64,000 nt of DNA from Spirosoma spitsbergense DSM 19989 (GTDB lineage: Bacteria > Bacteroidota > Bacteroidia > Cytophagales > Spirosomataceae), in NCBI RefSeq assembly GCF_000374085.1, contig NZ_KB893499.1:1-64000 (forward strand), in the 5' to 3' direction. The notes beneath the pieces were generated by a model. That model was not told the origin of the DNA. It worked only from the letters and a program-made list of their open reading frames with translations, and searched no databases. This document shows, one piece after another, positions 1-64,000 of the stretch; positions within the stretch are counted from its first letter, which is position 1; each line of letters starts with the position of its first letter. The position numbers and the translations under genes were made by a program.

Positions 1-273
1 AAGTATCACTCACTGAACTTGCCCATTCAGTTATTGCCTTTACCGACCTATGCCTCCTGGCTCAATCCGATTGAGCGGTTGTGGAAGTTTCTCAAGAAAG
101 AGGTCATTCATAATCATCGCTGGTCGGCTTGTGCCGATTTGCTCAAGTCCCGTTTAGGCAGCCTGTTGACTGGTTTGGAGGGCGGTTCTGATGAATTGCT
201 TTCCTACTGTGGTCTGTTCAATCCCAAGGGTATCTATGCCCATGCCCTCAAAAGGAACTCGGCGGTTAATTAA
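1..273 (+). mobile_element. IS630-type transposase, 3' part (cut by window start)
   Basis: The open frame runs in from the window edge, with no start codon inside, to a TAA at 271-273, so only about 90 C-terminal residues are visible. The segment LPTYASWLNPIERLWKFLKK is the conserved region around the last acidic residue (the E of NPIE) of the DDE catalytic triad in IS630/Tc1-type transposases. These enzymes cut and paste DNA at TA targets. The tail after the motif has the usual length, so this end looks intact. The AT-rich stretch 274-333 may hold the terminal inverted repeat, but the partner end is outside the window. Confidence 0.85.
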
Positions 274-333
274 TTCAAATCAATAAGGCGAGGGATTTTC
301 CCCCAGAGTGATACATTAATTATCAGTCAGCCT

Positions 334-1329
334 TTACCGCTGCATCTGGTACAGTAATTTCCCCTCTTCGTCGACCAGCGACACGGCCAGATTCGTGGCG
401 TTGGCTGATATGACGGCAAAGCCATAGGCACTTTGGGCGAACAGGGCTACCGGATTCTGCACGGGTGGCGGGGCCAGCGGTGCTCCTCCCCCACCCGCAA
501 TGACGTAGTCGGTAGCTGAACCTGCCGGGCGCAGGTATTGCAGCGTATGCGAATGGCCGTTGAGGTAGAGCGCTACGTTGTACTTGGCCAGCAGCGGCTG
601 AAGTTGCTGGACCAGTTCGGGCTGACTGGCATGGTCCTGGCCAACGGAATAAACCGGGTGATGCCCCATCACAACAATCCACCGCTCGGTGGCCTGACTG
701 AGTACACTATCGACCCAGGCGAGTTGCCGGGTCGTGTTCTGAGCCGTTATATCGGGGAAAGTGCCGGGATTATTTCGGTATTCGGCCAGAAAAGGCGAGG
801 TATCCAGGTAAACGATGCGCAGTTTATTTGTTCCATCGATGGGATATACCTGAGTGTAATAGCGGGCAGGCATAACCCAGCGCGGATTCACCTTGCTGTA
901 ATCGATTTCGGCCTGTGTATTTTGCTGATAATCATGATTGCCCAGTACGGCGTAGAATTTCTGGGGCAGATACGTTCCTTTATACACATTCCCGAACGAT
1001 TGCGTCCAGTGGGCATCGGTCGTGGAAGCAACCCCTGCCGGATAAAAATTATCGCCCAGCAGGGTGATAAACGAAGGTTTGATATACTGTGCGTAGCGAT
1101 CCATCCGGCCCGCTACCAGCGTTTGGTCACCCAGCCCATACACGCCCCAGTCGCCGAAGGCAAAAAAGGTAAGCGCATTAGGCAACGGCTTTACCATCAC
1201 GTCGTCTGGGAACGCGGCCAGTGCGGGATCGGTTGCTGCCGAATGGCAACCAGCCAACGTAACGAATAAAAAGAGCGCGATGGTGGCAGAACACCAAAAA
1301 CGAATTGGACGGCGATTAGCGGGGAACAT
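334..1329 (-). CDS. Metallophosphoesterase, TRAP/purple acid phosphatase-like lipoprotein
   Basis: This is a 331-residue secreted phosphatase. The N-terminus has a lipoprotein signal (hydrophobic residues 10-25, lipobox LAGC with Cys28), so it should be anchored to a membrane on the periplasmic or outer side. The calcineurin-like metal motifs are all present: GDW (D60), GDN (D93, N94) in GDNFYPAGV, GNHD (N131, H132), GHH (H223, H224) and GHSH (H259, H261). GDNFYPAGV closely resembles the signature of tartrate-resistant acid phosphatase, so a two-metal phosphomonoesterase is the best guess. The natural substrate cannot be told. It is a single gene with no operon partner, convergent with the IS fragment. 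Confidence 0.85.
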   Translation of the reverse strand: MFPANRRPIRFWCSATIALFLFVTLAGCHSAATDPALAAFPDDVMVKPLPNALTFFAFGDWGVYGLGDQTLVAGRMDRYAQYIKPSFITLLGDNFYPAGVASTTDAHWTQSFGNVYKGTYLPQKFYAVLGNHDYQQNTQAEIDYSKVNPRWVMPARYYTQVYPIDGTNKLRIVYLDTSPFLAEYRNNPGTFPDITAQNTTRQLAWVDSVLSQATERWIVVMGHHPVYSVGQDHASQPELVQQLQPLLAKYNVALYLNGHSHTLQYLRPAGSATDYVIAGGGGAPLAPPPVQNPVALFAQSAYGFAVISANATNLAVSLVDEEGKLLYQMQR

Positions 1330-1350
1330 CGTGCGAATGGATTTGAGTAG

Positions 1351-1396
1351 CTAACAAATGGGGCTGTCGGACAGAAAATTACGCTACCATTTGTAG
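1351..1396. promoter_or_regulatory. Inverted repeat upstream of the phosphatase gene
   Basis: CTA(A)CAAATGG at 1351-1361 pairs with CCATTTGTAG at 1387-1396, a 10-bp stem with one bulged A. It starts 22 bp upstream of the phosphatase start and could be an operator or an mRNA leader hairpin. There is no direct evidence of function. Confidence 0.3.
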
Positions 1397-1493
1397 TCAC
1401 CGGAATGCTCCTCCCTCTTTTAATTACATTATAATTCGACCCTTTCCCGGAGTTGACTGTCGCTGGTTGCTCAGCGAAATTGTTAGTGACTGT

Positions 1494-1649
1494 TTACCCC
1501 GCCTTAATCAAGGCAGATATGGGTAGGGTATAGAATTGCCGGTAATCCTTTCGTACCTGCCGGGCATACTGTTCGGCATGCTGGAGCAGGTCGGTATCCC
1601 AGCCGGGTTGCCGGGCAAAGTCTATCAGTTCATCAGTAGTTGCCGAGCC
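1494..1649 (-). pseudogene. Decayed C-terminal gene fragment, family unknown
   Basis: In the otherwise gene-free 1330-1883 interval, one minus-strand frame reads as convincing protein for 51 codons before a TAA at 1494-1496. It includes DELIDFARQPGWDTDLLQHA and ends YTLPISALIKAG. The same frame is closed upstream by a TAA at 1650-1652 and has no start codon. Composition is protein-like, rich in charged and aromatic residues. I read it as the 3' remnant of a lost gene. I do not recognise the family. Bases 1397-1493 and 1653-1760 show nothing I can name. Confidence 0.45.
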
Positions 1650-1760
1650 TTATTGACCTCCAGTTAGGGAATGAGTCGAAGGAAACTGAAACCCTTTAGC
1701 CACAGATTATACGTTTATCCTGATTGAGCGTATGCACAGCACTTCTATGTACATAAACAG

Positions 1761-1795
1761 GCAGGAAACGACTGGAAATCACCAGCGTTTCCTGC
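1761..1795 (-). terminator. Hairpin downstream of the sialidase-like operon
   Basis: GCAGGAAACG (1761-1770) pairs with CGTTTCCTGC (1786-1795). The stem continues inward as CTGG/CCAG after a single bulged A, giving about 14 bp around a 6-nt loop. It lies about 90 bp beyond the ancestral stop of the last operon gene, where a terminator is expected. There is no strong U tract on the minus strand, so the terminator reading is tentative. Confidence 0.5.
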
Positions 1796-1883
1796 TGTAA
1801 GCAACCAACCTATGTTTAACTATCAAAAGCGGCATTAATGTACCTTACTCCTCCTAACTACCTGAAAGACAAAGCTGAAAAAT

Positions 1884-3071
1884 CTAAATAAATCGACCCT
1901 CCCGGCTGGTAACGTAGCGGTCATAAACAATGCAGTCGCCTTTGTTCGACCAGATGACACCGTTGACAGGGCTTTCCTCATCCGATGCCCTGGGAGTTAA
2001 CGGGTGAAATTTCCCGGTCTTTACATCGGTCATAAACACACTGTTGTCAGCTACATCGATGAGTTACTGTCCGTTGGGGCTGAAAGAGAATGTTATTCGT
2101 CGTTGAGCCACACCGGCAGGTGGGTTAGGCCGGGTGGTAACAGTACCTTCCAGCGGCTGGTTTGGGGCGGCATTAGTCAGATTATCCGGCAGGTCCAGTA
2201 CGAATACCTCCGTTATAGTCTGGTTGGCTTCGTTACGGACATTCCCCTGGAAAGCCAGCGCCCGTTTCTGGTGCATACCGTCTGCTTTGTAGTATCCGTT
2301 ACGCCCAATCCAGGTTTCATCGAACGCCCGGTCTATAGCATCGCTGCCGGGTTCGGGCCGCTCTGTCACCTGTGCAACGACCGTAGCAAACCACTCACCA
2401 CCGAAATTATCCATGTCGTTGCCATTACTGACCGATACGCTTCGGGCGGGAGACAAAACACCCACCGTCCGTAAGTCCCGCACGACTGAGTCAGTCCGGG
2501 ATAACTGCTCCATCACAGCATCGTTGTACGTAAAACTAATCCAATGACCGTCGGCACTCCATTGATGCGCGTGCGTTCCACCCCGAAGGGCACCGGGCGT
2601 AAACGGGTTCACTACATCCCGACCGTCCAGAAAGCAGGTTTTTTGCGGTTCATTTACATTGACCAGTACACCCGTTCGTCGGGTCATGGCATTGGGTTGT
2701 TGGGCGCTGGCGTTACGTAGTCCGTGCAGAAACAGCACGGCGGGTTTAGTGGGGCAAAACGTGGCAGCTCCCACGCCCGGCCCATACTCCGATTGGTTTG
2801 ACGTTTGGTAAAGCAGACGCGTTTCGCCCGTTTTGGTATTCACCATTTCAACGCAACAGGTCTGTCCCAGCTGCGTGTCCAGGTTGCGGGTATCGTAAAC
2901 AATCCATTGGTCGTCCGGCGAAAAAACCTGCGTGTTGTTCAGCGTGTGTCCTTTCGGTTCGTAGGTCAATTGCCGTTCAACGGGTACAGGTTGCGGCAAC
3001 CCAGCGGATAGGGTCAGTCCCACAGAGAACGATTGTATCAATACGACAGCCACGATCAATTTTATATCCAT
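1884..3071 (-). pseudogene. DUF3748 family protein, interrupted by one in-frame TAA
   Basis: The frame from 3071 encodes 335 residues of a TolB/WD40-like beta-propeller protein of the DUF3748 family, with an N-terminal signal peptide and propeller phrases such as FSPDDQWIVYDTR and WSADGHWISFTY. It stops at a TAA (2064-2066) after FSFSPNGQ. The same frame continues immediately after that TAA with LIDVADNSVFMTDVKTGKFH and runs 59 more codons to a TAG at 1884-1886. One codon, probably TAC or TAT changed to TAA, therefore explains the break, because the phrase SPNGQ-Y-LIDVADN is what the fold predicts. It is last in the operon and abuts the sialidase-like gene directly. The truncated 335-residue product could still be made. 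A sequencing error is the alternative. Confidence 0.8.
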
Positions 3072-4277
3072 TCAGAATTTTAGAACGGCAAAGTCAGTAA
3101 CGCCTTCCAGCAGAGGCTCCCAGGCAGAGGGGTTGCGGTAGGTACGGAAATTTTTCAGCCGGTGGAACGTCAGGAAATTAGAATTGTGCTGATTGTCGGC
3201 ACCGCCCATGCCATCGTCAAAGGCCGTACGCGAGGCAATGACGATGTCTTTCCCGTCGAACTGCCAGTCCAGGTACTGAAAGCCGTGCTTCTCCACATCG
3301 GGGTGGTAGAGCACAATACCCCGGATACTCCAGGTTTCGAGGTCCGGCGACGAGAGCATCACCTGCGCGTTTCGGGCACGTTGGCGCTTATAGACCCGGT
3401 GTTTGGGCAGGGCATAATTGGTGAAGCTGTAATATTGTTTCGACTTCGGGTCGAAGCGGATGTTGAATTTCTTGGTAGCTCCCGGCAGTTTGATAAACTT
3501 GACCATCGTAGGATCGGCCGTTTGCCCGTCGTTACTAACCCGGTACATCACTGCCTGATCATCCTCCAGGTTATTAACCCGCAGGATGTTCCAGATTTCA
3601 CCTTTTGGGGTCATCACTACATTACCTTCCAGCCACGCATTGCCCGGTTTCCAGTTTTCGCGATCATACTTGAGCCGTTGGGTAAACGACCAGCTTTTGG
3701 GGTCGAGCAGGTTTGCATCGACGGGTGCGGAGGCCACAAAACTCTGAAAATTACCCCAGCTTGTGGCGGGTACGTTCCGCTCCATGCCTTTCCAGATACG
3801 CCCTTTGAATACCTGAACCGGCACCGATGCACAATGAAAACCCTGCTCGGTACTCAGGTAGCCGTCATCCACACTGCTCCAGGTATGCCCCCCGTCGGCT
3901 GACCGACGGATGGACATTCGCCCGTATTCTTTTGTGGTACCAAACAGGTAAACGGCTCCCTTGTTGACGAAAAGAGTAGCCCACCACAGGCTGTCTAATT
4001 CGGCCACTTTTTGCCAGCTTTTGCCCCGGTCGCCCGATTCAAAGACATGGGTGTGCTGGGGCGTCGGCCCTTTCCCGAAAATATCGTGCGAGGTAATGTA
4101 CTTGCCATCGGGCAGGATAACGATGCTGGGCGAACCCAGATAATTACCGGTCGATTTGGGCAAGTGTTCGATGACAACACCCGGCACGTCGGGGAAGTCC
4201 TGACCATGGGCGAGACACATAACTGAGAAGCAGAGGAGACTAATCAGGCTAAACTGTCTTAACGTTGTCGTGTACAT
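3072..4277 (-). CDS. Sialidase-like BNR-repeat secreted protein
   Basis: 401 residues with a Sec signal peptide (hydrophobic residues 8-24, cleavage after AHG), so it is exported. Two Asp-box motifs of the sialidase/BNR fold are visible, SGDRGKSW and SADGGHTW, spaced as blades of a six-bladed propeller. These proteins often release or bind terminal sugars such as sialic acid, but Asp boxes are structural and the catalytic Arg triad and Tyr could not be assigned by eye, so the substrate is open. It sits between a NanA-like aldolase gene (12 bp gap) and the DUF3748 gene (no gap). That context supports a role in releasing a sugar acid or amino sugar for the downstream lyase. Confidence 0.8.
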   Translation of the reverse strand: MYTTTLRQFSLISLLCFSVMCLAHGQDFPDVPGVVIEHLPKSTGNYLGSPSIVILPDGKYITSHDIFGKGPTPQHTHVFESGDRGKSWQKVAELDSLWWATLFVNKGAVYLFGTTKEYGRMSIRRSADGGHTWSSVDDGYLSTEQGFHCASVPVQVFKGRIWKGMERNVPATSWGNFQSFVASAPVDANLLDPKSWSFTQRLKYDRENWKPGNAWLEGNVVMTPKGEIWNILRVNNLEDDQAVMYRVSNDGQTADPTMVKFIKLPGATKKFNIRFDPKSKQYYSFTNYALPKHRVYKRQRARNAQVMLSSPDLETWSIRGIVLYHPDVEKHGFQYLDWQFDGKDIVIASRTAFDDGMGGADNQHNSNFLTFHRLKNFRTYRNPSAWEPLLEGVTDFAVLKF

Positions 4278-4289
4278 TCGATGGGTGAT

Positions 4290-5255
4290 TTAGGTCAGTA
4301 AAGAAGATGCGGTTTCAATCTTGAGTACCTGTCGAAGTTGAGCCACTGTCTCCAATAAGTTGTCCATCTCGTTTTGCAACGCCGGGGTAAGCGGGTCTAC
4401 CGCCCGGCGGGTTTTCAAGGAGATGGGAAGCCCCTGCTTTTGCAGGCTGTACTTGGCAATGACCGGGTAGGCCGTATGCACCAGATCCATGCAGTCGGTC
4501 AGGAACTGCTGTACCTGATTCACGGCATCCTGACGGGCCGCGTCATCGACGTGAGTGCATAACCAGGTAATGAGTTCCGGGAAAATATTCCCCTGAATGC
4601 AGCACAAACCAGCCGCCCCCGCCCGCAGCGACGACACAGCATTGACCATGTAGGCGTCGTAGAGCGCAAAGTTATAACCGCTCGCCACCGATAGCCGACG
4701 GCTCACTTCGCCGGCATCCAGACAGGTATCTTTGTGGTACACCAGTCGGCCAGTGGGCAACAACGCGGCCAGTATATCACTATTGATGAGTCGCTTGTAC
4801 GGGACCGGGCACTCGTAAAGTCCCAGCGGAATGGCTTCGGTCAGGGCCATTAACTGGTGTATCCGGTCCAGAAACACACTATCGCTCTCGTCCTCACTTG
4901 CTAACTGGCTCGTAATGACAATAACGGCCTGTACACCGGTATCATAGATGCGTTTGACAAAATCGGCCTGTTGTTCGATGGACCCGCCAAACGTTCCCGT
5001 AGCCACAACCGGCACCCGACCACCCGCCCGGTTCACCACCTGTCTGGTAATGGACAGTCGTTCCGAATCGGTCAGTTCGTACATCTCGCTGGACAGACAG
5101 TTGGCAAACAAACCAGCCGCCCCCGACGCTAAGTAATAATCGGTCAGGTGAGCCAGACCCGGCGAGTCGATGGCACCCGATTCGAGAAAGGGCGTGAGCA
5201 TAACGGGAATAAACCCACGGGGCAATGAACCGGATGATTGATTGGGGAGAGCCAT
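4290..5255 (-). CDS. Dihydrodipicolinate synthase / N-acetylneuraminate lyase family aldolase
   Basis: 321-residue TIM-barrel class I aldolase that forms a Schiff base with a keto acid. The start GFIPVMLTPF matches the family's first strand. The active-site Tyr lies in GLYECPVPYK (YxxP) and the Schiff-base Lys in VYHKDTC, near residue 170. Length is slightly above the usual 290-310. True DapA acts in lysine synthesis. Here the gene lies in an operon with an SSS transporter and a sialidase-like protein, so catabolic cleavage of a sialic-acid-like sugar acid is more likely. The exact substrate is not determinable. It is followed after 12 bp by the sialidase-like gene. Confidence 0.85.
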   Translation of the reverse strand: MALPNQSSGSLPRGFIPVMLTPFLESGAIDSPGLAHLTDYYLASGAAGLFANCLSSEMYELTDSERLSITRQVVNRAGGRVPVVATGTFGGSIEQQADFVKRIYDTGVQAVIVITSQLASEDESDSVFLDRIHQLMALTEAIPLGLYECPVPYKRLINSDILAALLPTGRLVYHKDTCLDAGEVSRRLSVASGYNFALYDAYMVNAVSSLRAGAAGLCCIQGNIFPELITWLCTHVDDAARQDAVNQVQQFLTDCMDLVHTAYPVIAKYSLQKQGLPISLKTRRAVDPLTPALQNEMDNLLETVAQLRQVLKIETASSLLT

Positions 5256-5287
5256 AGTAGAGGACAGAAATTGATCGCGGAGAAAAT

Positions 5288-6883
5288 TTAGTTCGTGAGA
5301 CTACGTTGCGGTGGGGTGGTCGGTACCGGCTTTCCGTTACCCGTGCGCAGTTTCGTGAGCAGCAGGCCCGTCAGAAAAATAGTGAGTGTACCGACTACTA
5401 TCGTCATGTTCTGGTTGAGTGGGTTGCGCAGGTAGCCATACTCATTGGGTAACTGCCCCGAAAACGTCAGCCAGACAATGACCAGCACCCCGATAACCGT
5501 AGCCGTGAAGGCTTCGGCGTTGCGGGTGGAGCGGGAAATAATGCCCAGCAGAAACAGCCCCAGCATACCCCCGGCAAAAATACCGGACAGCAGCCACCAG
5601 ATGTCGAGTACGCTTTTAACCCCAATCATGGCGATGCCGGTAAGCATTCCGAAAACACCAAACAGGGTGGTTGCGATGTACAAAAGCCGCAGCGAGTTTT
5701 TGGCCGATAGGTTGGGGTTGATGTACCGCTGGTAAATATCCACCGAGAAAACGGTGGCCGACGCGTTCATGCCGGAACTAATGGTGCTCATAGCCGCCGA
5801 CATAATGGCCGCTACAATAAGACCCAGCAAACCCGCCGGTACTTTGTTAACCATAAAGTGGGGCATTACTTTGTCGCCAATATCGGCCGCGCTGAGTGTA
5901 CCGGCCAACTGACGGATAGCCGCCTGACTCCCGGCTGGCAACCGTTCGGTGGCGACCTGCAACCGGACAGCATCCATCAAATCGGGGTTGGTCTGGTAAT
6001 AAGCGTACAGGGCCGAGCCGATGAAAAAGAACAGCAGCGAGATGGGAACGTAGAGATAGACGCACAACCAGACCGACCGGGCGGCTTCTTTGATGGAAGT
6101 AGTCGTGTGGTACCGCTGCACATAGTTCTGGTCCATGCCGAAGTTGTTTAGATTCATAAAAAATCCATACAGCAGCACGACCCAGAACGTAGGCTGGGTA
6201 AAGTCAGGGGCGAAACTTCCGAGGCTGAATTTGTTATCGGTCGCACCAATATCCACAATATGACTCAGTCCGCCGGGCATCCCCCGCACCACCAGCCACA
6301 GAATGATTACGGCCCCCGACGTTTTCACGACGCCCTGCACCACTTCTGTCCAGATGACGGCTTCCATGCCGCCCAGCACCGTATAAATAATGATGCAACT
6401 GCCCACCACCAGCATGATAGTCGCCATCGGGTAGCCCGTCAGAGCCTGTAAACTGAGGGCAATGCCGAAGAAAATGGACCCCATGCGGGCCAGTTGGGTG
6501 AGTAGAAAGCAAACCACGGCGTAGGTTCTTGCCCAGGGACCAAAGCGGTGTTCCAGGTGGGTATAGGCCGATACTTCGCCCGTGTGGCGATAGAAAGGGA
6601 CAAAAAAACGAGTGGCTACCCAGGCCGCTAACGGCATAGACAGGCTAAACACGAAGGAGTTCCAGTTAGACCCGAAGGCTTTGCCCGGTACGCCCAGAAA
6701 CGTGTTACTACTCAGGAACGTAGCATAGAGCGACATGCCAATGGCCCAGCCCGGAATCTTGCCCGATGCCGTGGTAAACTGGTCGGCAGTCCCGGTTTTT
6801 CGGGAGAAATAAACCCCAACGGCAATCATACCGGCCAGATAGGCCAGTATAACCGACAGGTCAAGCATGGGTAATGTTCTCAT
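5288..6883 (-). CDS. Sodium:solute symporter (SSS family)
   Basis: Polytopic inner-membrane protein of 531 residues with about 13 hydrophobic segments, typical of the SSS/SLC5 family that imports sugars, sugar acids or vitamins with Na+. Family signals include ASGKIPGWAIGMSLYATFLS near residues 40-60 (the A/S-G-x-I-P-x-W motif) and MSAAMSTISSGMNASATVF in the helix carrying the sodium site. It is first in the operon with the aldolase, sialidase-like and DUF3748 genes, 32 bp before the aldolase, so it most likely imports the lyase substrate. The start could also be the Met at 6868. A divergent AraC-type regulator lies upstream. Confidence 0.9.
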   Translation of the reverse strand: MRTLPMLDLSVILAYLAGMIAVGVYFSRKTGTADQFTTASGKIPGWAIGMSLYATFLSSNTFLGVPGKAFGSNWNSFVFSLSMPLAAWVATRFFVPFYRHTGEVSAYTHLEHRFGPWARTYAVVCFLLTQLARMGSIFFGIALSLQALTGYPMATIMLVVGSCIIIYTVLGGMEAVIWTEVVQGVVKTSGAVIILWLVVRGMPGGLSHIVDIGATDNKFSLGSFAPDFTQPTFWVVLLYGFFMNLNNFGMDQNYVQRYHTTTSIKEAARSVWLCVYLYVPISLLFFFIGSALYAYYQTNPDLMDAVRLQVATERLPAGSQAAIRQLAGTLSAADIGDKVMPHFMVNKVPAGLLGLIVAAIMSAAMSTISSGMNASATVFSVDIYQRYINPNLSAKNSLRLLYIATTLFGVFGMLTGIAMIGVKSVLDIWWLLSGIFAGGMLGLFLLGIISRSTRNAEAFTATVIGVLVIVWLTFSGQLPNEYGYLRNPLNQNMTIVVGTLTIFLTGLLLTKLRTGNGKPVPTTPPQRSLTN

Positions 6884-6974
6884 GGCTATGGGCTATCACT
6901 GACCAGGGTTGCAGGATAAATTATCTGATTGTCAAAAGTGTCCACTACCTAACGTATGATGTCAACCGATAAAG

Positions 6975-7017
6975 AAGTACCTCAGTAGTACATACAGTTA
7001 TGACTATTGAGGTACTT
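6975..7017. promoter_or_regulatory. Inverted repeat between symporter operon and araC-type gene
   Basis: AAGTACCTCA (6975-6984) and TGAGGTACTT (7008-7017) are perfect 10-bp arms. They extend inward by TA/TA after one G-T pair. The site lies between the divergent regulator and symporter genes, just downstream of the minus-strand -7 box at 7034-7041. That fits an operator for the AraC-type protein. Confidence 0.5.
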
Positions 7018-7033
7018 TATTTAACTTTATTGA

Positions 7034-7041
7034 CAAATTTA
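7034..7041 (-). promoter_or_regulatory. -7 promoter box for the symporter operon
   Basis: On the minus strand this reads TAAATTTG, an exact TAnnTTTG match to the Bacteroidetes -7 element, about 150 bp before the symporter start. No clear -33 TTG is seen at the usual distance. Confidence 0.4.
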
Positions 7042-7116
7042 GCTAGTATTCGGCGGGTCTTCTTCTCAGCACTTATCGCATTAGTGTACTAAATTATCAT
7101 GTTGAACTAATTTTTC

Positions 7117-8004
7117 ATGAAGGCCCATTTTCACAAAGTTCCCGCCGATACCTCGGCAGCATTTCTTGCCCGGCACGATATCAAACCCAATTTTGGCACA
7201 ATCTGGCATTACCATCCCGAACTGGAACTGCATTACGTGATACAGGGGGAAGGAGTCCGGTTCATTGGCGACAATGTGAGCAATTTTTCGGCCGGGGAAG
7301 TGTTGTTACTGGGCGAAAATTTACCGCACACCTGGCAGTGCAACAAAGAATATTTCCACGAAAGCCCTGATTTACAGGTAGAAGCAATTGTGATTCAGTT
7401 TCGCCCCGATTGCCTGGGCACTAATTTCCTAACGCTGACGGAAGCGTACCCGATTCGCAGGCTGTATGAAAAGGCCAGACGTGGCATAGTCGTTAGGGGA
7501 AAAACAAACCAGCAAATTACCGAACTCATGCAGCGCGCTGTAAAAGGCACCCCACTACAACGCGTGATTATGCTGCTATCTATTTTAGACCTGTTAGCTG
7601 AATCGGATGAGGTTGAGCTTATTACGTCCCCGTATGGTTTTTATAAATCGAACGAACTGGAAACAATTCGCCTGAACGCGGTGTGTAGCTATACATTATC
7701 CAATTACGAAAAGAATATTGCCCTGGAAGAGGTTTCGGCCATTGCCAACCTGAGTGTGACCTCGTTCTGCCGGTATTTCAAGCTGATGACGCATAAAACA
7801 TTCCACGATTTTTTGACCGAGATTCGGATTAGCCACGCCTGTCGGGCGTTGATCGACAATCAGCTTAGCATCGAGATGGTTTGTTTCGAGAGTGGCTTCA
7901 ACAACCTCTCCAATTTCTACCGTCAGTTCAAACGCACAAAGGGGGTAACACCACTTGCGTATAAACAGACGTATCTGCAACGGGTATTGGCTACCCAACG
8001 GTGA
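7117..8004 (+). CDS. AraC-family transcriptional regulator with cupin sensor
   Basis: 295 residues. The N-terminal cupin (about residues 20-90) has WHYHPELELHYVIQGEG followed by GENLPHTWQ, the usual ligand-binding beta barrel of sugar-responsive AraC proteins. The C-terminal AraC DNA-binding domain (about 195-290) carries two helix-turn-helix units, with ANLSVTSFCRYFKLMTHKTF in the first and the signature GFNNLSNFYRQFKRTKGVTP in the second. It is divergent from the sialidase-like operon with a palindrome between, so it very probably controls that operon in response to its sugar. The molybdenum hydroxylase genes downstream are 159 bp away and may or may not be under its control. Confidence 0.9.
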   Translation: MKAHFHKVPADTSAAFLARHDIKPNFGTIWHYHPELELHYVIQGEGVRFIGDNVSNFSAGEVLLLGENLPHTWQCNKEYFHESPDLQVEAIVIQFRPDCLGTNFLTLTEAYPIRRLYEKARRGIVVRGKTNQQITELMQRAVKGTPLQRVIMLLSILDLLAESDEVELITSPYGFYKSNELETIRLNAVCSYTLSNYEKNIALEEVSAIANLSVTSFCRYFKLMTHKTFHDFLTEIRISHACRALIDNQLSIEMVCFESGFNNLSNFYRQFKRTKGVTPLAYKQTYLQRVLATQR

Positions 8005-8162
8005 GTTTGTGTCTATCATCTTTCTAAGGCCGGTTGCGCTGGTATCAGTCGGCAGTTTTGTATAACAATTTCATTGTATGATGGGTTGTTTAATGATTGC
8101 CCGCTCCAGAACACAACCTCGCTCAACAGACTAACGCTATAACGGCAATTCCAACAATCTGC

Positions 8163-8948
8163 ATGATGAACGGAGACGAAAAACCCCAGCTAACAGAAGA
8201 CGAAAAGAAACTGTTCGAAGATCTGATGCCGGAAGACCTCAATGAGATTCTGGATATGGGCGTCGACAGGCGGCATTTTCTAAAATTGATAACGCTGGCA
8301 GGGGGTGGCATACTGGCGGCTCAGTCAGCGGTGGCCGAACAGGTTTTTACCCGCCCCTCCAGCATCCCGATGGGGAATGCGCCACTGACTACCATTGAAA
8401 ACGGAGTCGATGTATCGTTCCGGGTCAATGGCGCGGCCCGGAAGATGACGGTCGATTCCCGAATGACCCTGCTGGATACCCTGCGCGAACGGCTCGAACT
8501 GACCGGCTCTAAAAAGGGGTGCGACCACGGTCAGTGCGGGGCCTGTACCGTTATTGTGGATGGGCAACGGGTGCTGTCCTGCCTGACGCTGGCCGCCAGT
8601 TGTGAGGGCCGGTCCGTTAAAACCATCGAAGGCGTAGCCCAGGGCAATGACCTGCATCCGATACAGGCCGCTTTTTTGAAACACGACGGGTTCCAGTGTG
8701 GCTTCTGTACGCCCGGCCAGATCTGCTCGGCAATGGCGCTGGTGGACGAAGCAAAACGGGGAGACGCCAGCTACGTAACCGAAAACGTTCGCCGAAAAAC
8801 CGGCCCGGTTCAACTCTCCAACGAAGAGATCCGGGAGCGGATGTCGGGGAACATATGCCGTTGTGGTGCCTATCCAAACATTGTGGCGGCCATTCAGGAA
8901 GTACACAGCGGCAAACCCGTGGAACAGACCTGGCGCTTCGCCGACTAA
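8163..8948 (+). CDS. Molybdenum hydroxylase 2Fe-2S subunit (PaoA/YagT-like)
   Basis: Electron-transfer subunit of a xanthine oxidase-family enzyme. Numbering is from the ATG at 8163, 261 residues. RR at 36-37 in DRRHFLKLITLAGG is a Tat signal, so the folded enzyme is exported to the periplasm. The plant-type ferredoxin cluster uses Cys120, Cys125, Cys128 and Cys140 (GCDHGQCGACTV). The second all-helical cluster uses Cys179, Cys182, Cys232 and Cys234 (QCGFC, CRC). An upstream in-frame TTG exists, but the two ATGs at 8163/8166 give a more ordinary N-terminus. The FAD and molybdopterin subunit genes follow in order, as in E. coli paoABC. Confidence 0.92.
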   Translation: MMNGDEKPQLTEDEKKLFEDLMPEDLNEILDMGVDRRHFLKLITLAGGGILAAQSAVAEQVFTRPSSIPMGNAPLTTIENGVDVSFRVNGAARKMTVDSRMTLLDTLRERLELTGSKKGCDHGQCGACTVIVDGQRVLSCLTLAASCEGRSVKTIEGVAQGNDLHPIQAAFLKHDGFQCGFCTPGQICSAMALVDEAKRGDASYVTENVRRKTGPVQLSNEEIRERMSGNICRCGAYPNIVAAIQEVHSGKPVEQTWRFAD

Positions 8949-9129
8949 CGCTTTAGAAGCTATTCGAGTTAAGCGCTTTGGCCTAAAAGCGCGTCTTTTG
9001 GCCATGTTCTGCGTTACTTTTTTCATCCGTAGCTACGGCTACGAACTCAAAAAGTGCCTTGACCACAACCAAAATTCACTGCTTTCAGTCTCAAATCGCT
9101 AACATAAACAGCTTCTTACCCAGCACCCT

Positions 9130-10137
9130 ATGAGACCATTTAAATATACGTCCGCAACCGATGTTTCGTCGGCCGTAAAAGGGCTGTCGGGTAACCCACA
9201 TGCCAAATTTCTGGCGGGTGGCACCAATTTACTCGACCTGATGAAGGAAGATGTAGAGCGGCCCGATGAACTCATTGACATCAACCGACTGCCGCTTACC
9301 GAGATCAAAGCTATTGCAGCCGGAACCAGCCAGGGAGGCCTTTCCATTGGCGGCCTGGGTAAGAACACCGATGCAGCCAACCACCCGCTGGTTCGTCAGC
9401 ACTATCCGTTACTGACCCAGGCCATTCTGGCCGGTGCATCCGGTCAGATACGGAACATGGCAACCAACGGCGGCAATCTGCTGCAACGAACCCGCTGCCC
9501 CTATTTCTACGAGGTGTCGATGCCCTGCAATAAGCGGGAGCCGGGTACGGGCTGTAGCGCCATGCAGGGAATAAACCGGCTGCACGCCATCTTCGGCTGG
9601 TCCGAGAAGTGCGTGGCGGTTTACCCCTCCGATATGGCGGTTGCGCTGGCCGCGCTGGATGCCGTCGTGAACGTCAGGAATGACAGCGGACAGGAACGGA
9701 CCATTCCGTTCGCCGATTTTCACCGCCTACCCGGCGATTCGCCCGAAAAAGAGACCAACCTGAACCCGGGCGAACTGGTTACTGCCATTGAGTTACCCAA
9801 AAACAGGTTTGCCGACCACTCCTATTACCTGAAAGTCCGCGACCGTGCTTCGTATGCGTTTGCGCTGATTTCGGTAGCGGCTGCGCTGGAACTGGACGGG
9901 AACAAGATCAGCAAGGCCCGCATCGCGATGGGTGGCGTGGCGCACAAGCCCTGGCGCGTACTAAAAGCGGAGCAACTGCTCGTTGGGAAAGAAGCAACCG
10001 AAGCAAACTTCAGGTTGGCAGCAACGGCCGGGATGGCTGATGCCCGACCACTGGAACACAACAAATTCAAAGTGGAACTGGGCAATCGGAGTATTGTCCT
10101 GGCGCTGCAACAAGCCCTGAAGGGCAGCAAATCCTGA
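9130..10137 (+). CDS. Molybdenum hydroxylase FAD subunit with extra 4Fe-4S site (PaoB/YagS-like)
   Basis: 335-residue FAD-binding middle subunit. AGGTNLLDLMK (residues 29-39) and ATNGGNLLQRTRCP (111-124) are the flavin-binding loops. Cys123, Cys133, Cys142 and Cys161, in CPYF...CNKR...GC...SEKC, form the loop that carries an additional 4Fe-4S cluster in E. coli PaoB and 4-hydroxybenzoyl-CoA reductase. This places the enzyme with the periplasmic aldehyde oxidoreductases rather than with plain xanthine dehydrogenase. The gene is separated from the small-subunit gene by 181 bp with no coding signal and from the large-subunit gene by only 17 bp. Confidence 0.9.
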   Translation: MRPFKYTSATDVSSAVKGLSGNPHAKFLAGGTNLLDLMKEDVERPDELIDINRLPLTEIKAIAAGTSQGGLSIGGLGKNTDAANHPLVRQHYPLLTQAILAGASGQIRNMATNGGNLLQRTRCPYFYEVSMPCNKREPGTGCSAMQGINRLHAIFGWSEKCVAVYPSDMAVALAALDAVVNVRNDSGQERTIPFADFHRLPGDSPEKETNLNPGELVTAIELPKNRFADHSYYLKVRDRASYAFALISVAAALELDGNKISKARIAMGGVAHKPWRVLKAEQLLVGKEATEANFRLAATAGMADARPLEHNKFKVELGNRSIVLALQQALKGSKS

Positions 10138-10154
10138 TTTAATTAGCCAATGTC

Positions 10155-12275
10155 ATGCGCGAAACAGATAAAGTAGTCGGTACACCCGTCAGTCGTATCG
10201 ACGGTATTTTAAAGGTGACGGGCAAAGCAGACTATTCGGTAGACCATCCGATCAAGAATGTAGCCTACGCCGTTTTGTTCAAGAGTACCATTGCCGCCGG
10301 AACGATAACGAACATTGACTCGGCAGCGGCCGAAAAATCGCCGGGCGTTCTGGCCGTTATCACGCATAAAAATGTGCCCAAACTGAACGTAAAAGGCGGC
10401 ATTCGGGGGGGAGCTATGCTGCAAAGCCCCGAAATCGAGTTTTATGGCCAAAATATCGGTATCGTCGTTGCGGACACGTTCGAGCAGGCCCGCCATGCCG
10501 CGCACCTCATACACGTTGATTACGACAAAAAAACGCCGAAGGCTGATTTCGACAAACTGGCCAGCGAGGCCATGCCGCCGAAAGACAATCACGACGAGAA
10601 ATGGGGCGACGCCAAAGCAGCCCTTCGCACGGCCGATTATACCGTTGAAGAAACCTATTCTACGCCGATTGAGCACCACCACCCTATGGAGCCCCACGCA
10701 GCCATCGCCGAATGGACTGGCAACCAGGTGACGTTGTACAGCAGTGCCCAAATTGTGAACGGCGCGCAGCACGCAGCGGCCGCTACGCTGAACCTCACTC
10801 CGGAGAACGTACGAATCGTTTCACCCTACATTGGGGGCGGGTTCGGCTCCAAAGGCGGTCAGTGGGCCAATCTGGTGCTCACGGCCGTAGCGGCCAAAGT
10901 GGCCAACCGCCCGGTAAAACTGGCGCTGGCCCGTAATCAGATGGTCAACTCGGTCGGGTTGCGGCAGCGAAATTTCCAGAAGGTAAGTCTCGCTGCCACG
11001 AAAGAGGGAAAGCTAACCGCGCTGGCGCATGAAATTACGACCCACTGCGCCATACATACTGAATTTGTGGAACCTTGCGGGGATTGTTCCAAAATCATGT
11101 ACGACACGCCCAACGCCCTCATTACGTACCGGGTAGTACCCATGAACGTCATCCTGCCGACCTACACCCGTGGACCGGGAAAATCGACGGGTAGCTTCGC
11201 CCTGGAGTCGGCGGTGGATGAGCTGGCGTACAAACTAAAGATGGACCCCATCGAATTCCGCATCAAAAATGAACCGGTCAAAGACCCGTCGAATGGCAAA
11301 CCGTGGTCGTCGCGGAAAGCGGTGGAGTGTATGCAGGCAGGGGCCAAAGCCTTCGGTTGGGACAAGCGCAAACAGGAGCCACGCCAAAATCAGGACGGTA
11401 ACTACCTGATTGGCTACGGCGTGGCCTGTGGTACTTATCCGGCGCACCAACGGCCAAGTTCAGCCATTGTGAAGCTAAACCGGGAAGGCAGTACCGTTAC
11501 TGCCATTATCGAACTGGCCGCTGCCGATCTGGGAACGGGCACCTACACCATACTGGCCCAAACGGCAGCCGACGCACTGGACCTGCCCATCAAAAACGTA
11601 AACGTCCATATTGGCGATTCGGATCTGCCACCAGCCGCCGGTTCGGTGGGTTCCGTAGGTGCAACCAGTTATGCCAACGTGGTAAACGATGCCTGTATCA
11701 AAATTACGGACGAGTTGATTGCCAAGTCGGGGAAAGAGTATTACGCCCGGCCAACCGCTTCGCAGTTAATGGTATCGGAAAAGATAAGCACGCACCAAAC
11801 CAGAATAGATTCCAACCCACTGGAGAGCGCGGAAAAGTACTCAGCCCATAGTTTCAACGCTAATTTTGCCGAAGTACGGGTCAACAGGTTAACCGGGATG
11901 GTTCGGGTTTCCCGTTTCCTGGCCGTGACGGGAGCGGGTAAAATCCTGAATCCCAAAACGGCCCGGTCGCAGATTATTGGCGGCAACATATGGGGCATCG
12001 GTATGGCTCTAACCGAAGAATCGGTGCTCGACCCACGCTGGGGTAATTTCGTGACCCGGTCGCTGGCCGATTACCACGTGCCGTCCAATCTGGATATTGG
12101 CGAAATGGAAGCCATTTTCATTCGCGAAGAAGATACCCTCTCCAACAGGATGGGGATAAAAGGCATCGGGGAAGTGGGTATCGTGGGGGTTGCAGCCGCC
12201 GTTGCCAATGCCGTATTCAACGCAACCGGCAAGCGCGTCCGGGAGCTACCCATCACACCCGACAAGCTGCTGTGA
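10155..12275 (+). CDS. Molybdopterin-binding large subunit, xanthine/aldehyde oxidase family (PaoC/YagR-like)
   Basis: 706-residue catalytic subunit that binds the molybdenum cofactor and oxidises an aldehyde or N-heterocycle with water. The N-terminal domain starts VGTPVSRIDGILKVTGKADY. Cofactor-loop motifs include PYIGGGFGSKGG and RGPGKSTGSFALESAVDELA. The base catalyst glutamate is E673 in GIKGIGEVGIVG. Length and order match PaoC (about 730). No own signal peptide is seen, so export would be by hitch-hiking on the Tat signal of the small subunit. A PaoD/XdhC-type maturation factor is not in this window. Substrate is unknown; aromatic aldehydes are the best analogy. Confidence 0.92.
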   Translation: MRETDKVVGTPVSRIDGILKVTGKADYSVDHPIKNVAYAVLFKSTIAAGTITNIDSAAAEKSPGVLAVITHKNVPKLNVKGGIRGGAMLQSPEIEFYGQNIGIVVADTFEQARHAAHLIHVDYDKKTPKADFDKLASEAMPPKDNHDEKWGDAKAALRTADYTVEETYSTPIEHHHPMEPHAAIAEWTGNQVTLYSSAQIVNGAQHAAAATLNLTPENVRIVSPYIGGGFGSKGGQWANLVLTAVAAKVANRPVKLALARNQMVNSVGLRQRNFQKVSLAATKEGKLTALAHEITTHCAIHTEFVEPCGDCSKIMYDTPNALITYRVVPMNVILPTYTRGPGKSTGSFALESAVDELAYKLKMDPIEFRIKNEPVKDPSNGKPWSSRKAVECMQAGAKAFGWDKRKQEPRQNQDGNYLIGYGVACGTYPAHQRPSSAIVKLNREGSTVTAIIELAAADLGTGTYTILAQTAADALDLPIKNVNVHIGDSDLPPAAGSVGSVGATSYANVVNDACIKITDELIAKSGKEYYARPTASQLMVSEKISTHQTRIDSNPLESAEKYSAHSFNANFAEVRVNRLTGMVRVSRFLAVTGAGKILNPKTARSQIIGGNIWGIGMALTEESVLDPRWGNFVTRSLADYHVPSNLDIGEMEAIFIREEDTLSNRMGIKGIGEVGIVGVAAAVANAVFNATGKRVRELPITPDKLL

Positions 12276-12357
12276 AACTTATGATGATATCCGGAAAGGC
12301 CCAATGGCTCTGAATCCGTTTCAGACCCGAAGAGTAGCACTTTTTCATTGGAAGGAG

Positions 12358-12648
12358 CTACGTTGGCGGGTGTTCTTCGGCATATTCATTCAGCACTTTT
12401 CGGCGACGTAGAAAGCTCCTTACGCCTACCAGTAAAATAAAAATACCTACCGGAATGAACAGGATAAAAATCACGCGTAGGGACGGAGAATCCAGGTATT
12501 CTGCGAATCCCGTACCACTGACAATCAACCCCAGGGCCGTTCGGACGTAGGCTAGCAGTGTACGCTCGTTGGCCAGGCGGGTTCGGTCGGCCGCTAACTG
12601 TTCCGTTAGTGTTAGTGGGTTTAGGGCAGGTTTGTTGGTTTGGCTCAT
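12358..12648 (-). CDS. DUF202 (YidH-type) small inner-membrane protein
   Basis: 96 residues from the ATG at 12648; an upstream in-frame extension to 12711 looks non-coding. RTRLANERTLLAYVRTALGLI is the DUF202 signature, followed by two hydrophobic segments and the basic tail FLRRRKVLNEY. Family members are inner-membrane proteins of unknown biochemical role. It is transcribed alone, convergent with the molybdenum hydroxylase genes. Confidence 0.85.
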   Translation of the reverse strand: MSQTNKPALNPLTLTEQLAADRTRLANERTLLAYVRTALGLIVSGTGFAEYLDSPSLRVIFILFIPVGIFILLVGVRSFLRRRKVLNEYAEEHPPT

Positions 12649-12870
12649 TCTTATTAAACATAGTTTACGCTTTTCCCGGTACATAATGCTCCACATAGGC
12701 CGATTCACCAAACAAGGCTGGCAGATTCATCGGCTCATTTTTAGGATACGCCACCAGAATGGCATTTATAAAATCTGACGGGCGGTACCCCTGCCCGGAT
12801 AAATCCGGTAAGTAATCTTTACTTTCGGGACACGTTTGAGTAACTTAACCCTCCTAAACCAACAATGACC

Positions 12871-13479
12871 ATGAAAACTCTTTTGACTCTAGCAACCTTT
12901 TGCGGTATGGCATCGGTCGGTGTGGCCCAGACGCCAACCGTTCCATCCCCCGCTATACAAATCAAAACCGCTTTACTGGCCGCTCCGGCCGATAAGCGCG
13001 ACGGGGCGATGGTGTACGGCTACTCCCCTAAAAATGAATTTATTGTGCTACGCAAAGGAACCAATGAACTGGTTTGTCTGGCCGATGACCCGACGCAAAA
13101 AGGCCTGAGCGTATCCTGCTATCACAAAGACCTGGAACCCTTTATGGAACGGGGTCGCATATTGAAAAAAGAAGGCAAAAAAGCTCCGGAAATACTAGCC
13201 ATGCGCGAGCAGGAAGTGAAGGATAAAAAGCTGATGATGCCCGAGCATCCATCAAGCCTGTTCTCCTATTCGGCTAAAGATGAGCAGTACGACGCTGCCA
13301 CCGGCGATGTAAAAGATGGCTACCTGCGCTACGTGGTGTACATTCCCTACGCCACCGCCGAAAGCACCGGCCTGCCCCTGAAGCCCGAAGCACCGGGCAT
13401 GCCCTGGATCATGGACCCCGGCACGCACCGGGCACACATCATGATTAATCCCCCCGTGTCTACAACAGCCACGAAGTGA
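12871..13479 (+). CDS. Secreted protein of unknown function
   Basis: 202 residues with a clear Sec signal peptide (MKTLLTLATFCGMASVGVAQ, cleavage after VAQ). The ATG at 12871 is preferred over the one at 12865. The mature part is lysine-rich and hydrophilic, with two cysteines about 15 residues apart (ELVCLADD, VSCYHKD) and a C-terminal HRAHIMINPP motif. I do not recognise a named family. It is single, and faces the Gfo/Idh/MocA gene across a long hairpin. Confidence 0.75.
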   Translation: MKTLLTLATFCGMASVGVAQTPTVPSPAIQIKTALLAAPADKRDGAMVYGYSPKNEFIVLRKGTNELVCLADDPTQKGLSVSCYHKDLEPFMERGRILKKEGKKAPEILAMREQEVKDKKLMMPEHPSSLFSYSAKDEQYDAATGDVKDGYLRYVVYIPYATAESTGLPLKPEAPGMPWIMDPGTHRAHIMINPPVSTTATK

Positions 13480-13520
13480 CAGGTAATCAAAACAGATACG
13501 TAATACAACTTAGAAAAAGA

Positions 13521-13595
13521 CAGACGCAAGAGAAGAGACATAAGACAATCGCTGATACCATCTTATGCCTTTTCTCTTGCTTCCTTGCCCGTCTG
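13521..13595. repeat. Intergenic hairpin built of ~7-nt microrepeats
   Basis: The left arm reads in 7-nt steps (ACAGACG, CAAGAGA, AGAGACA, TAAGACA) and the right arm is its imperfect complement (TCTTATG, CCTTTTC, TCTTGCT, ... CCGTCTG). It lies between convergent genes and could serve both as a terminator. Its periodic arms match the other microrepeat hairpins of the window. Confidence 0.55.
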
Positions 13596-13607
13596 AATCA
13601 GTATAAG

Positions 13608-15005
13608 CTACGCATTCGTTTTGGGTTCTGCCCCGCGGAACGCATCTTTTTTATCGACAGTTGGTAGCTTTACCGGCTTGCCTTCCCGCGCCGACTGATA
13701 GATGGCTTCCATTATCTTCTGATCCTGCAACCCTTCTTCGCCGGGCGTATACGGTATGGTGTTTCCCATAATGGATTCCGAGAAGTGATCAATTTCGGCC
13801 GCAAACTGGTCTTTGGCCGCTAGTTTATGCTTGGTGAGCCTGTTTTCCTTTCCCTCTGCCTGACTGGTCTGCAATTGTAGCCCTTCGTACGGGAAAGCAG
13901 GGTCCATCTCAATCCAGCCAGTCTCGGCCAATACTTTATAACTCCGCTCCTCGTGGTGGCCGTAGCCGGTGGCGCAACTGGTTTGTACACCACTCGGAAA
14001 TTTCATGAGCCAGTTTACCTGCTCTTCCACTTCGCGAAAACGCGGATCGTCCGGTGTGCTATGAATGAAACCCATTACTTCGGTTGGTTCTTCAGCCAGC
14101 AAATACCGGATGGTATTGAGGCAATAAAGACCCACATCGGGTAATGCCCCTCCCCCGGCCAGCTTTTTGTTGAAGCGCCAGTGCGACGGGTTATCAGAGT
14201 TTTGCCCATTATTGGCCATAATGCTTTTCACCTTGCCGAACTCCCCTTTCTGAACCATATCCCGCACTAGTTTGTGGTGCGGTTCATACTGAATACGATA
14301 CGCAACCATCAGCTTTCGATTGGCTTTTTTACAGGCATCGATCATTGCCTGACACTCTGCTACGGAGTTGGCCATTGGTTTTTCGCAGAGGATATGTTTC
14401 CCCGCCTGCGCCCCCCGAACCGTATACTCGGCGTGCATGCCATTGGGCAATACGATGTAGATAGCATCCACTTCCGGATTGTCCCGTAGTTTATCGTAGT
14501 CTTCGTAGCTATAGCAACTTCCGCTTTTGATGCCGTACTGCGTGGCTACTTTCTTCATTTTTCCGGGACTGCCACTCACCAGGGCAACCACTTTTGATTT
14601 TTCACAGGTACCGAAGGCGGGTAGTAGCTGATTGAGCGTCAGGTGGCCCAGCCCCACAAGGGCGTACCCCACCCGTTTCCCATCGGGCAGTGGCGTAGGT
14701 GGTGGCGGGTCCTGCTGCTCGGTGGTGGCTTTTATTTGCTCCAGCTTAATAGGCTTAGTGGTATCGGCAGGCACTTCGGCGGGTGGCGAGGTAGCTGCCA
14801 GTTTAGGCACAGAACCGCTGGAGACTCCACTAGAAACAGAGTTGACGGTATTCGCTCCTGTTTTGTCCCCACAGGCAACAAGTACACTGCCAATGACACC
14901 GGTAGCCAGTCCTAACCCGGCCGTTCGCAGGAATTGCTGCCGGGATAAATCAACGGGTTTTGACTGCTTCAACAGGGGTTGTATTAAAGAAAAAATCGGT
15001 TTCAT
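13608..15005 (-). CDS. Gfo/Idh/MocA-family oxidoreductase with export-type N-terminus
   Basis: 465 residues. After residue 20, SRQQFLRTAGLGLATG and VLVACGD resemble an exported lipoprotein-type leader. A poorly conserved, Pro/Thr-rich linker to about residue 108 follows. The Rossmann domain begins RVGYALVGLGHLTLNQLLP, and the catalytic-site motif HILCEKPMANSVAEC is the family EKP signature. This is the glucose-fructose oxidoreductase type, an NAD(P)-dependent dehydrogenase acting on sugars in the cell envelope. The ATG at 15003-15005 lies inside a perfect hairpin. If that hairpin terminates the upstream NIPSNAP gene, a downstream start is possible, though no convincing one is seen. Confidence 0.88.
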   Translation of the reverse strand: MKPIFSLIQPLLKQSKPVDLSRQQFLRTAGLGLATGVIGSVLVACGDKTGANTVNSVSSGVSSGSVPKLAATSPPAEVPADTTKPIKLEQIKATTEQQDPPPPTPLPDGKRVGYALVGLGHLTLNQLLPAFGTCEKSKVVALVSGSPGKMKKVATQYGIKSGSCYSYEDYDKLRDNPEVDAIYIVLPNGMHAEYTVRGAQAGKHILCEKPMANSVAECQAMIDACKKANRKLMVAYRIQYEPHHKLVRDMVQKGEFGKVKSIMANNGQNSDNPSHWRFNKKLAGGGALPDVGLYCLNTIRYLLAEEPTEVMGFIHSTPDDPRFREVEEQVNWLMKFPSGVQTSCATGYGHHEERSYKVLAETGWIEMDPAFPYEGLQLQTSQAEGKENRLTKHKLAAKDQFAAEIDHFSESIMGNTIPYTPGEEGLQDQKIMEAIYQSAREGKPVKLPTVDKKDAFRGAEPKTNA

Positions 15006-15035
15006 ACAGTAGCTATTTACTGTATGAAACCGATT
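14994..15035 (-). terminator. Perfect 18-bp hairpin with U tract over the start of the oxidoreductase gene
   Basis: AATCGGTTTCATACAGTA (14994-15011) is the exact reverse complement of 15018-15035, with a 6-nt loop. On the minus strand the stem is followed directly by a run of T, the form of an intrinsic terminator for the NIPSNAP gene, which ends at 15062. The AUG of the next gene lies in the 3' arm of the same stem. The structure could therefore be an attenuator or a translation lock. Confidence 0.75.
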
Positions 15036-15061
15036 CTCAAAACAGGTTGTTTGCCGAATTC

Positions 15062-15865
15062 CTATTTCATCGGCGAATAATCCGTAGGCTTCATGTAGAT
15101 CGACTCTACTTTGGTCGTGAGCGACCCGCCACCCATTTTCTCCGATTCCTCTTTAGCCGCTATCCACTTGGGGTCTTTCCGGAACTCCTCAAAATGCTGC
15201 TTTCCTTCGGCTTCGCTGGGGTGCGCCAGAATATACACCAGTTTAGGTGGCGTAGCCGCGTCTTTTTCTTCCGTAACAAAGTAGCCAACATTCGTCATGC
15301 CATGCTTGCTGAATAGTTTAATGGTATGATCCCGAAAGCGCGACAGCAGGTTCGGCAGTTTGTCAGGCGTGGGCGTGTACGTACGCAACTCGAATATGCG
15401 TTCGGGCGATTTCCGGGCAACTTTAACTTTGGGCGATATGTCAGATTCGGTCATAAAAATCTGATCAACATGATCCACCAGTTTGCCATTGGCTTCGGTT
15501 TTGGCTACCACGGCTTTCCATTCCGGATCGCTGCCAAATGCTTTCCAGGAGGCATCACGAGCGGCCCGGTCGGGATAGGCCAGAATATAGATCAATTCTT
15601 TATTGGTCGTGTCGGTTGGCGTCCAGTAGCCAATGTTTTCCATACCATGTTTCTCAAAAATCTTTGTGGTGTATTGCCGGAAACGGTCCACTATTTCGGC
15701 ATATTTACCGGGAGTCGGATGGTAAATTCGCACTTCATAGAGTTTTGATCCGGGCTTGGCAGGACTGGAACTGGGTTTGTCGGGTTGCATAGACGCCGGT
15801 AAGGCGAACGTGCTGATGCTCAGAAACAGGCTACCCATTAATACTAAATACAGTTTGGCGATCAT
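15062..15865 (-). CDS. Secreted protein with two NIPSNAP domains
   Basis: 267 residues with a signal peptide (residues 1-22, ending TFALPASMQ). Two copies of the dimeric alpha/beta-barrel NIPSNAP fold are visible. The first begins KLYEVRIYHPTPGKY with HGMENIGYWTP. The second begins RIFELRTYTPTPDKL with HGMTNVGYFVT. Each also has an ILAYP/ILAHP strand. NIPSNAP proteins are small oligomeric barrels with no settled enzymatic role. It is 56 bp upstream of the Gfo/Idh/MocA gene on the same strand, with a terminator-like hairpin between, so co-transcription is doubtful. Confidence 0.88.
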   Translation of the reverse strand: MIAKLYLVLMGSLFLSISTFALPASMQPDKPSSSPAKPGSKLYEVRIYHPTPGKYAEIVDRFRQYTTKIFEKHGMENIGYWTPTDTTNKELIYILAYPDRAARDASWKAFGSDPEWKAVVAKTEANGKLVDHVDQIFMTESDISPKVKVARKSPERIFELRTYTPTPDKLPNLLSRFRDHTIKLFSKHGMTNVGYFVTEEKDAATPPKLVYILAHPSEAEGKQHFEEFRKDPKWIAAKEESEKMGGGSLTTKVESIYMKPTDYSPMK

Positions 15866-16043
15866 GTTGTCGATTGACTAAAAATAATAAGTTAGTACGG
15901 TTATAAGGGTAAAGGAACGATTTTCTAACCTTATCTTACCAGGGTAGTGATAAGAGAAGCAAAAATAAATTTCGGCACTGAACGTAAATTACTCTATTTA
16001 ACGATGAATAGTTTGCACTCAGCCCGAAGCAACGCGTATTATC

Positions 16044-16073
16044 TTGCCAGTTCGACCCAAATCCTTATTTTTG
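16044..16073 (+). promoter_or_regulatory. Bacteroidetes-type promoter for the alpha-E gene
   Basis: TTG (16044-16046), a 19-nt spacer, then TATTTTTG (16066-16073). This fits the -33 TTG / -7 TAnnTTTG consensus with the usual spacing. The start codon is 37 bp further on. Confidence 0.65.
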
Positions 16074-16110
16074 TTGGTTGCCCATCATTTTAACTCAACT
16101 TCTATAACGT

Positions 16111-17073
16111 ATGCTTAGCCGCGTTGCCAATTCTGTTTACTGGATGCACCGATACATTGAACGGGCCGAAAATTATGCCCGTTTTATGAGTGTAAACTTC
16201 AATCTGGCCCTCGATCTTCCTCCTAATGTAGATCAGCAATGGGAACCACTCCTCATCGCTACGGCGGATAATGACCTGTTTAAGAAATATTATCAGCAGC
16301 CAACGCGGGAGAATGTTGTTCAGTTTATGACGTTTGATAAGCGGAATCCCAATTCCATTCTCATGTGCCTGAGTAACGCCCGCGAAAATGCCCGTACCAT
16401 TCGTGAGGTTATCTCGAAAGAGATGTGGGAACACCTCAATCAGTTTTATATGATCGTGCGCGATACCCACCCCGGGCAACAATGGGAGTTGGGGCAAATG
16501 CAGCATTTTCTGACAGAGATCAGAAACAGTACGCAGTTGTTCTACGGCATTATTGATGCCACCATTACCCGCAATGAGGCCTGGCACTTTGGGCGGCTGG
16601 GCCGGTTTATGGAGCGGGCCGATAAGACATCCCGCTTTCTGGATGTTAAGTACTTCACGCTGTTGCCTGAAATAGAACTGGTTGGCTCTACCATCGACCT
16701 GATGATCTGGTCGGCCGTGCTCAAGTCGGTGAGTGCGTACAACATGCACCGGCAGCAGTATCGCTCGCTAACCCCATCGAGTATTATTGAATTCCTGATT
16801 CTGGACCGAATGTTTCCCCGGGCAGTAGGACACTGCATCCGGCAGGCAGAGCTGTCGCTCTACGAAATTTCGGGTAATAATATCACCAATGGCTTTGGCA
16901 ATTCGGCAGAACGGTTAATCTCCAAACTCCGCACCGACATTGAGTTTACCGAAACTACCGATATCTTCAGAGCGGGTTTACACCAGTACCTGGATAATTT
17001 GCAGACACGCATCAACGAAATTGGTGCTGCCATCTTCCAAACCTATTTTGACCTGAAGCCGATAGAAGTGTAG
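16111..17073 (+). CDS. Alpha-E domain protein (DUF403)
   Basis: 320 residues, all-helical, beginning MLSRVANSVYWMHRYIERAE, the canonical alpha-E start. ARFMSVNFNLAL and GRFMERADKTSRFLDVKYF are further family signatures. Alpha-E proteins are usually encoded with a circularly permuted ATP-grasp ligase and a transglutaminase-like protease in predicted peptide-tagging systems. Neither partner is present here: the upstream gene is on the other strand and the downstream gene is an unrelated envelope protein. The partners may be elsewhere in the genome. A good promoter lies just upstream. Confidence 0.88.
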   Translation: MLSRVANSVYWMHRYIERAENYARFMSVNFNLALDLPPNVDQQWEPLLIATADNDLFKKYYQQPTRENVVQFMTFDKRNPNSILMCLSNARENARTIREVISKEMWEHLNQFYMIVRDTHPGQQWELGQMQHFLTEIRNSTQLFYGIIDATITRNEAWHFGRLGRFMERADKTSRFLDVKYFTLLPEIELVGSTIDLMIWSAVLKSVSAYNMHRQQYRSLTPSSIIEFLILDRMFPRAVGHCIRQAELSLYEISGNNITNGFGNSAERLISKLRTDIEFTETTDIFRAGLHQYLDNLQTRINEIGAAIFQTYFDLKPIEV

Positions 17074-17080
17074 TGGGCGA

Positions 17081-17178
17081 ATGGTTGAATGATAGAGTGA
17101 CTGAATGATAGAATGGAAGGTCCGCCACCTCAATGAATAGTAGATTACCTGAGTCAGCCCATTCTATCATTCTATCAT
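17081..17178. repeat. Intergenic hairpin of 8-nt microrepeats (TGAATGAT type)
   Basis: The left side reads in 8-nt steps (TGAATGAT, AGAGTGAC, TGAATGAT, AGAATGG). GAATGATAGAATGG at 17103-17116 pairs exactly with CCATTCTATCATTC at 17159-17172. The right end runs into the stop codon of the downstream minus-strand gene. Confidence 0.7.
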
Positions 17179-17948
17179 TGGAATATGGGTAAAGACAACG
17201 CCAGGTAAGCCATACCCGCACTATGCCGGAATCGGTTGTTGTCGGCCACAACGTCGCGATTAGCTACGGAGGTTTCGGTAATAAGCCATTGATAACCAAG
17301 CTTTATGCCAACACGCTGGGTAAGGCGAATACGGGCATATACCTGGGTAGAGAGGGTTCCCCTATTATTGTCGCCAAGCAGGCGCGCGTTAAGATTACTG
17401 GGTGAAGATTTCTGCAAAGCGTTTGCCCCCTGAAACGGAACCAGTAGCGAATCGGCCCCGGAGGCTGACTGGATAGCAAACTGGCCCGTTGATGACTGAT
17501 ACTGCCCTATACGTGATTTACCGAAGGTAAACCCCAGCAGATCGGCACTGGCACCCAAATCCACTCGCCCCAGATTAACTTTTACCCGAACACCAATACT
17601 GAGCGAGGTCATGGATACGTGATCATAATGAACCGTGTCTATATTGGCCGGTATAAGGGGTAAACCAATAGAACCTAACCCCGATTTGCCCCGCGTCAGG
17701 CGGGCGGGTGCCGTGTAGTAATCAAGATTATCCCCGTAAAAGGCGCCCAGCCGCAAATTCCAGCCGAACGAAAACAGCTTTTGTTCGCCAACATTGAGCA
17801 GTTGATAATAGGAAATCGACGGGTTATAGTGACCGGCGGAATAAGCCATTCCTACATCATAACCGCTGCTAAGGCGGGCCGCTACCGGCGACTGGGCAAT
17901 ACTGGCAAAGGAAATGAGCAGTAAGAAGGCAACGAGGATTTTCTTCAT
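17175..17948 (-). CDS. Predicted outer-membrane beta-barrel protein
   Basis: 257 residues with a signal peptide (MKKILVAFLLLISFASIAQ). The mature part alternates polar and hydrophobic residues in strand-like blocks and ends with LALSLPIFQ, close to the aromatic C-terminus of outer-membrane barrels. I do not recognise a named family and find no catalytic motif. The stop codon TGA lies in a microrepeat hairpin. It lies downstream of glgB on the same strand, 219 bp away. Confidence 0.65.
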   Translation of the reverse strand: MKKILVAFLLLISFASIAQSPVAARLSSGYDVGMAYSAGHYNPSISYYQLLNVGEQKLFSFGWNLRLGAFYGDNLDYYTAPARLTRGKSGLGSIGLPLIPANIDTVHYDHVSMTSLSIGVRVKVNLGRVDLGASADLLGFTFGKSRIGQYQSSTGQFAIQSASGADSLLVPFQGANALQKSSPSNLNARLLGDNNRGTLSTQVYARIRLTQRVGIKLGYQWLITETSVANRDVVADNNRFRHSAGMAYLALSLPIFQ

Positions 17949-18079
17949 GCAGGCAAAACAGGCATTTAAGGCGGGTAAAGATAGGTTTATTACCGATTGA
18001 TTCGAAAAGAAAGAACGGGCTTCACTCCGCGACCAACAGGCATTCTATTGTATGGAACCAGCTCCTCCTGTACGACAAA

Positions 18080-18135
18080 GCAGATTGCTCTCCCCAGGCT
18101 GTACTGTATTCCGTACGGCTGAGGAAGCAACCTGC
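18080..18135 (-). other. Imperfect hairpin downstream of glgB
   Basis: GCAGATTGCT (18080-18089) pairs with AGCAACCTGC (18126-18135) with one mismatch. Inside it, GTAC/GTAC and CTG/CAG form a second stem. It may be the 3' end of the glgB transcript or a leader of the next gene. Confidence 0.35.
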
Positions 18136-18167
18136 TTAAAATCACCAGTGCGTTATGGGGAGATTTG

Positions 18168-20207
18168 TTAACTCTCCATTTTCAACACCACAGCCCCCAA
18201 TGGCGGCACATTCAGCTGGATAGACTGTGGCCGTCCGTGCCACGTTTCATTTTCGCTCGTGATGGGTGTCGTGTTGCTGATACCGCTACCAAAGAATTCC
18301 GTAGCATCGCTATTGAATAGTTCTTTGTACGAACCCGCCGACGGTACCCCAATCCGATAATTGGTACGGGGCACGGGGGTCATGTTCAATACAATAAGCA
18401 GGGTATCGGCGGGGTTGGTACTTTTACGGATGTACGTCACCACGGTATTCTCACGGTCGGTGGTGTCAATCCATTCAAAACCATCGGGCGAGAAGTTAAG
18501 GGCATACAAAGCCGGTTCTGTCCGGTACAGGTTGTTTAGTGCTTTCACGCAGGCAGCCATGCCTTTGTGAGGGCCAAACTCCAGCAGATGCCAATCGAGA
18601 CTGTCATCAAATTTCCACTCCGATGTTTGCCCAAACTCGCCACCCATAAACAGGAGCTTTGTGCCGGAGTGCGTAAACATGTAGGAGAACAATAACCGAA
18701 GATTAGCAAATTGCTGCCATTCATCGCCGGGCATCTTTCCTACCAGCGACTTTTTGCCGTATACCACCTCATCGTGCGAAAGGGGCAGCATGAAGTTTTC
18801 GGTAAAGGCATAAACAGTACTGAACGTCAGCTCGTCCTGATGAAATTTACGAAAAGCCGGATCGCGCTCGAAATACCGGAGCGTATCGTTCATCCAGCCC
18901 ATCATCCACTTCATACCAAAACCCAGACCACCCGTGTACACCGGACGTGATACGCCGGGGAATGCGGTTGATTCTTCGGCAATGGTCTGCACATCCGGGA
19001 ATTCTACATAGATAGCCTCGTTAATTTCTTTGATGAGCGATATGACTTCCAGATTCTCACGGCCACCAAATATATTTGGCTCCCACTCCCCGGCATTACG
19101 TGAATAATCCAGGTAAAGCATGGAGGCTACTGCATCCACCCGTAAACCATCGGCATGGCAGCGGTCCAGCCAGAACATGGCATTGCTCAACAGAAACGAA
19201 CGTACTTCGGGTCTTTCGTAATTGAATACGTAGCTTTTCCAGTCGGGGTGGTAGCCTTTCCGCCTATCCGGGTGTTCGTACAGGTGCGACCCATCGAACT
19301 CGTACAGGCCATGTGCATCGCCGGGAAAGTGCGAAGGAACCCAGTCCAGCAATACGCCAATACCCGCCTGGTGCAGCCGCTCAATAAGCATCATGAACTC
19401 CTGCGGTGTACCAAACCGGCTGCTGGGCGCAAAGTACCCCGTAATCTGATACCCCCACGATGGGGCATACGGGTACTGCATCACCGGCATAAATTCTACG
19501 TGCGTAAAGCCCATATCCTTTACGTAGGGCACCATCGCATCGGCAATTTCGCCATAGGTCAGCTCCCGTTCGGGATTGCCGGGATCACGTCGCCAGGAAG
19601 ACATATGCACCTCATACACCGACATTGGGGCATTCAGCGCATTGTTGGTGTGGCGGTTAGCCATCCATTCCTGATCATTCCACTCATAGTAGGTATTCCA
19701 GACGAGCGAAGCTGTTTTGGGCGGTACCTCCCACCAATGGGCGTAGGGGTCCCCTTTTTCCAGTTCACGGCCACCTTCGTGAACGATAAAATACTTGTAG
19801 GACTCGCCCTGATCAACGTGCGGGATAAACATCTCCCAGATACCCGACGAATCCCACCGGACGTTCAAAGGATTGCTGCCTTTATCCCAGCCATTGAAAT
19901 TACCAATGACTGACACGTACCGGGCCGAGGGTGCCCATACAGCAAAATAAGTACCCTTAACGCCATTGTGTTCAATGACGTGTGAGCCAAACTTTTCGTA
20001 GAGACGACGGTGTTTTCCGGCCCGGAATAAGTGAATATCGAAATCCGTAAATCGGGAGTAATGGCCAGAATCAGGATTGCTTTCGACTGCTGCCGGAAGC
20101 GTTTCCTGCGTAGCCTTACTTTGGGGGGACTTAGAGGGGGCCGCCTTTACTGGCTGGTCGGTTTCAGAGTCAGGAGACGATGCCGCCGTGGTTTTGCGTT
20201 TTGCCAT
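18168..20207 (-). CDS. glgB: 1,4-alpha-glucan branching enzyme
   Basis: 679-residue GH13 enzyme that creates alpha-1,6 branches in glycogen. After a low-complexity, charged N-terminus of about 50 residues comes the CBM48 domain (YEKFGSHVIEHNGVKGTYFA). The (beta/alpha)8 barrel follows with the usual regions: LLDWVPSHF, GLRVDAVASMLY (nucleophile Asp), QTIAEESTAFPG (acid/base Glu) and LPLSHDEVVYG (transition-state Asp). The domain order and length are normal for a branching enzyme. The maltokinase gene lies 171 bp upstream on the same strand, a pairing typical of the GlgE (maltose-1-phosphate) route to glucan. Confidence 0.95.
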   Translation of the reverse strand: MAKRKTTAASSPDSETDQPVKAAPSKSPQSKATQETLPAAVESNPDSGHYSRFTDFDIHLFRAGKHRRLYEKFGSHVIEHNGVKGTYFAVWAPSARYVSVIGNFNGWDKGSNPLNVRWDSSGIWEMFIPHVDQGESYKYFIVHEGGRELEKGDPYAHWWEVPPKTASLVWNTYYEWNDQEWMANRHTNNALNAPMSVYEVHMSSWRRDPGNPERELTYGEIADAMVPYVKDMGFTHVEFMPVMQYPYAPSWGYQITGYFAPSSRFGTPQEFMMLIERLHQAGIGVLLDWVPSHFPGDAHGLYEFDGSHLYEHPDRRKGYHPDWKSYVFNYERPEVRSFLLSNAMFWLDRCHADGLRVDAVASMLYLDYSRNAGEWEPNIFGGRENLEVISLIKEINEAIYVEFPDVQTIAEESTAFPGVSRPVYTGGLGFGMKWMMGWMNDTLRYFERDPAFRKFHQDELTFSTVYAFTENFMLPLSHDEVVYGKKSLVGKMPGDEWQQFANLRLLFSYMFTHSGTKLLFMGGEFGQTSEWKFDDSLDWHLLEFGPHKGMAACVKALNNLYRTEPALYALNFSPDGFEWIDTTDRENTVVTYIRKSTNPADTLLIVLNMTPVPRTNYRIGVPSAGSYKELFNSDATEFFGSGISNTTPITSENETWHGRPQSIQLNVPPLGAVVLKMES

Positions 20208-20377
20208 AGGTTAAATAGAATAGGATTCCGTCGGTCAAAGGTTTGAAAGCCGGAAAGTTAGAAAAAAAGCAGGTTAACAGCGACACTACTTCATTCCAGA
20301 CATGGTTTGTTTAAATGATCCATAAATAGCCATGAAATAAAGGTTCTCAAGGCGAGAAATAAGTTCGACCGCATAAG

Positions 20378-22048
20378 CTAACTATCCTGCCCTGCGGTTG
20401 GTTGAAGCAGGTTCGTCTGCAGCATAGGAATATCATTCGTTGCGCTGCCATCGCTCAGGCGGATTTTTTCTATCTCCCGGATTACATTGAGAATACCTTT
20501 TAGCGGAATTTTTACCCACGATGGTCGGTAGCTAATTTCGTAGCCTAACTCATACACCGCTTTTTCGAGCAGGTAGATCAGCAGCAGAAAGTTAATTTCT
20601 GTGTTGTTCTTGAACAGCGGATGAGGTGCGCCAAAAACATCCAAGTAAGCATCCAGGAAGGTATTTCGGATCAGCGAAAACCACCGGTCCGATACGCGCT
20701 CCAGGTGTTTTGCATCCAGCCCTTCCGTTTCGGACGAGTTGAATAGTTTGGACGAAACGGCGTAATGATAGGACCGGATCATACCCGCCACATCTTTCAG
20801 CGGTGAGTGTTTGATTTTGCGCTCCGTAATGGTGCTTTCAGGTTCTCCCTCAAAATCAATCATCACAAAATCGTTACTCGTAGCCAGTACCTGACCGAGG
20901 TGGTAATCGCCGTGAATCCGGATACGGAGCGATTCGAGCGGCCGGGTACGGAAATCGGCAATGAAGTTTTCAATCATTTCCTTTGCTTCCATAAACACCC
21001 ACGCCAGCCGCTGCGCCTGCGGATCGAGTTTTGTGTAGTTATCAACCAGCAGCGCGTACCGTTTTTCGAGCAAATCCTCAATCCGTTTGATAATGAAGGC
21101 CCGGTACTCGTCGGTGAAGGGTTCCGGTGCAAAGGCCGCATTGGATGGTTCGCCATCCCGGATCGGTTTATAGAGCGCGCAGTGCATTTCGCCCGTTCTC
21201 CGACCCAGTAATTCTACTTTATCGAACACGTCTTCCCGAATGGAGAACATTCGATTGGGCACACCGTATAGAAAATCATTGAGGTAATCTCCGGTTTGCA
21301 TCCAGGAGTCTTTATCATTCGGCACCATACGCTGCACCATGCCCAGGGTTATATCGGCACTACCGCTCTGCTGCCAGATAACGCTACCCCCGAAAGCCGG
21401 GATATGGGAAAAGTTGCTTTTATCGGTCAGGAAAGCAACCATGTCCACTTCCGGGTTCGTTTCCTGAAATAGTTTCCGGTAGAGTTTCAGAAAGTATTTT
21501 TCCCCGTAGGTCATCGCCGAGTTACTCGAATCGACCGGCAGCACCCGTGAAGGCAAATCCCCATCACCCTCCTCAAGGCCCTTACCCCTCTTAAAGACGA
21601 TCTCTCCACTAGCCTGGGGAAGGATAGTGTTCGTGTAGATATTCGTAAACAGTGCCCGACGAAAGCGTTCGTCATAGATAGCGTCGATCAGAAGCCCCGT
21701 TCGACCCGCCAGCGTGACTTCGCCAATGCGGCCTTTCTCCGGTATATCGGCGAGTTTTTCTGCCGATGGATCAGGAATGAATGATAAAGGAAGGAGATAA
21801 TTTTCGGGTACCCCATCGGCATAGCTGGCTTCCAGAATGGCCAGATAGGCCACATCACTACCGCTCAATTGCAGCGTGTGTACCGTTTGTATGGAAAACC
21901 CCGTCTGCTGACGGGCCTTTCCCGCAAACCAGCGACAGGTATTTACATAAGGCGGCAAAATAGTCTGGGTAAGCATTGACCAGAATGACCTATCCAGCGC
22001 ACTTTCAGACCATGCCGTTTTAAAGGTTATGGGTTGAGTCTCGTTCAT
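20378..22048 (-). CDS. Maltokinase-like phosphotransferase
   Basis: 556 residues. CRWFAGKARQ near the start is the signature of the maltokinase N-terminal cap. The kinase-type catalytic loop is RIHGDYHLGQVLATSNDFVMIDFEGEP, with the HGDxHxGQ and DFEG metal motifs of the aminoglycoside phosphotransferase fold. Maltokinase makes maltose 1-phosphate, the donor for GlgE. Length is somewhat above the 450 or so of actinobacterial Pep2, but within the range when fused linkers are present. It precedes glgB on the same strand. Neither treS nor glgE is in this window. Confidence 0.88.
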   Translation of the reverse strand: MNETQPITFKTAWSESALDRSFWSMLTQTILPPYVNTCRWFAGKARQQTGFSIQTVHTLQLSGSDVAYLAILEASYADGVPENYLLPLSFIPDPSAEKLADIPEKGRIGEVTLAGRTGLLIDAIYDERFRRALFTNIYTNTILPQASGEIVFKRGKGLEEGDGDLPSRVLPVDSSNSAMTYGEKYFLKLYRKLFQETNPEVDMVAFLTDKSNFSHIPAFGGSVIWQQSGSADITLGMVQRMVPNDKDSWMQTGDYLNDFLYGVPNRMFSIREDVFDKVELLGRRTGEMHCALYKPIRDGEPSNAAFAPEPFTDEYRAFIIKRIEDLLEKRYALLVDNYTKLDPQAQRLAWVFMEAKEMIENFIADFRTRPLESLRIRIHGDYHLGQVLATSNDFVMIDFEGEPESTITERKIKHSPLKDVAGMIRSYHYAVSSKLFNSSETEGLDAKHLERVSDRWFSLIRNTFLDAYLDVFGAPHPLFKNNTEINFLLLIYLLEKAVYELGYEISYRPSWVKIPLKGILNVIREIEKIRLSDGSATNDIPMLQTNLLQPTAGQDS

Positions 22049-22147
22049 AAGCAGATGCGGGGGTTACTTTAATCAAGTCGTTTTAGCCCCGTATTGTTTT
22101 CAGAAAGGGAGTTAAAATCCAATATTTGTACTTTGGTAATCAGGTAT

Positions 22148-22696
22148 TCATACACTCACTTTTGGTATTCTATTGTTTCCACCTGACTTTCCAAATAAGG
22201 GCTTCAGTTCGCTATGAAGCTGATCTTCTATGTACTGGACTAGATCCTTATTTTCTATCTCGAAATAGCAAAACGTAAAGACTAATTCTGAATCGCTAAT
22301 CCATCTGCTTAGTTGTAATGAATACGTTTTATTGTCTTTATGTCCACAGTGTTGCCTGAAGCGGCTACCCAGTTTTGTAGTGGTACAACTGCCTATATAA
22401 ACGTAGTTGCTGTTGGTATTTTTGTTGTCCCGTGCAAACTTGAAGTCACCAGTTATCTGCCTGTTCCTGAATTGCTCCAACAGTTCTTCATGCTTATCGA
22501 CCTCAATCCAGTAAATATGGCTTCCCTTCTTTGGTAGTTTAGAAGCCTTTTGCTCAACTAAGTCCTTATTTTTAATCTCTACGGCAGTCATCGCACAACA
22601 ATCAACCGAAGCAGGCATTTCTGTAGCCCGTATGGATTCGGTTGTTGCTTCAAGCTGCTGAAGCAACCGCGCTTTTACTCCTCTTAAATCGATCAT
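22148..22696 (-). CDS. GIY-YIG nuclease-like protein
   Basis: 182 residues. HIYWIEVD and NYVYIGSC, spaced with LGSRFRQHCG, give the two-strand plus Arg-helix core of the GIY-YIG endonuclease fold. A late Glu in IEDQLHSELKPLFG is in place for metal binding. The first 70 residues form a charged N-terminal region without recognisable domain. It is a lone gene between the maltokinase and sugar genes. Its composition appears more AT-rich than its neighbours, suggesting recent acquisition. Target DNA and role (repair, restriction or mobile) cannot be told. Confidence 0.65.
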   Translation of the reverse strand: MIDLRGVKARLLQQLEATTESIRATEMPASVDCCAMTAVEIKNKDLVEQKASKLPKKGSHIYWIEVDKHEELLEQFRNRQITGDFKFARDNKNTNSNYVYIGSCTTTKLGSRFRQHCGHKDNKTYSLQLSRWISDSELVFTFCYFEIENKDLVQYIEDQLHSELKPLFGKSGGNNRIPKVSV

Positions 22697-22728
22697 CCTG
22701 TTTTTGTAGTTGCTATTGGTATATGGAT

Positions 22729-22764
22729 AAAAAAGTAGTGTCGGGTTGTATAACCCGACACTAC
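22729..22764 (-). terminator. Intrinsic terminator of the isomerase operon
   Basis: GTAGTGTCGGGTT (22735-22747) pairs perfectly with AACCCGACACTAC (22752-22764) around a 4-nt loop. On the minus strand the stem is followed by six T. It sits 38 bp beyond the stop of the isomerase gene. Confidence 0.85.
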
Positions 22765-22801
22765 AACAGAAACAGTCAATAACATTTCTTCTATGGGATC
22801 A

Positions 22802-23854
22802 TTATAACCCTAACACCTTTTTGTTGAAGGCTTCATCACTTCCCGTACCGGCGAAATCATCGAACGCCCGTTCGGTTACGCGGATGATGTGACTGTCGAT
22901 GAAGGGAGCACCTTCGGCGGCTCCCTGTTCGGGGTGCTTGAGCGCACATTCCCACTCCAGCACGGCCCACCGGTCGTAGTCGTACTGCGCCAGTTTGCTG
23001 AAGATGCCCGAGAAATCGACCTGTCCGTCGCCTAGCGACCGGAACCGCCCGGCCCGCTCTACCCAGCCCTGAAAACCGCCGTACACGCCCTGCTTCCCCG
23101 TGGGATTAAATTCGGCATCCTTAACGTGGAAAGCAAAAATGCGGTCGTGGTAAAAATCAATGAACTGTAAGTAATCAAGTTGCTGCAACACAAAGTGGCT
23201 GGGGTCGTAGTTGATGCCCACACGCGGGTGGTTATTTACCTGCTCCAGAAACATCTCGAACGTAACGCCATCGTGCAGGTCTTCGCCGGGGTGCAGTTCA
23301 AACGCGATATCGACACCCGCATCTTCGTAAGCATTCAGAATGGGCATCCAGCGGCTGGCCAGTTCCTTAAACCCCGTTTCGACCAAACCCGCCGGACGCT
23401 GGGGCCACGGATACATGAACGGCCATAACAGCGCTCCCGAAAAAGAAGGACTGGCTTTCAGACCGAGATTTTTACTGGCTTTAGCCGTCATGATCAGTTG
23501 ATCGGTAGCCCAGGCCTGCTGGTCTTTGGGTTTACCCGCCAGCTCGGCGGGACCGAATCCGTCATACATGGCCATATAAGCCGGGTGCATTGCTACCAAC
23601 TGGCCTTGCAGGTGCGTAGCCAGTTCGGTAATCTCCACGCCGATTTCCTTCAGCTTTCCTTTGTAGTCATCGCAGTAGGTCTGACTTTCGGCGGCTTGCT
23701 TCAGGTCAATCATGCGCGGGTCCCAGGTGGGAATCTGAACCCCTTTATAGCCGAGGTCGGCCATGTATCTGGCAATAGAGCCAAGCGAATTAAACGGGGC
23801 TTCATCGCCTAGGAATTGGGCTAGGAATATGCCCGGACCTTTCATTGTTTTCAT
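22802..23854 (-). CDS. Sugar phosphate isomerase/epimerase (xylose isomerase-like TIM barrel)
   Basis: 350 residues from the ATG at 23854. A longer in-frame extension upstream lies in a microrepeat hairpin and is unlikely to be coding. Metal-binding positions of the AP-endonuclease-2 fold are visible: Glu in IAFELHPGEDLHDG, Asp and His in NYDPSHF, His in FAFHVKDAEF and Glu in AVLEWECAL. Such enzymes isomerise or epimerise keto-sugars or inositols. It lies downstream of two Gfo/Idh/MocA dehydrogenases on the same strand, a standard combination for oxidising and isomerising an imported sugar. A terminator follows the gene. Confidence 0.88.
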   Translation of the reverse strand: MKTMKGPGIFLAQFLGDEAPFNSLGSIARYMADLGYKGVQIPTWDPRMIDLKQAAESQTYCDDYKGKLKEIGVEITELATHLQGQLVAMHPAYMAMYDGFGPAELAGKPKDQQAWATDQLIMTAKASKNLGLKASPSFSGALLWPFMYPWPQRPAGLVETGFKELASRWMPILNAYEDAGVDIAFELHPGEDLHDGVTFEMFLEQVNNHPRVGINYDPSHFVLQQLDYLQFIDFYHDRIFAFHVKDAEFNPTGKQGVYGGFQGWVERAGRFRSLGDGQVDFSGIFSKLAQYDYDRWAVLEWECALKHPEQGAAEGAPFIDSHIIRVTERAFDDFAGTGSDEAFNKKVLGL

Positions 23855-23860
23855 AAGGAT

Positions 23861-23939
23861 AAAGAGCGAAAGAGCGAAAGAGCACATGAGTGAAAGCCAT
23901 TCGGCCTTATTCATTCACTGATGTGCTCTTTCGCTCTTT
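23861..23939. repeat. Long hairpin of 8-nt microrepeats (GAAAGAGC type)
   Basis: AAAGAGCG repeats in 8-nt steps. AAAGAGCGAAAGAGCACAT (23869-23887) pairs perfectly over 19 bp with 23921-23939. The loop contains a second stem (AGTGAA/TTCACT, GCC/GGC). It fills the gap between the four-helix-bundle gene and the isomerase gene. Confidence 0.75.
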
Positions 23940-23942
23940 AGA

Positions 23943-24362
23943 TCAGTCGCTCACTGTTTTACGGGATTTAGATAAAATTTTAAGTAATTGATAGCCTTCA
24001 TTAACCAAGCTGGCAAGGCGGTGTTCAGGAATGAATCCTGTTAAAGTGAGGGTCTCCAGCCAAAAAAGTGATTCGTCCAATTCCTCAACGACAATACTGA
24101 GCTTGGCAAAATATTCTTTTTTACTTCGACCACGTCGTACAGCGCGAAAGTTAGCCGCTGTTGATGACGAAGACCGAATAAGTTGATGGCCAAAATGAGC
24201 AGCGTCATAATCGCTTGGCAACGTACGACAAACCTTAACGCAACGCAGCATGAATTGCCGTAAACGGCGTTCTATATCCTCTAAGAACTGCCCTTTCGTA
24301 AACGTTTCGTAGTTCGTTAAAGGCTCACAAATCTGCCATTCATCTACACAGTCATCGTCCAT
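23943..24362 (-). CDS. Four-helix-bundle protein (S23/23S rRNA intervening-sequence family)
   Basis: 139 residues from the ATG at 24362; a GTG at 24374 is also in frame but lies in the microrepeat. The sequence is all helical: QFLEDIERRLRQFMLRCVKV, LIRSSSSTAANFRAVRRGRS (the family signature), KEYFAKLSIVVEELDESLFW, and a final amphipathic helix. The family was first seen in 23S rRNA intervening sequences and forms pentameric bundles. It occurs widely as free genes of unknown role. Both sides are flanked by GAAAGAGC-type repeats. A decayed second copy lies at 25676-26108, with an identical 51-bp 3' end. Confidence 0.85.
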   Translation of the reverse strand: MDDDCVDEWQICEPLTNYETFTKGQFLEDIERRLRQFMLRCVKVCRTLPSDYDAAHFGHQLIRSSSSTAANFRAVRRGRSKKEYFAKLSIVVEELDESLFWLETLTLTGFIPEHRLASLVNEGYQLLKILSKSRKTVSD

Positions 24363-24400
24363 ACGCTCTTTCACTCTGTTACTCAGTCAATCATTCATCA
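24363..24400. repeat. Microrepeat arm at the 5' side of the four-helix-bundle gene
   Basis: On the minus strand this reads in 8-nt steps (GAATGATT, GACTGAGT, AACAGAGT, GAAAGAGC) directly before the start codon. It is the same unit type as in the repeat at 23861-23939. Confidence 0.5.
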
Positions 24401-25546
24401 TTAAACCTCCACCCACGCCTGCTTCCGGTTGCTTTCCAGAATTTTCTCGCAGATGAGCAGTTCACGGTAGCCATCGGCGAACGTAGGGAAGGTTGGATTT
24501 TCGGGTTGTTTACCCGCTGCCACCGCATCGTACACCTCCTTGAATAGTTGCTTCGAGGTATCCGGGAATCCTTCGTTATGACCACCGGGAAACGAGATAA
24601 CCGAGCGAGCTTCGGGGTGCGCCAGAGACGGGTCGCGCATGAACGACTGGTTGGCCCCATCGCGGTTACCAATCCACATTTCGTTGGGTGCTTCGGAGTT
24701 CCAGGCGTAGGTTTTCTTCGAACCGGCAATTTCCAGCTTCATCTGGTTTTTGCGCCCTGCCGCTACCTGCGACACGGTAATGACCCCCCGGTTACCATTG
24801 TCGAACTTCAGCAGCACGTTGGCGTGGTCTTCGGTGTTAATGGGCACATCGGCATAGTCTTCCGGCTGAAGCATTTTGCCCGAATACGTTTCAACGGGTT
24901 TCAGTGGCTTCTTCCGCACCTTATGGATCGTGTTGAAATCGGCCATGACCGCCACGGTTTTCAGCCCCGTAATGTATTCCAGACTGTCCATCAGATGAGA
25001 GCCAATGTCGGCAATAGCCCGCGAGTCGCCCGACTTATCGGGTTCGAGCCGCCAGTTGTAATCGGTATTATAAAACAGCCAGTCCTGTAAGTAGGAACCA
25101 ATAATGGAGTATACTTCGCCCAGGTCGTCCTGCTCCCGCATCACTTTCATCTGCCGAACGAGTGGGTAATAGCGCAGATTGAAATGGACGGCATTGACCA
25201 GTCCGGTTTCTTTTGCCAGTTTCACTAGTTCTTCGGCTTCGTGCAAGTCTTTGGCCAGGGGTTTTTCGCACACAACGTGCTTACCAGCTTCCAGAGCCGC
25301 TTTCGACTGCGAATAGTGCAGGAAGTTAGGGGTACAGATATGAACCACTTTGATGTCTTCCATCGCCAGCAGTTCCTCAAACGTACAGGACCGTTCGATG
25401 CCCAGCTGGTCGGCTTTCTGCCGGGCCAGTTCGGGCGTTACTTCGCAGAGGGCGAGGACATTCGTATTGGGTAAGCGACGCAGGGCCTCGATGTGCGCAG
25501 GACCAATGAATCCGGTGCCAACAACACCGATGTTAATTTTTTGCAT
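24401..25546 (-). CDS. Gfo/Idh/MocA-family dehydrogenase
   Basis: 381 residues. The N-terminal Rossmann fold is INIGVVGTGFIGPAHIEALR (GxGxxG), and the family catalytic signature is KHVVCEKPLAKDLHEAEELV. RAIADIGSHLMDSLEYITG holds the Asp/His pair that faces the substrate. No signal peptide, so it is cytoplasmic. Such NAD(P)-dependent enzymes oxidise sugars or inositols. It lies between a second dehydrogenase of the same family and an isomerase, all minus strand, so a shared pathway is likely. The four-helix-bundle gene begins 39 bp after its stop. Substrate unknown. Confidence 0.9.
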   Translation of the reverse strand: MQKINIGVVGTGFIGPAHIEALRRLPNTNVLALCEVTPELARQKADQLGIERSCTFEELLAMEDIKVVHICTPNFLHYSQSKAALEAGKHVVCEKPLAKDLHEAEELVKLAKETGLVNAVHFNLRYYPLVRQMKVMREQDDLGEVYSIIGSYLQDWLFYNTDYNWRLEPDKSGDSRAIADIGSHLMDSLEYITGLKTVAVMADFNTIHKVRKKPLKPVETYSGKMLQPEDYADVPINTEDHANVLLKFDNGNRGVITVSQVAAGRKNQMKLEIAGSKKTYAWNSEAPNEMWIGNRDGANQSFMRDPSLAHPEARSVISFPGGHNEGFPDTSKQLFKEVYDAVAAGKQPENPTFPTFADGYRELLICEKILESNRKQAWVEV

Positions 25547-25555
25547 GAATTATAA

Positions 25556-25672
25556 AGAGCGAAAGAGTGAAAGAGTGAAAGAGTGAAAGAGCCGTTTAAA
25601 GGGCGAAATTATATCGCGCCAGCCACTCTTTCATTCCGCTTCGGCGGTCCGATTTCACTCTTTCATTCTTTG
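25556..25672. repeat. Microrepeat hairpin (GAAAGAGT units)
   Basis: GAAAGAGT occurs in exact 8-nt tandem steps on the left arm, and CACTCTTTCATT-type complements occur twice on the right arm. A central segment of about 50 bases separates the arms. It sits between the start of the dehydrogenase gene and the 3' end of the decayed four-helix-bundle gene. Confidence 0.7.
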
Positions 25673-25675
25673 TTG

Positions 25676-26108
25676 TCAGTCGCTCACTGTTTTACGGGAT
25701 TTAGATAAAATTTTAAGTAATTGATAACCTTCGTCAATCAAATCGGCTAGACGGGATTAGGATATAATTTCGATGGCAGCAAGCGTTTCAAGCCAAAATA
25801 GAGATTCATCCAGTTCTTCGAGCGTAATACTCTTTTTGACTTCGTCCCCGCCGAACAGCTCTAAAGTTGGTAGCGGCTGATGAGGAGGAGCGAACGAGTT
25901 GACGACCGAAGTGCTGAGCATCAAAATCGACCGGTAGCGTACGACAAACTTTCACGCATCGAAGTATGTGCTGTTTTAGCCGACGCTCAATATCATCCAG
26001 AAATTGACTCTTCGAGAAGGTGGTGTAGTCTGCCACAGGCTCCCTTAACTGGTCATTCCCTTTGTCTCCGTCGTATTCTATCGCTCTTTCGCTCATCCAT
26101 TCATTCAC
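25676..26108 (-). pseudogene. Decayed four-helix-bundle (S23/IVS-type) gene
   Basis: The reading frame from 26108 gives FLDDIERRLKQHILRCVKVC and LVRSSSSAATNFRAVRRGRS, clearly homologous to the intact gene at 23943-24362. It then breaks after QKEYYA. A short internal deletion shifts the frame, so the next part (LEELDESLFWLETL) is read in another frame. A TAA then interrupts it before SRLADLIDEGYQLLKILSKS. The last 51 bp, including the stop (25676-25726), are identical to the intact copy although the rest has diverged. The N-terminal codons (MNEWMSERAI) are made of the flanking 8-nt repeat. Confidence 0.85.
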
Positions 26109-27260
26109 TCATTGAATAAACTTCGTCCACTTCGTTTCGGTACTATTCGAGGCAATAACCGTATCGATGAACGCCAGTCCGCGAATACCGTCGGCCACGC
26201 CGGGGAAGTCATACAATGGGTCGGGGTCGCGGCCTTCCATGTGCGCTTTGACGGCGTAGGCAAAGTTGCGATACAGGTTGGCAAACGCTTCAAAGAATCC
26301 TTCGGGATGACCGGCGGGCATGCGCCAGTGCGCTTTGGCCGACTCCGACAGAGTGCCTACGTTTGGGCGGATAATTCGCTGGCCTTCCTGGGTTTTATAT
26401 TTAAGCGTATTCGGCTCCATCTGATGCCATTCCAGCCCGCCAAGTTCACCATACACATAAATTTTCAGCGCATTCTCCTCGCCGTTGGCAATCTGACTGG
26501 CGTGCAAAACGCCTTTGGCACCGCCCTCAAAGTGCAGCAGCACATTGCCATCGTCATCGAGTTGACGGCCCGGAACAAAGCTGGTCAGGTCGGCGCACAG
26601 TTCGGTAATTTTCAGGCCGGTGATGTACTCGGCCAGGTTTTCGGCGTGGGTTCCAATGTCGCCCATGCACCCGGCCGCACCCGATTTGGCCGGGTCGGTC
26701 CGCCAGATAGCCTGCTTGTAATTGTTATCCTCTTCTTTCTTCGACAGCCATCCCTGCGGATACTCGACCACTACTTTCCGAAGTTCGCCCAAGATACCGT
26801 TCTTGATCATGGCACGGGCTTCTTTCACCATCGGATAGCCGGTGTAGTTGTGGGTCAGCCCAAAGACCAGCCCCGACATTTCCACGATGTCGGCCAGTTC
26901 TTTCGCTTCGTCCAGCGTTAGCGTCATGGGTTTATCGCACATCACGTGGAAGCCATTTTCGAGCGCCATTTTGGCAGGAGGAAAGTGCATGTGATTGGGC
27001 GTCACGATGGACAGAAAATCCATCCGTTCACCTTCGGGCAGGGATTTCTCCGTCGTAATCATTTCCTCAAAGGAAGTGTAGACGCGGTTTTCGGGTAAAT
27101 AGAGGGCATGTCCCGTTGCCTTCGATTTGTCGGGCGATGAACTGAAGCAGCCACAGACCAATTCAATTTCGCCGTCGAAACCAGCGGCCCGGCGGTGAAC
27201 GGCACCAATAAAGGCATCCAGTCCGCCACCCACCATGCCCATTCTTAGTTTTCTATGCAT
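26109..27260 (-). CDS. Gfo/Idh/MocA-family dehydrogenase
   Basis: 383 residues. [20 protein letters not shown] is the Rossmann entry, with the GGGxxAFIG variant seen in this subfamily. [20 protein letters not shown] is the catalytic signature, with DKP rather than [22 protein letters not shown] carries the substrate-facing Asp/His. It is cytoplasmic and NAD(P)-dependent, acting on an unidentified sugar. It is first of the minus-strand sugar genes and is divergent from the MFS transporter. The stop codon directly abuts the start of the decayed four-helix-bundle gene, suggesting that the latter's cassette inserted close to the gene end. Confidence 0.9.
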
Positions 27261-27310
27261 AGGTAGTTAAGTTGAGTGTAAACAGGTAAGAAAAGGGGAA
27301 CACGGGGGGG

Positions 27311-27365
27311 AGTTTACTGTAAATCGGTTTACCAATTATAGTTTAAGATTTACCGTTTATGGTGG
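27311..27365. repeat. 7-nt periodic repeat (xxxTTTA units) upstream of the MFS gene
   Basis: The bases read in 7-nt steps that mostly end in TTTA: AGTTTAC, TGTAAAT, CGGTTTA, CCAATTA, TAGTTTA, AGATTTA, CCGTTTA. Parts are self-complementary (GTAAAT/ATTTAC). The rest of 27261-27593 shows no other feature I can support; a promoter of the TAnnTTTG type was not found. Confidence 0.5.
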
Positions 27366-27593
27366 CACGGAGCGGCCTGAGCCAGTTAGTATGCAGGCAA
27401 TTGAACCGCTTCACGTAGCCATAAAACCATAGACATTACACCTCAAGCCGTATTCCTGCGCCGGAAAATTAGCAGTTTTCTCTTATTTTTCGGAAATTTT
27501 GCACAAAAACAGCTGTTGGGTGGTGAGTTTATCCCGCCTTTCGTCTTTTGCTCGTTGATACACTAATAACCACTAAATCCCCTCTCGCAGAAC

Positions 27594-28844
27594 ATGAATC
27601 AATCTATTAATCAGTCACGGCTTTTTTTGGCTAGTTGCCTGGCCATTATCACTACGGCCTTTTCCTTTAGTATCAGGGCCGGTATTTTGCCGCAACTAGG
27701 CACCGAATTTGGTTTAACTGGGGAGCAGTTAGGCTTCATCAATTCGATGTTCTTTTTTGGCTTCCCTATTTCGATGATCATCGGGGGTCTCGTTTACCAC
27801 ACGGTAGGGCCTAAAATAATTATGCAGGTAGCTGTGGTGGCACACACACTGGGAATTTTACTGACTATTTATGCGGGTGGGTACACAGGTCTGTTATTTT
27901 CAACATTCTTCATCGGCTTCGGTAATGGTTGTACCGAAGCAGCCTGTAACCCAATGATTGCCGATATGTATTCCAGCAATAAGCTAAACAAAATGCTGGG
28001 CCGGTTTCACATGTGGTTCCCAGGGGGTATTGTTATTGGTAGTTTAATATCCAAATTCATGACGGATGCAGGTTCCTCCTGGCAGACGCAGATTTGGGTA
28101 CTTATGTTGCCGACCATTGTGTATGCGTTCCTGTTTTTCGGCCAGGCGTTCCCCAGGCCAAAAGTGGAGGGTGTTACGTCATTGGCAAAAAACTTCCAGG
28201 CCATGTTAACCCCTCTGTACATCGCACTATTCTGTTGCATGGCCCTGACAGCCATTACTGAATTTGGTCCCAACCAGTGGGTAGCCGTTGTGTTAAGCAG
28301 CAGCGGAGCGGATGCCATGCTGGTTTTAGCCCTAACCTTCGGCGTAATGACCATTGGCCGGCTTTTCACCGGTCCGGTTGTAGCACAATTTGGTCAGACG
28401 GGCGTTTTGCTTGGGGGTGCGGTTCTTGCCACCATCGGTATTTACATGTTCAGTACCGTTACTGGCCCAATAGCCTATTTGGCCGCCGTTATATTCGGTC
28501 TTGGCGTGTGTTTTAACTGGCCAACTATGATCGGCTTTGTTGCCCAGCGAGTTCCATTAAGCGGAGCGTTAGGAATGTCTATCATTGGTGGGGTAGGTAT
28601 GCTGTCAACGTCTATTTTTCAGCCCTTTATTGGGCGATGGATTGATGAAGACCATGCTGAACAAGCAGCAAAAGGTCTTAGCGGATCAGCACTGGAATTA
28701 GCAGCCGGGCAAGCTACTCTGTCTACCATGATGACGTTTCCGATTATCCTGATTTTTGCGTTCACGGCTCTGTGGTTCTGGATGCGCAACAAGAAAGCGG
28801 GCCACGTTGACGAAAGCTTAGTGCTGGAACAACCTCAGTTGTAA
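27594..28844 (+). CDS. MFS transporter, sugar type
   Basis: 416 residues with 12 hydrophobic segments and a central loop near residues 190-205. The N-terminal half has RAGILPQLGTEFGLTGEQLG after helix 1 and GFGNGCTEAACNPMIADMY, resembling the FucP/NHS-type MFS sugar carriers of Bacteroidetes. It is divergent from two sugar dehydrogenases and an isomerase, so it probably imports their substrate. An intrinsic terminator follows the gene. Substrate cannot be read from the sequence. Confidence 0.88.
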   Translation: MNQSINQSRLFLASCLAIITTAFSFSIRAGILPQLGTEFGLTGEQLGFINSMFFFGFPISMIIGGLVYHTVGPKIIMQVAVVAHTLGILLTIYAGGYTGLLFSTFFIGFGNGCTEAACNPMIADMYSSNKLNKMLGRFHMWFPGGIVIGSLISKFMTDAGSSWQTQIWVLMLPTIVYAFLFFGQAFPRPKVEGVTSLAKNFQAMLTPLYIALFCCMALTAITEFGPNQWVAVVLSSSGADAMLVLALTFGVMTIGRLFTGPVVAQFGQTGVLLGGAVLATIGIYMFSTVTGPIAYLAAVIFGLGVCFNWPTMIGFVAQRVPLSGALGMSIIGGVGMLSTSIFQPFIGRWIDEDHAEQAAKGLSGSALELAAGQATLSTMMTFPIILIFAFTALWFWMRNKKAGHVDESLVLEQPQL

Positions 28845-28886
28845 CAGCAGTCGTAATCATGACGGTTGCGACTAGTTAAAAAACTT

Positions 28887-28920
28887 AACGCCCTGTACCC
28901 AACTGGTTACAGGGCGTTTT
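28887..28920 (+). terminator. Intrinsic terminator of the MFS gene
   Basis: AACGCCCTGTA (28887-28897) pairs with TACAGGGCGTT (28908-28918), and the stem ends in a TTTT run. It lies 43 bp after the stop codon. Confidence 0.85.
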
Positions 28921-29032
28921 GCTGCATACGCAATTAAAAATCAATTAATTACGAGCGGCCGATTAAACCCTGTGATACCTTTATTGTCAGTCAGCAGCGA
29001 ACCCTTCGTAAACCCGCTAACTACTTCATACT

Positions 29033-30583
29033 GTGGCCCTACTCGATGCGTACACAAAACCCCTGACGGCAGACCAGGTTGCCTACCTGCTCCGACGGGC
29101 CACGTTCGGACCAACCGCCGATCAGGTTAAAACATTAACCGGACAAACGGCGGCCCAGATCATTACAAAACTGCTGGCCGACCAGCCCACACCTCCTCCC
29201 CCGCTCGATCTGGCAACGGGCAAACCCTTCCACGATCAGCCGTTCGACATGACGAATTCGGGGAAGTTCAATGCGTATCTCAACTATTGGTGGGCCAATC
29301 TAATGCTCAATCAGCCCGTATCGCTGCTTGAGAAGGTGACGCTTTTCTGGTCGAATCATTTTGTAACGAACTCCCCGACCGTCAACGATTACCGATTCAT
29401 GTACCGCTACAACGCCCTGCTTCGGCAGTATGCGCTGGGCAATTTCAAGGCATTCACCGTTGCCATTACGCAGGACCCGGCCATGCTCCGGTTTCTGAAC
29501 GGGAATCAGAATATAGTGGGTACGGCCAACGAGAATTACGCCCGCGAACTCCAGGAACTCTTTACGATTGGCCGAAACGGAGGATATACCGAAACCGATG
29601 TTCGCGAAGCGGCCAAGGTACTAACGGGCTGGACGGATGTCAGCTACCGTAGTGCCACGACCACGCCGGTGGGCAGTACGTTTCGGCTAAACCAGCATGA
29701 CAAAACCGACAAAACCTTTTCGGCTACCTACCAGAATACAGTTATTAAAGGACGTTCGACGACTACGGCCGGGCTGGATGAATTGAACGATCTGGTCGAT
29801 ATGATTCTGAAAAATAGTGAAACACCCCGCTATATCTGTCGACGACTTTATCGTTGGTTTATCAATTCCGATATCACGCCCACCGTCGAGACCGATTTTA
29901 TTCAGCCGCTGGCTGAGGTATTCAGAAAAGCTAATTTTGAAATAAAGCCTGTACTAACAGCCCTTTTTCAAAGCCAGCATTTCTACGACGAAGCTATTCG
30001 GGGGGGGATGATCAAATCGCCTACCGACCTGGTGATCGGTACGTTCCGTTTCTGGGGGATACAGGCCCCCGATCCGACGCAGAACATAACCGCCTTTTAC
30101 CAGATTGGCAACTACATTTTAGCCCGTATTACCGAGCAACAACAGCAAATTCTGAATCCCCCTACGGTTTTTGGCTGGACAGCTTATTACCAGACGGGTT
30201 ACTACCAGCAGTGGATCAATTCGACCACGCTGGGGCTGCGCGGCTTCTTTGGGGATGCCCTGACAACCAACGCCCTGAAGCTGAACGGAAAGGTTGTGGT
30301 TGATTCGGTAGTGTATGCCAAAACGCTTTCCGATCCTGCCGATGCCGGTGTATTGGTGACGAATATAACCAGCCAGTTACTGGGAGTTCCACTCGACAAA
30401 TCGCAACTGGATTTCCTGACCGACACGATTCTGCTTAGCTCCATTCCACGGTATGAATGGACGGGCGAATGGAACGACTATATCCAGGCCCCCAATGATG
30501 CTGCAAAAAAACAGGCCGTTCAGATAAAGCTGACGGCCTTCCTGCAATACATTTTCCGCATGGCCGAATATCAGGTAATCTAA
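29033..30583 (+). CDS. DUF1800 family protein
   Basis: 516 residues from a GTG start. TADQVAYLLRRATFGPTADQ at the N-terminus is the DUF1800 signature, and NENYARELQELFTIG with the following YTETDVREAAKVLTGW is its second hallmark. No signal peptide is evident. Function is unknown. DUF1800 genes nearly always sit next to a DUF1501 gene, as here (86 bp apart, with a microrepeat hairpin between), and the two are thought to act together in the cell envelope. A near-consensus -7 box (TACCTTTA, 28976-28983) lies upstream. Confidence 0.9.
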   Translation: MALLDAYTKPLTADQVAYLLRRATFGPTADQVKTLTGQTAAQIITKLLADQPTPPPPLDLATGKPFHDQPFDMTNSGKFNAYLNYWWANLMLNQPVSLLEKVTLFWSNHFVTNSPTVNDYRFMYRYNALLRQYALGNFKAFTVAITQDPAMLRFLNGNQNIVGTANENYARELQELFTIGRNGGYTETDVREAAKVLTGWTDVSYRSATTTPVGSTFRLNQHDKTDKTFSATYQNTVIKGRSTTTAGLDELNDLVDMILKNSETPRYICRRLYRWFINSDITPTVETDFIQPLAEVFRKANFEIKPVLTALFQSQHFYDEAIRGGMIKSPTDLVIGTFRFWGIQAPDPTQNITAFYQIGNYILARITEQQQQILNPPTVFGWTAYYQTGYYQQWINSTTLGLRGFFGDALTTNALKLNGKVVVDSVVYAKTLSDPADAGVLVTNITSQLLGVPLDKSQLDFLTDTILLSSIPRYEWTGEWNDYIQAPNDAAKKQAVQIKLTAFLQYIFRMAEYQVI

Positions 30584-30588
30584 TTTTC

Positions 30589-30662
30589 AATGATGGAATG
30601 ATAGAATGAGTGAATGGTACGTCCGCTATTCACTCATTCTATCACTCAATCATTCTATCATC
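30589..30662. repeat. Hairpin of 8-nt microrepeats between DUF1800 and DUF1501 genes
   Basis: The left arm reads AATGATGG, AATGATAG, AATGAGTG, AATGGTAC. The right arm reads TATTCACT, CATTCTAT, CACTCAAT, CATTCTAT. GATAGAATGAGTGAAT (30600-30615) pairs perfectly with 30628-30643 over a 12-nt loop. Confidence 0.75.
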
Positions 30663-30668
30663 AAACTT

Positions 30669-32240
30669 ATGAAGCGTCGTAATTTTCTCCACCATGCGGC
30701 TTCGTCATTGCTGCTGCCGGTCCTGATTGATGGCTACGGAGCCAAAGCCTTTGCCCGCCCTTCGTCATTCATTCAGTCGCTTGTCGATCTGGCCGACCAG
30801 TCGGACCGGGTTTTGGTCATCATCCAGTTGCAGGGTGGCAACGATGGCCTGAATATGGTTATTCCGCTCGACCAGATGAGCGTCTATACCGACCCGAAAT
30901 TCCGGGGAAACATCGCTATTCCCGAAGCCAAAGCCCTTCGGCTGAAAAACTATTCCCAAACGGGGCTGCACCCGGCCATGACCGGCATGCAACAACTGTT
31001 CAACAACGGCAAACTTAGTATTGTGCAGGGCGTTTCGTACCCAACGCCCAATTTTTCGCACTTCCGGGCCAGCGATATCTGGATGACGGCTGTCGACTCT
31101 TCCCAAACCACTTCCTCAGGCTGGGCAGGGCGTTACCTCGACAAACGTTTTCCGGGTTATCCCGATAGTTATCCAACCACCCAGATGCCCGATCCACCGG
31201 CCATTCAGATTGGGTACGTAACCGCTACGTCGCTGCTTGGCCCCACCAATTCAATGGCGATCGTACTCCAGGATCCAGACACCTTTGCCCGGCTGGTGGG
31301 GGATAAGCCGAGTACCCCGTCTACTAATCTGACGGGGTATGCCGGGCAGCAGATCGAGTACATACGGCAGCAGCAGGCCAGTTCGGTCAGCTACGCCGGT
31401 CAGATCAAAACGGCGGCTGGCAAGAGCAAAAACCTGGCTACCTACCCGACCGCCAATACCCTCGGCGACCAGCTTAAAATTATTGCAAGGCTCATTGCGG
31501 GGGGGATGCAGACGAAAGTATATTACGTCACGATGGGCGGTTTTGATACCCATGCCGCTCAGGTAGTAGGTACCGATACCACTACAGGAACACACGCCAG
31601 TCTACTTAAGACGCTTTCAGATGCGGTACTGGCTTTCCAGAATGACCTGGCCCAGTTGAAAATAGAGGACAGGGTTGTAGGAATGACCTTCTCGGAATTT
31701 GGCCGACGGGCCATCTCGAATGGTAGTTTTGGCACCGACCATGGTACCTCGGCCCCCATGTTTGTGTTTGGTTCGGCCATCAAGTCGCCCATGGTGGGTA
31801 AAAATCCAAACCTGAGCGATCTGGATAACAACAACCTGAAAATGCAGACCGATTTCCGACAGGTGTATGCCGCCATCCTGACCGACTGGTTCGGGACCGA
31901 CACGGCTACCGAATCGACAACGCTGTTCAGGGACTTTCCGGTGGCCACCGTGTTTCGGGCACCGCAAACCGTTACCGCCGTTGCTCCCACAGCCACAGAG
32001 GCCCGTCTGTACCCAAACCCCGCATCGACGGTGGCCGTGCTGGAATCGGATTGGCTGGCTCCGGGCATACGATCGGTGCAGGTAATTAACCCGCTGGGAC
32101 AATCCATGTCGGTCGATACGTCGCGGCCAACGGCGACTTCGGTGCAGATGAACGTCGGCCATTTACCCACCGGCAACTACATGCTGCGCGTTGAAACGGC
32201 CCAGGGACTGTTAACAAAGCGGCTGGTGGTAGCCCGGTAA
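30669..32240 (+). CDS. DUF1501 family protein with Tat-like signal and type IX sorting domain
   Basis: 523 residues from the ATG at 30669; an earlier in-frame start at 30606 falls in the microrepeat and is rejected. KRRNFLHHAASSLLLP is a twin-arginine signal. VLVIIQLQGGNDGLNMVIPL and NFSHFRASDIW are DUF1501 hallmarks (sulfatase-like fold), as are GGFDTHAAQV and SEFGRRAISNGSFGTDHG. After about residue 445 comes a C-terminal module, EARLYPNPAS ... LPTGNYMLRVETAQGLLTKRLVV, which is the type A sorting domain of the type IX secretion system. The product should therefore be exported and then carried to the cell surface. It is paired with the DUF1800 gene. Confidence 0.92.
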   Translation: MKRRNFLHHAASSLLLPVLIDGYGAKAFARPSSFIQSLVDLADQSDRVLVIIQLQGGNDGLNMVIPLDQMSVYTDPKFRGNIAIPEAKALRLKNYSQTGLHPAMTGMQQLFNNGKLSIVQGVSYPTPNFSHFRASDIWMTAVDSSQTTSSGWAGRYLDKRFPGYPDSYPTTQMPDPPAIQIGYVTATSLLGPTNSMAIVLQDPDTFARLVGDKPSTPSTNLTGYAGQQIEYIRQQQASSVSYAGQIKTAAGKSKNLATYPTANTLGDQLKIIARLIAGGMQTKVYYVTMGGFDTHAAQVVGTDTTTGTHASLLKTLSDAVLAFQNDLAQLKIEDRVVGMTFSEFGRRAISNGSFGTDHGTSAPMFVFGSAIKSPMVGKNPNLSDLDNNNLKMQTDFRQVYAAILTDWFGTDTATESTTLFRDFPVATVFRAPQTVTAVAPTATEARLYPNPASTVAVLESDWLAPGIRSVQVINPLGQSMSVDTSRPTATSVQMNVGHLPTGNYMLRVETAQGLLTKRLVVAR

Positions 32241-32248
32241 AAGAAGGC

Positions 32249-34876
32249 TTAGAATCGGCGGATAAATACCCGGGCGGTGTCATCTTCGCCATTCGTAGTT
32301 CCGTTGCCCGGCGTAGAGTCGGGGTCGGCGGGGTCGGCCCGGTTTATCTGAGCCGCATTCACTACGTCTTTTGTGCCAACAACCCGCGCCCTGAAAACGA
32401 CTGCACCACTCTCGCCGGGGTTCAGGTTTGTAAGGCCAATGGATAATTGATTTCCGTTGACCTGCCAGCCAGCTGCGTCTACCAGTTCCAGTTCGGGAGG
32501 CAGGCTGTCAACGACAGTAACTGCCGTTGCCTGAGCACCACCGGCATTACGCACAGTCAGCGTAAAGCTAACGACCTCATTCAGCCGGGCAGCCAGACTG
32601 CTGGACACCATTTCCAGACTCAAATCGGCCTGATCAGTTCTACCAACAGAAGCGGGTGGGCTATTGCTGATAACGGGTGGCAGGGGACGCTGATTGGGGT
32701 TAGGCGATACAAAAACCGCCGTATCATTGGTTGGTCGTGTCCGCAATTCAAATACAGCCATGTCATCTTCCCCATCTGCCGTACCGCTGCCCGGCGTAGA
32801 ATCGGGGTCGGGACGGGGCGACTGAATCACCTGTGCGGCATTAACATAATAACCGGGTTGCTGCACCGTTGCCACATAAGTTAAACTAACGGCCTGCCCT
32901 GCCGTTAATGATGTGAACGTAGCTGATACCACGCCGGGTGTACTACTAACCGCCGAACTCCCGGAAACGAAGGCCATGTTTTTGGGTAATCGATTTTCTG
33001 CCACGACCTGCGTAACTGTAGCTGGACCCGTGTTTCTCAGCGTCAGTGTTACCACAAATGGACTACCCACAACGGGTACTCTGGTCGATGCAGCCATAGC
33101 CAGTTGTAGATCAGCCGACTCAACAACGGGGGCTAGGGCTACATCAGCCGTTTGCACCCGCAGAGCAGCACAAGGTGGTGACTCAGACGTACTAGTGGCA
33201 GCCCGCAACCGGTAATAGAGAACAGCAGCCCGGAGTGTCAGCGTGGTATCGGTAAAGCTGGTAGCCTGTCCGCTGGTACGGCCAATCGTAACGAACGGGC
33301 CGTTCGGGTTATCAGCCCGTTCAATTTCGTAGGTATCCTGGAGCGTCGGTGGCGCATTCCAGGACAAGGACACGTTGTTTCCGGCCAGTAGGTCGGCACT
33401 TCTCAGGGAGATAACCGGCAGCGCGTTGCCAATCGGGACATCGGCAAACGAAAAAGCACGCATCCCCCGACTATTCGTCAGATGAACACCATTATAGAAT
33501 GTTGTGTGTGAGTCCTCAAAAAACGGCGGCAGATAGGTTAGGGAAGTAGCCGAAACGGGAAACGTTAGGGCCAGGGTAACTCTTTTTTGATTGGCCGACC
33601 CATTATTTACCAGATTAGCCTGTCCATCCAGGTAGATAAAGTCCTTCATCCGGCGCCGGTACGCTTCTCCGGTGTTCAGATCGTTAAGGGTCGAATCGGC
33701 GGGCCAGACCATCTGCATCCGGTCGTCAAAAACCAGCGTAACGGTGTCCTTCCGGCTGTTATAGTATACCTTTTGAATGTTCGGCGAATTGATCTGCACC
33801 GTATCCGTTGACTGATAGAGGTCGCGGGCAAGTTGGCGGAACAACTCATTAGCCGTTTGCAGGTAGCCGTTTGGGGTATAGTGAATCCCCTCAAATCCGG
33901 ATGTACCAACGGTGGCAATGGTTTCCAGATTAGGGTAGATTTTTTTTGTCCGTCGCTGAAAATCACGAATGCGACCTGCGTTTGGATTACGATCGGGCAG
34001 GAAGTTGAGTTGGCTCAGGTAGATACGCGGTTTGAACGGATAGTCCTGTTGCCAGTTTTTATACAGCTTATCGAATTGCTGGCGGTAATAGTCAGCGGTT
34101 TTAAAGGCTCCCCCGGCTTCCGTTTCCCCCTGTCGCCAGATGATAGCCCGTAAGGACGAAAGTGCCTTTGTCTGCTGCTGACGATATAACAGCTGTCCAT
34201 AAGCGGTTGTCAGATCAGTTGGATTTTGGGGGTTACGGTAATTCAGAAAATCGATCCCTTCCCCACCAACTGCCCCGTTTATGATGCAGGTCGGAATGCC
34301 AAACTGTTTCAGAATCAATTCCTGCAAGTGCCAGCCAATCAGGCCCGACCCGCCGTAGGGTTGTTTGGCTGGATACCAGGCTACATTACCCTGGGCAGGA
34401 TCGGTTCCGGGTACGAAAGCAAAGTTCCGAAGGTAGGTATCATCGAACGAATAGTCCGGCGAGAAAGCAACGGCATTCGACTGACCATAGAGTTGAATAA
34501 AATCACCGCAAACAAGGCGGGTACGTTCTGCTACCAACAGGGAATCGCGCCCCGTGTGGGTGTACACACGAACGGCGTACTGGGCCTTTTCGGCCCTGAT
34601 CTGGAAAATACTGCTGAAAGAACCAGGTCGGCTAACCTCCAGCTTTATACTGGACCGGGACAGTAGTTTGCCTTCGCGCCATAATTCCACCGACAACGAT
34701 TCAGGCCCTGGTGTGGTGGCTATACCACTAATAACAACAGTAGCCTTACCGGTGCTGTCACGCGCAAAAAGCTGATAGTTAGCTGGAAGCTGATCAAACG
34801 TTATACCCGACTGACAATAGGCTATCTGTACAGAAATCAATAAACTTAATAATACGGGTAAAAATTTTACCGTCAT
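32249..34876 (-). CDS. Sialate O-acetylesterase-like protein with FN3 and two DUF11 domains
   Basis: 875 residues with a signal peptide (1-21). The catalytic part (about 100-350) is the SASA/SGNH-type esterase: FIQLYGQSNAVAF with the nucleophile Ser, and AIIWRQGETEAGG. A His near TSGFEGIHYTPNGY completes the site. A fibronectin-III-like module follows (YEIERADNPNGPFVTIG), then two DUF11 repeats, each starting ADLQLAMA or ADLSLEMV and ending in the motif DPDSTPGxG...GEDD. The DUF11 arrays suggest a surface-exposed stalk. It may remove O-acetyl groups from sialic acid or polysaccharide. No type IX sorting domain is seen at the end. It converges with the DUF1501 gene. Confidence 0.85.
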   Translation of the reverse strand: MTVKFLPVLLSLLISVQIAYCQSGITFDQLPANYQLFARDSTGKATVVISGIATTPGPESLSVELWREGKLLSRSSIKLEVSRPGSFSSIFQIRAEKAQYAVRVYTHTGRDSLLVAERTRLVCGDFIQLYGQSNAVAFSPDYSFDDTYLRNFAFVPGTDPAQGNVAWYPAKQPYGGSGLIGWHLQELILKQFGIPTCIINGAVGGEGIDFLNYRNPQNPTDLTTAYGQLLYRQQQTKALSSLRAIIWRQGETEAGGAFKTADYYRQQFDKLYKNWQQDYPFKPRIYLSQLNFLPDRNPNAGRIRDFQRRTKKIYPNLETIATVGTSGFEGIHYTPNGYLQTANELFRQLARDLYQSTDTVQINSPNIQKVYYNSRKDTVTLVFDDRMQMVWPADSTLNDLNTGEAYRRRMKDFIYLDGQANLVNNGSANQKRVTLALTFPVSATSLTYLPPFFEDSHTTFYNGVHLTNSRGMRAFSFADVPIGNALPVISLRSADLLAGNNVSLSWNAPPTLQDTYEIERADNPNGPFVTIGRTSGQATSFTDTTLTLRAAVLYYRLRAATSTSESPPCAALRVQTADVALAPVVESADLQLAMAASTRVPVVGSPFVVTLTLRNTGPATVTQVVAENRLPKNMAFVSGSSAVSSTPGVVSATFTSLTAGQAVSLTYVATVQQPGYYVNAAQVIQSPRPDPDSTPGSGTADGEDDMAVFELRTRPTNDTAVFVSPNPNQRPLPPVISNSPPASVGRTDQADLSLEMVSSSLAARLNEVVSFTLTVRNAGGAQATAVTVVDSLPPELELVDAAGWQVNGNQLSIGLTNLNPGESGAVVFRARVVGTKDVVNAAQINRADPADPDSTPGNGTTNGEDDTARVFIRRF

Positions 34877-34904
34877 AGAACAGTATGGTTAGGTAAAATA
34901 GATT

Positions 34905-34940
34905 TGTATGCACGTACCTACCAGTAGGTACGTGCATACA
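34905..34940 (-). terminator. Perfect 16-bp hairpin after mntH
   Basis: TGTATGCACGTACCTA (34905-34920) pairs exactly with 34925-34940 around CCAG. It lies 27 bp after the mntH stop. No strong U tract follows on the minus strand, so it may act in another way. Confidence 0.6.
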
Positions 34941-34966
34941 TGCCAAAATAGTTTCTTTTACCTACA

Positions 34967-36307
34967 CTAAATAGATTTGACTGCATCCCATAGCAAATAC
35001 CCGTTCAGGCCAATAATCAATACCGTCACCACCCATGAGAGCACTTTCACCCAAACCGGGTTGACGAACCGCCCCATTTTTAGTTTGTCGCCGGTGAACT
35101 GGACCAGCGGCACAACGGCAAAACTGAGCTGTAACGATAGAATTACCTGACTCAACACCAGCAGTTCGGATGCCCCTTTTTCGCCGTACAGAATAGCGAC
35201 TACGAGGGCAGGAACGATGGCTACCAGGCGGGTGATGAGCCGACGCATCCAGGGTTTGATCCGTAGCTTCAGAAAGCCCTCCATCACAATCTGTCCCGCC
35301 ATAGTACCGGTCAGCGTGGAGTTCTGGCCCGAAGCCAGCAGGGCTACGGCAAACATTATCCCGGCAAATTTAACCCCCAGAATAGGGTCGAGCAACCGAT
35401 GCGCATCGGTAATGTCGGCCACCTGCTGGTTGCCCGAAAAATGAAACGCAGCCGCCGACAAAATCAGGATGGCGGCATTGATGAAGAAAGCCAGAAATAA
35501 CGAAACGGTAGAATCTATGGTAGCAAACTTGATAGCCGACCGCCGACCGGCATCATCGCGGCTGTAATCCCGGGTTTGCACGATACTGGAGTGCAGATAT
35601 AAATTATGCGGCATAACGGTAGCGCCCAGGATACCAATAGCCAGATAGAGCATACCCGGATCGGTCACTACTTCGGTACGGGGTATCAAACCACTCAGAA
35701 TACCCGCCATATCGGGCCTGGATACCAGCATTTCATAGCCAAAGCAACCTACAATCAAAAAGATCAGACTGGCCACAACCCGTTCCAGCAGGTGAACGCC
35801 CCTGCCCTGCAAAAACAACAGGAGCAACACGTCCAGCGCCGTAATAAGGATTCCTACCGTGAGGGGCAGGCCAAACAGCAGGTTGAGCGCAATGGCCGAC
35901 CCGATAACCTCGGCCAGATCGCAGGCGGCAATGGCAATTTCGGCCAGTATCCACAGAATGAAAGAAACCGGTTTGCTAAAATGGTCGCGGCAGGCCTGAG
36001 CCAGATCACGCCCGGAAGCAATACCCAGTTTGAGTGCCAGATGCTGGAGCAACATGGCAAACAGATTGGAAATAAGCACGACCGACAGCAGCCGATACCC
36101 ATAACGCGCTCCACCCGCAATGCCGGTGGCCCAGTTGCCCGGGTCCATGTACCCAACGGCAACCATCAGGCCAGGGCCGATGTAAGCCCGTAATGTCTGG
36201 AAAAATCCCTTCCCGACAGGCACACGAACGGACGCATATCCCTGAGGAGTTTCATTATCTTTTGTGGTCTGTTTCCAGTTTTTTACCGGTGTATTAGCTG
36301 CCTCCAT
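34967..36307 (-). CDS. mntH: Nramp-type manganese/divalent metal transporter
   Basis: 446 residues with 11-12 membrane segments. GPGLMVAVGYMDPGNWATGIAGG contains the metal-binding DPGN of helix 1, and MPHNLYLHSSIVQTR carries the MPH motif of helix 6. Both are invariant in Nramp proteins that import Mn2+ or Fe2+ with protons. It is divergent from a DtxR-family regulator across a 28-bp palindrome, so expression is expected to fall when metal is plentiful. A -7 box (minus strand, 36377-36384) lies beside the palindrome. Confidence 0.93.
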   Translation of the reverse strand: MEAANTPVKNWKQTTKDNETPQGYASVRVPVGKGFFQTLRAYIGPGLMVAVGYMDPGNWATGIAGGARYGYRLLSVVLISNLFAMLLQHLALKLGIASGRDLAQACRDHFSKPVSFILWILAEIAIAACDLAEVIGSAIALNLLFGLPLTVGILITALDVLLLLFLQGRGVHLLERVVASLIFLIVGCFGYEMLVSRPDMAGILSGLIPRTEVVTDPGMLYLAIGILGATVMPHNLYLHSSIVQTRDYSRDDAGRRSAIKFATIDSTVSLFLAFFINAAILILSAAAFHFSGNQQVADITDAHRLLDPILGVKFAGIMFAVALLASGQNSTLTGTMAGQIVMEGFLKLRIKPWMRRLITRLVAIVPALVVAILYGEKGASELLVLSQVILSLQLSFAVVPLVQFTGDKLKMGRFVNPVWVKVLSWVVTVLIIGLNGYLLWDAVKSI

Positions 36308-36376
36308 TTCAATCAGGTATATGAAATCGTTCCTGTATTCGGTTGTAGATACTACTAACGATCAAAACAAATGCAA

Positions 36377-36384
36377 CAAATATA
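36377..36384 (-). promoter_or_regulatory. -7 promoter box of mntH
   Basis: On the minus strand this reads TATATTTG, an exact TAnnTTTG match, 70 bp before the mntH start. The DtxR-type palindrome covers where its -33 element should be. Confidence 0.5.
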
Positions 36385-36397
36385 AGGATTATTGAAA

Positions 36398-36425
36398 TAA
36401 AAATTTAGGCAAGCCTAAATTTTTA
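36398..36425. promoter_or_regulatory. DtxR/MntR-type operator shared by mntH and its regulator
   Basis: A perfect palindrome with 13-bp arms (TAAAAATTTAGGC and its complement) separated by AA. Its core TTAGGC-AA-GCCTAA matches the DtxR/IdeR/MntR box pattern TTAGG...CCTAA. It lies between two divergent -7 boxes, 36377-36384 and 36445-36452, so one bound repressor could close both promoters. Confidence 0.85.
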
Positions 36426-36444
36426 GAAAGTTTAACATAAAAAC

Positions 36445-36452
36445 TACCTTTG
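36445..36452 (+). promoter_or_regulatory. -7 promoter box of the DtxR-family regulator
   Basis: TACCTTTG, an exact TAnnTTTG match, 51 bp before the regulator start. No good -33 TTG is seen; that region is taken up by the palindrome. Confidence 0.5.
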
Positions 36453-36502
36453 TGAGCAAACTGTTTTTCGTTCTTTTGCCGTTTTGATTCAATAGCCCTT
36501 TC

Positions 36503-37156
36503 ATGCAGTCATTCACCGAAGAAAATTATTTAAAAACCATCTATAATCTGGCCAGCAAACAGCAGGGAGAGGTGAGTACGAATGCGCTCGCGGAGATGAC
36601 GGCAACCAAGGCGGCTTCGGTAACCGACATGCTTCGGAAACTGGCCGATAAACAGCTTATCCACTACAAAAAATACCAGGGCGTGCGGCTCACCGAAGAA
36701 GGCGAGCGTCTGGCACTTCAGATCATTCGTCGACATCGGCTGTGGGAAGTTTTTCTGGTACAAAAGCTGGGTTTCGGCTGGGATGAAGTCCACGAAATGG
36801 CGGAAGAACTGGAGCACATCCGATCCGAAGAACTGGTTGTCCGACTCGATACGTTTTTAGGTCACCCTCAGTTTGACCCGCACGGCGACCCCATTCCTAC
36901 GCCAACGGGGCAAATGCCGGAAATGGGCTACCGCAAGCTATCGGACGCAGTAGCCGGAGAGGCCGTTTGCCTGAGGGCCGTTATGGAACATTCGACTGAA
37001 TTTTTGCAGCACCTCAACCACTCCGGGTTAACGCTGGGATCCATCGTGACGGTTAGTGAAATCAACGCCTTCGATAAGTCGGTACTGGTACAGATCGGAA
37101 ATGACCGTACCGTATTCGTCAGTCACGAAGTCGCCAAAAATTTATTGGTCAGCTGA
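36503..37156 (+). CDS. DtxR/MntR-family metal-dependent transcriptional regulator
   Basis: 217 residues. SFTEENYLKTIYNLASKQQG starts the winged-helix domain and MTATKAASVTDMLRKLADKQ is its recognition helix region. The dimerisation domain follows with HRLWEVFLVQKLGFGWDEVH, AEELEHI and FLGHPQFDPHGDPIP, which hold the metal ligands Glu and His. A C-terminal FeoA/SH3-like domain (LTLGSIVTVSEI to the end) is present as in full-length DtxR and IdeR. It should repress mntH and itself when Mn2+ or Fe2+ binds. Confidence 0.92.
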   Translation: MQSFTEENYLKTIYNLASKQQGEVSTNALAEMTATKAASVTDMLRKLADKQLIHYKKYQGVRLTEEGERLALQIIRRHRLWEVFLVQKLGFGWDEVHEMAEELEHIRSEELVVRLDTFLGHPQFDPHGDPIPTPTGQMPEMGYRKLSDAVAGEAVCLRAVMEHSTEFLQHLNHSGLTLGSIVTVSEINAFDKSVLVQIGNDRTVFVSHEVAKNLLVS

Positions 37157-37251
37157 ACCCCGTCGGTCAGGGAGGGAGCCGGTCTGTGACTGACGCGCAA
37201 ACACTAACCTACAGAGCAACCAATCGACTGATTAACTAACCAACTTACGTT

Positions 37252-38328
37252 ATGAAACTCCTGGACTGGTACATACTCAAACGTTTCCTGCAAACGTACA
37301 TCTTCGTGGTACTGGTTATCGTGCTGGTGGTGGTAATGATCGACTACACCGAAAAGGTGGATAATTTTCATAAGACCCACGCCCCCGGCAACGAGATATT
37401 CTGGGACTACTACATGAACTTTGTGCCCTACTGGGCCAACTACATCAGCCCGTTGATGGTGTTCATCGCTACCGTTTTTCTGACCTCGCGCCTGGCGGCC
37501 CGAACCGAGATTATTGCTATTCTGAGCAGTGGCGTGAGTTTTGTCAGGTTGCTCTTCCCGTACGTACTGGGCGCAACCGTATTGGCGGTGGCTACCTATT
37601 TCATGGTCAACTACATTATCCCGCAGGCCAATAAAGTCAGGATTGCGTTCGAGATTAAGTACATCAACGATTCATACACCTATTCGGGCCGTAATGTGCA
37701 CCTGAAAATTGCCCCCAACACCTACGCGTATCTGGAAAGTTACAACAACTCAATTAACACGGGTTACAAGTTCACCCTGGAAAAAGTTGATGGTAACCTA
37801 CTCCAGCAGAAACTCTCTGCCGACCGGATTGAATGGGATGCCAAAAAGAAAAAGTGGGCCATTATAGACTATAAAATTCGTGCCATTGACGGAATAAAGG
37901 AAACCCTCACCCCCGGCACGCGGATGGACACGACGCTGAACCTGAAACCCGATGATTTCAACTCAGATTTTAACCTGTACGAAACCCTCACCCGCCCCGA
38001 ACTCAACAAACGCATAAACCTGCTGCAAAGCCGGGGTGCAGACGGGGTAGAAACGTATCTGCTGGAAAAATACAGTCGGGATACCCGGCCCTTTGCCATT
38101 ATCATCCTCACCGTGATGGGGGTCATCATGTCGGCCCGCAAGAGCCGCCGGGGGGTGGGCTGGCAGGTGGCGCTGGGGTTTATTCTGGCGTTTACCTACC
38201 TGTTGTTTTTCATGCTGGCCAAAGGCATTGCCGAATCAGGTAATCTCAACCCCATTGTGGCGGTCTGGCTGCCAAACGCTATTTTTGCAGGAATTGGGGT
38301 GTTGCTTTATAATACAATACCGAGATAA
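37252..38328 (+). CDS. LptF/LptG-family permease (YjgP/YjgQ)
   Basis: 358 residues. The N-terminus MKLLDWYILKRFLQTYIFVV is the standard start of this family, followed by two more membrane helices. A periplasmic beta-jellyroll domain (about 130-270) comes next, then three C-terminal helices beginning RPFAIIILTVMGVIMSARKS. LptF and LptG form the membrane part of the ABC complex that lifts lipopolysaccharide from the inner membrane. Whether this is F or G cannot be told, and Bacteroidetes often place the two genes apart. Confidence 0.88.
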   Translation: MKLLDWYILKRFLQTYIFVVLVIVLVVVMIDYTEKVDNFHKTHAPGNEIFWDYYMNFVPYWANYISPLMVFIATVFLTSRLAARTEIIAILSSGVSFVRLLFPYVLGATVLAVATYFMVNYIIPQANKVRIAFEIKYINDSYTYSGRNVHLKIAPNTYAYLESYNNSINTGYKFTLEKVDGNLLQQKLSADRIEWDAKKKKWAIIDYKIRAIDGIKETLTPGTRMDTTLNLKPDDFNSDFNLYETLTRPELNKRINLLQSRGADGVETYLLEKYSRDTRPFAIIILTVMGVIMSARKSRRGVGWQVALGFILAFTYLLFFMLAKGIAESGNLNPIVAVWLPNAIFAGIGVLLYNTIPR

Positions 38329-38333
38329 CAATT

Positions 38334-38411
38334 GTGAATGAGTGATTGTACGAATGAGCGAATAGTTGCCATTCGGAGGTATTCACTCATTCACTCATTC
38401 ACTCATTCGCC
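38334..38411. repeat. Hairpin of 8-nt microrepeats (GTGAATGA / CATTCACT)
   Basis: The left arm reads GTGAATGA, GTGATTGT, ACGAATGA, GCGAATAG. The right arm reads TATTCACT, CATTCACT, CATTCACT, CATTCGCC. GAATGAGTGA pairs with TCACTCATTC. It sits between the LptF/LptG gene and the EamA gene and contains a spurious in-frame ATG for the latter. Confidence 0.75.
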
Positions 38412-38412
38412 A

Positions 38413-39357
38413 TTGAAGAATCCCTCTCTCTCCGACTACCTCCAGCTCCATTTCATTGTGCTGATCTGGGGGTTTACGGCCATTTTGGGTAAACTCCTGA
38501 TGCCGCTCGATGCCTCGGCAGTCGTTTTATTCCGAACGCTGCTGGCCGTGCTGGGTATGGGTGCCCTACTAGTGGCACGTCGGCAAAACCTGCGGGTAGC
38601 TCGGCAGGACTACGGGCGATTGCTGGCAACGGGTGGATTAATTGGCCTGCACTGGGTACTATTTTTCCTGGCTGCCCGACTGGCCAACGTGTCGGTATGC
38701 CTGGCAGGTATGGCTACCAGTTCGCTGTGGGCGAGTGTGCTGGAACCCCTCGTCCTGCGCCGACGGACGCGTCCCGTCGAAGTGGTGCTGGGGTTGGTCG
38801 TGATAGCAGGCCTGTACCTGATTTTCCGGTTCGAGTTCGATAAAGTAGTGGGTCTGTCCGTAGCGGTAATCTCGGCTATGCTATCCTCCCTGTTTACCAT
38901 TATCAACAGTCGGTTTACCCAACGGTACGACGCGCTGGTTATCTCTTTTTACGAAATGGCGGGCGCATCGGTGGGGGCTTTTCTGTTGTGGATAGCCGTT
39001 CGCGCGGCCGACTCTGCTCAGGGTAGCTCGGCAGTACAGTATGTGCCCGGCAGCCTAGAGCAGTGGGGGTGGCTTTTGGTGCTGTCGCTGGTGTGTACCG
39101 TGTATGCCTATACCGTTGGTGTAGGGCTTTTGCGTAAGTTTTCGCCGTACATGGCAATCTTAACCGTAAATTTGGAGCCTGTATATGGCATTCTGCTCGC
39201 CGTACTCATTTTTGGTAACTCCGAGCGCATGACGGCGGGGTTCTATATGGGTACCATCGTGATACTGATGGCCGTGCTGGCGTACCCGATGCTGAACCAT
39301 CGGCTAAATCGTCCCGTGACCACGGAGTCTGCCGAAGTCATAAAAGGAAACAACTAA
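38413..39357 (+). CDS. EamA/DMT-family transporter
   Basis: 314 residues from the TTG at 38413. An ATG at 38338 is in frame, but its first 25 codons are the microrepeat hairpin, so the later start is preferred. Ten hydrophobic segments form two EamA repeats: LQLHFIVLIWGFTAILGKLL in the first and FYEMAGASVGAFLLWIAV in the second. The last helices include GVGLLRKFSPYMAILTVNLEPVYGI, the typical EamA carboxyl repeat. Such proteins export amino acids or other metabolites. Substrate unknown. Confidence 0.85.
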   Translation: MKNPSLSDYLQLHFIVLIWGFTAILGKLLMPLDASAVVLFRTLLAVLGMGALLVARRQNLRVARQDYGRLLATGGLIGLHWVLFFLAARLANVSVCLAGMATSSLWASVLEPLVLRRRTRPVEVVLGLVVIAGLYLIFRFEFDKVVGLSVAVISAMLSSLFTIINSRFTQRYDALVISFYEMAGASVGAFLLWIAVRAADSAQGSSAVQYVPGSLEQWGWLLVLSLVCTVYAYTVGVGLLRKFSPYMAILTVNLEPVYGILLAVLIFGNSERMTAGFYMGTIVILMAVLAYPMLNHRLNRPVTTESAEVIKGNN

Positions 39358-39466
39358 CCGGGCTGGGTGCGCTTTTGACGTGCTTAAGGCAAGTAGCTGT
39401 CGAATACCCGACTATATGGGTGCCTGATAACCGTTTACACCGGGCCACCAGGCCGGGTGCTACACT

Positions 39467-40960
39467 ATGAAAGAATCGTTTACCGGGCGGATTGCCAATG
39501 CTACCGCTGTTTTTTTGTTCTTGCTGGCCTGCATTCCGCTGCTTTGCCTGTCGCTTTACAACCATCCGTCGGCCGCCGACGACTACTGTTTTGCGGATAC
39601 AGCCGTTCGCTACGGGTTCTGGGCGGCCCAGAACTATTATTACACTGGATGGACGGGCCGCTACTTCTCCAATATGCTCGTTCATGCTAACCCGCTTGTG
39701 TGGGGCTGGTATGATGGGTTCAGGCTAATTCCGGTGCTGGCGGTCACGGCCCTGGTATCGGCGCTGTTTACACTGATCAGTGAACTACTTCGGGGCGAGT
39801 CGTTGAAAACCCGCCTGCTAACAACCGGTATCCTCTTCTTTCTGATTGTGCTGGCGCTGCAAAGTGTTGTCGAAGCGTTTTTCTGGACGGCTGCCATTGC
39901 TACCTATACGGTACCAACGGTGCTGACTATTTACCTGCTCGCAGTTATGCTGCGCTGGTACCGAAAGCCGGCTGGCCCCGATAAATGGCTGACGGTGGTG
40001 TGGGCCGGATTTCTTGTCTTTGCTAGCATTGGCTCGGGAGAAACCAACCTGATTCTGTTGCTCTTGCTTCTGCTGGCGATTGCGGGGTACCGCCTGTTAT
40101 TTCAGCGCACTATCGATCCTTTTCTGGTGTTTCTGGTCGTTGTAGCACTGGCCTCATCGTGGTTGTTGTTCAGGGCACCGGGCAATGCCATCCGCATGGG
40201 TGGAAATGCCCATAGTGGTGAGCTCGTGAAGTCGATGGGTTCGTCGTTTGGCTGGCTGGCCAAGTCGGTGGGGGGGTGGCTCGTTAAAACGCCCATTCTA
40301 CCGCTGTCGCTGCTTTACTGGCCTATGGCCCGGCGTATCACCCAACCTGGTGCGCCCAACGCCCACCTGTTTGCGCTACCCGCGCCACTACTCACCATCG
40401 TGTATGTAGGGTTGCTGGCCGCTACGATCTTCCCCTCCTACTACGGAATCGGATTACCTCCCTTCGCCCGGACGATGAACGTTTTGTTCGTGTTCTTCAC
40501 CCTGGGTTGGTTTTTTGTGCTCACCGTATGGGCGGGCCGCAACCGATCTACCGGCACAGACTCCGGGGCACCGGCATTTTCGGCTAACCGAAACAGACCG
40601 GCGACAACACTACTGCTGGTAATTACGGCCCTGTGGCTGGCGGGCAGTATCGCTTACAGCACGTCGCTCAAACAACTCTATACCGACTTGCTGGGTGGTG
40701 GGGCTACGGTCTACAACCGGGAGATGAACGAACGCCACCGGTTGCTTCAGCTACCGGGCGACACGCTACGGCTGGCACCCATCAGCGTTTACCCGCCCAG
40801 CCTGTTCGTCGAAGACCTTAAGCCTGAGCGTACTCATTGGTGGAATCGCTGCCAGTCGGGCTATTACAACCACAAAGTAATCATTCTCGACTCTACAGTT
40901 ACCAGGACGGCAACCTCTTCGGCAACTGTATCCTCGGTAGGATTTCCCGCTAAACGTTAA
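39467..40960 (+). CDS. DUF6056-like polytopic membrane protein
   Basis: 497 residues, about 11-12 hydrophobic segments. The region after helix 1, HPSAADDYCFADTAVRYGFW and NYYYTGWTGRYFSNML, resembles DUF6056 and GT-C-type membrane proteins, where an acidic pair in the first outer loop is catalytic. A GT-C-fold glycosyltransferase is therefore plausible but not proven. It is first in a run of four or five glycan genes on the plus strand, 6 bp before a GT2 gene, which supports a role in surface glycan assembly. Confidence 0.7.
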   Translation: MKESFTGRIANATAVFLFLLACIPLLCLSLYNHPSAADDYCFADTAVRYGFWAAQNYYYTGWTGRYFSNMLVHANPLVWGWYDGFRLIPVLAVTALVSALFTLISELLRGESLKTRLLTTGILFFLIVLALQSVVEAFFWTAAIATYTVPTVLTIYLLAVMLRWYRKPAGPDKWLTVVWAGFLVFASIGSGETNLILLLLLLLAIAGYRLLFQRTIDPFLVFLVVVALASSWLLFRAPGNAIRMGGNAHSGELVKSMGSSFGWLAKSVGGWLVKTPILPLSLLYWPMARRITQPGAPNAHLFALPAPLLTIVYVGLLAATIFPSYYGIGLPPFARTMNVLFVFFTLGWFFVLTVWAGRNRSTGTDSGAPAFSANRNRPATTLLLVITALWLAGSIAYSTSLKQLYTDLLGGGATVYNREMNERHRLLQLPGDTLRLAPISVYPPSLFVEDLKPERTHWWNRCQSGYYNHKVIILDSTVTRTATSSATVSSVGFPAKR

Positions 40961-40966
40961 TTCCGA

Positions 40967-41707
40967 ATGTCGTCAGTCTGCATGATTATCCCGTGTTACA
41001 ACGAAGCAAACCGACTTCCGGCCGATGCGTTTATTGCGTATCTGAACCGGGTTCCATCGGTGCAGCTGTGTTTCGTGAACGACGGGAGCCGCGACGATAC
41101 CCAGGCTGTGCTGGAGCGTTTACAGCGGCAGTATCCCAGTCAGATTGAGGTGCTGACCCTGGCCAGTAACCAGGGTAAAGCCGGGGCTGTGCGGGCCGGA
41201 ATGCTGCACTGTTCCGACCAGGTGTTCGATTACCTCGGCTATCTGGACGCCGATCTGGCTACGCCCCTCGATGCGATTGGCGATTTACAGATGGTGCTCG
41301 ACCAGAAACCGATGCTCGACCTGGTCATGGGATCGCGCATTAAATTTCTGGGGGCCGACATCCGGCGGGACCCGTTCCGGCACTACGTGGGTCGCGTCAT
41401 TGCCACCTTTATCAGTAATATTCTTAAGCTGCCCGTGTACGATACCCAGTGTGGAGCCAAGCTCTTCCGGCGGGGCGTAGTAACCGGGTTGTTCAACGAG
41501 CCGTTCATCAGCCCGTGGCTATTCGATGTCGAATTGCTGGCCCGGCTTATCCGGCAGCATGGACGGGCTACCGTTCCGATTCACGCGGCTGAAGTACCGC
41601 TCAAGCAGTGGATCGAGCAAAGTGACTCGCGCATTAGCCCTACGTATATGTTCAAGATGTGGTATGAGTTATACCGTATTCATCAAACCTACCGTAAGGC
41701 CGGTTGA
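40967..41707 (+). CDS. Glycosyltransferase family 2, polyprenyl/dolichyl-phosphate sugar synthase type
   Basis: 246 residues. MIIPCYNEANRLPADAF opens the GT2 fold. FVNDGSRDDTQ and GYLDADLATPLD carry the nucleotide-sugar and metal-binding acidic residues (DxD-like DAD). MGSRIKFLGADIRRDPFRHY and DTQCGAKLFRR are typical of dolichyl-phosphate glucosyltransferase-like enzymes. No C-terminal membrane helices. It probably charges a lipid carrier with a sugar used by the neighbouring membrane proteins. It is 6 bp from the upstream DUF6056-like gene. Confidence 0.88.
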   Translation: MSSVCMIIPCYNEANRLPADAFIAYLNRVPSVQLCFVNDGSRDDTQAVLERLQRQYPSQIEVLTLASNQGKAGAVRAGMLHCSDQVFDYLGYLDADLATPLDAIGDLQMVLDQKPMLDLVMGSRIKFLGADIRRDPFRHYVGRVIATFISNILKLPVYDTQCGAKLFRRGVVTGLFNEPFISPWLFDVELLARLIRQHGRATVPIHAAEVPLKQWIEQSDSRISPTYMFKMWYELYRIHQTYRKAG

Positions 41708-41804
41708 CGAGGCTATTGTTTCGCAACTGATCCAGAACCAGCTGACTGGCTTTAAGGCGAATAGCCTTGCTCAGGAAGCGCAGCCCATAACTGTTTAGAG
41801 ATTT

Positions 41805-43532
41805 ATGTTGAGTTCCGCTGTTTCGTCTACCAGATACACTCTCCTGAACGGCTTAAGTCGTCTGGCTCCCGTGCTGGTTGCCGTGCCTATCATCTGCTAC
41901 GTCGTTTTAGTGTTGACCTATGCGGTGAATGTGCCCTGGGTTGACGATATGGATGCATTTTTTAGCTTTATTCTGGGCTACAGCGATGCGACAACGCTGG
42001 CCGAAAAGATAGACTGGCTGCTCCGTCCCAACAACGAACACCGGATCCTGACGGCCAAACTCACCACCGTGCTTATGCAGGCACTAACGGGCCAGGTTAA
42101 CTTCCGCTGGCTTATTTTCGTTGCCTTTGGCTTTCTGTTGGGTACGTTTGCGCTGTTCTACCGGGTGTTCCGGTCCATGAATCTGCCGCTGCTGGCTTTT
42201 CTGCCCGTCTGTCTTATTTTCTGGCAACCCCAGTACTACCTCACCAGTTTATGGGCCTTAACGGGTCTGCAGCATGGCGTGGCTGTCTTTCTCATCCTGC
42301 TGGCCATCTACCTGTTGTCCGGAGAGGGGCAGTACCGGTTTATGGGTGCGCTGGCGGTACAGATGCTGGCATCGCTCTCCATGAGCAATGGCCTGTTTGG
42401 CTGGGTGGCGGGTGCCCTGGTGCTGGTGCTGGCGCAGCACTGGAAACGCCTTACCCTGTGGGTTGGCATCGGTATCGCCACCATCATTTTTTACTTCCAC
42501 GATTTCCCGAATGCACAGGGGAACGACAGCAGCGTTGCTTTTTTCCTGCAATCGCCCCACATTGTTGTAGCAGCCTTTTTTACCTTCGTTGGGGCGCTGC
42601 TCGATTTTGTACCCGTAAATGACATCGTCAGGCGCAGCATTATGCCTACCCTGTTCGGGCTGGTGCTGGTGCCTGCCGTGCTTTGGTTTTTATGGCGTAT
42701 GAACTGGCCGCTCTGGTCGCGGCAACGGTCGTTCGATATGACCCAGCAGCGCCGTCGGTATTTTTTCACGGGCAGCTACGCCTTCCTGTTCATCAATGCG
42801 TTCATTGTCGCTTTTCTACGACCCCGATTTGGTTACGAGGTCATGCTGGTCAGCAACTACATGATCTATCCGGCCCTGCTCACGTCGCTTGTTTACCTGA
42901 ACGGCCTTAGTGAACTACGCCCGCAGCACAGCCTGAACCGATGGATGCGTATTGGACTGGTGTTGAGCTTTGTTGTCTGGGTCGTATCGTATGGATTACA
43001 CTGGCCCCAGGTCGCCCAGCGCAGGCACATGCTTCTGACGTTTTCCTACAACCAGAAGCATAATGATATTGGCCTCGGTCCCCAATGGGGGTCCGCCTTC
43101 GCCACGATGGTTCGGCGGGTGATGCGGGATGCTGTTGGCCGCAACATGTATCACTACCCTGATGGGTATTTTACGCCGTACGAAGCAGCCCTGAGTCCAT
43201 CAGCATCGACGCTAGCTAGCATTGACCCCACCCTGGATTTGCGCATGACTGGAGGAGGATATAGTTACATCGTAGAAACGGGCCTTGACGCGTTGCCACA
43301 GCCCGTTACGAATGCCGCCGTAGTTGTCCAGTCAGCGCAGCGCACCTACCTGTTCCCCTCAGAATCGGGTTTCCGGCCCAGTGCCTTTTATTTGGGACGG
43401 CCCGTCAAAACGATCTGGGCGGAGGTAATCAATCCCGTTTTAGCCCCTGGAACTTACAAGGTGGGTATACTAACACTGCCGGGTTCAATTAAACCCGTTC
43501 GTTTCAGTAACCGGCAAATAACGATTCCGTAA
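41805..43532 (+). CDS. Polytopic membrane protein of the glycan cluster
   Basis: 575 residues with about 10-11 hydrophobic segments and a soluble C-terminal part of about 130 residues. After the first helix, VPWVDDMDAFFSFILGY has an acidic pair similar to that of GT-C glycosyltransferases, followed by LLRPNNEHRILTAKL. No family is recognised with confidence. The C-terminal part has beta-strand character. It is placed between two GT2 genes, so a lipid-linked-sugar-dependent transferase or a flippase-like role is possible. Confidence 0.6.
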   Translation: MLSSAVSSTRYTLLNGLSRLAPVLVAVPIICYVVLVLTYAVNVPWVDDMDAFFSFILGYSDATTLAEKIDWLLRPNNEHRILTAKLTTVLMQALTGQVNFRWLIFVAFGFLLGTFALFYRVFRSMNLPLLAFLPVCLIFWQPQYYLTSLWALTGLQHGVAVFLILLAIYLLSGEGQYRFMGALAVQMLASLSMSNGLFGWVAGALVLVLAQHWKRLTLWVGIGIATIIFYFHDFPNAQGNDSSVAFFLQSPHIVVAAFFTFVGALLDFVPVNDIVRRSIMPTLFGLVLVPAVLWFLWRMNWPLWSRQRSFDMTQQRRRYFFTGSYAFLFINAFIVAFLRPRFGYEVMLVSNYMIYPALLTSLVYLNGLSELRPQHSLNRWMRIGLVLSFVVWVVSYGLHWPQVAQRRHMLLTFSYNQKHNDIGLGPQWGSAFATMVRRVMRDAVGRNMYHYPDGYFTPYEAALSPSASTLASIDPTLDLRMTGGGYSYIVETGLDALPQPVTNAAVVVQSAQRTYLFPSESGFRPSAFYLGRPVKTIWAEVINPVLAPGTYKVGILTLPGSIKPVRFSNRQITIP

Positions 43533-43571
43533 GAAACCGGCCTCAAGTGCGACCTAAAAGCCAAAAAAACG

Positions 43572-43579
43572 TACTTTTG
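43572..43579 (+). promoter_or_regulatory. -7 promoter box before the second GT2 gene
   Basis: TACTTTTG is an exact TAnnTTTG match, 31 bp before the TTG start at 43610. It lies downstream of an alternative GTG start (43547), which argues for the later start. No -33 TTG is seen. Confidence 0.4.
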
Positions 43580-43609
43580 TCCGTTTTCAACCGTTCGTTT
43601 TATATCGTT

Positions 43610-44599
43610 TTGCCAGAACCGCAGATTTCCATTATCGCCCCCCTCTATAATGAAACCGAGTCGTTTCCGCGCTTAGTTGTCCGACTGAATAAGGTGATGG
43701 AAACATCATCTCTTTCCATTGAAGTTGTTCTGGTTGACGACGGCAGCCGCGACAGCACCCCCCTGCTTATGCAACAGGTAGCACTTACTGACAGCCGGTA
43801 TCATTGCGTATTTCTGGCCAGAAACTACGGCCACCAAATTGCCCTTACCGCCGGTATTGCAGCCGCCCGCGCCAGCGAAGCACTCTTTATCATCGACGGC
43901 GATTTGCAGGACCCCCCCGAATTGCTCACCGAATTTTATCAAAAATACCAGGAAGGGTATGATGTGGTGTACGCGGTTCGGAAGAAGCGAAAAGAGAACT
44001 GGTTTAAGCGTACTGCCTACGCTGCTTTTTATCGGTTCATGCGCGCTATTTCCTACGTCGATATTCCATTAGATAGTGGTGATTTCTCGCTTATCAGCCG
44101 CCGTGTGGCCGATGTGCTGAATCAAATGCCCGAAGAGAGCCGGTTTATCCGGGGGATGCGGAGTTGGATTGGATTCAGGCAAACAGGCGTAGAATATGAA
44201 CGGGATGCCCGCCTGGACGGTGAATCAAAATATTCGTTCAAGATGCTCCAGGGGCTGGCCTACAATGGAATTTTCAATTTTAGTGAATATCCAGTCAAAA
44301 TTATTACCCGGCTGGGCATGTTTACATTGGGCATAGCAGGCTTGTATTTGATTCAGACGCTCATCAAGCGGTTCATTTATAACGATGTACCACAGGGTTT
44401 TACGGCCCTGCTGTTTTTCATTATTCTGTTCAGTGGTATTCAACTGATTGCTCTGGGACTAATTGGGGAATACGTACTGCGAATATTCTTTCAGGCAAAA
44501 GGTCGTCCACTTTATGTAATCAGAGAAGTCATTCAGCAGCAGCAACGTCAATCGCTACAGGGGCAGAATAGCCCGAAATCATCTGAGAATGCTGTTTAA
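43610..44599 (+). CDS. Glycosyltransferase family 2 with two C-terminal membrane helices (GtrB/DPM type)
   Basis: 329 residues from the TTG at 43610, which places the fold start PEPQISIIAPLYNE at the N-terminus as usual; a GTG 63 bp upstream is also in frame. VLVDDGSRDSTPLL, FIIDGDLQDPPELL and RFIRGMRSWIGFRQTGVEYE are signatures of bactoprenol/dolichol-phosphate sugar synthases. Two hydrophobic segments near 235-310 anchor it in the membrane. It overlaps the next gene by 11 bp, so the two are probably translationally coupled. Confidence 0.9.
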   Translation: MPEPQISIIAPLYNETESFPRLVVRLNKVMETSSLSIEVVLVDDGSRDSTPLLMQQVALTDSRYHCVFLARNYGHQIALTAGIAAARASEALFIIDGDLQDPPELLTEFYQKYQEGYDVVYAVRKKRKENWFKRTAYAAFYRFMRAISYVDIPLDSGDFSLISRRVADVLNQMPEESRFIRGMRSWIGFRQTGVEYERDARLDGESKYSFKMLQGLAYNGIFNFSEYPVKIITRLGMFTLGIAGLYLIQTLIKRFIYNDVPQGFTALLFFIILFSGIQLIALGLIGEYVLRIFFQAKGRPLYVIREVIQQQQRQSLQGQNSPKSSENAV

Positions 44600-46244
44600 C
44601 TCGCTTCAGTTTTTACTGTTCTTTATCGTCGTTACCCTGAGTTACTTTAGCCTGAAGTGGCGGGGGCGATGGATTTTGCTGTTGGTAGCCAGTTGCTACT
44701 TCTACATGGTTCTTAAGCCGGAATACATCGTTATTCTCTTTCTGACCATCATTATTGACTACATAGCCGGTATCTGGATTGAAAAATCAACCGGAAAAAC
44801 CCGCCGGTGGCTGCTGATTCTGTCTCTGATTTCCAACATCGGTATTCTGGCTTTTTTCAAATACCTGGGCTTCTTTACCGAAAATGTAACGTGGTTATTT
44901 GAACAGATTGGTATGCCCACCGTTGCCGACCAGGTATTTAGTCTGGGAAACCGGCTGTTCATCAAGGTATTGCACCTGTTCGGCGAAAGTGGCATTTCTT
45001 CCTTCAAAGACAACAAGAGCATTTTGCCCGTCGGCCTGTCCTTCCACACGTTTCAGGCCATGAGTTATACCATCGAGGTGTACCGGGGCAACCAAAAAGC
45101 CGAGCGACACTTTGGTATCTACGCCCTCTACGTCATGTTCTACCCACAGCTGGTAGCGGGCCCTATCGAACGACCACAAAATGTACTCTGGCAGTTTCAC
45201 TCCTACTTTAAATACGATAAAGAGAATGTAAAGGCGGGCCTGATGCAGATGGCGTTTGGCCTGTTCAAAAAGCTTGTTATTGCCGACCGCCTGTCCATGC
45301 TCGTGGACTATGCGTATGGCGACCCGTCGCAGCAAAACGGCATGACACTGCTGGCAGCCACATTTTTCTACACGTTCCAGATTTACTGCGATTTTTCGGG
45401 CTACTCCGACGTAGCCATTGGAGCGGCACGGGTGATGGGCTTCACGCTCATGGAAAACTTCCGGACACCCTATATTGCCCAGTCCGTATCGGAATTCTGG
45501 CGACGCTGGCACATTTCGCTCTCCACCTGGTTTCGGGATTATCTGTACATACCACTGGGTGGCAACCGGAAAGGGCCTTTTCGGCAGTACCTGAATATGC
45601 TCATCGTTTTTCTGGCCAGTGGTTTATGGCACGGACCCAACTGGACGTACGTTATTTGGGGTGGCCTGAACGGCCTCTATCAGGTTATGGCCGTTCTGCG
45701 CGATAAACTGCTGGTACGACTGGGTTTTTCGGTTACACCGGCACTACGCCCTGTTTCGGCTTCATCCGGCAACGTGCATCCGGGAGCCGAATTTCCGGAT
45801 CGGGGTCCCGTTTCGGCCCAACCCGGCAGCCCTCCTCATCCGGCCACCTACAGCCCCGTTTCGACACAGGCCAGGCCCGGAAACCCCCGCCTGGCAGTGA
45901 ACCCAAAATCGACCCTACTCGTGATAGGGAACACACTCTTTACGTTTGTGCTGATTATGCTGACGTGGGTATTTTTCCGCGCGCACAGCCTGAGTGATGC
46001 GCTGTTGATTCTAGGAAGAATTGGCACATTCTCGTTCAGGGATACCCTCGCCAGCCCCATGAATTCGGTCGAAATGGGATTCTGCCTTTTCCTGATTGCC
46101 TTCCTGATGCTGAAAGAATATTTCTACCTCACCATCCCTACCCGAAGTACGGCTCGCTTTGTGGTGCTGTTTGGTCTAATCACCTTCCTGACGTACCTGT
46201 TCGGGGTTTTCTCGGCCAATCAGTTCATCTATTTTCAGTTCTGA
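44589..46244 (+). CDS. MBOAT-family O-acyltransferase (AlgI/DltB-like)
   Basis: 551 residues, 10-12 membrane helices. VSEFWRRWHISLSTWFRDYL and the active-site His in ASGLWHGPNWTYVIWGG are MBOAT hallmarks of AlgI-type enzymes that transfer acyl groups onto exported polysaccharide. Residues about 382-440 form a proline/serine-rich hydrophilic insertion (VTPALRPVSASSGN onwards) between membrane segments, which is unusual for the family. An AlgJ/DltD-like partner is not seen in this window. It overlaps the GT2 gene start-to-stop, so the product most likely acylates the glycan made by the cluster. Confidence 0.92.
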   Translation: MLFNSLQFLLFFIVVTLSYFSLKWRGRWILLLVASCYFYMVLKPEYIVILFLTIIIDYIAGIWIEKSTGKTRRWLLILSLISNIGILAFFKYLGFFTENVTWLFEQIGMPTVADQVFSLGNRLFIKVLHLFGESGISSFKDNKSILPVGLSFHTFQAMSYTIEVYRGNQKAERHFGIYALYVMFYPQLVAGPIERPQNVLWQFHSYFKYDKENVKAGLMQMAFGLFKKLVIADRLSMLVDYAYGDPSQQNGMTLLAATFFYTFQIYCDFSGYSDVAIGAARVMGFTLMENFRTPYIAQSVSEFWRRWHISLSTWFRDYLYIPLGGNRKGPFRQYLNMLIVFLASGLWHGPNWTYVIWGGLNGLYQVMAVLRDKLLVRLGFSVTPALRPVSASSGNVHPGAEFPDRGPVSAQPGSPPHPATYSPVSTQARPGNPRLAVNPKSTLLVIGNTLFTFVLIMLTWVFFRAHSLSDALLILGRIGTFSFRDTLASPMNSVEMGFCLFLIAFLMLKEYFYLTIPTRSTARFVVLFGLITFLTYLFGVFSANQFIYFQF

Positions 46245-46249
46245 TGTGG

Positions 46250-46257
46250 TATATTTG
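46250..46257 (+). promoter_or_regulatory. -7 promoter box of the Uma2 gene
   Basis: TATATTTG, an exact TAnnTTTG match, 22 bp before the start codon and 6 bp after the stop of the upstream gene. No -33 TTG is found. Confidence 0.45.
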
Positions 46258-46278
46258 ACTTAACCAATCTCCAGACAC

Positions 46279-46884
46279 ATGGCGACTCTCACTGCTCCCG
46301 CTCCGTCGGCACCTGTCAGCAAATCGGACCATATCTCGTTTCGGGTGCCTCAAATCCAGACGCTGGATGATTTTTATGTCTTTTGTCAGGAAAACCCCAC
46401 CTATAAGTTCGAGCGTAGCGCCGACGGAACCATTGATGTTATGCCCAATACAGGAGGAAAAACCGGAATGCGTAATTCCGAACTGAATGCTGATGTCATT
46501 ATTTGGAATCGTCAGACAAAATCAGGCATAGTTTTCGATTCGTCGACTGCATTTTTCTTACCCGATGGCAGTACCCGTTCACCAGACGTGGCCTGGATTA
46601 GCCGGGAACGATGGGATGCTCTGACGGATGGGGAGCAGGAGAAGTTTCCGCCCGTTTGCCCCGATTTCATCATTGAATTAGTATCCCCCAGCGATTCGCT
46701 GAACAGTGCCAAAAAGAAAATGCAGGAAGTCTGGATGGCAAACGGTTGCCGCTTAGCCTGGCTCATTGACCCCAAAACCGAGACTACCCATATATTCCGG
46801 GCTAACGGGGAAATCCAAATCGTTCCGTTCAATACGACGCTGTCCGGTGAAGAAGTGCTGGCTGGATTTGAACTGACTCTGTAA
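46279..46884 (+). CDS. Uma2 family (DUF820) putative endonuclease
   Basis: 201 residues of the PD-(D/E)XK-like Uma2 fold. RSPDVAWIS and PDFIIELVSPSDSLNSAKKK hold the acidic and Lys residues, with the final strand CRLAWLIDPKTETTHIFRAN. The family is greatly expanded in cyanobacteria and some Bacteroidetes and has no firmly known role. It is monocistronic with its own -7 box. A second Uma2 gene lies at 50629-51297, with low similarity, so they are not recent duplicates. Confidence 0.88.
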   Translation: MATLTAPAPSAPVSKSDHISFRVPQIQTLDDFYVFCQENPTYKFERSADGTIDVMPNTGGKTGMRNSELNADVIIWNRQTKSGIVFDSSTAFFLPDGSTRSPDVAWISRERWDALTDGEQEKFPPVCPDFIIELVSPSDSLNSAKKKMQEVWMANGCRLAWLIDPKTETTHIFRANGEIQIVPFNTTLSGEEVLAGFELTL

Positions 46885-46890
46885 CTATCC

Positions 46891-47400
46891 TCACTTCTTT
46901 TCCACAAACGCCATTGCTACGCCATTCATGCAATACCGTAAGCCGGTAGGGTCGGGCCCGTCGTTGAACACGTGCCCCAGGTGGGCATCACACACCGAAC
47001 AGCGCACTTCTGTTCGCCCGCCATCCGGTTCGGTATAGACAGCGTTGGGTACGATGGGCGCGTAGAAACTGGGCCAGCCCGTATAGGACTCAAACTTGGT
47101 TTCGGAGGAGAAAAGGGGATTCCGGCAACTCACGCAGGTATATACTCCCCGTCGATGTTCGTGCGTCAGGTCACTGCTGTTTGGCCATTCGGTGCCGTTA
47201 CGCCGGGCAATGTTATACTGCGAGCCCGTCAGGAGCGCTTTCCACTCCGCATCCGTTTTCTCAACCCGCCGATTGCCGGGCGACGTAGCCCCCGCCGGCC
47301 GACGATGCGGGGGGCGCGGCTTCGCTATGTAGGTGCCGTAGAGCCATAGCCCTCCACCCAGGAGGGTAGCCAATACTATAAATACCAGGGTTGGTTTCAT
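46891..47400 (-). CDS. msrB: Peptide-methionine (R)-S-oxide reductase, membrane-anchored
   Basis: 169 residues. An N-terminal hydrophobic segment (VFIVLATLLGGGLWLYG) anchors it on the periplasmic side. Zinc-binding pairs are CVSCRNP and CSVCDAHLGHVF, and the catalytic Cys is in LRYCMNGVAMAF, where the more common sequence is RYCxNSxxL. YTGWPSFYAPI is the substrate loop. It reduces methionine-R-sulfoxide in envelope proteins. It converges with the Uma2 gene (6 bp apart) and follows the MoxR-type gene on the same strand. Confidence 0.93.
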   Translation of the reverse strand: MKPTLVFIVLATLLGGGLWLYGTYIAKPRPPHRRPAGATSPGNRRVEKTDAEWKALLTGSQYNIARRNGTEWPNSSDLTHEHRRGVYTCVSCRNPLFSSETKFESYTGWPSFYAPIVPNAVYTEPDGGRTEVRCSVCDAHLGHVFNDGPDPTGLRYCMNGVAMAFVEKK

Positions 47401-47459
47401 GCGTGTACACTGCTTTTTTGTAGTAAAACAACAGAGCGCAGTCTACCGTTCGCCAGCGG

Positions 47460-48437
47460 TTAGCGGCCAATCGGTACTTTCCGCAGGATGGAATCAATAA
47501 CCTGCAGGGTGGTAACGCCATCGGCTTCGGCTTCGTAATTGAGCATAATGCGATGATTGAACACATCCGGGGCCAGTTCCTTGATGTCTTCGGGCAACAC
47601 ATAATCGCGCCGGTCGAAGTAGGCCAGGGCTTTGGCCGCCAGATTCAGGTTGATACTGGCGCGGGGCGATACCCCAAACTGGATGTAGCGGGCCTCATCG
47701 CGGAAGTTATACTCCATGGGCCGGCGGGTGGCAAAAACGAGCTCTATGATGTATCGTTCCAGGGTTTCTGAAATGGTAATGCCGTTAATTTCATCCCGAA
47801 TTGCCACCAGTTCTTCCTTCCCTAAAACAGGACGCACTTCATATTCGAAATTCATGTTCGACATACGTCGCATTACAGTCAGTTCATCCTCTTTGCTCAG
47901 GTAATCGACAAAAACTTTCATCATGAACCGGTCTACCTGCGCTTCGGGCAGTGGGTAGGTTCCCTCCTGCTCTACCGGGTTTTGGGTGGCCAGTACCAGA
48001 AAGGGCCGGTCGAGCATAAACGTTTCCTCGCCAATGGTCACCTGCTTTTCCTGCATGGCTTCGAGCAGGGCAGCCTGTACTTTAGCCGGTGAGCGGTTCA
48101 CCTCGTCGGCCAGAATCAGGTTAGCAAAAATAGGACCCTGTTTTACTTCGAACTCGGCCGTTTTCTGGTTGAAAATCATCGTTCCAATCAGGTCGGCGGG
48201 CAACAGGTCGGGGGTGAACTGAATGCGCTGAAAGTCCAGTTCCAGCACTTTGGCCAGCGTATTGATGGTCAGTGTTTTGGCCAGACCGGGTACCCCTTCG
48301 AGCAGGATATGTCCGCCCGTAAACAACCCAATAAGCAGCCGATTGAGCAACCGATCCTGCCCCACCACAACCTGGCTCATCTCGGCAAATACCTCACGGA
48401 TTTTTGTGTGGTAGGAAAAGGTGGTTGTCGATTGCAT
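47460..48437 (-). CDS. MoxR-family AAA+ ATPase
   Basis: 325 residues. Walker A is EGVPGLAKT, Walker B is LILADEVNRSPAKVQAALLEAMQE, and sensor I is LATQNPVEQEGTYPLPEAQVDRF. MoxR ATPases act as chaperone-like activators, usually encoded with DUF58 and vWA-domain genes. None of these partners follows here; the next gene on the strand is msrB. The start codon borders a decamer repeat array. Confidence 0.92.
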   Translation of the reverse strand: MQSTTTFSYHTKIREVFAEMSQVVVGQDRLLNRLLIGLFTGGHILLEGVPGLAKTLTINTLAKVLELDFQRIQFTPDLLPADLIGTMIFNQKTAEFEVKQGPIFANLILADEVNRSPAKVQAALLEAMQEKQVTIGEETFMLDRPFLVLATQNPVEQEGTYPLPEAQVDRFMMKVFVDYLSKEDELTVMRRMSNMNFEYEVRPVLGKEELVAIRDEINGITISETLERYIIELVFATRRPMEYNFRDEARYIQFGVSPRASINLNLAAKALAYFDRRDYVLPEDIKELAPDVFNHRIMLNYEAEADGVTTLQVIDSILRKVPIGR

Positions 48438-48594
48438 TATTCGTTGTCATTTATAGTCATTACTGGTCATTTGGCAGTCATTCATTATCATTTTTGGTCA
48501 TTGGCTATCCGCCTTGTGGTGGTGCTCATGGAGCTTTACACAAAAAATAGCAACTCAATGACGGTTGGTGAATTCTAATGACAACGAATGACTT
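48438..48594. repeat. Repeat array of ~10-nt units (AATGACNNNN) before the MoxR-type gene
   Basis: On the minus strand the segment nearest the MoxR start reads AATGACCAAA, AATGATAATG, AATGACTGCCA, AATGACCAGT, AATGACTATA, AATGACAACG. AATGACGG, TAATGACAACG and AATGAC occur in opposite sense at 48556-48594, so the two ends can pair. It also borders the stop codon of prmC. Confidence 0.65.
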
Positions 48595-48595
48595 T

Positions 48596-49444
48596 TCAAA
48601 ACGTCGCCCGGATGCTTCGGTCCTTGCCGTGAATATCTTTATACACCTGAATTTTAGTGAATCCCCGTTCGGCAAATACCTGCCGGGTAGCCTCGCCAAA
48701 TCGCTCGTTTATCTCAACATAACAGGCACCGTTTCTGGTCAGATGGTTCGTACAGAAATCGGCCACCGCTTTGTAAAAAACCAGCGGGTCATTATCTTCC
48801 ACAAACAACGCCAGACCAGGTTCGTAGTCAAGTACATTCCGGTCCATATCAAGCGCTTCGGACCGGGTGACGTAGGGTGGATTGCTCACCACACAATCAA
48901 ACCGGTTGTTGAAATCGGGCGATACGTTCAGGATATCCTGAATGGCGAATGTTACCGCTCCCTTCAAATTGACGGCGTTGTGCCGGGCCAGGTCAAGGGC
49001 TTTCGGGGAAACATCCCAGCCCGTCACCACCGACTGAGGCAGGAACCGGGCCAGCGTAATGGCAATACACCCGCTGCCCGTACCAATATCCAGAATGGGC
49101 ACATCGTCGGTACGGTCGGCAAAATCGTGCATGATGAGCCGGACCAGGTCTTCCGTTTCGGGCCGGGGAATCAGTACGTCGGGTGATACATCGAACTCCA
49201 GTCCGCAAAAAATAGTGGTGCCGATCACGTGTTGAATCGGTTCCTGCCGGTTCAGCCGCTCGAGTATCTTAAACCAGTCGGGTTCCGTACGATTTGGTGG
49301 CAGGGGCTTATCGGTTAAAATATCCGTTTTCCGCAGACCGAAATAGTGGTCGAGCAGCATAAACGCCATTTCCCGTGCTTCTTCGGGTGAATAGGCAGTA
49401 ATATTCCGGCTGATTCGTTCGTAAAGAGGTTTGGCTGTAGCCAT
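48596..49444 (-). CDS. prmC: Release factor glutamine methyltransferase
   Basis: 282 residues. The N-terminal helical domain is followed by the SAM-binding Rossmann fold with PILDIGTGSGCIAITLA (motif I) and the substrate-binding VVSNPPYVTRSE (NPPY). LIPRPETEDLVRLI precedes it, as in PrmC/HemK. It methylates the Gln of the GGQ motif in release factors RF1 and RF2. It is divergent from ribD, 137 bp away. Confidence 0.94.
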   Translation of the reverse strand: MATAKPLYERISRNITAYSPEEAREMAFMLLDHYFGLRKTDILTDKPLPPNRTEPDWFKILERLNRQEPIQHVIGTTIFCGLEFDVSPDVLIPRPETEDLVRLIMHDFADRTDDVPILDIGTGSGCIAITLARFLPQSVVTGWDVSPKALDLARHNAVNLKGAVTFAIQDILNVSPDFNNRFDCVVSNPPYVTRSEALDMDRNVLDYEPGLALFVEDNDPLVFYKAVADFCTNHLTRNGACYVEINERFGEATRQVFAERGFTKIQVYKDIHGKDRSIRATF

Positions 49445-49459
49445 TTGATTGTGGTCGAG

Positions 49460-49467
49460 TAATTTTG
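49460..49467 (+). promoter_or_regulatory. -7 promoter box upstream of ribD
   Basis: TAATTTTG, an exact TAnnTTTG match. It would give a leader of about 110 nt that includes the heptamer repeat. No -33 TTG at the expected spacing. Confidence 0.35.
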
Positions 49468-49486
49468 CGTAAAACTAAAGAAGTTT

Positions 49487-49578
49487 GTGGTATTCGGTTT
49501 TCGGTTTATGGTTTTCAGCAGGCTGGGAAGCCGGAGCGAAACCACTGTAAACCGGAAACTGACTACCGAAAACGACAA
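49487..49578. repeat. Hairpin of 7-nt microrepeats (GGTTTTC / GAAAACC) before ribD
   Basis: The left arm reads GGTTTTC, GGTTTAT, GGTTTTC. The right arm reads GTAAACC, GGAAACT, GACTACC, GAAAACG. The same unit type is found before aroA at 56052-56152, six kilobases away. Confidence 0.65.
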
Positions 49579-49581
49579 ACA

Positions 49582-50628
49582 ATGAATCCATTCATGCTCC
49601 GTGCCCTCGAACTAGCCACCCTTGGCCGGGGCAGCGTTAGTCCCAATCCCATGGTCGGCTGCGTGATTGTTCACCATCCTGAAGGGCGGGAACCGCGCAT
49701 CATTGGCGAAGGCTGGCATAAGCAGTACGGCGACTGGCACGCCGAAGTGAATGCCATCCGCTCGGTTCGTCCCCAAGATACGCATCTATTGCCGGAAGCT
49801 ACCGTTTATGTCACACTTGAACCCTGTTCACACTGGGGAAAAACGCCCCCGTGCGCTGATTTACTCATCGAAAACCGGGTGAAACACGTCATCTGCTGTA
49901 ATGATGACCCTAATCCACTAGTATCGGGACAGGGTTTTGCCAAACTTCGGGCGGCTGGCATCTCCGTAGAAACGGGTGTTTTAGCCAAAGAAGGTCGGGA
50001 GCTGAACGCACGCTTCTTTACGTTCATCGAGCAAAGAAGGCCTTATATCATCCTGAAATGGGCCGAAACGACGGATGGGTACCTGTCCGGCGAAGGCGGG
50101 CAACCCATCCAGATCAGTGGCCCGTTGGCGCGCCGTCTGGTTCATAAGTGGCGCAGCGAAGAAGACGCCATTATGGTGGGTACCAACACCGCCCGCATGG
50201 ACAACCCCCGCCTGAATGTGCGGCTCTGGCCTATCGACAGGGATCCGGTACGTATCGTTTTCGATAGAGACCTCTCGCTTCCCCCCAACCTACATTTATT
50301 CGATGGTTCCCAGCCAACTATCGTCTTTCATCGACAACAGAAAGCAGCCCTTCCAGAACGCCCGAATCTTACGTACGTATTCACCGACTCACTCGCGCAA
50401 TCGTTGACGGAGCTCCATCAGAGCAAAATCCAGTCGGTTCTGGTAGAAGGCGGGACAACGGTACTACAGGCGTTTATGGATACCGGACTTTGGGATGAGA
50501 TGCGCGTGCTTCGCAGCCCGATGATGCTGGGCAAAAGTCGGACCGCCGTGGTAGCTCCCAGGGTGGAAGGAAGACTAATGAGCCGGGAAATGGTGGGCGA
50601 AGATGAACTGAGTATGTACCGATACTAA
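49582..50628 (+). CDS. ribD: Bifunctional riboflavin deaminase/reductase
   Basis: 348 residues from the ATG at 49582; a longer frame upstream is made of the microrepeat. MLRALELATLGRGSVSPNPMVG starts the deaminase domain, with zinc ligands in WHAEVNAI and TLEPCSHWGKTPPC. The reductase domain (about 145-348) contains LKWAETTDGYLS and EEDAIMVGTNTARMDNPRL. Together they catalyse two steps of riboflavin synthesis: deamination and side-chain reduction of the pyrimidine. Its stop codon directly abuts the stop of the convergent Uma2 gene. Confidence 0.95.
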   Translation: MNPFMLRALELATLGRGSVSPNPMVGCVIVHHPEGREPRIIGEGWHKQYGDWHAEVNAIRSVRPQDTHLLPEATVYVTLEPCSHWGKTPPCADLLIENRVKHVICCNDDPNPLVSGQGFAKLRAAGISVETGVLAKEGRELNARFFTFIEQRRPYIILKWAETTDGYLSGEGGQPIQISGPLARRLVHKWRSEEDAIMVGTNTARMDNPRLNVRLWPIDRDPVRIVFDRDLSLPPNLHLFDGSQPTIVFHRQQKAALPERPNLTYVFTDSLAQSLTELHQSKIQSVLVEGGTTVLQAFMDTGLWDEMRVLRSPMMLGKSRTAVVAPRVEGRLMSREMVGEDELSMYRY

Positions 50629-51297
50629 CTAAAGTGGAGAGCTGCTCTGCAGAATGGCTACCATCGTCTGCATGTTGACATCTTCGTCGAAAGTTGCCTG
50701 GATAGGTATAACAAATCCCGGAAGTGCAAAACTGTGTATGTTTCCTTCGGAGGCCTTCAGAACCAACTGATAGTTCCCGTTCACCAGATGGTATTGCTCG
50801 ATGAAGGATTCATCGGTATCGACAATCCAGTACTCTTCAACGCCATGCGCCTGATAATCGTCAAATTTCACCCCCCTGTCGCGCTTGGCAGTACCGTCTG
50901 AAAGCACTTCAATCACCAAATCAGGGGCCGGAAATAAGGTCTGTTTCGGGTCGAAATTATCCGCTTTACTACGGTTGAAATAGCAGATATCCGGTTCATA
51001 ATCATTCCGCGTCAGCGCTGTCATGATTTTTTCGATACCAACGAAGCCCAGTTTGTGTTTACGAACATAGACATTCAGCAATTGGTATAAGAATCCAGTT
51101 CCTTCATTGTGCATCTTTTTAACCGGTGAGTGCATGACCAGTTCGCCATTGATAAATTCAACCTTGAATTCATCCGTGACATCCTCGTAGAAAGCCTGTC
51201 GGTTTTCCCGTTCTTTATGTAGTGCCGCCTGGATTTTCTGCATAATCAAAAAAGCATCCGGGTACTCTAAAATCGTCTCAACAAGGGTGTGGGGCAT
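50629..51297 (-). CDS. Uma2 family (DUF820) putative endonuclease
   Basis: 222 residues. EFINGELVMHSPVKKMHNE, YEPDICYFN, PDLVIEVLSDGTAKRDRGVKFDDYQ and EYWIVDTDES match the Uma2 PD-(D/E)XK core in order: Glu, Asp, ExK-like pair, final strand. It is longer at both ends than the other Uma2 protein of the window and diverged from it. It is a single gene, with its 3' end touching ribD and its 5' side protected by the terminator hairpin of the TonB receptor gene. Confidence 0.88.
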   Translation of the reverse strand: MPHTLVETILEYPDAFLIMQKIQAALHKERENRQAFYEDVTDEFKVEFINGELVMHSPVKKMHNEGTGFLYQLLNVYVRKHKLGFVGIEKIMTALTRNDYEPDICYFNRSKADNFDPKQTLFPAPDLVIEVLSDGTAKRDRGVKFDDYQAHGVEEYWIVDTDESFIEQYHLVNGNYQLVLKASEGNIHSFALPGFVIPIQATFDEDVNMQTMVAILQSSSPL

Positions 51298-51342
51298 TAA
51301 CGCGTGGTTGTGGCTAGCTAATATACAGCTATATTATCAAAC

Positions 51343-51375
51343 ATCCCGTAGCAGGCCTGGTGCCTGCTACGGGAT
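51343..51375 (-). terminator. Terminator hairpin of the TonB receptor gene
   Basis: ATCCCGTAGCAGGC (51343-51356) pairs perfectly with 51362-51375 over a 5-nt loop, 24 bp after the receptor stop. The U tract on the minus strand is weak (TGTTTG). Confidence 0.75.
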
Positions 51376-51398
51376 ATGGATGGAGGTCAGACAGCATA

Positions 51399-54389
51399 CT
51401 AAAACTGGATGTTCATCCGGGCGTAATAATAAGCGCCCTGAAAACCCATCTGGTAATTGTCGTACGCAAACCGACCGGAATCCGTCAGGTCGGGGCGGGT
51501 TTTGGTTGGGTAGGTGTTGGTCACGTTATCACCACCCACCGAAATCCGCAGGGCTTTCAATACCTGATAGCCCACACTCAAATCCAGCGTCGCTTTGGCC
51601 GACAGGTTGTAATCAGCAAAGGGTGAGGTGATATCGTCCGTTTCGTGGTAGTTGCTGTAGTACTGGACCGCGCCGTAGTAGATAGCCCGCGCCATGGCCG
51701 AAAATTTATTCTTCTGATAGACCACAGACCCGATGTATTTCTGTCGGGGGCTTCCGTGCTCAAAGCTCCCCCGCGAGTTGCGGTTCAGGTAAATATCCGA
51801 CAGGTACTGCGCCCGAATGGTGGGGTCTGTAGGTAGTTGATTATCGGCACCAATGTTCAGGGTTGCCGGATAGACGCGGGTGAAAGCGACCATGTTCCAG
51901 TTAGCCGCCAGCGAGTACGTAAGCTGGGCAGTCCCGATACGGGTGCGGTAGTTGGCCACCAGATCGATACCTTTCGTTTCTACATCGGCCGCATTGGTAA
52001 AGAACTGCGCAATACCATCGGGGGTAATGATACTTTTCAGGCTACCGCCAATGTCACTACCCGAGAAGCCGCCCGTCTGAATAATCTTATCACGAATTTT
52101 GATGTAATACGCATCGGCGGTTACTTCCAGGCCGGGGGCGAGTTGCGAGGTCATCCCGAAACTGATGTTGGTCGAACGCTCCTGTTTCAGCTTCGGAATG
52201 CCCAGTGCCTTGGCGGCTGTGCTGCTGTTGGTAAAGTACCCCTGGTCGAACGGTACGCCACCCGGCGTGAAACCCGTAGAGGTCTGGGCGTAAAATAACT
52301 CCTGCAAACTGGGTGCCCGGAAACCGGTACTGATGGAACCCCGTACGGCAAATACGCCCGGAATCACCGAATACCGCGTAGCAAATTTCCCCGTCAGTAC
52401 ATTCCCGAAATCGCTGTAGTTTTCGTACCGACCCGCCAGCCCAATCATAAATTTATCCGTGATATCCAGCTCCAGATCGGCGTAGGCGGCCATTACCGAC
52501 CGGAAAGCACTGGTAGCCTGGTCGGGCGCAAAACCCCGGAAACACTGACAGTTGGGCGAATAGCCTTTAATGTCTACCGTACCACCCCGGTAGGGAATAA
52601 TCAGGTCTACGTAGGTAGTGCTGGTTGTGCCATCGGCGTTAGTAATGGCTTTCTCCGACTTCACATCTTTGTTGACGCGCTGGGTGTAGTTAAAATTATC
52701 TTCGGGAGCGGTGAACGTACCGTACGTGCCTTTCGTGTAGGACTCCGTCTGCCCCGCCACAATCTGGTAATTTTCGACCCGCATTTCGGCGCCGAACGCC
52801 ACGTTCATACTTTTCAGTACGCCGTTTATTGGCTCGCTATACAGGCGACTCAGCGCAATATTCGTGGTGTTCTGGGTAAAGTTATTATCGCCCAGGCGCA
52901 TGGTGGTGGGCGTTGCCGGGCCGTAAGAAGCGTTCATGGTATTGACCATGCCATAGGCAAACTTGCTCGAACCAAAGGTGTTGCTGAAGTCGATATCGAA
53001 ACCGCCCGCCCGACCGCGAATCCCCGTCGTCAGCGATTTATCGGAAACGTTTGAAGTCAACTGGGGCAGAAAACCATTGGGGTACAAATCATTCAGGAAA
53101 CGGTCCTGCTGACGCGGGAACCGGTAGTAACAGCCGCTCAGCGTATTCCGGTAGTTCAATCCACCAAAGGCGTAAAACTCAGCCCCGTTCGCGCTCAATG
53201 GAATACCCATGTTCATAAAGATGGTGCCGTTGTCCACTTTGCTCAGCCCGTTGATCATCTCAAAGCTTTTGGGCGTCAGTCCACGAGCGGCCTGTAAGCC
53301 TTTGTCCGTACGAAGCGATGCATCATCGGGCCGGGCCAGGATTTCAGGATTGGTGATAATCTGAACGCCATCAGCCGTTTTACGGGTATTGTTCAGATAG
53401 GTATCATCGAACACCACGCCACTGTAGCCGCCTTTGGGCACCCTGCTGGTACTCCCCTGCTTGCTCAGTTCAAACGTCAGGTTGATAAAGCCACCCTTAT
53501 CGCCCAGGGCAAAACCGTAGTTGCCCATAAACTGCTGCAGGCGACCATCTGTCCCGAACTTGTCGATATCGTTATTCTTCGCCAGCCCGACATTGGCATA
53601 GAGGCCCGTGTTATACATGCCCGTAAATACCCCGACGCTCTTTTTCAGCTCCATGTTCACCACCCCCGCAATGGCATCAGAACCGTACTGAGCGGCAGCC
53701 CCGTCGCGCAGGATTTCCACTTTCTCGACGGCGGCCAACGGAATAGTCCGCATATCGACCGTAGTGGATGGACCCGAATTATTGGCAACGAGCAGCAGCG
53801 AGGATGTATGCCGCCGTTTACCGTTCAGCAGCACCAACGTTTGGTTAGGCGGTTGATTACGCAGTTGTACTGCATCCACGTGCGATGCCAGATCAGCTCC
53901 CGGCACTTTCAGCGAGTTGAACGAGGGAGCAATCTGTTTCAGCAACTGCGACAGTTCCGTCTGGGGCATCGTTTGCGACAATTTCGATACCGAAATAACG
54001 TCTACCGGTGCAGGCGTGTCGAGTTTGGTACGGCTGCTGTTGCGCGACCCTATAACAACCAGTTCAGCTAGCTGCTTGGTGTCGGAAATCAGGGTAACGT
54101 TCAGGATAGACGAACTACCGAGCGCTACTTCCCGCGTGGCATAGCCAATGAACGAAAAAGTCAGGTCGCCACCTTTCTCCGGTACCGTTACTTTGTACTG
54201 CCCGTCAGCATCCGTACTGGCTCCCGTGTTGGTTCCTTTCAGCACTACGTTGACGCCTGAAATGGGGGTATTGTCGTCCTGCGCTGTTACGCGCCCTGTA
54301 ATGATTCGCTGCTGGGCAAGTAGCGGATGTGTAAAGCATAATACCAGGAGAGTAACTCCCGCGTACAGAATACGTACTGATTTTTTCAT
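51399..54389 (-). CDS. TonB-dependent outer-membrane receptor with carboxypeptidase-regulatory-like domain
   Basis: 996 residues. A signal peptide (1-25, ending LLAQ) is followed by a CarboxypepD_reg-like domain (about 28-115, VTAQDDNTPISGVNVVLKGT and GYATREVALG). The plug follows (about 130-250) with LVLLNGKRRHTSSLL, VEKVEILRDGAAAQYGSDAI and AGVVNMELKK. The 22-strand barrel ends in a terminal Phe (RMNIQF). It imports a large ligand using TonB energy. No SusD-like gene lies beside it and NagA is encoded upstream on the same strand, with a terminator between, so ligand identity is open. Confidence 0.93.
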   Translation of the reverse strand: MKKSVRILYAGVTLLVLCFTHPLLAQQRIITGRVTAQDDNTPISGVNVVLKGTNTGASTDADGQYKVTVPEKGGDLTFSFIGYATREVALGSSSILNVTLISDTKQLAELVVIGSRNSSRTKLDTPAPVDVISVSKLSQTMPQTELSQLLKQIAPSFNSLKVPGADLASHVDAVQLRNQPPNQTLVLLNGKRRHTSSLLLVANNSGPSTTVDMRTIPLAAVEKVEILRDGAAAQYGSDAIAGVVNMELKKSVGVFTGMYNTGLYANVGLAKNNDIDKFGTDGRLQQFMGNYGFALGDKGGFINLTFELSKQGSTSRVPKGGYSGVVFDDTYLNNTRKTADGVQIITNPEILARPDDASLRTDKGLQAARGLTPKSFEMINGLSKVDNGTIFMNMGIPLSANGAEFYAFGGLNYRNTLSGCYYRFPRQQDRFLNDLYPNGFLPQLTSNVSDKSLTTGIRGRAGGFDIDFSNTFGSSKFAYGMVNTMNASYGPATPTTMRLGDNNFTQNTTNIALSRLYSEPINGVLKSMNVAFGAEMRVENYQIVAGQTESYTKGTYGTFTAPEDNFNYTQRVNKDVKSEKAITNADGTTSTTYVDLIIPYRGGTVDIKGYSPNCQCFRGFAPDQATSAFRSVMAAYADLELDITDKFMIGLAGRYENYSDFGNVLTGKFATRYSVIPGVFAVRGSISTGFRAPSLQELFYAQTSTGFTPGGVPFDQGYFTNSSTAAKALGIPKLKQERSTNISFGMTSQLAPGLEVTADAYYIKIRDKIIQTGGFSGSDIGGSLKSIITPDGIAQFFTNAADVETKGIDLVANYRTRIGTAQLTYSLAANWNMVAFTRVYPATLNIGADNQLPTDPTIRAQYLSDIYLNRNSRGSFEHGSPRQKYIGSVVYQKNKFSAMARAIYYGAVQYYSNYHETDDITSPFADYNLSAKATLDLSVGYQVLKALRISVGGDNVTNTYPTKTRPDLTDSGRFAYDNYQMGFQGAYYYARMNIQF

Positions 54390-54583
54390 GAGGTTTCATG
54401 GCGTTAGTGAGTTGATTTTTTACGGGTACTGGCACTAAAAAATAGGGCAATAAGCTACCTGTCAGGCATTTTACGGGCCTGTGAAGAATACGCAAAGCAT
54501 GTGTTGAAACTATGTCGGTAACCGCTTTCGCCGATTCTACTTTTTGGTTACCTGCTTTCTACTTATCCTAACTCCCGACAGAA

Positions 54584-54597
54584 ATCGTGCGCACGAT
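54584..54597. promoter_or_regulatory. 14-bp palindrome upstream of the TonB receptor
   Basis: ATCGTGC/GCACGAT with no spacer, about 195 bp before the receptor start in an otherwise AT-rich gap. It may be an operator. The rest of 54390-54737 shows no gene and no recognisable -7 box. Confidence 0.3.
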
Positions 54598-54737
54598 CTG
54601 AACGTATTATTCTGTTGTACTTTTTCAAATATCCCAACTATAATAACGCTATCAAACTATAATAAAGAATATTATACCGTATTGTCGAATTAATACAACA
54701 TAAAAATTTATATATACTATTTATGACAAAAAAAGGG

Positions 54738-54806
54738 GTAAAAACGATTGTACGCCTACTCCCTGGAAGCCTGAAAGGATTGGCAGGGGGCAGGCGTACA
54801 ATCGAA
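54738..54806 (-). terminator. Terminator hairpin of nagA
   Basis: CGATTGTACGCCT (54745-54757) pairs with AGGCGTACAATCG (54792-54804), and CTCCCTG/CAGGGGG extends it. On the minus strand the stem is followed by T-rich sequence including a run of seven T. It lies 12 bp after the nagA stop. Confidence 0.8.
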
Positions 54807-54817
54807 AGAGAAGCAGC

Positions 54818-55969
54818 TTAATGAAGCGGTGAAGTCCATACGCCCTTCGTATGCAGGGACTTATCGAGCCGGACCAGATTAGCGACGTAGCCCGGTCTTA
54901 TTCGGCCCAGCTGGTCATCCAGACCAATTATTTCCGCCGGAATAAGCGATGCCATCCGCAGGGCATTCCTGAGCGGAATACCGGCCTGCTCAACGGCGAT
55001 TCGGACGCAGTCAATCAGCGTAATGGCCGAACCCGCCAGATTTCCTTCGTTGTTGACGTACCGACCGGGTCCATTCATATCGGGTTCAAAGTGTACCACG
55101 AACTGTTCCAAAGTAAATTCGGGGCGGGGCGGGTTGGCAAACAACGAATCCGAAATCAGAAACAGTCGTTCCCCCAGCAATCGGTAGGCAATACGAATGC
55201 TGGTGGGATTGCAGTGATAACTATCGGCAATGATGCTGGCCCGAACCGTTGGATGGTCAAAAACGGCCCCGACAACCCCCGGCTCGCGACTCTCAAAACC
55301 GCGCATGGCATTGTACAGGTGCGTCGCCAGTGGCATTCCCCCGTTGAAAGCGTCCGTAGCCTGTTGATACGTGGCGTTACTGTGGCCAAGCGACAATAGT
55401 GTGTTCGGGTGTTTTAATCGGTTGATCGTATCCAGTTGACCCGGATTCAATATTTCGGGGGCCAGCGTCAGAATACGGATAACATCGGCGTTGCTGCTGA
55501 ATAGGCTTTCCAACTCACCTTCGGCGGGTATACGCACGTACGCCATACTGTGCGCCCCACGTTTTATCGGGTTAAAATATGGTCCTTCTACATGAATACC
55601 GGGTACACCGAATTGATTTTCTGCCCGCACCACCTGCACGGCCGCCATCGACTGCTGCATCACGGCCAGTGAGGTAGAGTGAATGGTAGGCAACAGTGTA
55701 GTCGTACCGTTTCGGGCGTGGGTATCGTAGATATGCCGGACCGTTTCGGGTGTGGGTTTGTCGTTCAGAAACAAATCCGAACCACCATAAAGCTGTAAAT
55801 CAATTAGTCCCGGAATCAGATAATCTCCTTCCAGGTCGATCACCGTTGTTTCCTGGGTCGTTATGGGTGTTGTGGTCACCTCCTGTATGCGGCCATTGGC
55901 CACGCGTACAGACGCGCCAGTTAGCCACTCTTCGCCGGTAAAAACGGTGGCGTTAGTATAGTAAATCAT
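54818..55969 (-). CDS. nagA: N-acetylglucosamine-6-phosphate deacetylase
   Basis: 383 residues of the amidohydrolase fold. GIHVEGPYFNPIKRGAH holds the metal-binding Glu, LLSLGHSNATYQQ and ATHLYNAMRGF hold the two His ligands, and LISDSLFAN holds the catalytic Asp. The family HVEGP motif is intact. It converts GlcNAc-6-phosphate to GlcN-6-phosphate and acetate in amino-sugar or cell-wall recycling. NagB is not in this window. It is monocistronic with a strong terminator. Confidence 0.92.
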   Translation of the reverse strand: MIYYTNATVFTGEEWLTGASVRVANGRIQEVTTTPITTQETTVIDLEGDYLIPGLIDLQLYGGSDLFLNDKPTPETVRHIYDTHARNGTTTLLPTIHSTSLAVMQQSMAAVQVVRAENQFGVPGIHVEGPYFNPIKRGAHSMAYVRIPAEGELESLFSSNADVIRILTLAPEILNPGQLDTINRLKHPNTLLSLGHSNATYQQATDAFNGGMPLATHLYNAMRGFESREPGVVGAVFDHPTVRASIIADSYHCNPTSIRIAYRLLGERLFLISDSLFANPPRPEFTLEQFVVHFEPDMNGPGRYVNNEGNLAGSAITLIDCVRIAVEQAGIPLRNALRMASLIPAEIIGLDDQLGRIRPGYVANLVRLDKSLHTKGVWTSPLH

Positions 55970-56051
55970 GCAATTGAAACAGGAAGCCTGCTTGTTGATA
56001 CGAGTAAAATGGCCGAAATCTACCAGTAATTTCGTTTTTTTGCGAACTCTA

Positions 56052-56152
56052 ACTGTATCGGTTTACAGTTTTCGGTATACGGTTCAACGGGTTTCATTGT
56101 TATGACCGGTACCGAACCGAAAACCATAAACCGAAAACCATAAACTACAAAC
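56052..56152. repeat. Hairpin of 7-nt microrepeats before aroA
   Basis: The left arm reads GGTTTAC, AGTTTTC, GGTATAC, GGTTCAA. The right arm reads CCGAAAA, CCATAAA, CCGAAAA, CCATAAA, CTACAAA and ends beside the aroA start. Same unit type as the array before ribD. Confidence 0.75.
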
Positions 56153-56154
56153 TG

Positions 56155-57447
56155 TTGTCTTCCGTCCGTTTACTGCCCCCAGCCACGCTCACCCAGCCCG
56201 GTCTTATTCAGGCTACCATTCCATTGGCCTCGTCGAAAAGTGAAAGCAACCGCGCCCTTATTATCGACGCGCTGACCGGTTTCCGGTGCGACCTGAAAAA
56301 CCTGTCTACCGCCCGCGATACGCAGACGATGATTCGACTGCTCAACTCCACCGACCCGGTGGCCGACGTGCTGGACGCGGGTACGACCATGCGGTTTCTG
56401 ACGGCCTACTTCGCTGTTACCGGCGAATCCACGCCGGGCCAGCAGAAAACAATGACCGGCACGCACCGCATGTGCGAACGGCCCATCGGTATTCTGGTCG
56501 ATGCGCTACGCACCCTCGGTGCCGACATTACATATCTAAAGGAAGAGGGCTACCCACCCCTGCAGCTCAACGGCTTCTCGGCATCTGGCAATAACCAGAT
56601 CAGCATACGGGGCGATGTAAGCAGCCAGTATATTTCGGCCCTGCTCATGATTGCCCCGCTGTTGCCCAACGGTATCACCCTGGAGCTGGTTGGACCTATC
56701 GGATCGCGGCCTTATATCGAGATGACGATGGAGCAAATGCGCTTTTTTGGGGCCGATGTGCAGGCCAACTGGGACAGCAAAACCATTGTGGTAGCCCCGC
56801 AACCCTACATACCTGCCGCCTACGCCATCGAATCCGACTGGTCGGGAGCAAGTTACTGGTACAGCGTATCCGCTTTAGCGAAAGACGAAACCGCTGAAAT
56901 CACGCTGCTGGGCCTGAAAGCCAAATCCTTACAGGGCGACAGCGCGATTGCCGACCTGATGCAGGCGTTCGGCGTCCAAAGTACCTTTACCGAAGCGGGC
57001 GTTCGACTGACCAAGTGCCCTACCAGTGACTCTCTGGCCTGGGACTTTACGGACTGCCCCGACCTGGCGCAGACGGTGGCCGTTTGTGCCGCCATGAAAG
57101 GCATTACCCTACGCCTGACGGGCATCGAGAGCCTCAAAATAAAGGAGACCGACCGGGTACTGGCCTTACAGACCGAGTTGCAGAAGATTGGTGCCGAACT
57201 GGTTGAAATCGAACCGAATCACCGCTACGAGGTTCGTCAGACGGGCACAAAGCCCAGTGCTCCTGCTACCATTGCTACCTACGACGACCACCGGATGGCG
57301 ATGGCTTTTGCCCCGGTAGCCATGCGTCAGGAAATCATCATTGAGGAACCGGGCGTTGTGGCCAAATCCTATCCCAGCTTCTGGGATGACATGGCAAGGG
57401 TAGCAACGGTGGAGTTTTCATCAGAAGAAACCCAGCATCCATCCTGA
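56155..57447 (+). CDS. aroA: 3-phosphoshikimate 1-carboxyvinyltransferase (EPSP synthase)
   Basis: 430 residues from a TTG start; no in-frame ATG lies early enough. ASSKSESNRALIIDALTG, LDAGTTMRFLTAYFAV, MCERPIGILVDALRTLGA, SDWSGASYWYS, IKETDRVLAL and YDDHRMAMAF are the EPSP synthase motifs in order, with the catalytic Asp/Glu/Lys positions filled. It makes 5-enolpyruvylshikimate-3-phosphate in aromatic amino-acid synthesis. The microrepeat just upstream leaves only a few bases for a ribosome site. Confidence 0.95.
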   Translation: MSSVRLLPPATLTQPGLIQATIPLASSKSESNRALIIDALTGFRCDLKNLSTARDTQTMIRLLNSTDPVADVLDAGTTMRFLTAYFAVTGESTPGQQKTMTGTHRMCERPIGILVDALRTLGADITYLKEEGYPPLQLNGFSASGNNQISIRGDVSSQYISALLMIAPLLPNGITLELVGPIGSRPYIEMTMEQMRFFGADVQANWDSKTIVVAPQPYIPAAYAIESDWSGASYWYSVSALAKDETAEITLLGLKAKSLQGDSAIADLMQAFGVQSTFTEAGVRLTKCPTSDSLAWDFTDCPDLAQTVAVCAAMKGITLRLTGIESLKIKETDRVLALQTELQKIGAELVEIEPNHRYEVRQTGTKPSAPATIATYDDHRMAMAFAPVAMRQEIIIEEPGVVAKSYPSFWDDMARVATVEFSSEETQHPS

Positions 57448-57473
57448 CAGCGGTGTTGCCCGTTTTGGGTACT

Positions 57474-57647
57474 CTACGCGGTCCGGGAGGAGGACAGGGC
57501 CACCCAACGACCGCGTGTAGTGATGGTGAGCGAAGCGAACCTTTACACACACGCCCGGTTGGGCTGTCGGCCCGAACAGGGGCGGCCCACCTGTCGCCCG
57601 CGACACGGCCACGCGGAGCGAATAGCAACGCACGAATCCGCTTTTTT
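57474..57647 (+). ncRNA. Structured region ending in an intrinsic terminator after aroA
   Basis: Several stems follow one another: CTACGCGGTC (57474-57483) with GACCGCG-TG-TAG (57509-57520), ACAGG/CCTGT, GTCGC-CC-GCGAC, and finally GCGGA (57613-57617) with TCCGC (57637-57641) followed by six T. This could be only the aroA 3' end, or a small RNA of about 170-190 nt. No promoter of its own was found. Bases 57648-57709 show nothing further. Confidence 0.3.
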
Positions 57648-57709
57648 AGGTTGAGTGCGAAGCCCAACAACGCACAAAATCCGCTTGCAAATCAGTAATG
57701 TAAATGTAT

Positions 57710-57955
57710 TCAATATCCATAATTAACTTTTGAACGCAAACTGCTAACATCAGATTTAACAGAACTAACATCAGACTTGAGAGAACTGACATCGGATTTA
57801 AGAGAACTAAAATCATAACTTGAAGAATACAGGACATTTGCTCTAAGGTCATCAATTTCGCTTTTCTGTACCAGAATTTGACAACCTTGAACCAAAAAGA
57901 GAATTACAAAAATATAATTCTTCTTTCTCAGGATAAAGTCCTTAAATCTCTTCAT
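57710..57955 (-). CDS. Small membrane-anchored protein with 7-residue SSLKSDV repeats
   Basis: 81 residues. A basic N-terminus (MKRFKDFILRKKNY) is followed by one hydrophobic segment (IFVILFLVQGC) and a linker, then four tandem heptads of the type SSLKSDV (SSLKSDV, SSLKSDV, SSVKSDV, SSLRSKV), encoded by 21-bp tandem DNA repeats. The heptads should form a short coiled coil. It appears AT-rich compared with aroA. I recognise no family. It is the first gene of the island between aroA and the LolA-like gene. Confidence 0.55.
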   Translation of the reverse strand: MKRFKDFILRKKNYIFVILFLVQGCQILVQKSEIDDLRANVLYSSSYDFSSLKSDVSSLKSDVSSVKSDVSSLRSKVNYGY

Positions 57956-58059
57956 TTTTTTGATTGTTAAAGGTTTAAAATTGATAAGTTTTGTTTTTTC
58001 CTAACACCAGAAAGTGCTGATAGAGAGAAATTTAAATGCTATAACGAAAGCATTAACCT

Positions 58060-58258
58060 CTTTGACTAACTACCCTAACCGGGGCTTTTGCCCTGTCGGA
58101 CGCGACCCGCCTAATTTTTTAAAAGTCTGCCCAACGGGGCGTTTCCCTTGTCGCAGGTGGCCTGAAAATGGAAGCCTAAACCTGCCTTACGAGCCGCGCT
58201 GCTTGTCGCACGAAACCTGAAAGTGCGAGTAACAGCCTTGTCACTGCACCCAATGCCG
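58060..58258. other. Hairpin-rich, non-coding region before the tandem structured elements
   Basis: No credible gene. Short stems occur repeatedly: GGGC-TTTT-GCCC near 58084, TCGCAC/GTGCGA at 58206-58228, and GTGC-G-AGT with ACT-GCAC at 58223-58249, the last with a single bulged base. The words TTGTCG and ACCTG recur every 60-70 bases. These may be degenerate older units of the elements that follow. Confidence 0.35.
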
Positions 58259-58333
58259 GCAAGGGCTGAAAGGCTCCGGCTCAAAAGTCTACTAAACCTG
58301 CACCAACCCGACCCAGAGCCTTTACACCCTTGC
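58259..58333. repeat. Tandem element unit A, module 1 (bulged-C hairpin)
   Basis: GCAAGGG-C-TG-AAAGGCT (58259-58275) pairs with 58317-58333 over 16 bp, with an extrahelical C on the left and an extrahelical A on the right. The loop contains AAAGTCTACTAAACCT, echoed in the other unit. The corresponding stem in unit B has different bases with pairing kept (GC versus AA at the foot). Confidence 0.8.
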
Positions 58334-58335
58334 GA

Positions 58336-58527
58336 AGTTGTCCTGACGGTCCCCCGGCTCGACCTGACGCTGCGGTCCGTTTACACCCATCCCCAAAAAG
58401 GATGGGCTGAAACGGTGGGGTGCCCATTTGTAAGTCGGTGGGGAAGCCTATAAGTATACTTATAGGCTTCCCCACCGACTTACAAATAGCCCCATAGCGA
58501 GGCAGGTAGGGGGCATCTCAGACAACT
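58336..58527. repeat. Tandem element unit A, module 2 with 62-bp perfect palindrome
   Basis: The module is closed by AGTTGTC-C-TGA (58336-58346) and TCAGACAACT (58518-58527), 10 bp with one bulged C. Inside are a stem ACGGTCC/GGTCCGT with a T-T mismatch, a 7-bp hairpin CCCATCC/GGATGGG (58386-58406), and a perfect palindrome at 58426-58487. The palindrome arms run ATTTGT, then 19 bases (AAGTCGGTGGGGAAGCCTA), then TAAGTA at the centre. There is no spacer. Shared flanks with unit B run from GTTGTC to GACAAC. Confidence 0.9.
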
Positions 58528-58529
58528 CC

Positions 58530-58596
58530 AACAAGGGCTGATGGGCCGTAAGCAAGTCCGGTTAACTACTCAAGTTCCGCCCTTTTCACCCTTGTT
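58530..58596. repeat. Tandem element unit B, module 1 (bulged-C hairpin)
   Basis: AACAAGGG-C-TGA...GGGC (58530-58546) pairs with GCCC...TCACCCTTGTT (58579-58596), again with a single extrahelical C. It starts two bases after unit A ends, so the units are directly tandem with a period of about 265-270 bp. Confidence 0.75.
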
Positions 58597-58598
58597 TT

Positions 58599-58792
58599 TG
58601 TTGTCCCGACGGTCCCCCGGCTCGACCTGACGATACGGGCCGTTTACACCCATCCAGTCCGGAGGATGGGCTGATGCGGCCAGGGTGCCCATTTGTGGGG
58701 GTTGGGGAGAGGGTCTAAGTATACTTAGACCCTCTCCCCAACCCCCACAAATAGCCCCGAAGTGAGACAGGTAGGGGGCATCTCGGACAACA
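58599..58792. repeat. Tandem element unit B, module 2 with 62-bp perfect palindrome
   Basis: Closed by TGTTGTC-C-CGA (58599-58609) and TCGGACAACA (58783-58792). Compared with unit A, two pairs changed on both sides (A-T to T-A, T-A to C-G). The hairpin CCCATCC/GGATGGG is at 58649-58670. The perfect palindrome is at 58691-58752, with the same ATTTGT ends and TAAGTA centre as unit A but a different 19-base arm (GGGGGTTGGGGAGAGGGTC), mirrored exactly on the other side. Confidence 0.9.
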
Positions 58793-58811
58793 TACTATTG
58801 TGCGCAAGTCC

Positions 58812-58854
58812 ATTAAACCTTAATATTCTGAAATTCAAGTAATTAAGGTTTAAT
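58812..58854. repeat. 13-bp inverted repeat after the tandem elements
   Basis: ATTAAACCTTAAT (58812-58824) and ATTAAGGTTTAAT (58842-58854), perfect, 17-nt spacer. The preceding GCAAGTCC also occurs in the loop of unit B module 1, so this may be the start of a third, lost unit. A small stem CTTGTC-TTAG-GACAAG follows at 58888-58903. Confidence 0.5.
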
Positions 58855-58934
58855 TCAGTAAGCAAGCCTATATTTACGGCCCGTTTACTTGTCTTAGGAC
58901 AAGAATACATAATTCACCCTGTTCCACAAGTGGT

Positions 58935-59177
58935 ATGCCAAAAAAAATTGCAGTCACTTTATTAATCGGTCGTGTTTGGAATATAGATGGGTTCCCGGAC
59001 TACTTTTTTGGGGCCGACAATCAGTTGTATCGTTACGATTCGAGAGGGGCCATCCGTAAAAACAAACGAATCGTAGTACACTATACCCAGGGATATTCGT
59101 TGAAAGGGCGGTTTTACAGCCTCGCCCGATTGCGGCCACTGCTGCGTCGTCATACAAATGAACCCGATGGGGAGTAA
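58935..59177 (+). CDS. Small NUMOD4-like protein
   Basis: 80 residues. WNIDGFPDYFFGADNQLYRY resembles the NUMOD4/HNH-associated DNA-binding motif (W-x-x-I-x-G-F-x-x-Y), followed by a basic stretch (RGAIRKNKRIVVHY, FYSLARLRPLLRRH). No HNH nuclease residues are present, so only a DNA-binding role can be guessed. It lies between the palindromic elements and the recombinase and reads away from the elements. A TATATTTA near 58870 could be a weak -7 box. Confidence 0.5.
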   Translation: MPKKIAVTLLIGRVWNIDGFPDYFFGADNQLYRYDSRGAIRKNKRIVVHYTQGYSLKGRFYSLARLRPLLRRHTNEPDGE

Positions 59178-59198
59178 CAAAATTCTTACGTTAGGCCG

Positions 59199-60376
59199 CT
59201 ACAAATCATCCAACGGTGATTTGATCGTACTGATCTTGTTTGCCGTCACGTGTGTGTAGCGCATGGTGGTCAGGATGCTTTCGTGGCCCAACAATGCCTG
59301 GGTGTAGCGAATATCGGTGCCTGATTCTAATAAATGAGTGGCGAAGCTATGTCGCAGGGTGTGAATGCCGCCTTTCTTGTTGATTTCGGCAAAGTGAACC
59401 GCGTCGCTATACACCTGTTGAATGGTCCGATTGGCAATGGGTTCGCCCGTTTCGGGGTCTTCAAACAGAAACGTTTTGGGTTTATAGTAGGTCTGGTACT
59501 CGCCGATGGCCGCTTCGAGTTTATCGGTCAACATAACGGATCTTTCTTGCCTTTACCACTGCGCACGTTAACCAGCCTCCGGTTTCGGTCAAGGTCGGTT
59601 AGCTTCAGGTGAGCTACCTCGCTTAGGCGCAGTCCAGTCGCGTACACGAGTTGAAACAACGTCCGGTATTTCAAACTGGTTGTGGCCCTGAAAATGGCTT
59701 TTACTTCGGCCATGCTATACACAGTGGGAAGTTTTACGGGCTGTCGGGGATACTGAATATCATAGAACTCTTTGTCGCGTTGTAATACTTTCTCGCAATA
59801 GAACTTATACGAGTTTATATGGACGTTGATGGTTGAACTGCTCAACTTTTTCCGGTTGATGAGAAACAGCAGGTATTTCTGATAGTCGGGTTTGGTAAGC
59901 TGGTCAAGTGGTTTTGCCCCGGCGTAACGGATTAGAGTAATCAGGGCCTGTTTATAGTTTTTGAGGGTCTTGTAACTGTACTGCTGCACCCGGAGCGCGT
60001 TGGTGATCGCTACAATGACGGGGTGTTTATCGTACTCACGTGTGGGCGGAGTGTATCGAAACGGCTTTGGATGGGTAGCTACGCTGCGTTTGACAGCCGG
60101 GGGCCAGGCTGGGTTCACTGCCTGTTCCAGTTCGGCGGGGGTAGCAGCCGGTTTGTAAAGTCGCACAACGGCTTCATCGAACCGGCAGTGGTCTTTGCCA
60201 AATAGCTGCCCGATTTTCACCACCGATTCCCGCGTGTTGGGAACAACCCAGCCTTTGCGGGTGTAGCTAAAACGGCGACCAGGTACGTTGCGTACCAGGT
60301 CGTTGCCCAGCGTATCAATGGGGAAATAAACGGCCAGTAGAGCAGGGTCTTTTTCGTCGATGCGAACGGTTATCAT
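59199..60376 (-). pseudogene. Tyrosine recombinase/integrase split by a -1 frameshift
   Basis: Two overlapping frames together make one phage/Xer-type integrase of about 390 residues. The first (60376 to 59528) has an N-terminal extension, a SAM-like core-binding domain (LRVQQYSYKTLKNYKQALI) and YATGLRLSEVAHLKLTDLD with catalytic Arg I, ending [12 protein letters not shown]. The second (59534 to 59199) begins [17 protein letters not shown] and holds [15 protein letters not shown] (HxxR), [14 protein letters not shown] (His, Tyr). The split lies at about 59540. A single lost base restores [13 protein letters not shown]. All catalytic residues remain, so it is either recently broken, a sequencing error, or read by frameshifting. 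No canonical slippery heptamer is seen. Confidence 0.85.
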
Positions 60377-60401
60377 AGTACGTTAGTTAACCTGCTCCGC
60401 C

Positions 60402-61112
60402 TTACTTCACCGTGAAATCCGAATCTTTCAGGCCTTTGTTGATCTTCACGTTATCGACCGCCATGGTCATGGGGCCACGGGGCGACTGCTGCACGATGGT
60501 CATCGGGAACTTGATGCCAGCCGTGTCTTTGTAATCCGAATACACCATGGTGTTCTTCATTTCGCCCTGAGGCCCTTTCGAAGTGGACACAGACTGCACT
60601 TTCAGCCCCGTGGCAGCATCGAAATTATCGGTCCAGGTGGCGGCTCCGTCGGCGGTGGTGTGGCTGAGTTTCCAGGTGTCTTTCCCGTCCACTTTTTCGG
60701 GGCCGACGAGCGTGGTTTTCACCCCATTCTCCGCGTAGTGCAGTTCGGGGAACAGGGTGTTCATGAGGGTCATTTGCTGGGCGGCCGACCCATCGAGCGT
60801 GCGACTGCCCTGCATACCGCCCATAGCAACCTTGATGCCATCGCCGGTTTGTTTCATCACCTCCATCCCATTGGCATTGATCACCATCGAAAACATAGCG
60901 GGCATCTTCTGTTTGCGCGTCACGATAATGGCGTTTCCGTTCATTTCGGCCGACATGTTGGTCGTCATGTCCGTAACCTTCATGAGGGCGTCTTTCCCAC
61001 CAATGGCGGCAATGTAGGTAGCCACTATCTCATCAGCCGTTGGTGTCGACTGGGCCATAGCCCACTGCCCCATGGTTAGGAGCAGGCCGACGATCAATCC
61101 CATTTTTTTCAT
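60402..61112 (-). CDS. Secreted LolA-like protein
   Basis: 236 residues with a signal peptide (MKKMGLIVGLLLTMGQWAMAQ). The mature protein begins TADEIVATYIAAIGGKDAL, common to outer-membrane lipoprotein-sorting-like (LolA/LolB fold) proteins of Bacteroidetes, and has alternating strands such as TWKLSHTTADGAATWTDNFD and MKNTMVYSDYKDTAGIKFPM. A lipid-binding half-barrel is expected, but it is probably not the essential LolA, which lacks this start. It is the first normal chromosomal gene after the island, 25 bp from the integrase start. Confidence 0.75.
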   Translation of the reverse strand: MKKMGLIVGLLLTMGQWAMAQSTPTADEIVATYIAAIGGKDALMKVTDMTTNMSAEMNGNAIIVTRKQKMPAMFSMVINANGMEVMKQTGDGIKVAMGGMQGSRTLDGSAAQQMTLMNTLFPELHYAENGVKTTLVGPEKVDGKDTWKLSHTTADGAATWTDNFDAATGLKVQSVSTSKGPQGEMKNTMVYSDYKDTAGIKFPMTIVQQSPRGPMTMAVDNVKINKGLKDSDFTVK

Positions 61113-61189
61113 ATTTTTTGTTATTTTTTCGCTAAATATAGTTGTTCAGCCAGCAATCAGCAAGGGGTTTTACACCACTGACAATTACC

Positions 61190-62491
61190 CTACTGAAATA
61201 GCGAAAAGCCCGCCAGGTAGACCCCCGCACCCGCCAGGTAGCCAATCAGTGCCAGCCAGCTTATTTTGCGCAGGTACCAGCCAAACGCCATCTTTTCCAT
61301 ACCCATCACGGCCACGCCCGCAGCCGACCCGATGAGCAGCAAACTCCCGCCCGTACCGGCACAGTAGGCCATAAACGTCCAGAGTTTACTATCCACCGGG
61401 TACGTTTGCAAATCGTACATACCCATCGACGCGGCCACGATGGGCACGTTGTCGACCACGGCGGATACGATACCGATGAGCAGGACAATGGTATCCAGGT
61501 TACCCACCGCCCGGCTCAGCGCATCGGCCAGTCCGCGCAGCACACCCGTTGCTTCCAGGGAGCCAACGGCCAGCAGGATACCCAGAAAGAACAGAATGCT
61601 AGGCGTGTCGATACGACTCAGGGCGTAAGAGGCCGTAAATTTCTTGCGCTGCGCTTCGTCTTTGTCGCTGTGAATGACTTCGGAAGCGACCCAGATCAGG
61701 CCCAGCACCATCATCATGCCCATGTACGGCGGCAGGTGCGTGACCGTTTTGAAGATAGGGACGAACAGCATACCGCCCAGCCCGATGGCCAGCATCGTGC
61801 GCCGGTCCCGGCGGGTGATGGGCGTAACATACGGGCGGCTGGGGCCAAGGTATTCGGGCGGGATGGGGGGTAACGGCTGGGGTTTATACACGCGGGTCAG
61901 TATGGCCAGCGGCACCAGCAATGATACCAGACTGGGCAACAGCATGGTACTGATGATATGAAAGGCGGAAATTTGCCCTCCTATCCAAAGCATGGTCGTG
62001 CTGATATCGCCAATTGGCGACCAGGCTCCACCAGAGTTGGCCGCCAGGATAATCATACCGGCCATAATCCGCCGGTCTTCCAGATCACGAATCAGTTTAC
62101 GGATCACCGTTATCATCACAATGGAGGTGGTGAGGTTGTCCAGCAGCGCCGACATAAAAAACGTCAGCAAACTAATCACCCATAGCAGTGTACGGATATT
62201 CCGGCTGGCAATGCGGTCGGTAATGAGGGTAAAGCCATCGTGTACATCGATCAATTCTACTACGGCCATAGCCCCCATGAGGAAGAAAAGGATTTCGGCC
62301 GAGTCGGTCAGGTGGTGCTCCAGCTGGTGACCAATGGTTTCTTTGTCACCCCCCAGCAGGGCATAGGCAGCCCAGCAAACAACACCGGTCATGAGTGCCG
62401 TAGCTGTTTTGTTGATTTTAATGGAGTGTTCAACGGTAATCAGTACATAACCGGCAATGAAGATAAGCGTAAGCAGTATAAGCATAGACAT
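61190..62491 (-). CDS. nhaD: NhaD-type sodium:proton antiporter
   Basis: 433 residues, about 12 membrane segments, IT superfamily. SALLDNLTTSIVMITVIRKL and AANSGGAWSPIGDISTTMLWI are NhaD signatures, with the re-entrant motif AVVDNVPIVAASMGMYDL and GTGGSLLLIGSAAGVAVMG in the second half. It exchanges Na+ or Li+ for protons at alkaline pH. The gene is monocistronic. The last gene of the window is another cation/proton antiporter, unrelated in fold, so the two may form a functional pair in ion balance. Confidence 0.92.
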   Translation of the reverse strand: MSMLILLTLIFIAGYVLITVEHSIKINKTATALMTGVVCWAAYALLGGDKETIGHQLEHHLTDSAEILFFLMGAMAVVELIDVHDGFTLITDRIASRNIRTLLWVISLLTFFMSALLDNLTTSIVMITVIRKLIRDLEDRRIMAGMIILAANSGGAWSPIGDISTTMLWIGGQISAFHIISTMLLPSLVSLLVPLAILTRVYKPQPLPPIPPEYLGPSRPYVTPITRRDRRTMLAIGLGGMLFVPIFKTVTHLPPYMGMMMVLGLIWVASEVIHSDKDEAQRKKFTASYALSRIDTPSILFFLGILLAVGSLEATGVLRGLADALSRAVGNLDTIVLLIGIVSAVVDNVPIVAASMGMYDLQTYPVDSKLWTFMAYCAGTGGSLLLIGSAAGVAVMGMEKMAFGWYLRKISWLALIGYLAGAGVYLAGFSLFQ

Positions 62492-62627
62492 ACGATAATT
62501 GCGCCGGGCTATTGGGAGATACCGGCTCAGCGTAATGAAAAATAAACCGCCCCCGGGGTTAATTCTGGTGGCGGGTGAGTAATTTCTGGCTAATTCCTGT
62601 TATTCCTTTGTGAATCCTGTTAGTCCA

Positions 62628-62957
62628 ATGTTCATTATTCATGTTGCTTCGCTGGGGCCGGATGGCATGGCCTTATTCCCATTCATTCTTGTCCGGCATC
62701 GGCACCCCGGCCCTACCCTGCTCAACCACGAACGTATTCACCTCAGGCAACAGCTTGAACTGGGGGTTGTCCCGTTTTACCTCTGGTATGTCATCGAGTA
62801 CCTGATCCGGCGAATGCAGTACCGGGATCATTATGCGGCCTACCGACATATCTGCTTTGAGCGCGAAGCCTTCGCGAACGACCAGAACCTAACTTACCTT
62901 AACACCCGGCCCCACTGGCAATTCCGGCGCTACCTTACCCGCGCTACAAAGCGGTGA
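62628..62957 (+). CDS. Small conserved protein with HERIH motif
   Basis: 109 residues from the ATG at 62628; a GTG at 62610 is also possible. LLNHERIHLRQQLELGVVPF has an HExIH pattern similar to zinc metalloprotease sites, and AYRHICFEREAFANDQNL contains a possible third acidic ligand. One hydrophobic stretch (VVPFYLWYVIEYLI) suggests membrane association. Family recognised only as a Bacteroidetes small protein of unknown function; proteolytic activity is not shown. Confidence 0.6.
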   Translation: MFIIHVASLGPDGMALFPFILVRHRHPGPTLLNHERIHLRQQLELGVVPFYLWYVIEYLIRRMQYRDHYAAYRHICFEREAFANDQNLTYLNTRPHWQFRRYLTRATKR

Positions 62958-62981
62958 CCAGACCACTGCTTTTCATTGTTG

Positions 62982-64000
62982 CTACAATCCGGCTGTCACT
63001 TGTTTACGGCCTATGCCAGCCACCATAACCAAAGACGCTGACAGCACCAGTACCAACATAGGAATGCCTTCCCGAAAACCGATCAACCGTAAATCTTCAG
63101 GTATATTCAGGTATAGCAGCACCGTTATCAGCCCCCGGGGCGCAATCCATAACAGCGGGCCCATTTGCCCCCGGTACGTTAACCGAAGTGTTACCCACCG
63201 CCAGGCCACAATAACCACCAGAAAGAGTCCGCTGACAATGAGCGCATCGGTTTGAACCAGGTCCTGCGGAACGGCTGCGTAGCCAAAAATCAGATAAAAG
63301 AACGTACGAACCACGAACGCCCCCTCCGCGGTCAGGTTCTTGAGTTGGTCGAGTTCTTTTTCAAACAGATCATTTTTAAAAATACGACTCAGCCGTCCCC
63401 GGATAAACAGGTCTGTATTATTCAGAAACAGACCAAAAATCAGAATCAGCAACAGGGAGGACAGGTGATTTATTTCGGCCAGTGCGTACACCAGGAACAG
63501 GACGGAAATGATCGGCAGAAATTTAATCCGATGGTTGATACGGCCAATAAGGTAAAGCAGCAGAAAACAGCAACTTAAGGAAATAACGGCCATTACCAGC
63601 GTATCGCGGGTGAAGGACAATACAGCACCCAAAACCGAATCGCGACTGAGGAGCAGGAAATTGAACGCCATAATTCCCAGTATACTGGCGTAGGCCGATT
63701 CATAAACGGCAAACTCCCGTTGCCCATCGATCAGGCTGGTGATGATTTGCGCTGTCAGCGAGCTGCTGATAATGGAAAAAGGCAGCGCTGCAATCAGACA
63801 ATGGTAAAACGAGTCGTTCAGCAGCAGATAGAGCATACCGGCCATCAGCAGCGTTCCACCAATAATGCCAAGCAGGGAAGCCAGCAGCGTCCGGCGCAGA
63901 ATACTCAGCCGGTCGGTATCCAGTTCCAGATCAAGCCCGCCCTCCAGCACAATCAGGATAAGCCCCAGCGTACCCAGCGTTGGCAGAATGGTATTGACGT
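62982..64000 (-). CDS. CPA-type cation:proton antiporter, N-terminus beyond the window
   Basis: At least 340 residues visible; the reading frame continues open to the window edge (NTILPTLGTLGLILIVLEGG), so the start is outside. About 10 membrane segments. ILIVLEGGLDLELD and the unwound-helix region SIISSSLTAQI resemble the NhaP/CPA1-like fold. WIAPRGLITVLLYLNI is the conserved arginine-glycine segment. It likely exchanges Na+ or K+ for H+. The 3' end lies 24 bp from the stop of the small HERIH gene, convergent. Confidence 0.85.
   Translation of the reverse strand, partial: VNTILPTLGTLGLILIVLEGGLDLELDTDRLSILRRTLLASLLGIIGGTLLMAGMLYLLLNDSFYHCLIAALPFSIISSSLTAQIITSLIDGQREFAVYESAYASILGIMAFNFLLLSRDSVLGAVLSFTRDTLVMAVISLSCCFLLLYLIGRINHRIKFLPIISVLFLVYALAEINHLSSLLLILIFGLFLNNTDLFIRGRLSRIFKNDLFEKELDQLKNLTAEGAFVVRTFFYLIFGYAAVPQDLVQTDALIVSGLFLVVIVAWRWVTLRLTYRGQMGPLLWIAPRGLITVLLYLNIPEDLRLIGFREGIPMLVLVLSASLVMVAGIGRKQVTAGL

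Follow-up and report, generated by a model that had tools for sequence, protein, structure and literature searches.

What are two adjacent units, each built around a long perfect palindrome, doing beside a tyrosine recombinase gene in Spirosoma spitsbergense DSM 19989? We examined this locus in a 64,000-nucleotide stretch of contig NZ_KB893499.1 (hereafter the window) and in related genomes. The reading that we favour, at a probability of roughly 0.8, is that the units form a tandem pair of cassettes in which no gene can be recognised, positioned at the attI-type site of an integron-like array in the chromosome, and that the arms of their hairpins are copied from one another. An initial annotation of this DNA had placed two tandem units at 58259-58792. 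The tandem arrangement stood, and the range had to be redrawn, as the units extend to 58790 on the attI side and to 58254 at the other end. The annotation had also known of no described element with such features; the anatomy is one already known from integrons, where cassettes stand in tandem at attI, and that claim was given up.

Two palindromes with mirrored differences

The window contains two spacer-free perfect palindromes of 62 bp with 31-bp arms, at 58426-58487 and 58691-58752, exactly as first described; the arms of all other spacer-free palindromes in the 64 kb reach at most 8 bp (16 bp in total). Both palindromes have the same outer ATTTGT and the same centre TAAGTATACTTA. Between ends and centre, 12 of 19 arm positions differ between the two, each difference being mirrored in the opposite arm, and the sequence thereby confirmed the annotation on every one of these points. 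Apart from the palindromes the two modules are identical in 111 of 132 aligned columns (77/93 and 34/39).

Comparison of the outer 18 pairs in six hairpins revealed four distinct arms, in which 12 positions vary, invariably on both sides; the arms are thus not fixed in sequence, a possibility that the annotation had held against its own interpretation. All 72 arm cells in these four arms are Watson-Crick pairs, with no G-T pair and no mismatch, whereas the remaining helices of the module have 133 Watson-Crick cells out of 158, 18 G-T pairs, and 7 mismatches (p = 5e-5 versus the arms). As a sign of copying this contrast is suggestive only, because the arms were noticed for their perfection and mismatches elsewhere may be alignment errors; the statistic covers four distinct arms only, chosen for being palindromic. 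Since the arm changes are always two-sided, without G-T pairs or mismatches, we favour arm-to-arm copying: the hairpin arms change in step, one probably being copied from the other. The arms differ only in matched pairs, and the annotation's proposal that selection or a copying process acts on the folded form is supported. Replication template switching is known to create and mend such stems, according to the available text of PMC8794818, and the palindrome pairs are a natural setting in which to ask whether long hairpins can be kept perfect by template switching and nothing else.

Organization of the locus

On the minus strand the order of features is a broken tyrosine recombinase gene, a small antisense open reading frame (ORF), a hairpin, an attI-type site, and three cassettes (A, B, and a third). 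The recombinase gene (59199-60376, minus strand) has a broken frame and consists of pieces at 59528-60376 (282 aa) and 59199-59534 (111 aa). Between it and the attI-type site, on the plus strand and thus opposite to the recombinase, lies an ORF of 80 aa (58935-59177) with no match in Pfam or NCBIfam; by eye, a frame resembling it occupies the same place in loci L053 and L144. An AT-rich hairpin (58812-58854, an inverted repeat with 13-bp arms) follows upstream of the attI-type site, and comparable hairpins were seen by eye upstream of many attI-type sites. The attI-type site itself, TTGCGCACAATAGTATG|TTG, is at 58788-58807 on the minus strand, with a putative crossover between 58791 and 58790.

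On the minus strand, palindrome cassette A would span 58526-58790 (265 bp), its ends being taken from the attI and attC ends. It contains the palindrome at 58691-58752, an inner hairpin at 58640-58679 in which attC L-box sequences appear in swapped order (a likeness judged by eye), and an attC-type site at 58520-58606 (minus strand). Cassette B, 272 bp on the same strand with predicted ends at 58254 and 58525, holds the palindrome at 58426-58487, an inner hairpin at 58377-58415, and an attC-type site at 58248-58343 (minus strand) whose R' box is ATTGGGT. The third cassette (putative ends 57508-58253, minus strand) carries an ORF of 81 aa at 57710-57955 and an attC-type site at 57502-57564 (minus strand). 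The three sites score 67.7, 46.1, and 55.1 bits, respectively, with the attC model R2 described below, and all three are among its 30 training rows. The R'' box of each window cassette can pair, with at most one mismatch, with the bases that open the same cassette, as is expected of integron cassettes.

attC-type sites form same-strand arrays

Repeated sites around the palindrome copies of another Spirosoma genome (G031), and in many of the matches to the window flank, have the form GCCCAAC-n-GGGTGTAAAGG...CCATCAGCCC-n-GTTGGGT, and on their sequence we read them as attC-type boxes. The annotation had considered the bulged-stem module an attC-like recombination site in principle, and had stated that the R-box sequences do not match. 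The first idea is supported by the boxes and by the covarying L-boxes of relatives. The second proved incorrect: homologous sites have GCCCAAC/GTTGGGT, which fits the integron pattern RYYYAAC...GTTRRRY, and the boxes in the window, partly diverged, are GGACAAC/GTTGTCT, GGACAAC/ATTGGGT, and GCCCAAC/GTTGGGT.

Model R2 was built from 30 attC-type sites, including four rows from palindrome-cassette sites and window sites. In this alignment 97.8% of cells are paired (99.0% for the L-box pairs, 96.2% for the outer-box pairs), both sides have changed in 5 of 17 pairs, and sliding the partner reduced pairing to 28-54%. No strand preference was found in the folding of these sites, the bottom strand being lower in folding energy in 11 of 30. 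With the best 19 candidates per genome scored, R2 sites were present in at least 51 of 222 family genomes. Arrays run in one direction by this model, with 11 sites in L053 and 10 in L046, each on one strand. Of the ORFs of at least 100 aa, all 8 in L046 run along the attC strand, as do 9 of 13 between 2560 and 16300 of L053, where two of the four exceptions presumably belong to a transposable element; we take the ORFs at 9079-10525 and 14146-15525, inside this array, to resemble transposases.

L053, from genome G008, has the layout of the window with a long array: reading on from the recombinase along its strand, one meets a small antisense frame, then a hairpin, TTGCGTACAATAGTATG|TTGGGTG, and finally an array of attC-type sites. 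Such same-strand arrays downstream of orthologs support the annotation's view that the nearby tyrosine recombinase is part of the same system. Across the 222 genomes, counting the matches listed, 36 have both the recombinase and R2 sites, 7 the recombinase only, 15 sites only, and 164 neither (Fisher p = 1.5e-22, in a test that ignores shared ancestry). Within the genus, again among the matches listed, attC-type sites were present in 24/24 genomes with a recombinase match and in 10/12 without. Presence of the sites therefore does not discriminate by recombinase within the genus. Their number is higher with it, at a median of 16 sites per genome versus 3.5 (p = 0.0006, best 19 candidates per genome).

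A search of the 222 family genomes for the 20-base attI motif, allowing up to 2 mismatches, gave 76 places in 39 genomes, 26 of them among the 36 of the genus; a reversed-motif control was found in 2 of the 222. Of the 39 genomes, 16 have the motif at two or more places. We read 47 attI-type sites, namely 46 of the 76 and one diverged site. At 16 of these, the window included, a recombinase lies on the same strand and ends 333-404 bp upstream; at the other 31 the stretch read contains no recombinase match.

A tyrosine recombinase without the IntI insertion

Both pieces of the window recombinase match Pfam Phage_integrase, and they score 93.9 and 94.3 bits against the integron integrase model TIGR02249 (cut-off 265). 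The ortholog in G008, which matches the window gene in two pieces at 68% and 72% identity (tblastn), scores 194.7 with TIGR02249, also under the cut-off, 193.5 with a XerA/integron model (cut-off 220), and 186.4 with XerC. Its best relative of solved structure, by sequence, is XerA. Where the chain of the integron integrase 2a3v has 65 residues this ortholog has 28, and 27 orthologs, G008 included, align to almost all of the query over 1005-1044 nt, leaving no room for the IntI insertion. The additional domain specific to IntI was not found in orthologs of the window recombinase; that insertion is described as necessary in the parts of the literature available to us. We therefore regard the locus as built like an integron, and do not file it as a canonical one.

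At E = 1e-60 the recombinase occurs in 43 of 222 family genomes, with one match in each except G151, which has two. The window genome yielded no second copy at this threshold. The array there is probably fixed now, because the sole recombinase copy found is broken. The recombinases of the window and of L135 are broken at nearly the same residue, and the DNA at the break differs. No recombinase was confirmed in viral contigs. Relatives on plasmids came from 118 records, many of them rhizobial, all below 60% identity; in one of these (H14, NZ_KM017071.1) a recombinase match overlaps an annotated IS91 family transposase.

Fold and reading frames of the palindrome cassettes

RNAalifold predicted from the module alignment a closing stem, the long hairpin, and an inner hairpin that resembles the pair of attC L-boxes with their order exchanged. 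The covariation from T-A to C-G reported earlier for the foot stem is present (alignment column pair 8-149), and so is the bulged C described there; inspection by eye showed a second bulge in this stem, an A on the opposite arm. No frame of at least 30 codons is common to all four modules inspected by eye. A short ATG frame of 18 to 94 codons is found at the same offset in 7/7 module copies; in both window copies it has 18 codons and a stop inside the palindrome.

The fold could be that of a structured RNA encoded by the cassette, with selection on the RNA alone, and no copying, keeping the arms matched. An 841-nt stretch does fold far more strongly than its shuffles (z = -7.6), the closing stem and the inner hairpin are conserved, and ORF-less cassettes that encode regulatory RNAs are known from the available text of PMC8876359. 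We nevertheless find this explanation doubtful: the arms lack the G-U pairs and mismatches that make up 25 of 158 cells in the other helices, and the two strands fold about equally well. A known RNA family was rejected as a candidate, for none of the 42 Rfam matches to 57400-59300 at E up to 10 reached the gathering score.

Position offers another explanation, in which the module serves as a leader or insulator: standing first in the array, its short frame and hairpin would control the following cassettes or the recombinase. At 6/6 loci (one in the window, three in G031, and two in G146) the intact module immediately adjoins an attI-type site, the ATG frame keeps its offset, and promoter-bearing ORF-less cassettes have been published, as far as the accessible portion of that literature states. 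However, neither the length of the frame nor its sequence past the first few codons is kept, and at 42 of the 47 attI-type sites read the palindrome module is not next, making a leader or insulator an unlikely account.

Distribution of the palindrome cassettes

A DNA search with 58040-58880 gave matches in 25 of 36 genus genomes, mostly to the flank; the palindrome unit itself was matched conspicuously in a single further genome, G031. Most of the genus-wide flank matches arise because cassette starts share a repeated motif of about 55 bases. By eye, this motif (for example GGTTTCGGTCGACACGAGAAACGCCCCGGTTGGGC) is present 1-3 times per cassette at cassette starts in the window (58040-58250) and in L097-L136. 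G031 has three copies of about 592 bp that are 98-99.8% identical, each holding two 100% identical units at 254-bp spacing; the shared sequence stops at GTTGGGTG, with divergence beyond.

Of the 222 family genomes, three yielded the intact module, namely those of the window, G031, and G146, and two more yielded remnants; a lack of other copies, by which the annotation would have been refuted, was thus not encountered. Exact matches of two 300-base stretches identify G146 as Fibrivirga algicola JA-25 (Spirosomataceae). One remnant is a rearranged copy in G145, which sits after an attC-type site; the other is a half-module in G083 (L140) with the second arm and the 3' half only. G146 has, besides its intact modules, a start-only piece at L146 (G146:C1:1226031-1226138) that runs into another cassette body. 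By eye, the incomplete modules of L146 and L140 break at the palindrome, as a fragile hairpin might.

In model R1 the structure supplied was out of register, with 41% of cells paired, and its matches rest on sequence. An R1 search at order level, in 390 genomes drawn from the larger group, returned the window genome, G031, and G146 only among the matches listed. Model R3, with the RNAalifold structure, found 4 of 222 genomes within the family, without the G145 copy listed by R1. A hairpin-pattern scan of genome contigs matched Fibrivirga twice and L152, a Neomarinimicrobiota record that was rejected, having no module by eye and resembling rRNA. Matches to GGTAGGGRGCATCTC in G150, G151, and G208 were likewise rejected by eye as mutually similar stretches without the module. 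The hairpin pattern was absent from viral contigs.

A MITE, or the end of an insertion sequence with a chance palindrome, is very improbable: it would fit the near-identical repeated copies in G031 and the long inverted repeat, but the copies end in an R' box and adjoin attI-type sites, the units stand head-to-tail with attC-type sites, and 72,556 plasmid records contained no DNA match. No known IS end, an origin that the annotation had named among the findings that would refute it, was recognised in the sequences examined, and the right-hand boundary falls in the R' box. A phage or plasmid element was rejected on four counts: no hairpin match in viral contigs, no confirmed viral recombinase, no plasmid DNA match, and plasmid recombinase relatives below 60%.

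Comparison with known integrons

Tandem cassettes at an attI-type site, our preferred reading, share with a chromosomal integron (intI, attI, and attC cassettes) the recombinase, the attI-type site, the R and L boxes, the same-strand arrays, the ORF-bearing cassettes, and an R'' box matching, with no more than one mismatch, the beginning of the cassette it belongs to. They differ in the recombinase, which has no IntI insertion and reads toward the array, in having more than one attI-type place per genome in 16 of the 39, and in L-box bulges on both arms (by eye). Counting against this reading are the absent IntI insertion, the sites in 10/12 genus genomes without the recombinase, the 31/47 attI-type sites without one in the stretch read, the even folding of the two attC strands, and the small set of arms behind the arm statistic. 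ORF-less integron cassettes, namely the promoters of Treponema and the RNAs of Xanthomonas in the text of PMC8876359 available to us, likewise have no recognisable gene, an attC at the end, and the first position; the cassettes here differ from them in their conserved three-way-junction fold and their long perfect hairpin of changing sequence. An integron-like subgroup of simple tyrosine recombinases is described in the accessible portion of PMC8138268; for the recombinase here, XerA is the best match of solved structure by sequence.

The proposed mechanism is that a tyrosine recombinase of the simple kind, with no IntI insertion, places cassettes at the G^TT of attI by way of the folded attC. 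Each palindrome could form a hairpin or cruciform, and replication template switching may carry a change in one arm over to the other, which would leave the arms fast-changing yet perfect. We slightly prefer a role for the hairpin as an aid to the folding and capture of its own cassette; further candidates are a part in a cassette RNA, and control of transcription or translation beside attI as a leader or insulator. More tentatively, we suggest as a possibility that these loci form a separate integron lineage of the Spirosomataceae, with an insertion-less recombinase, attI and attC families of its own, and several attI per genome. The gene-free palindrome cassette might then be a selfish unit and a preferred guest at attI, its self-correcting hairpin and swapped L-boxes drawing the recombinase.

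Reviews, in the text available to us, list Bacteroidota among the phyla with integrons. For Bacteroidetes, a survey (PMC9024848, accessible portion) gives earlier finds as array-less recombinases only, and one complete integron, in Salinibacter. Among open-licence PMC papers we found none linking integrons with Spirosomataceae or, through attC and attI, with Cytophaga-named taxa; in some the words integron and Spirosoma co-occur, once each. Arrays with diverged sites and a recombinase without the IntI domain would escape searches that require this domain, and gene capture in Bacteroidota may therefore be commoner than thought. If the recombinase works, such arrays can do without the IntI insertion.

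Further long perfect inverted repeats were observed at three loci: a spacer-free 64-bp palindrome in L037 (1255-1318), a hairpin with 26-bp arms in L038 (2302-2359), and a spacer-free 40-bp palindrome in L049 (2996-3035).
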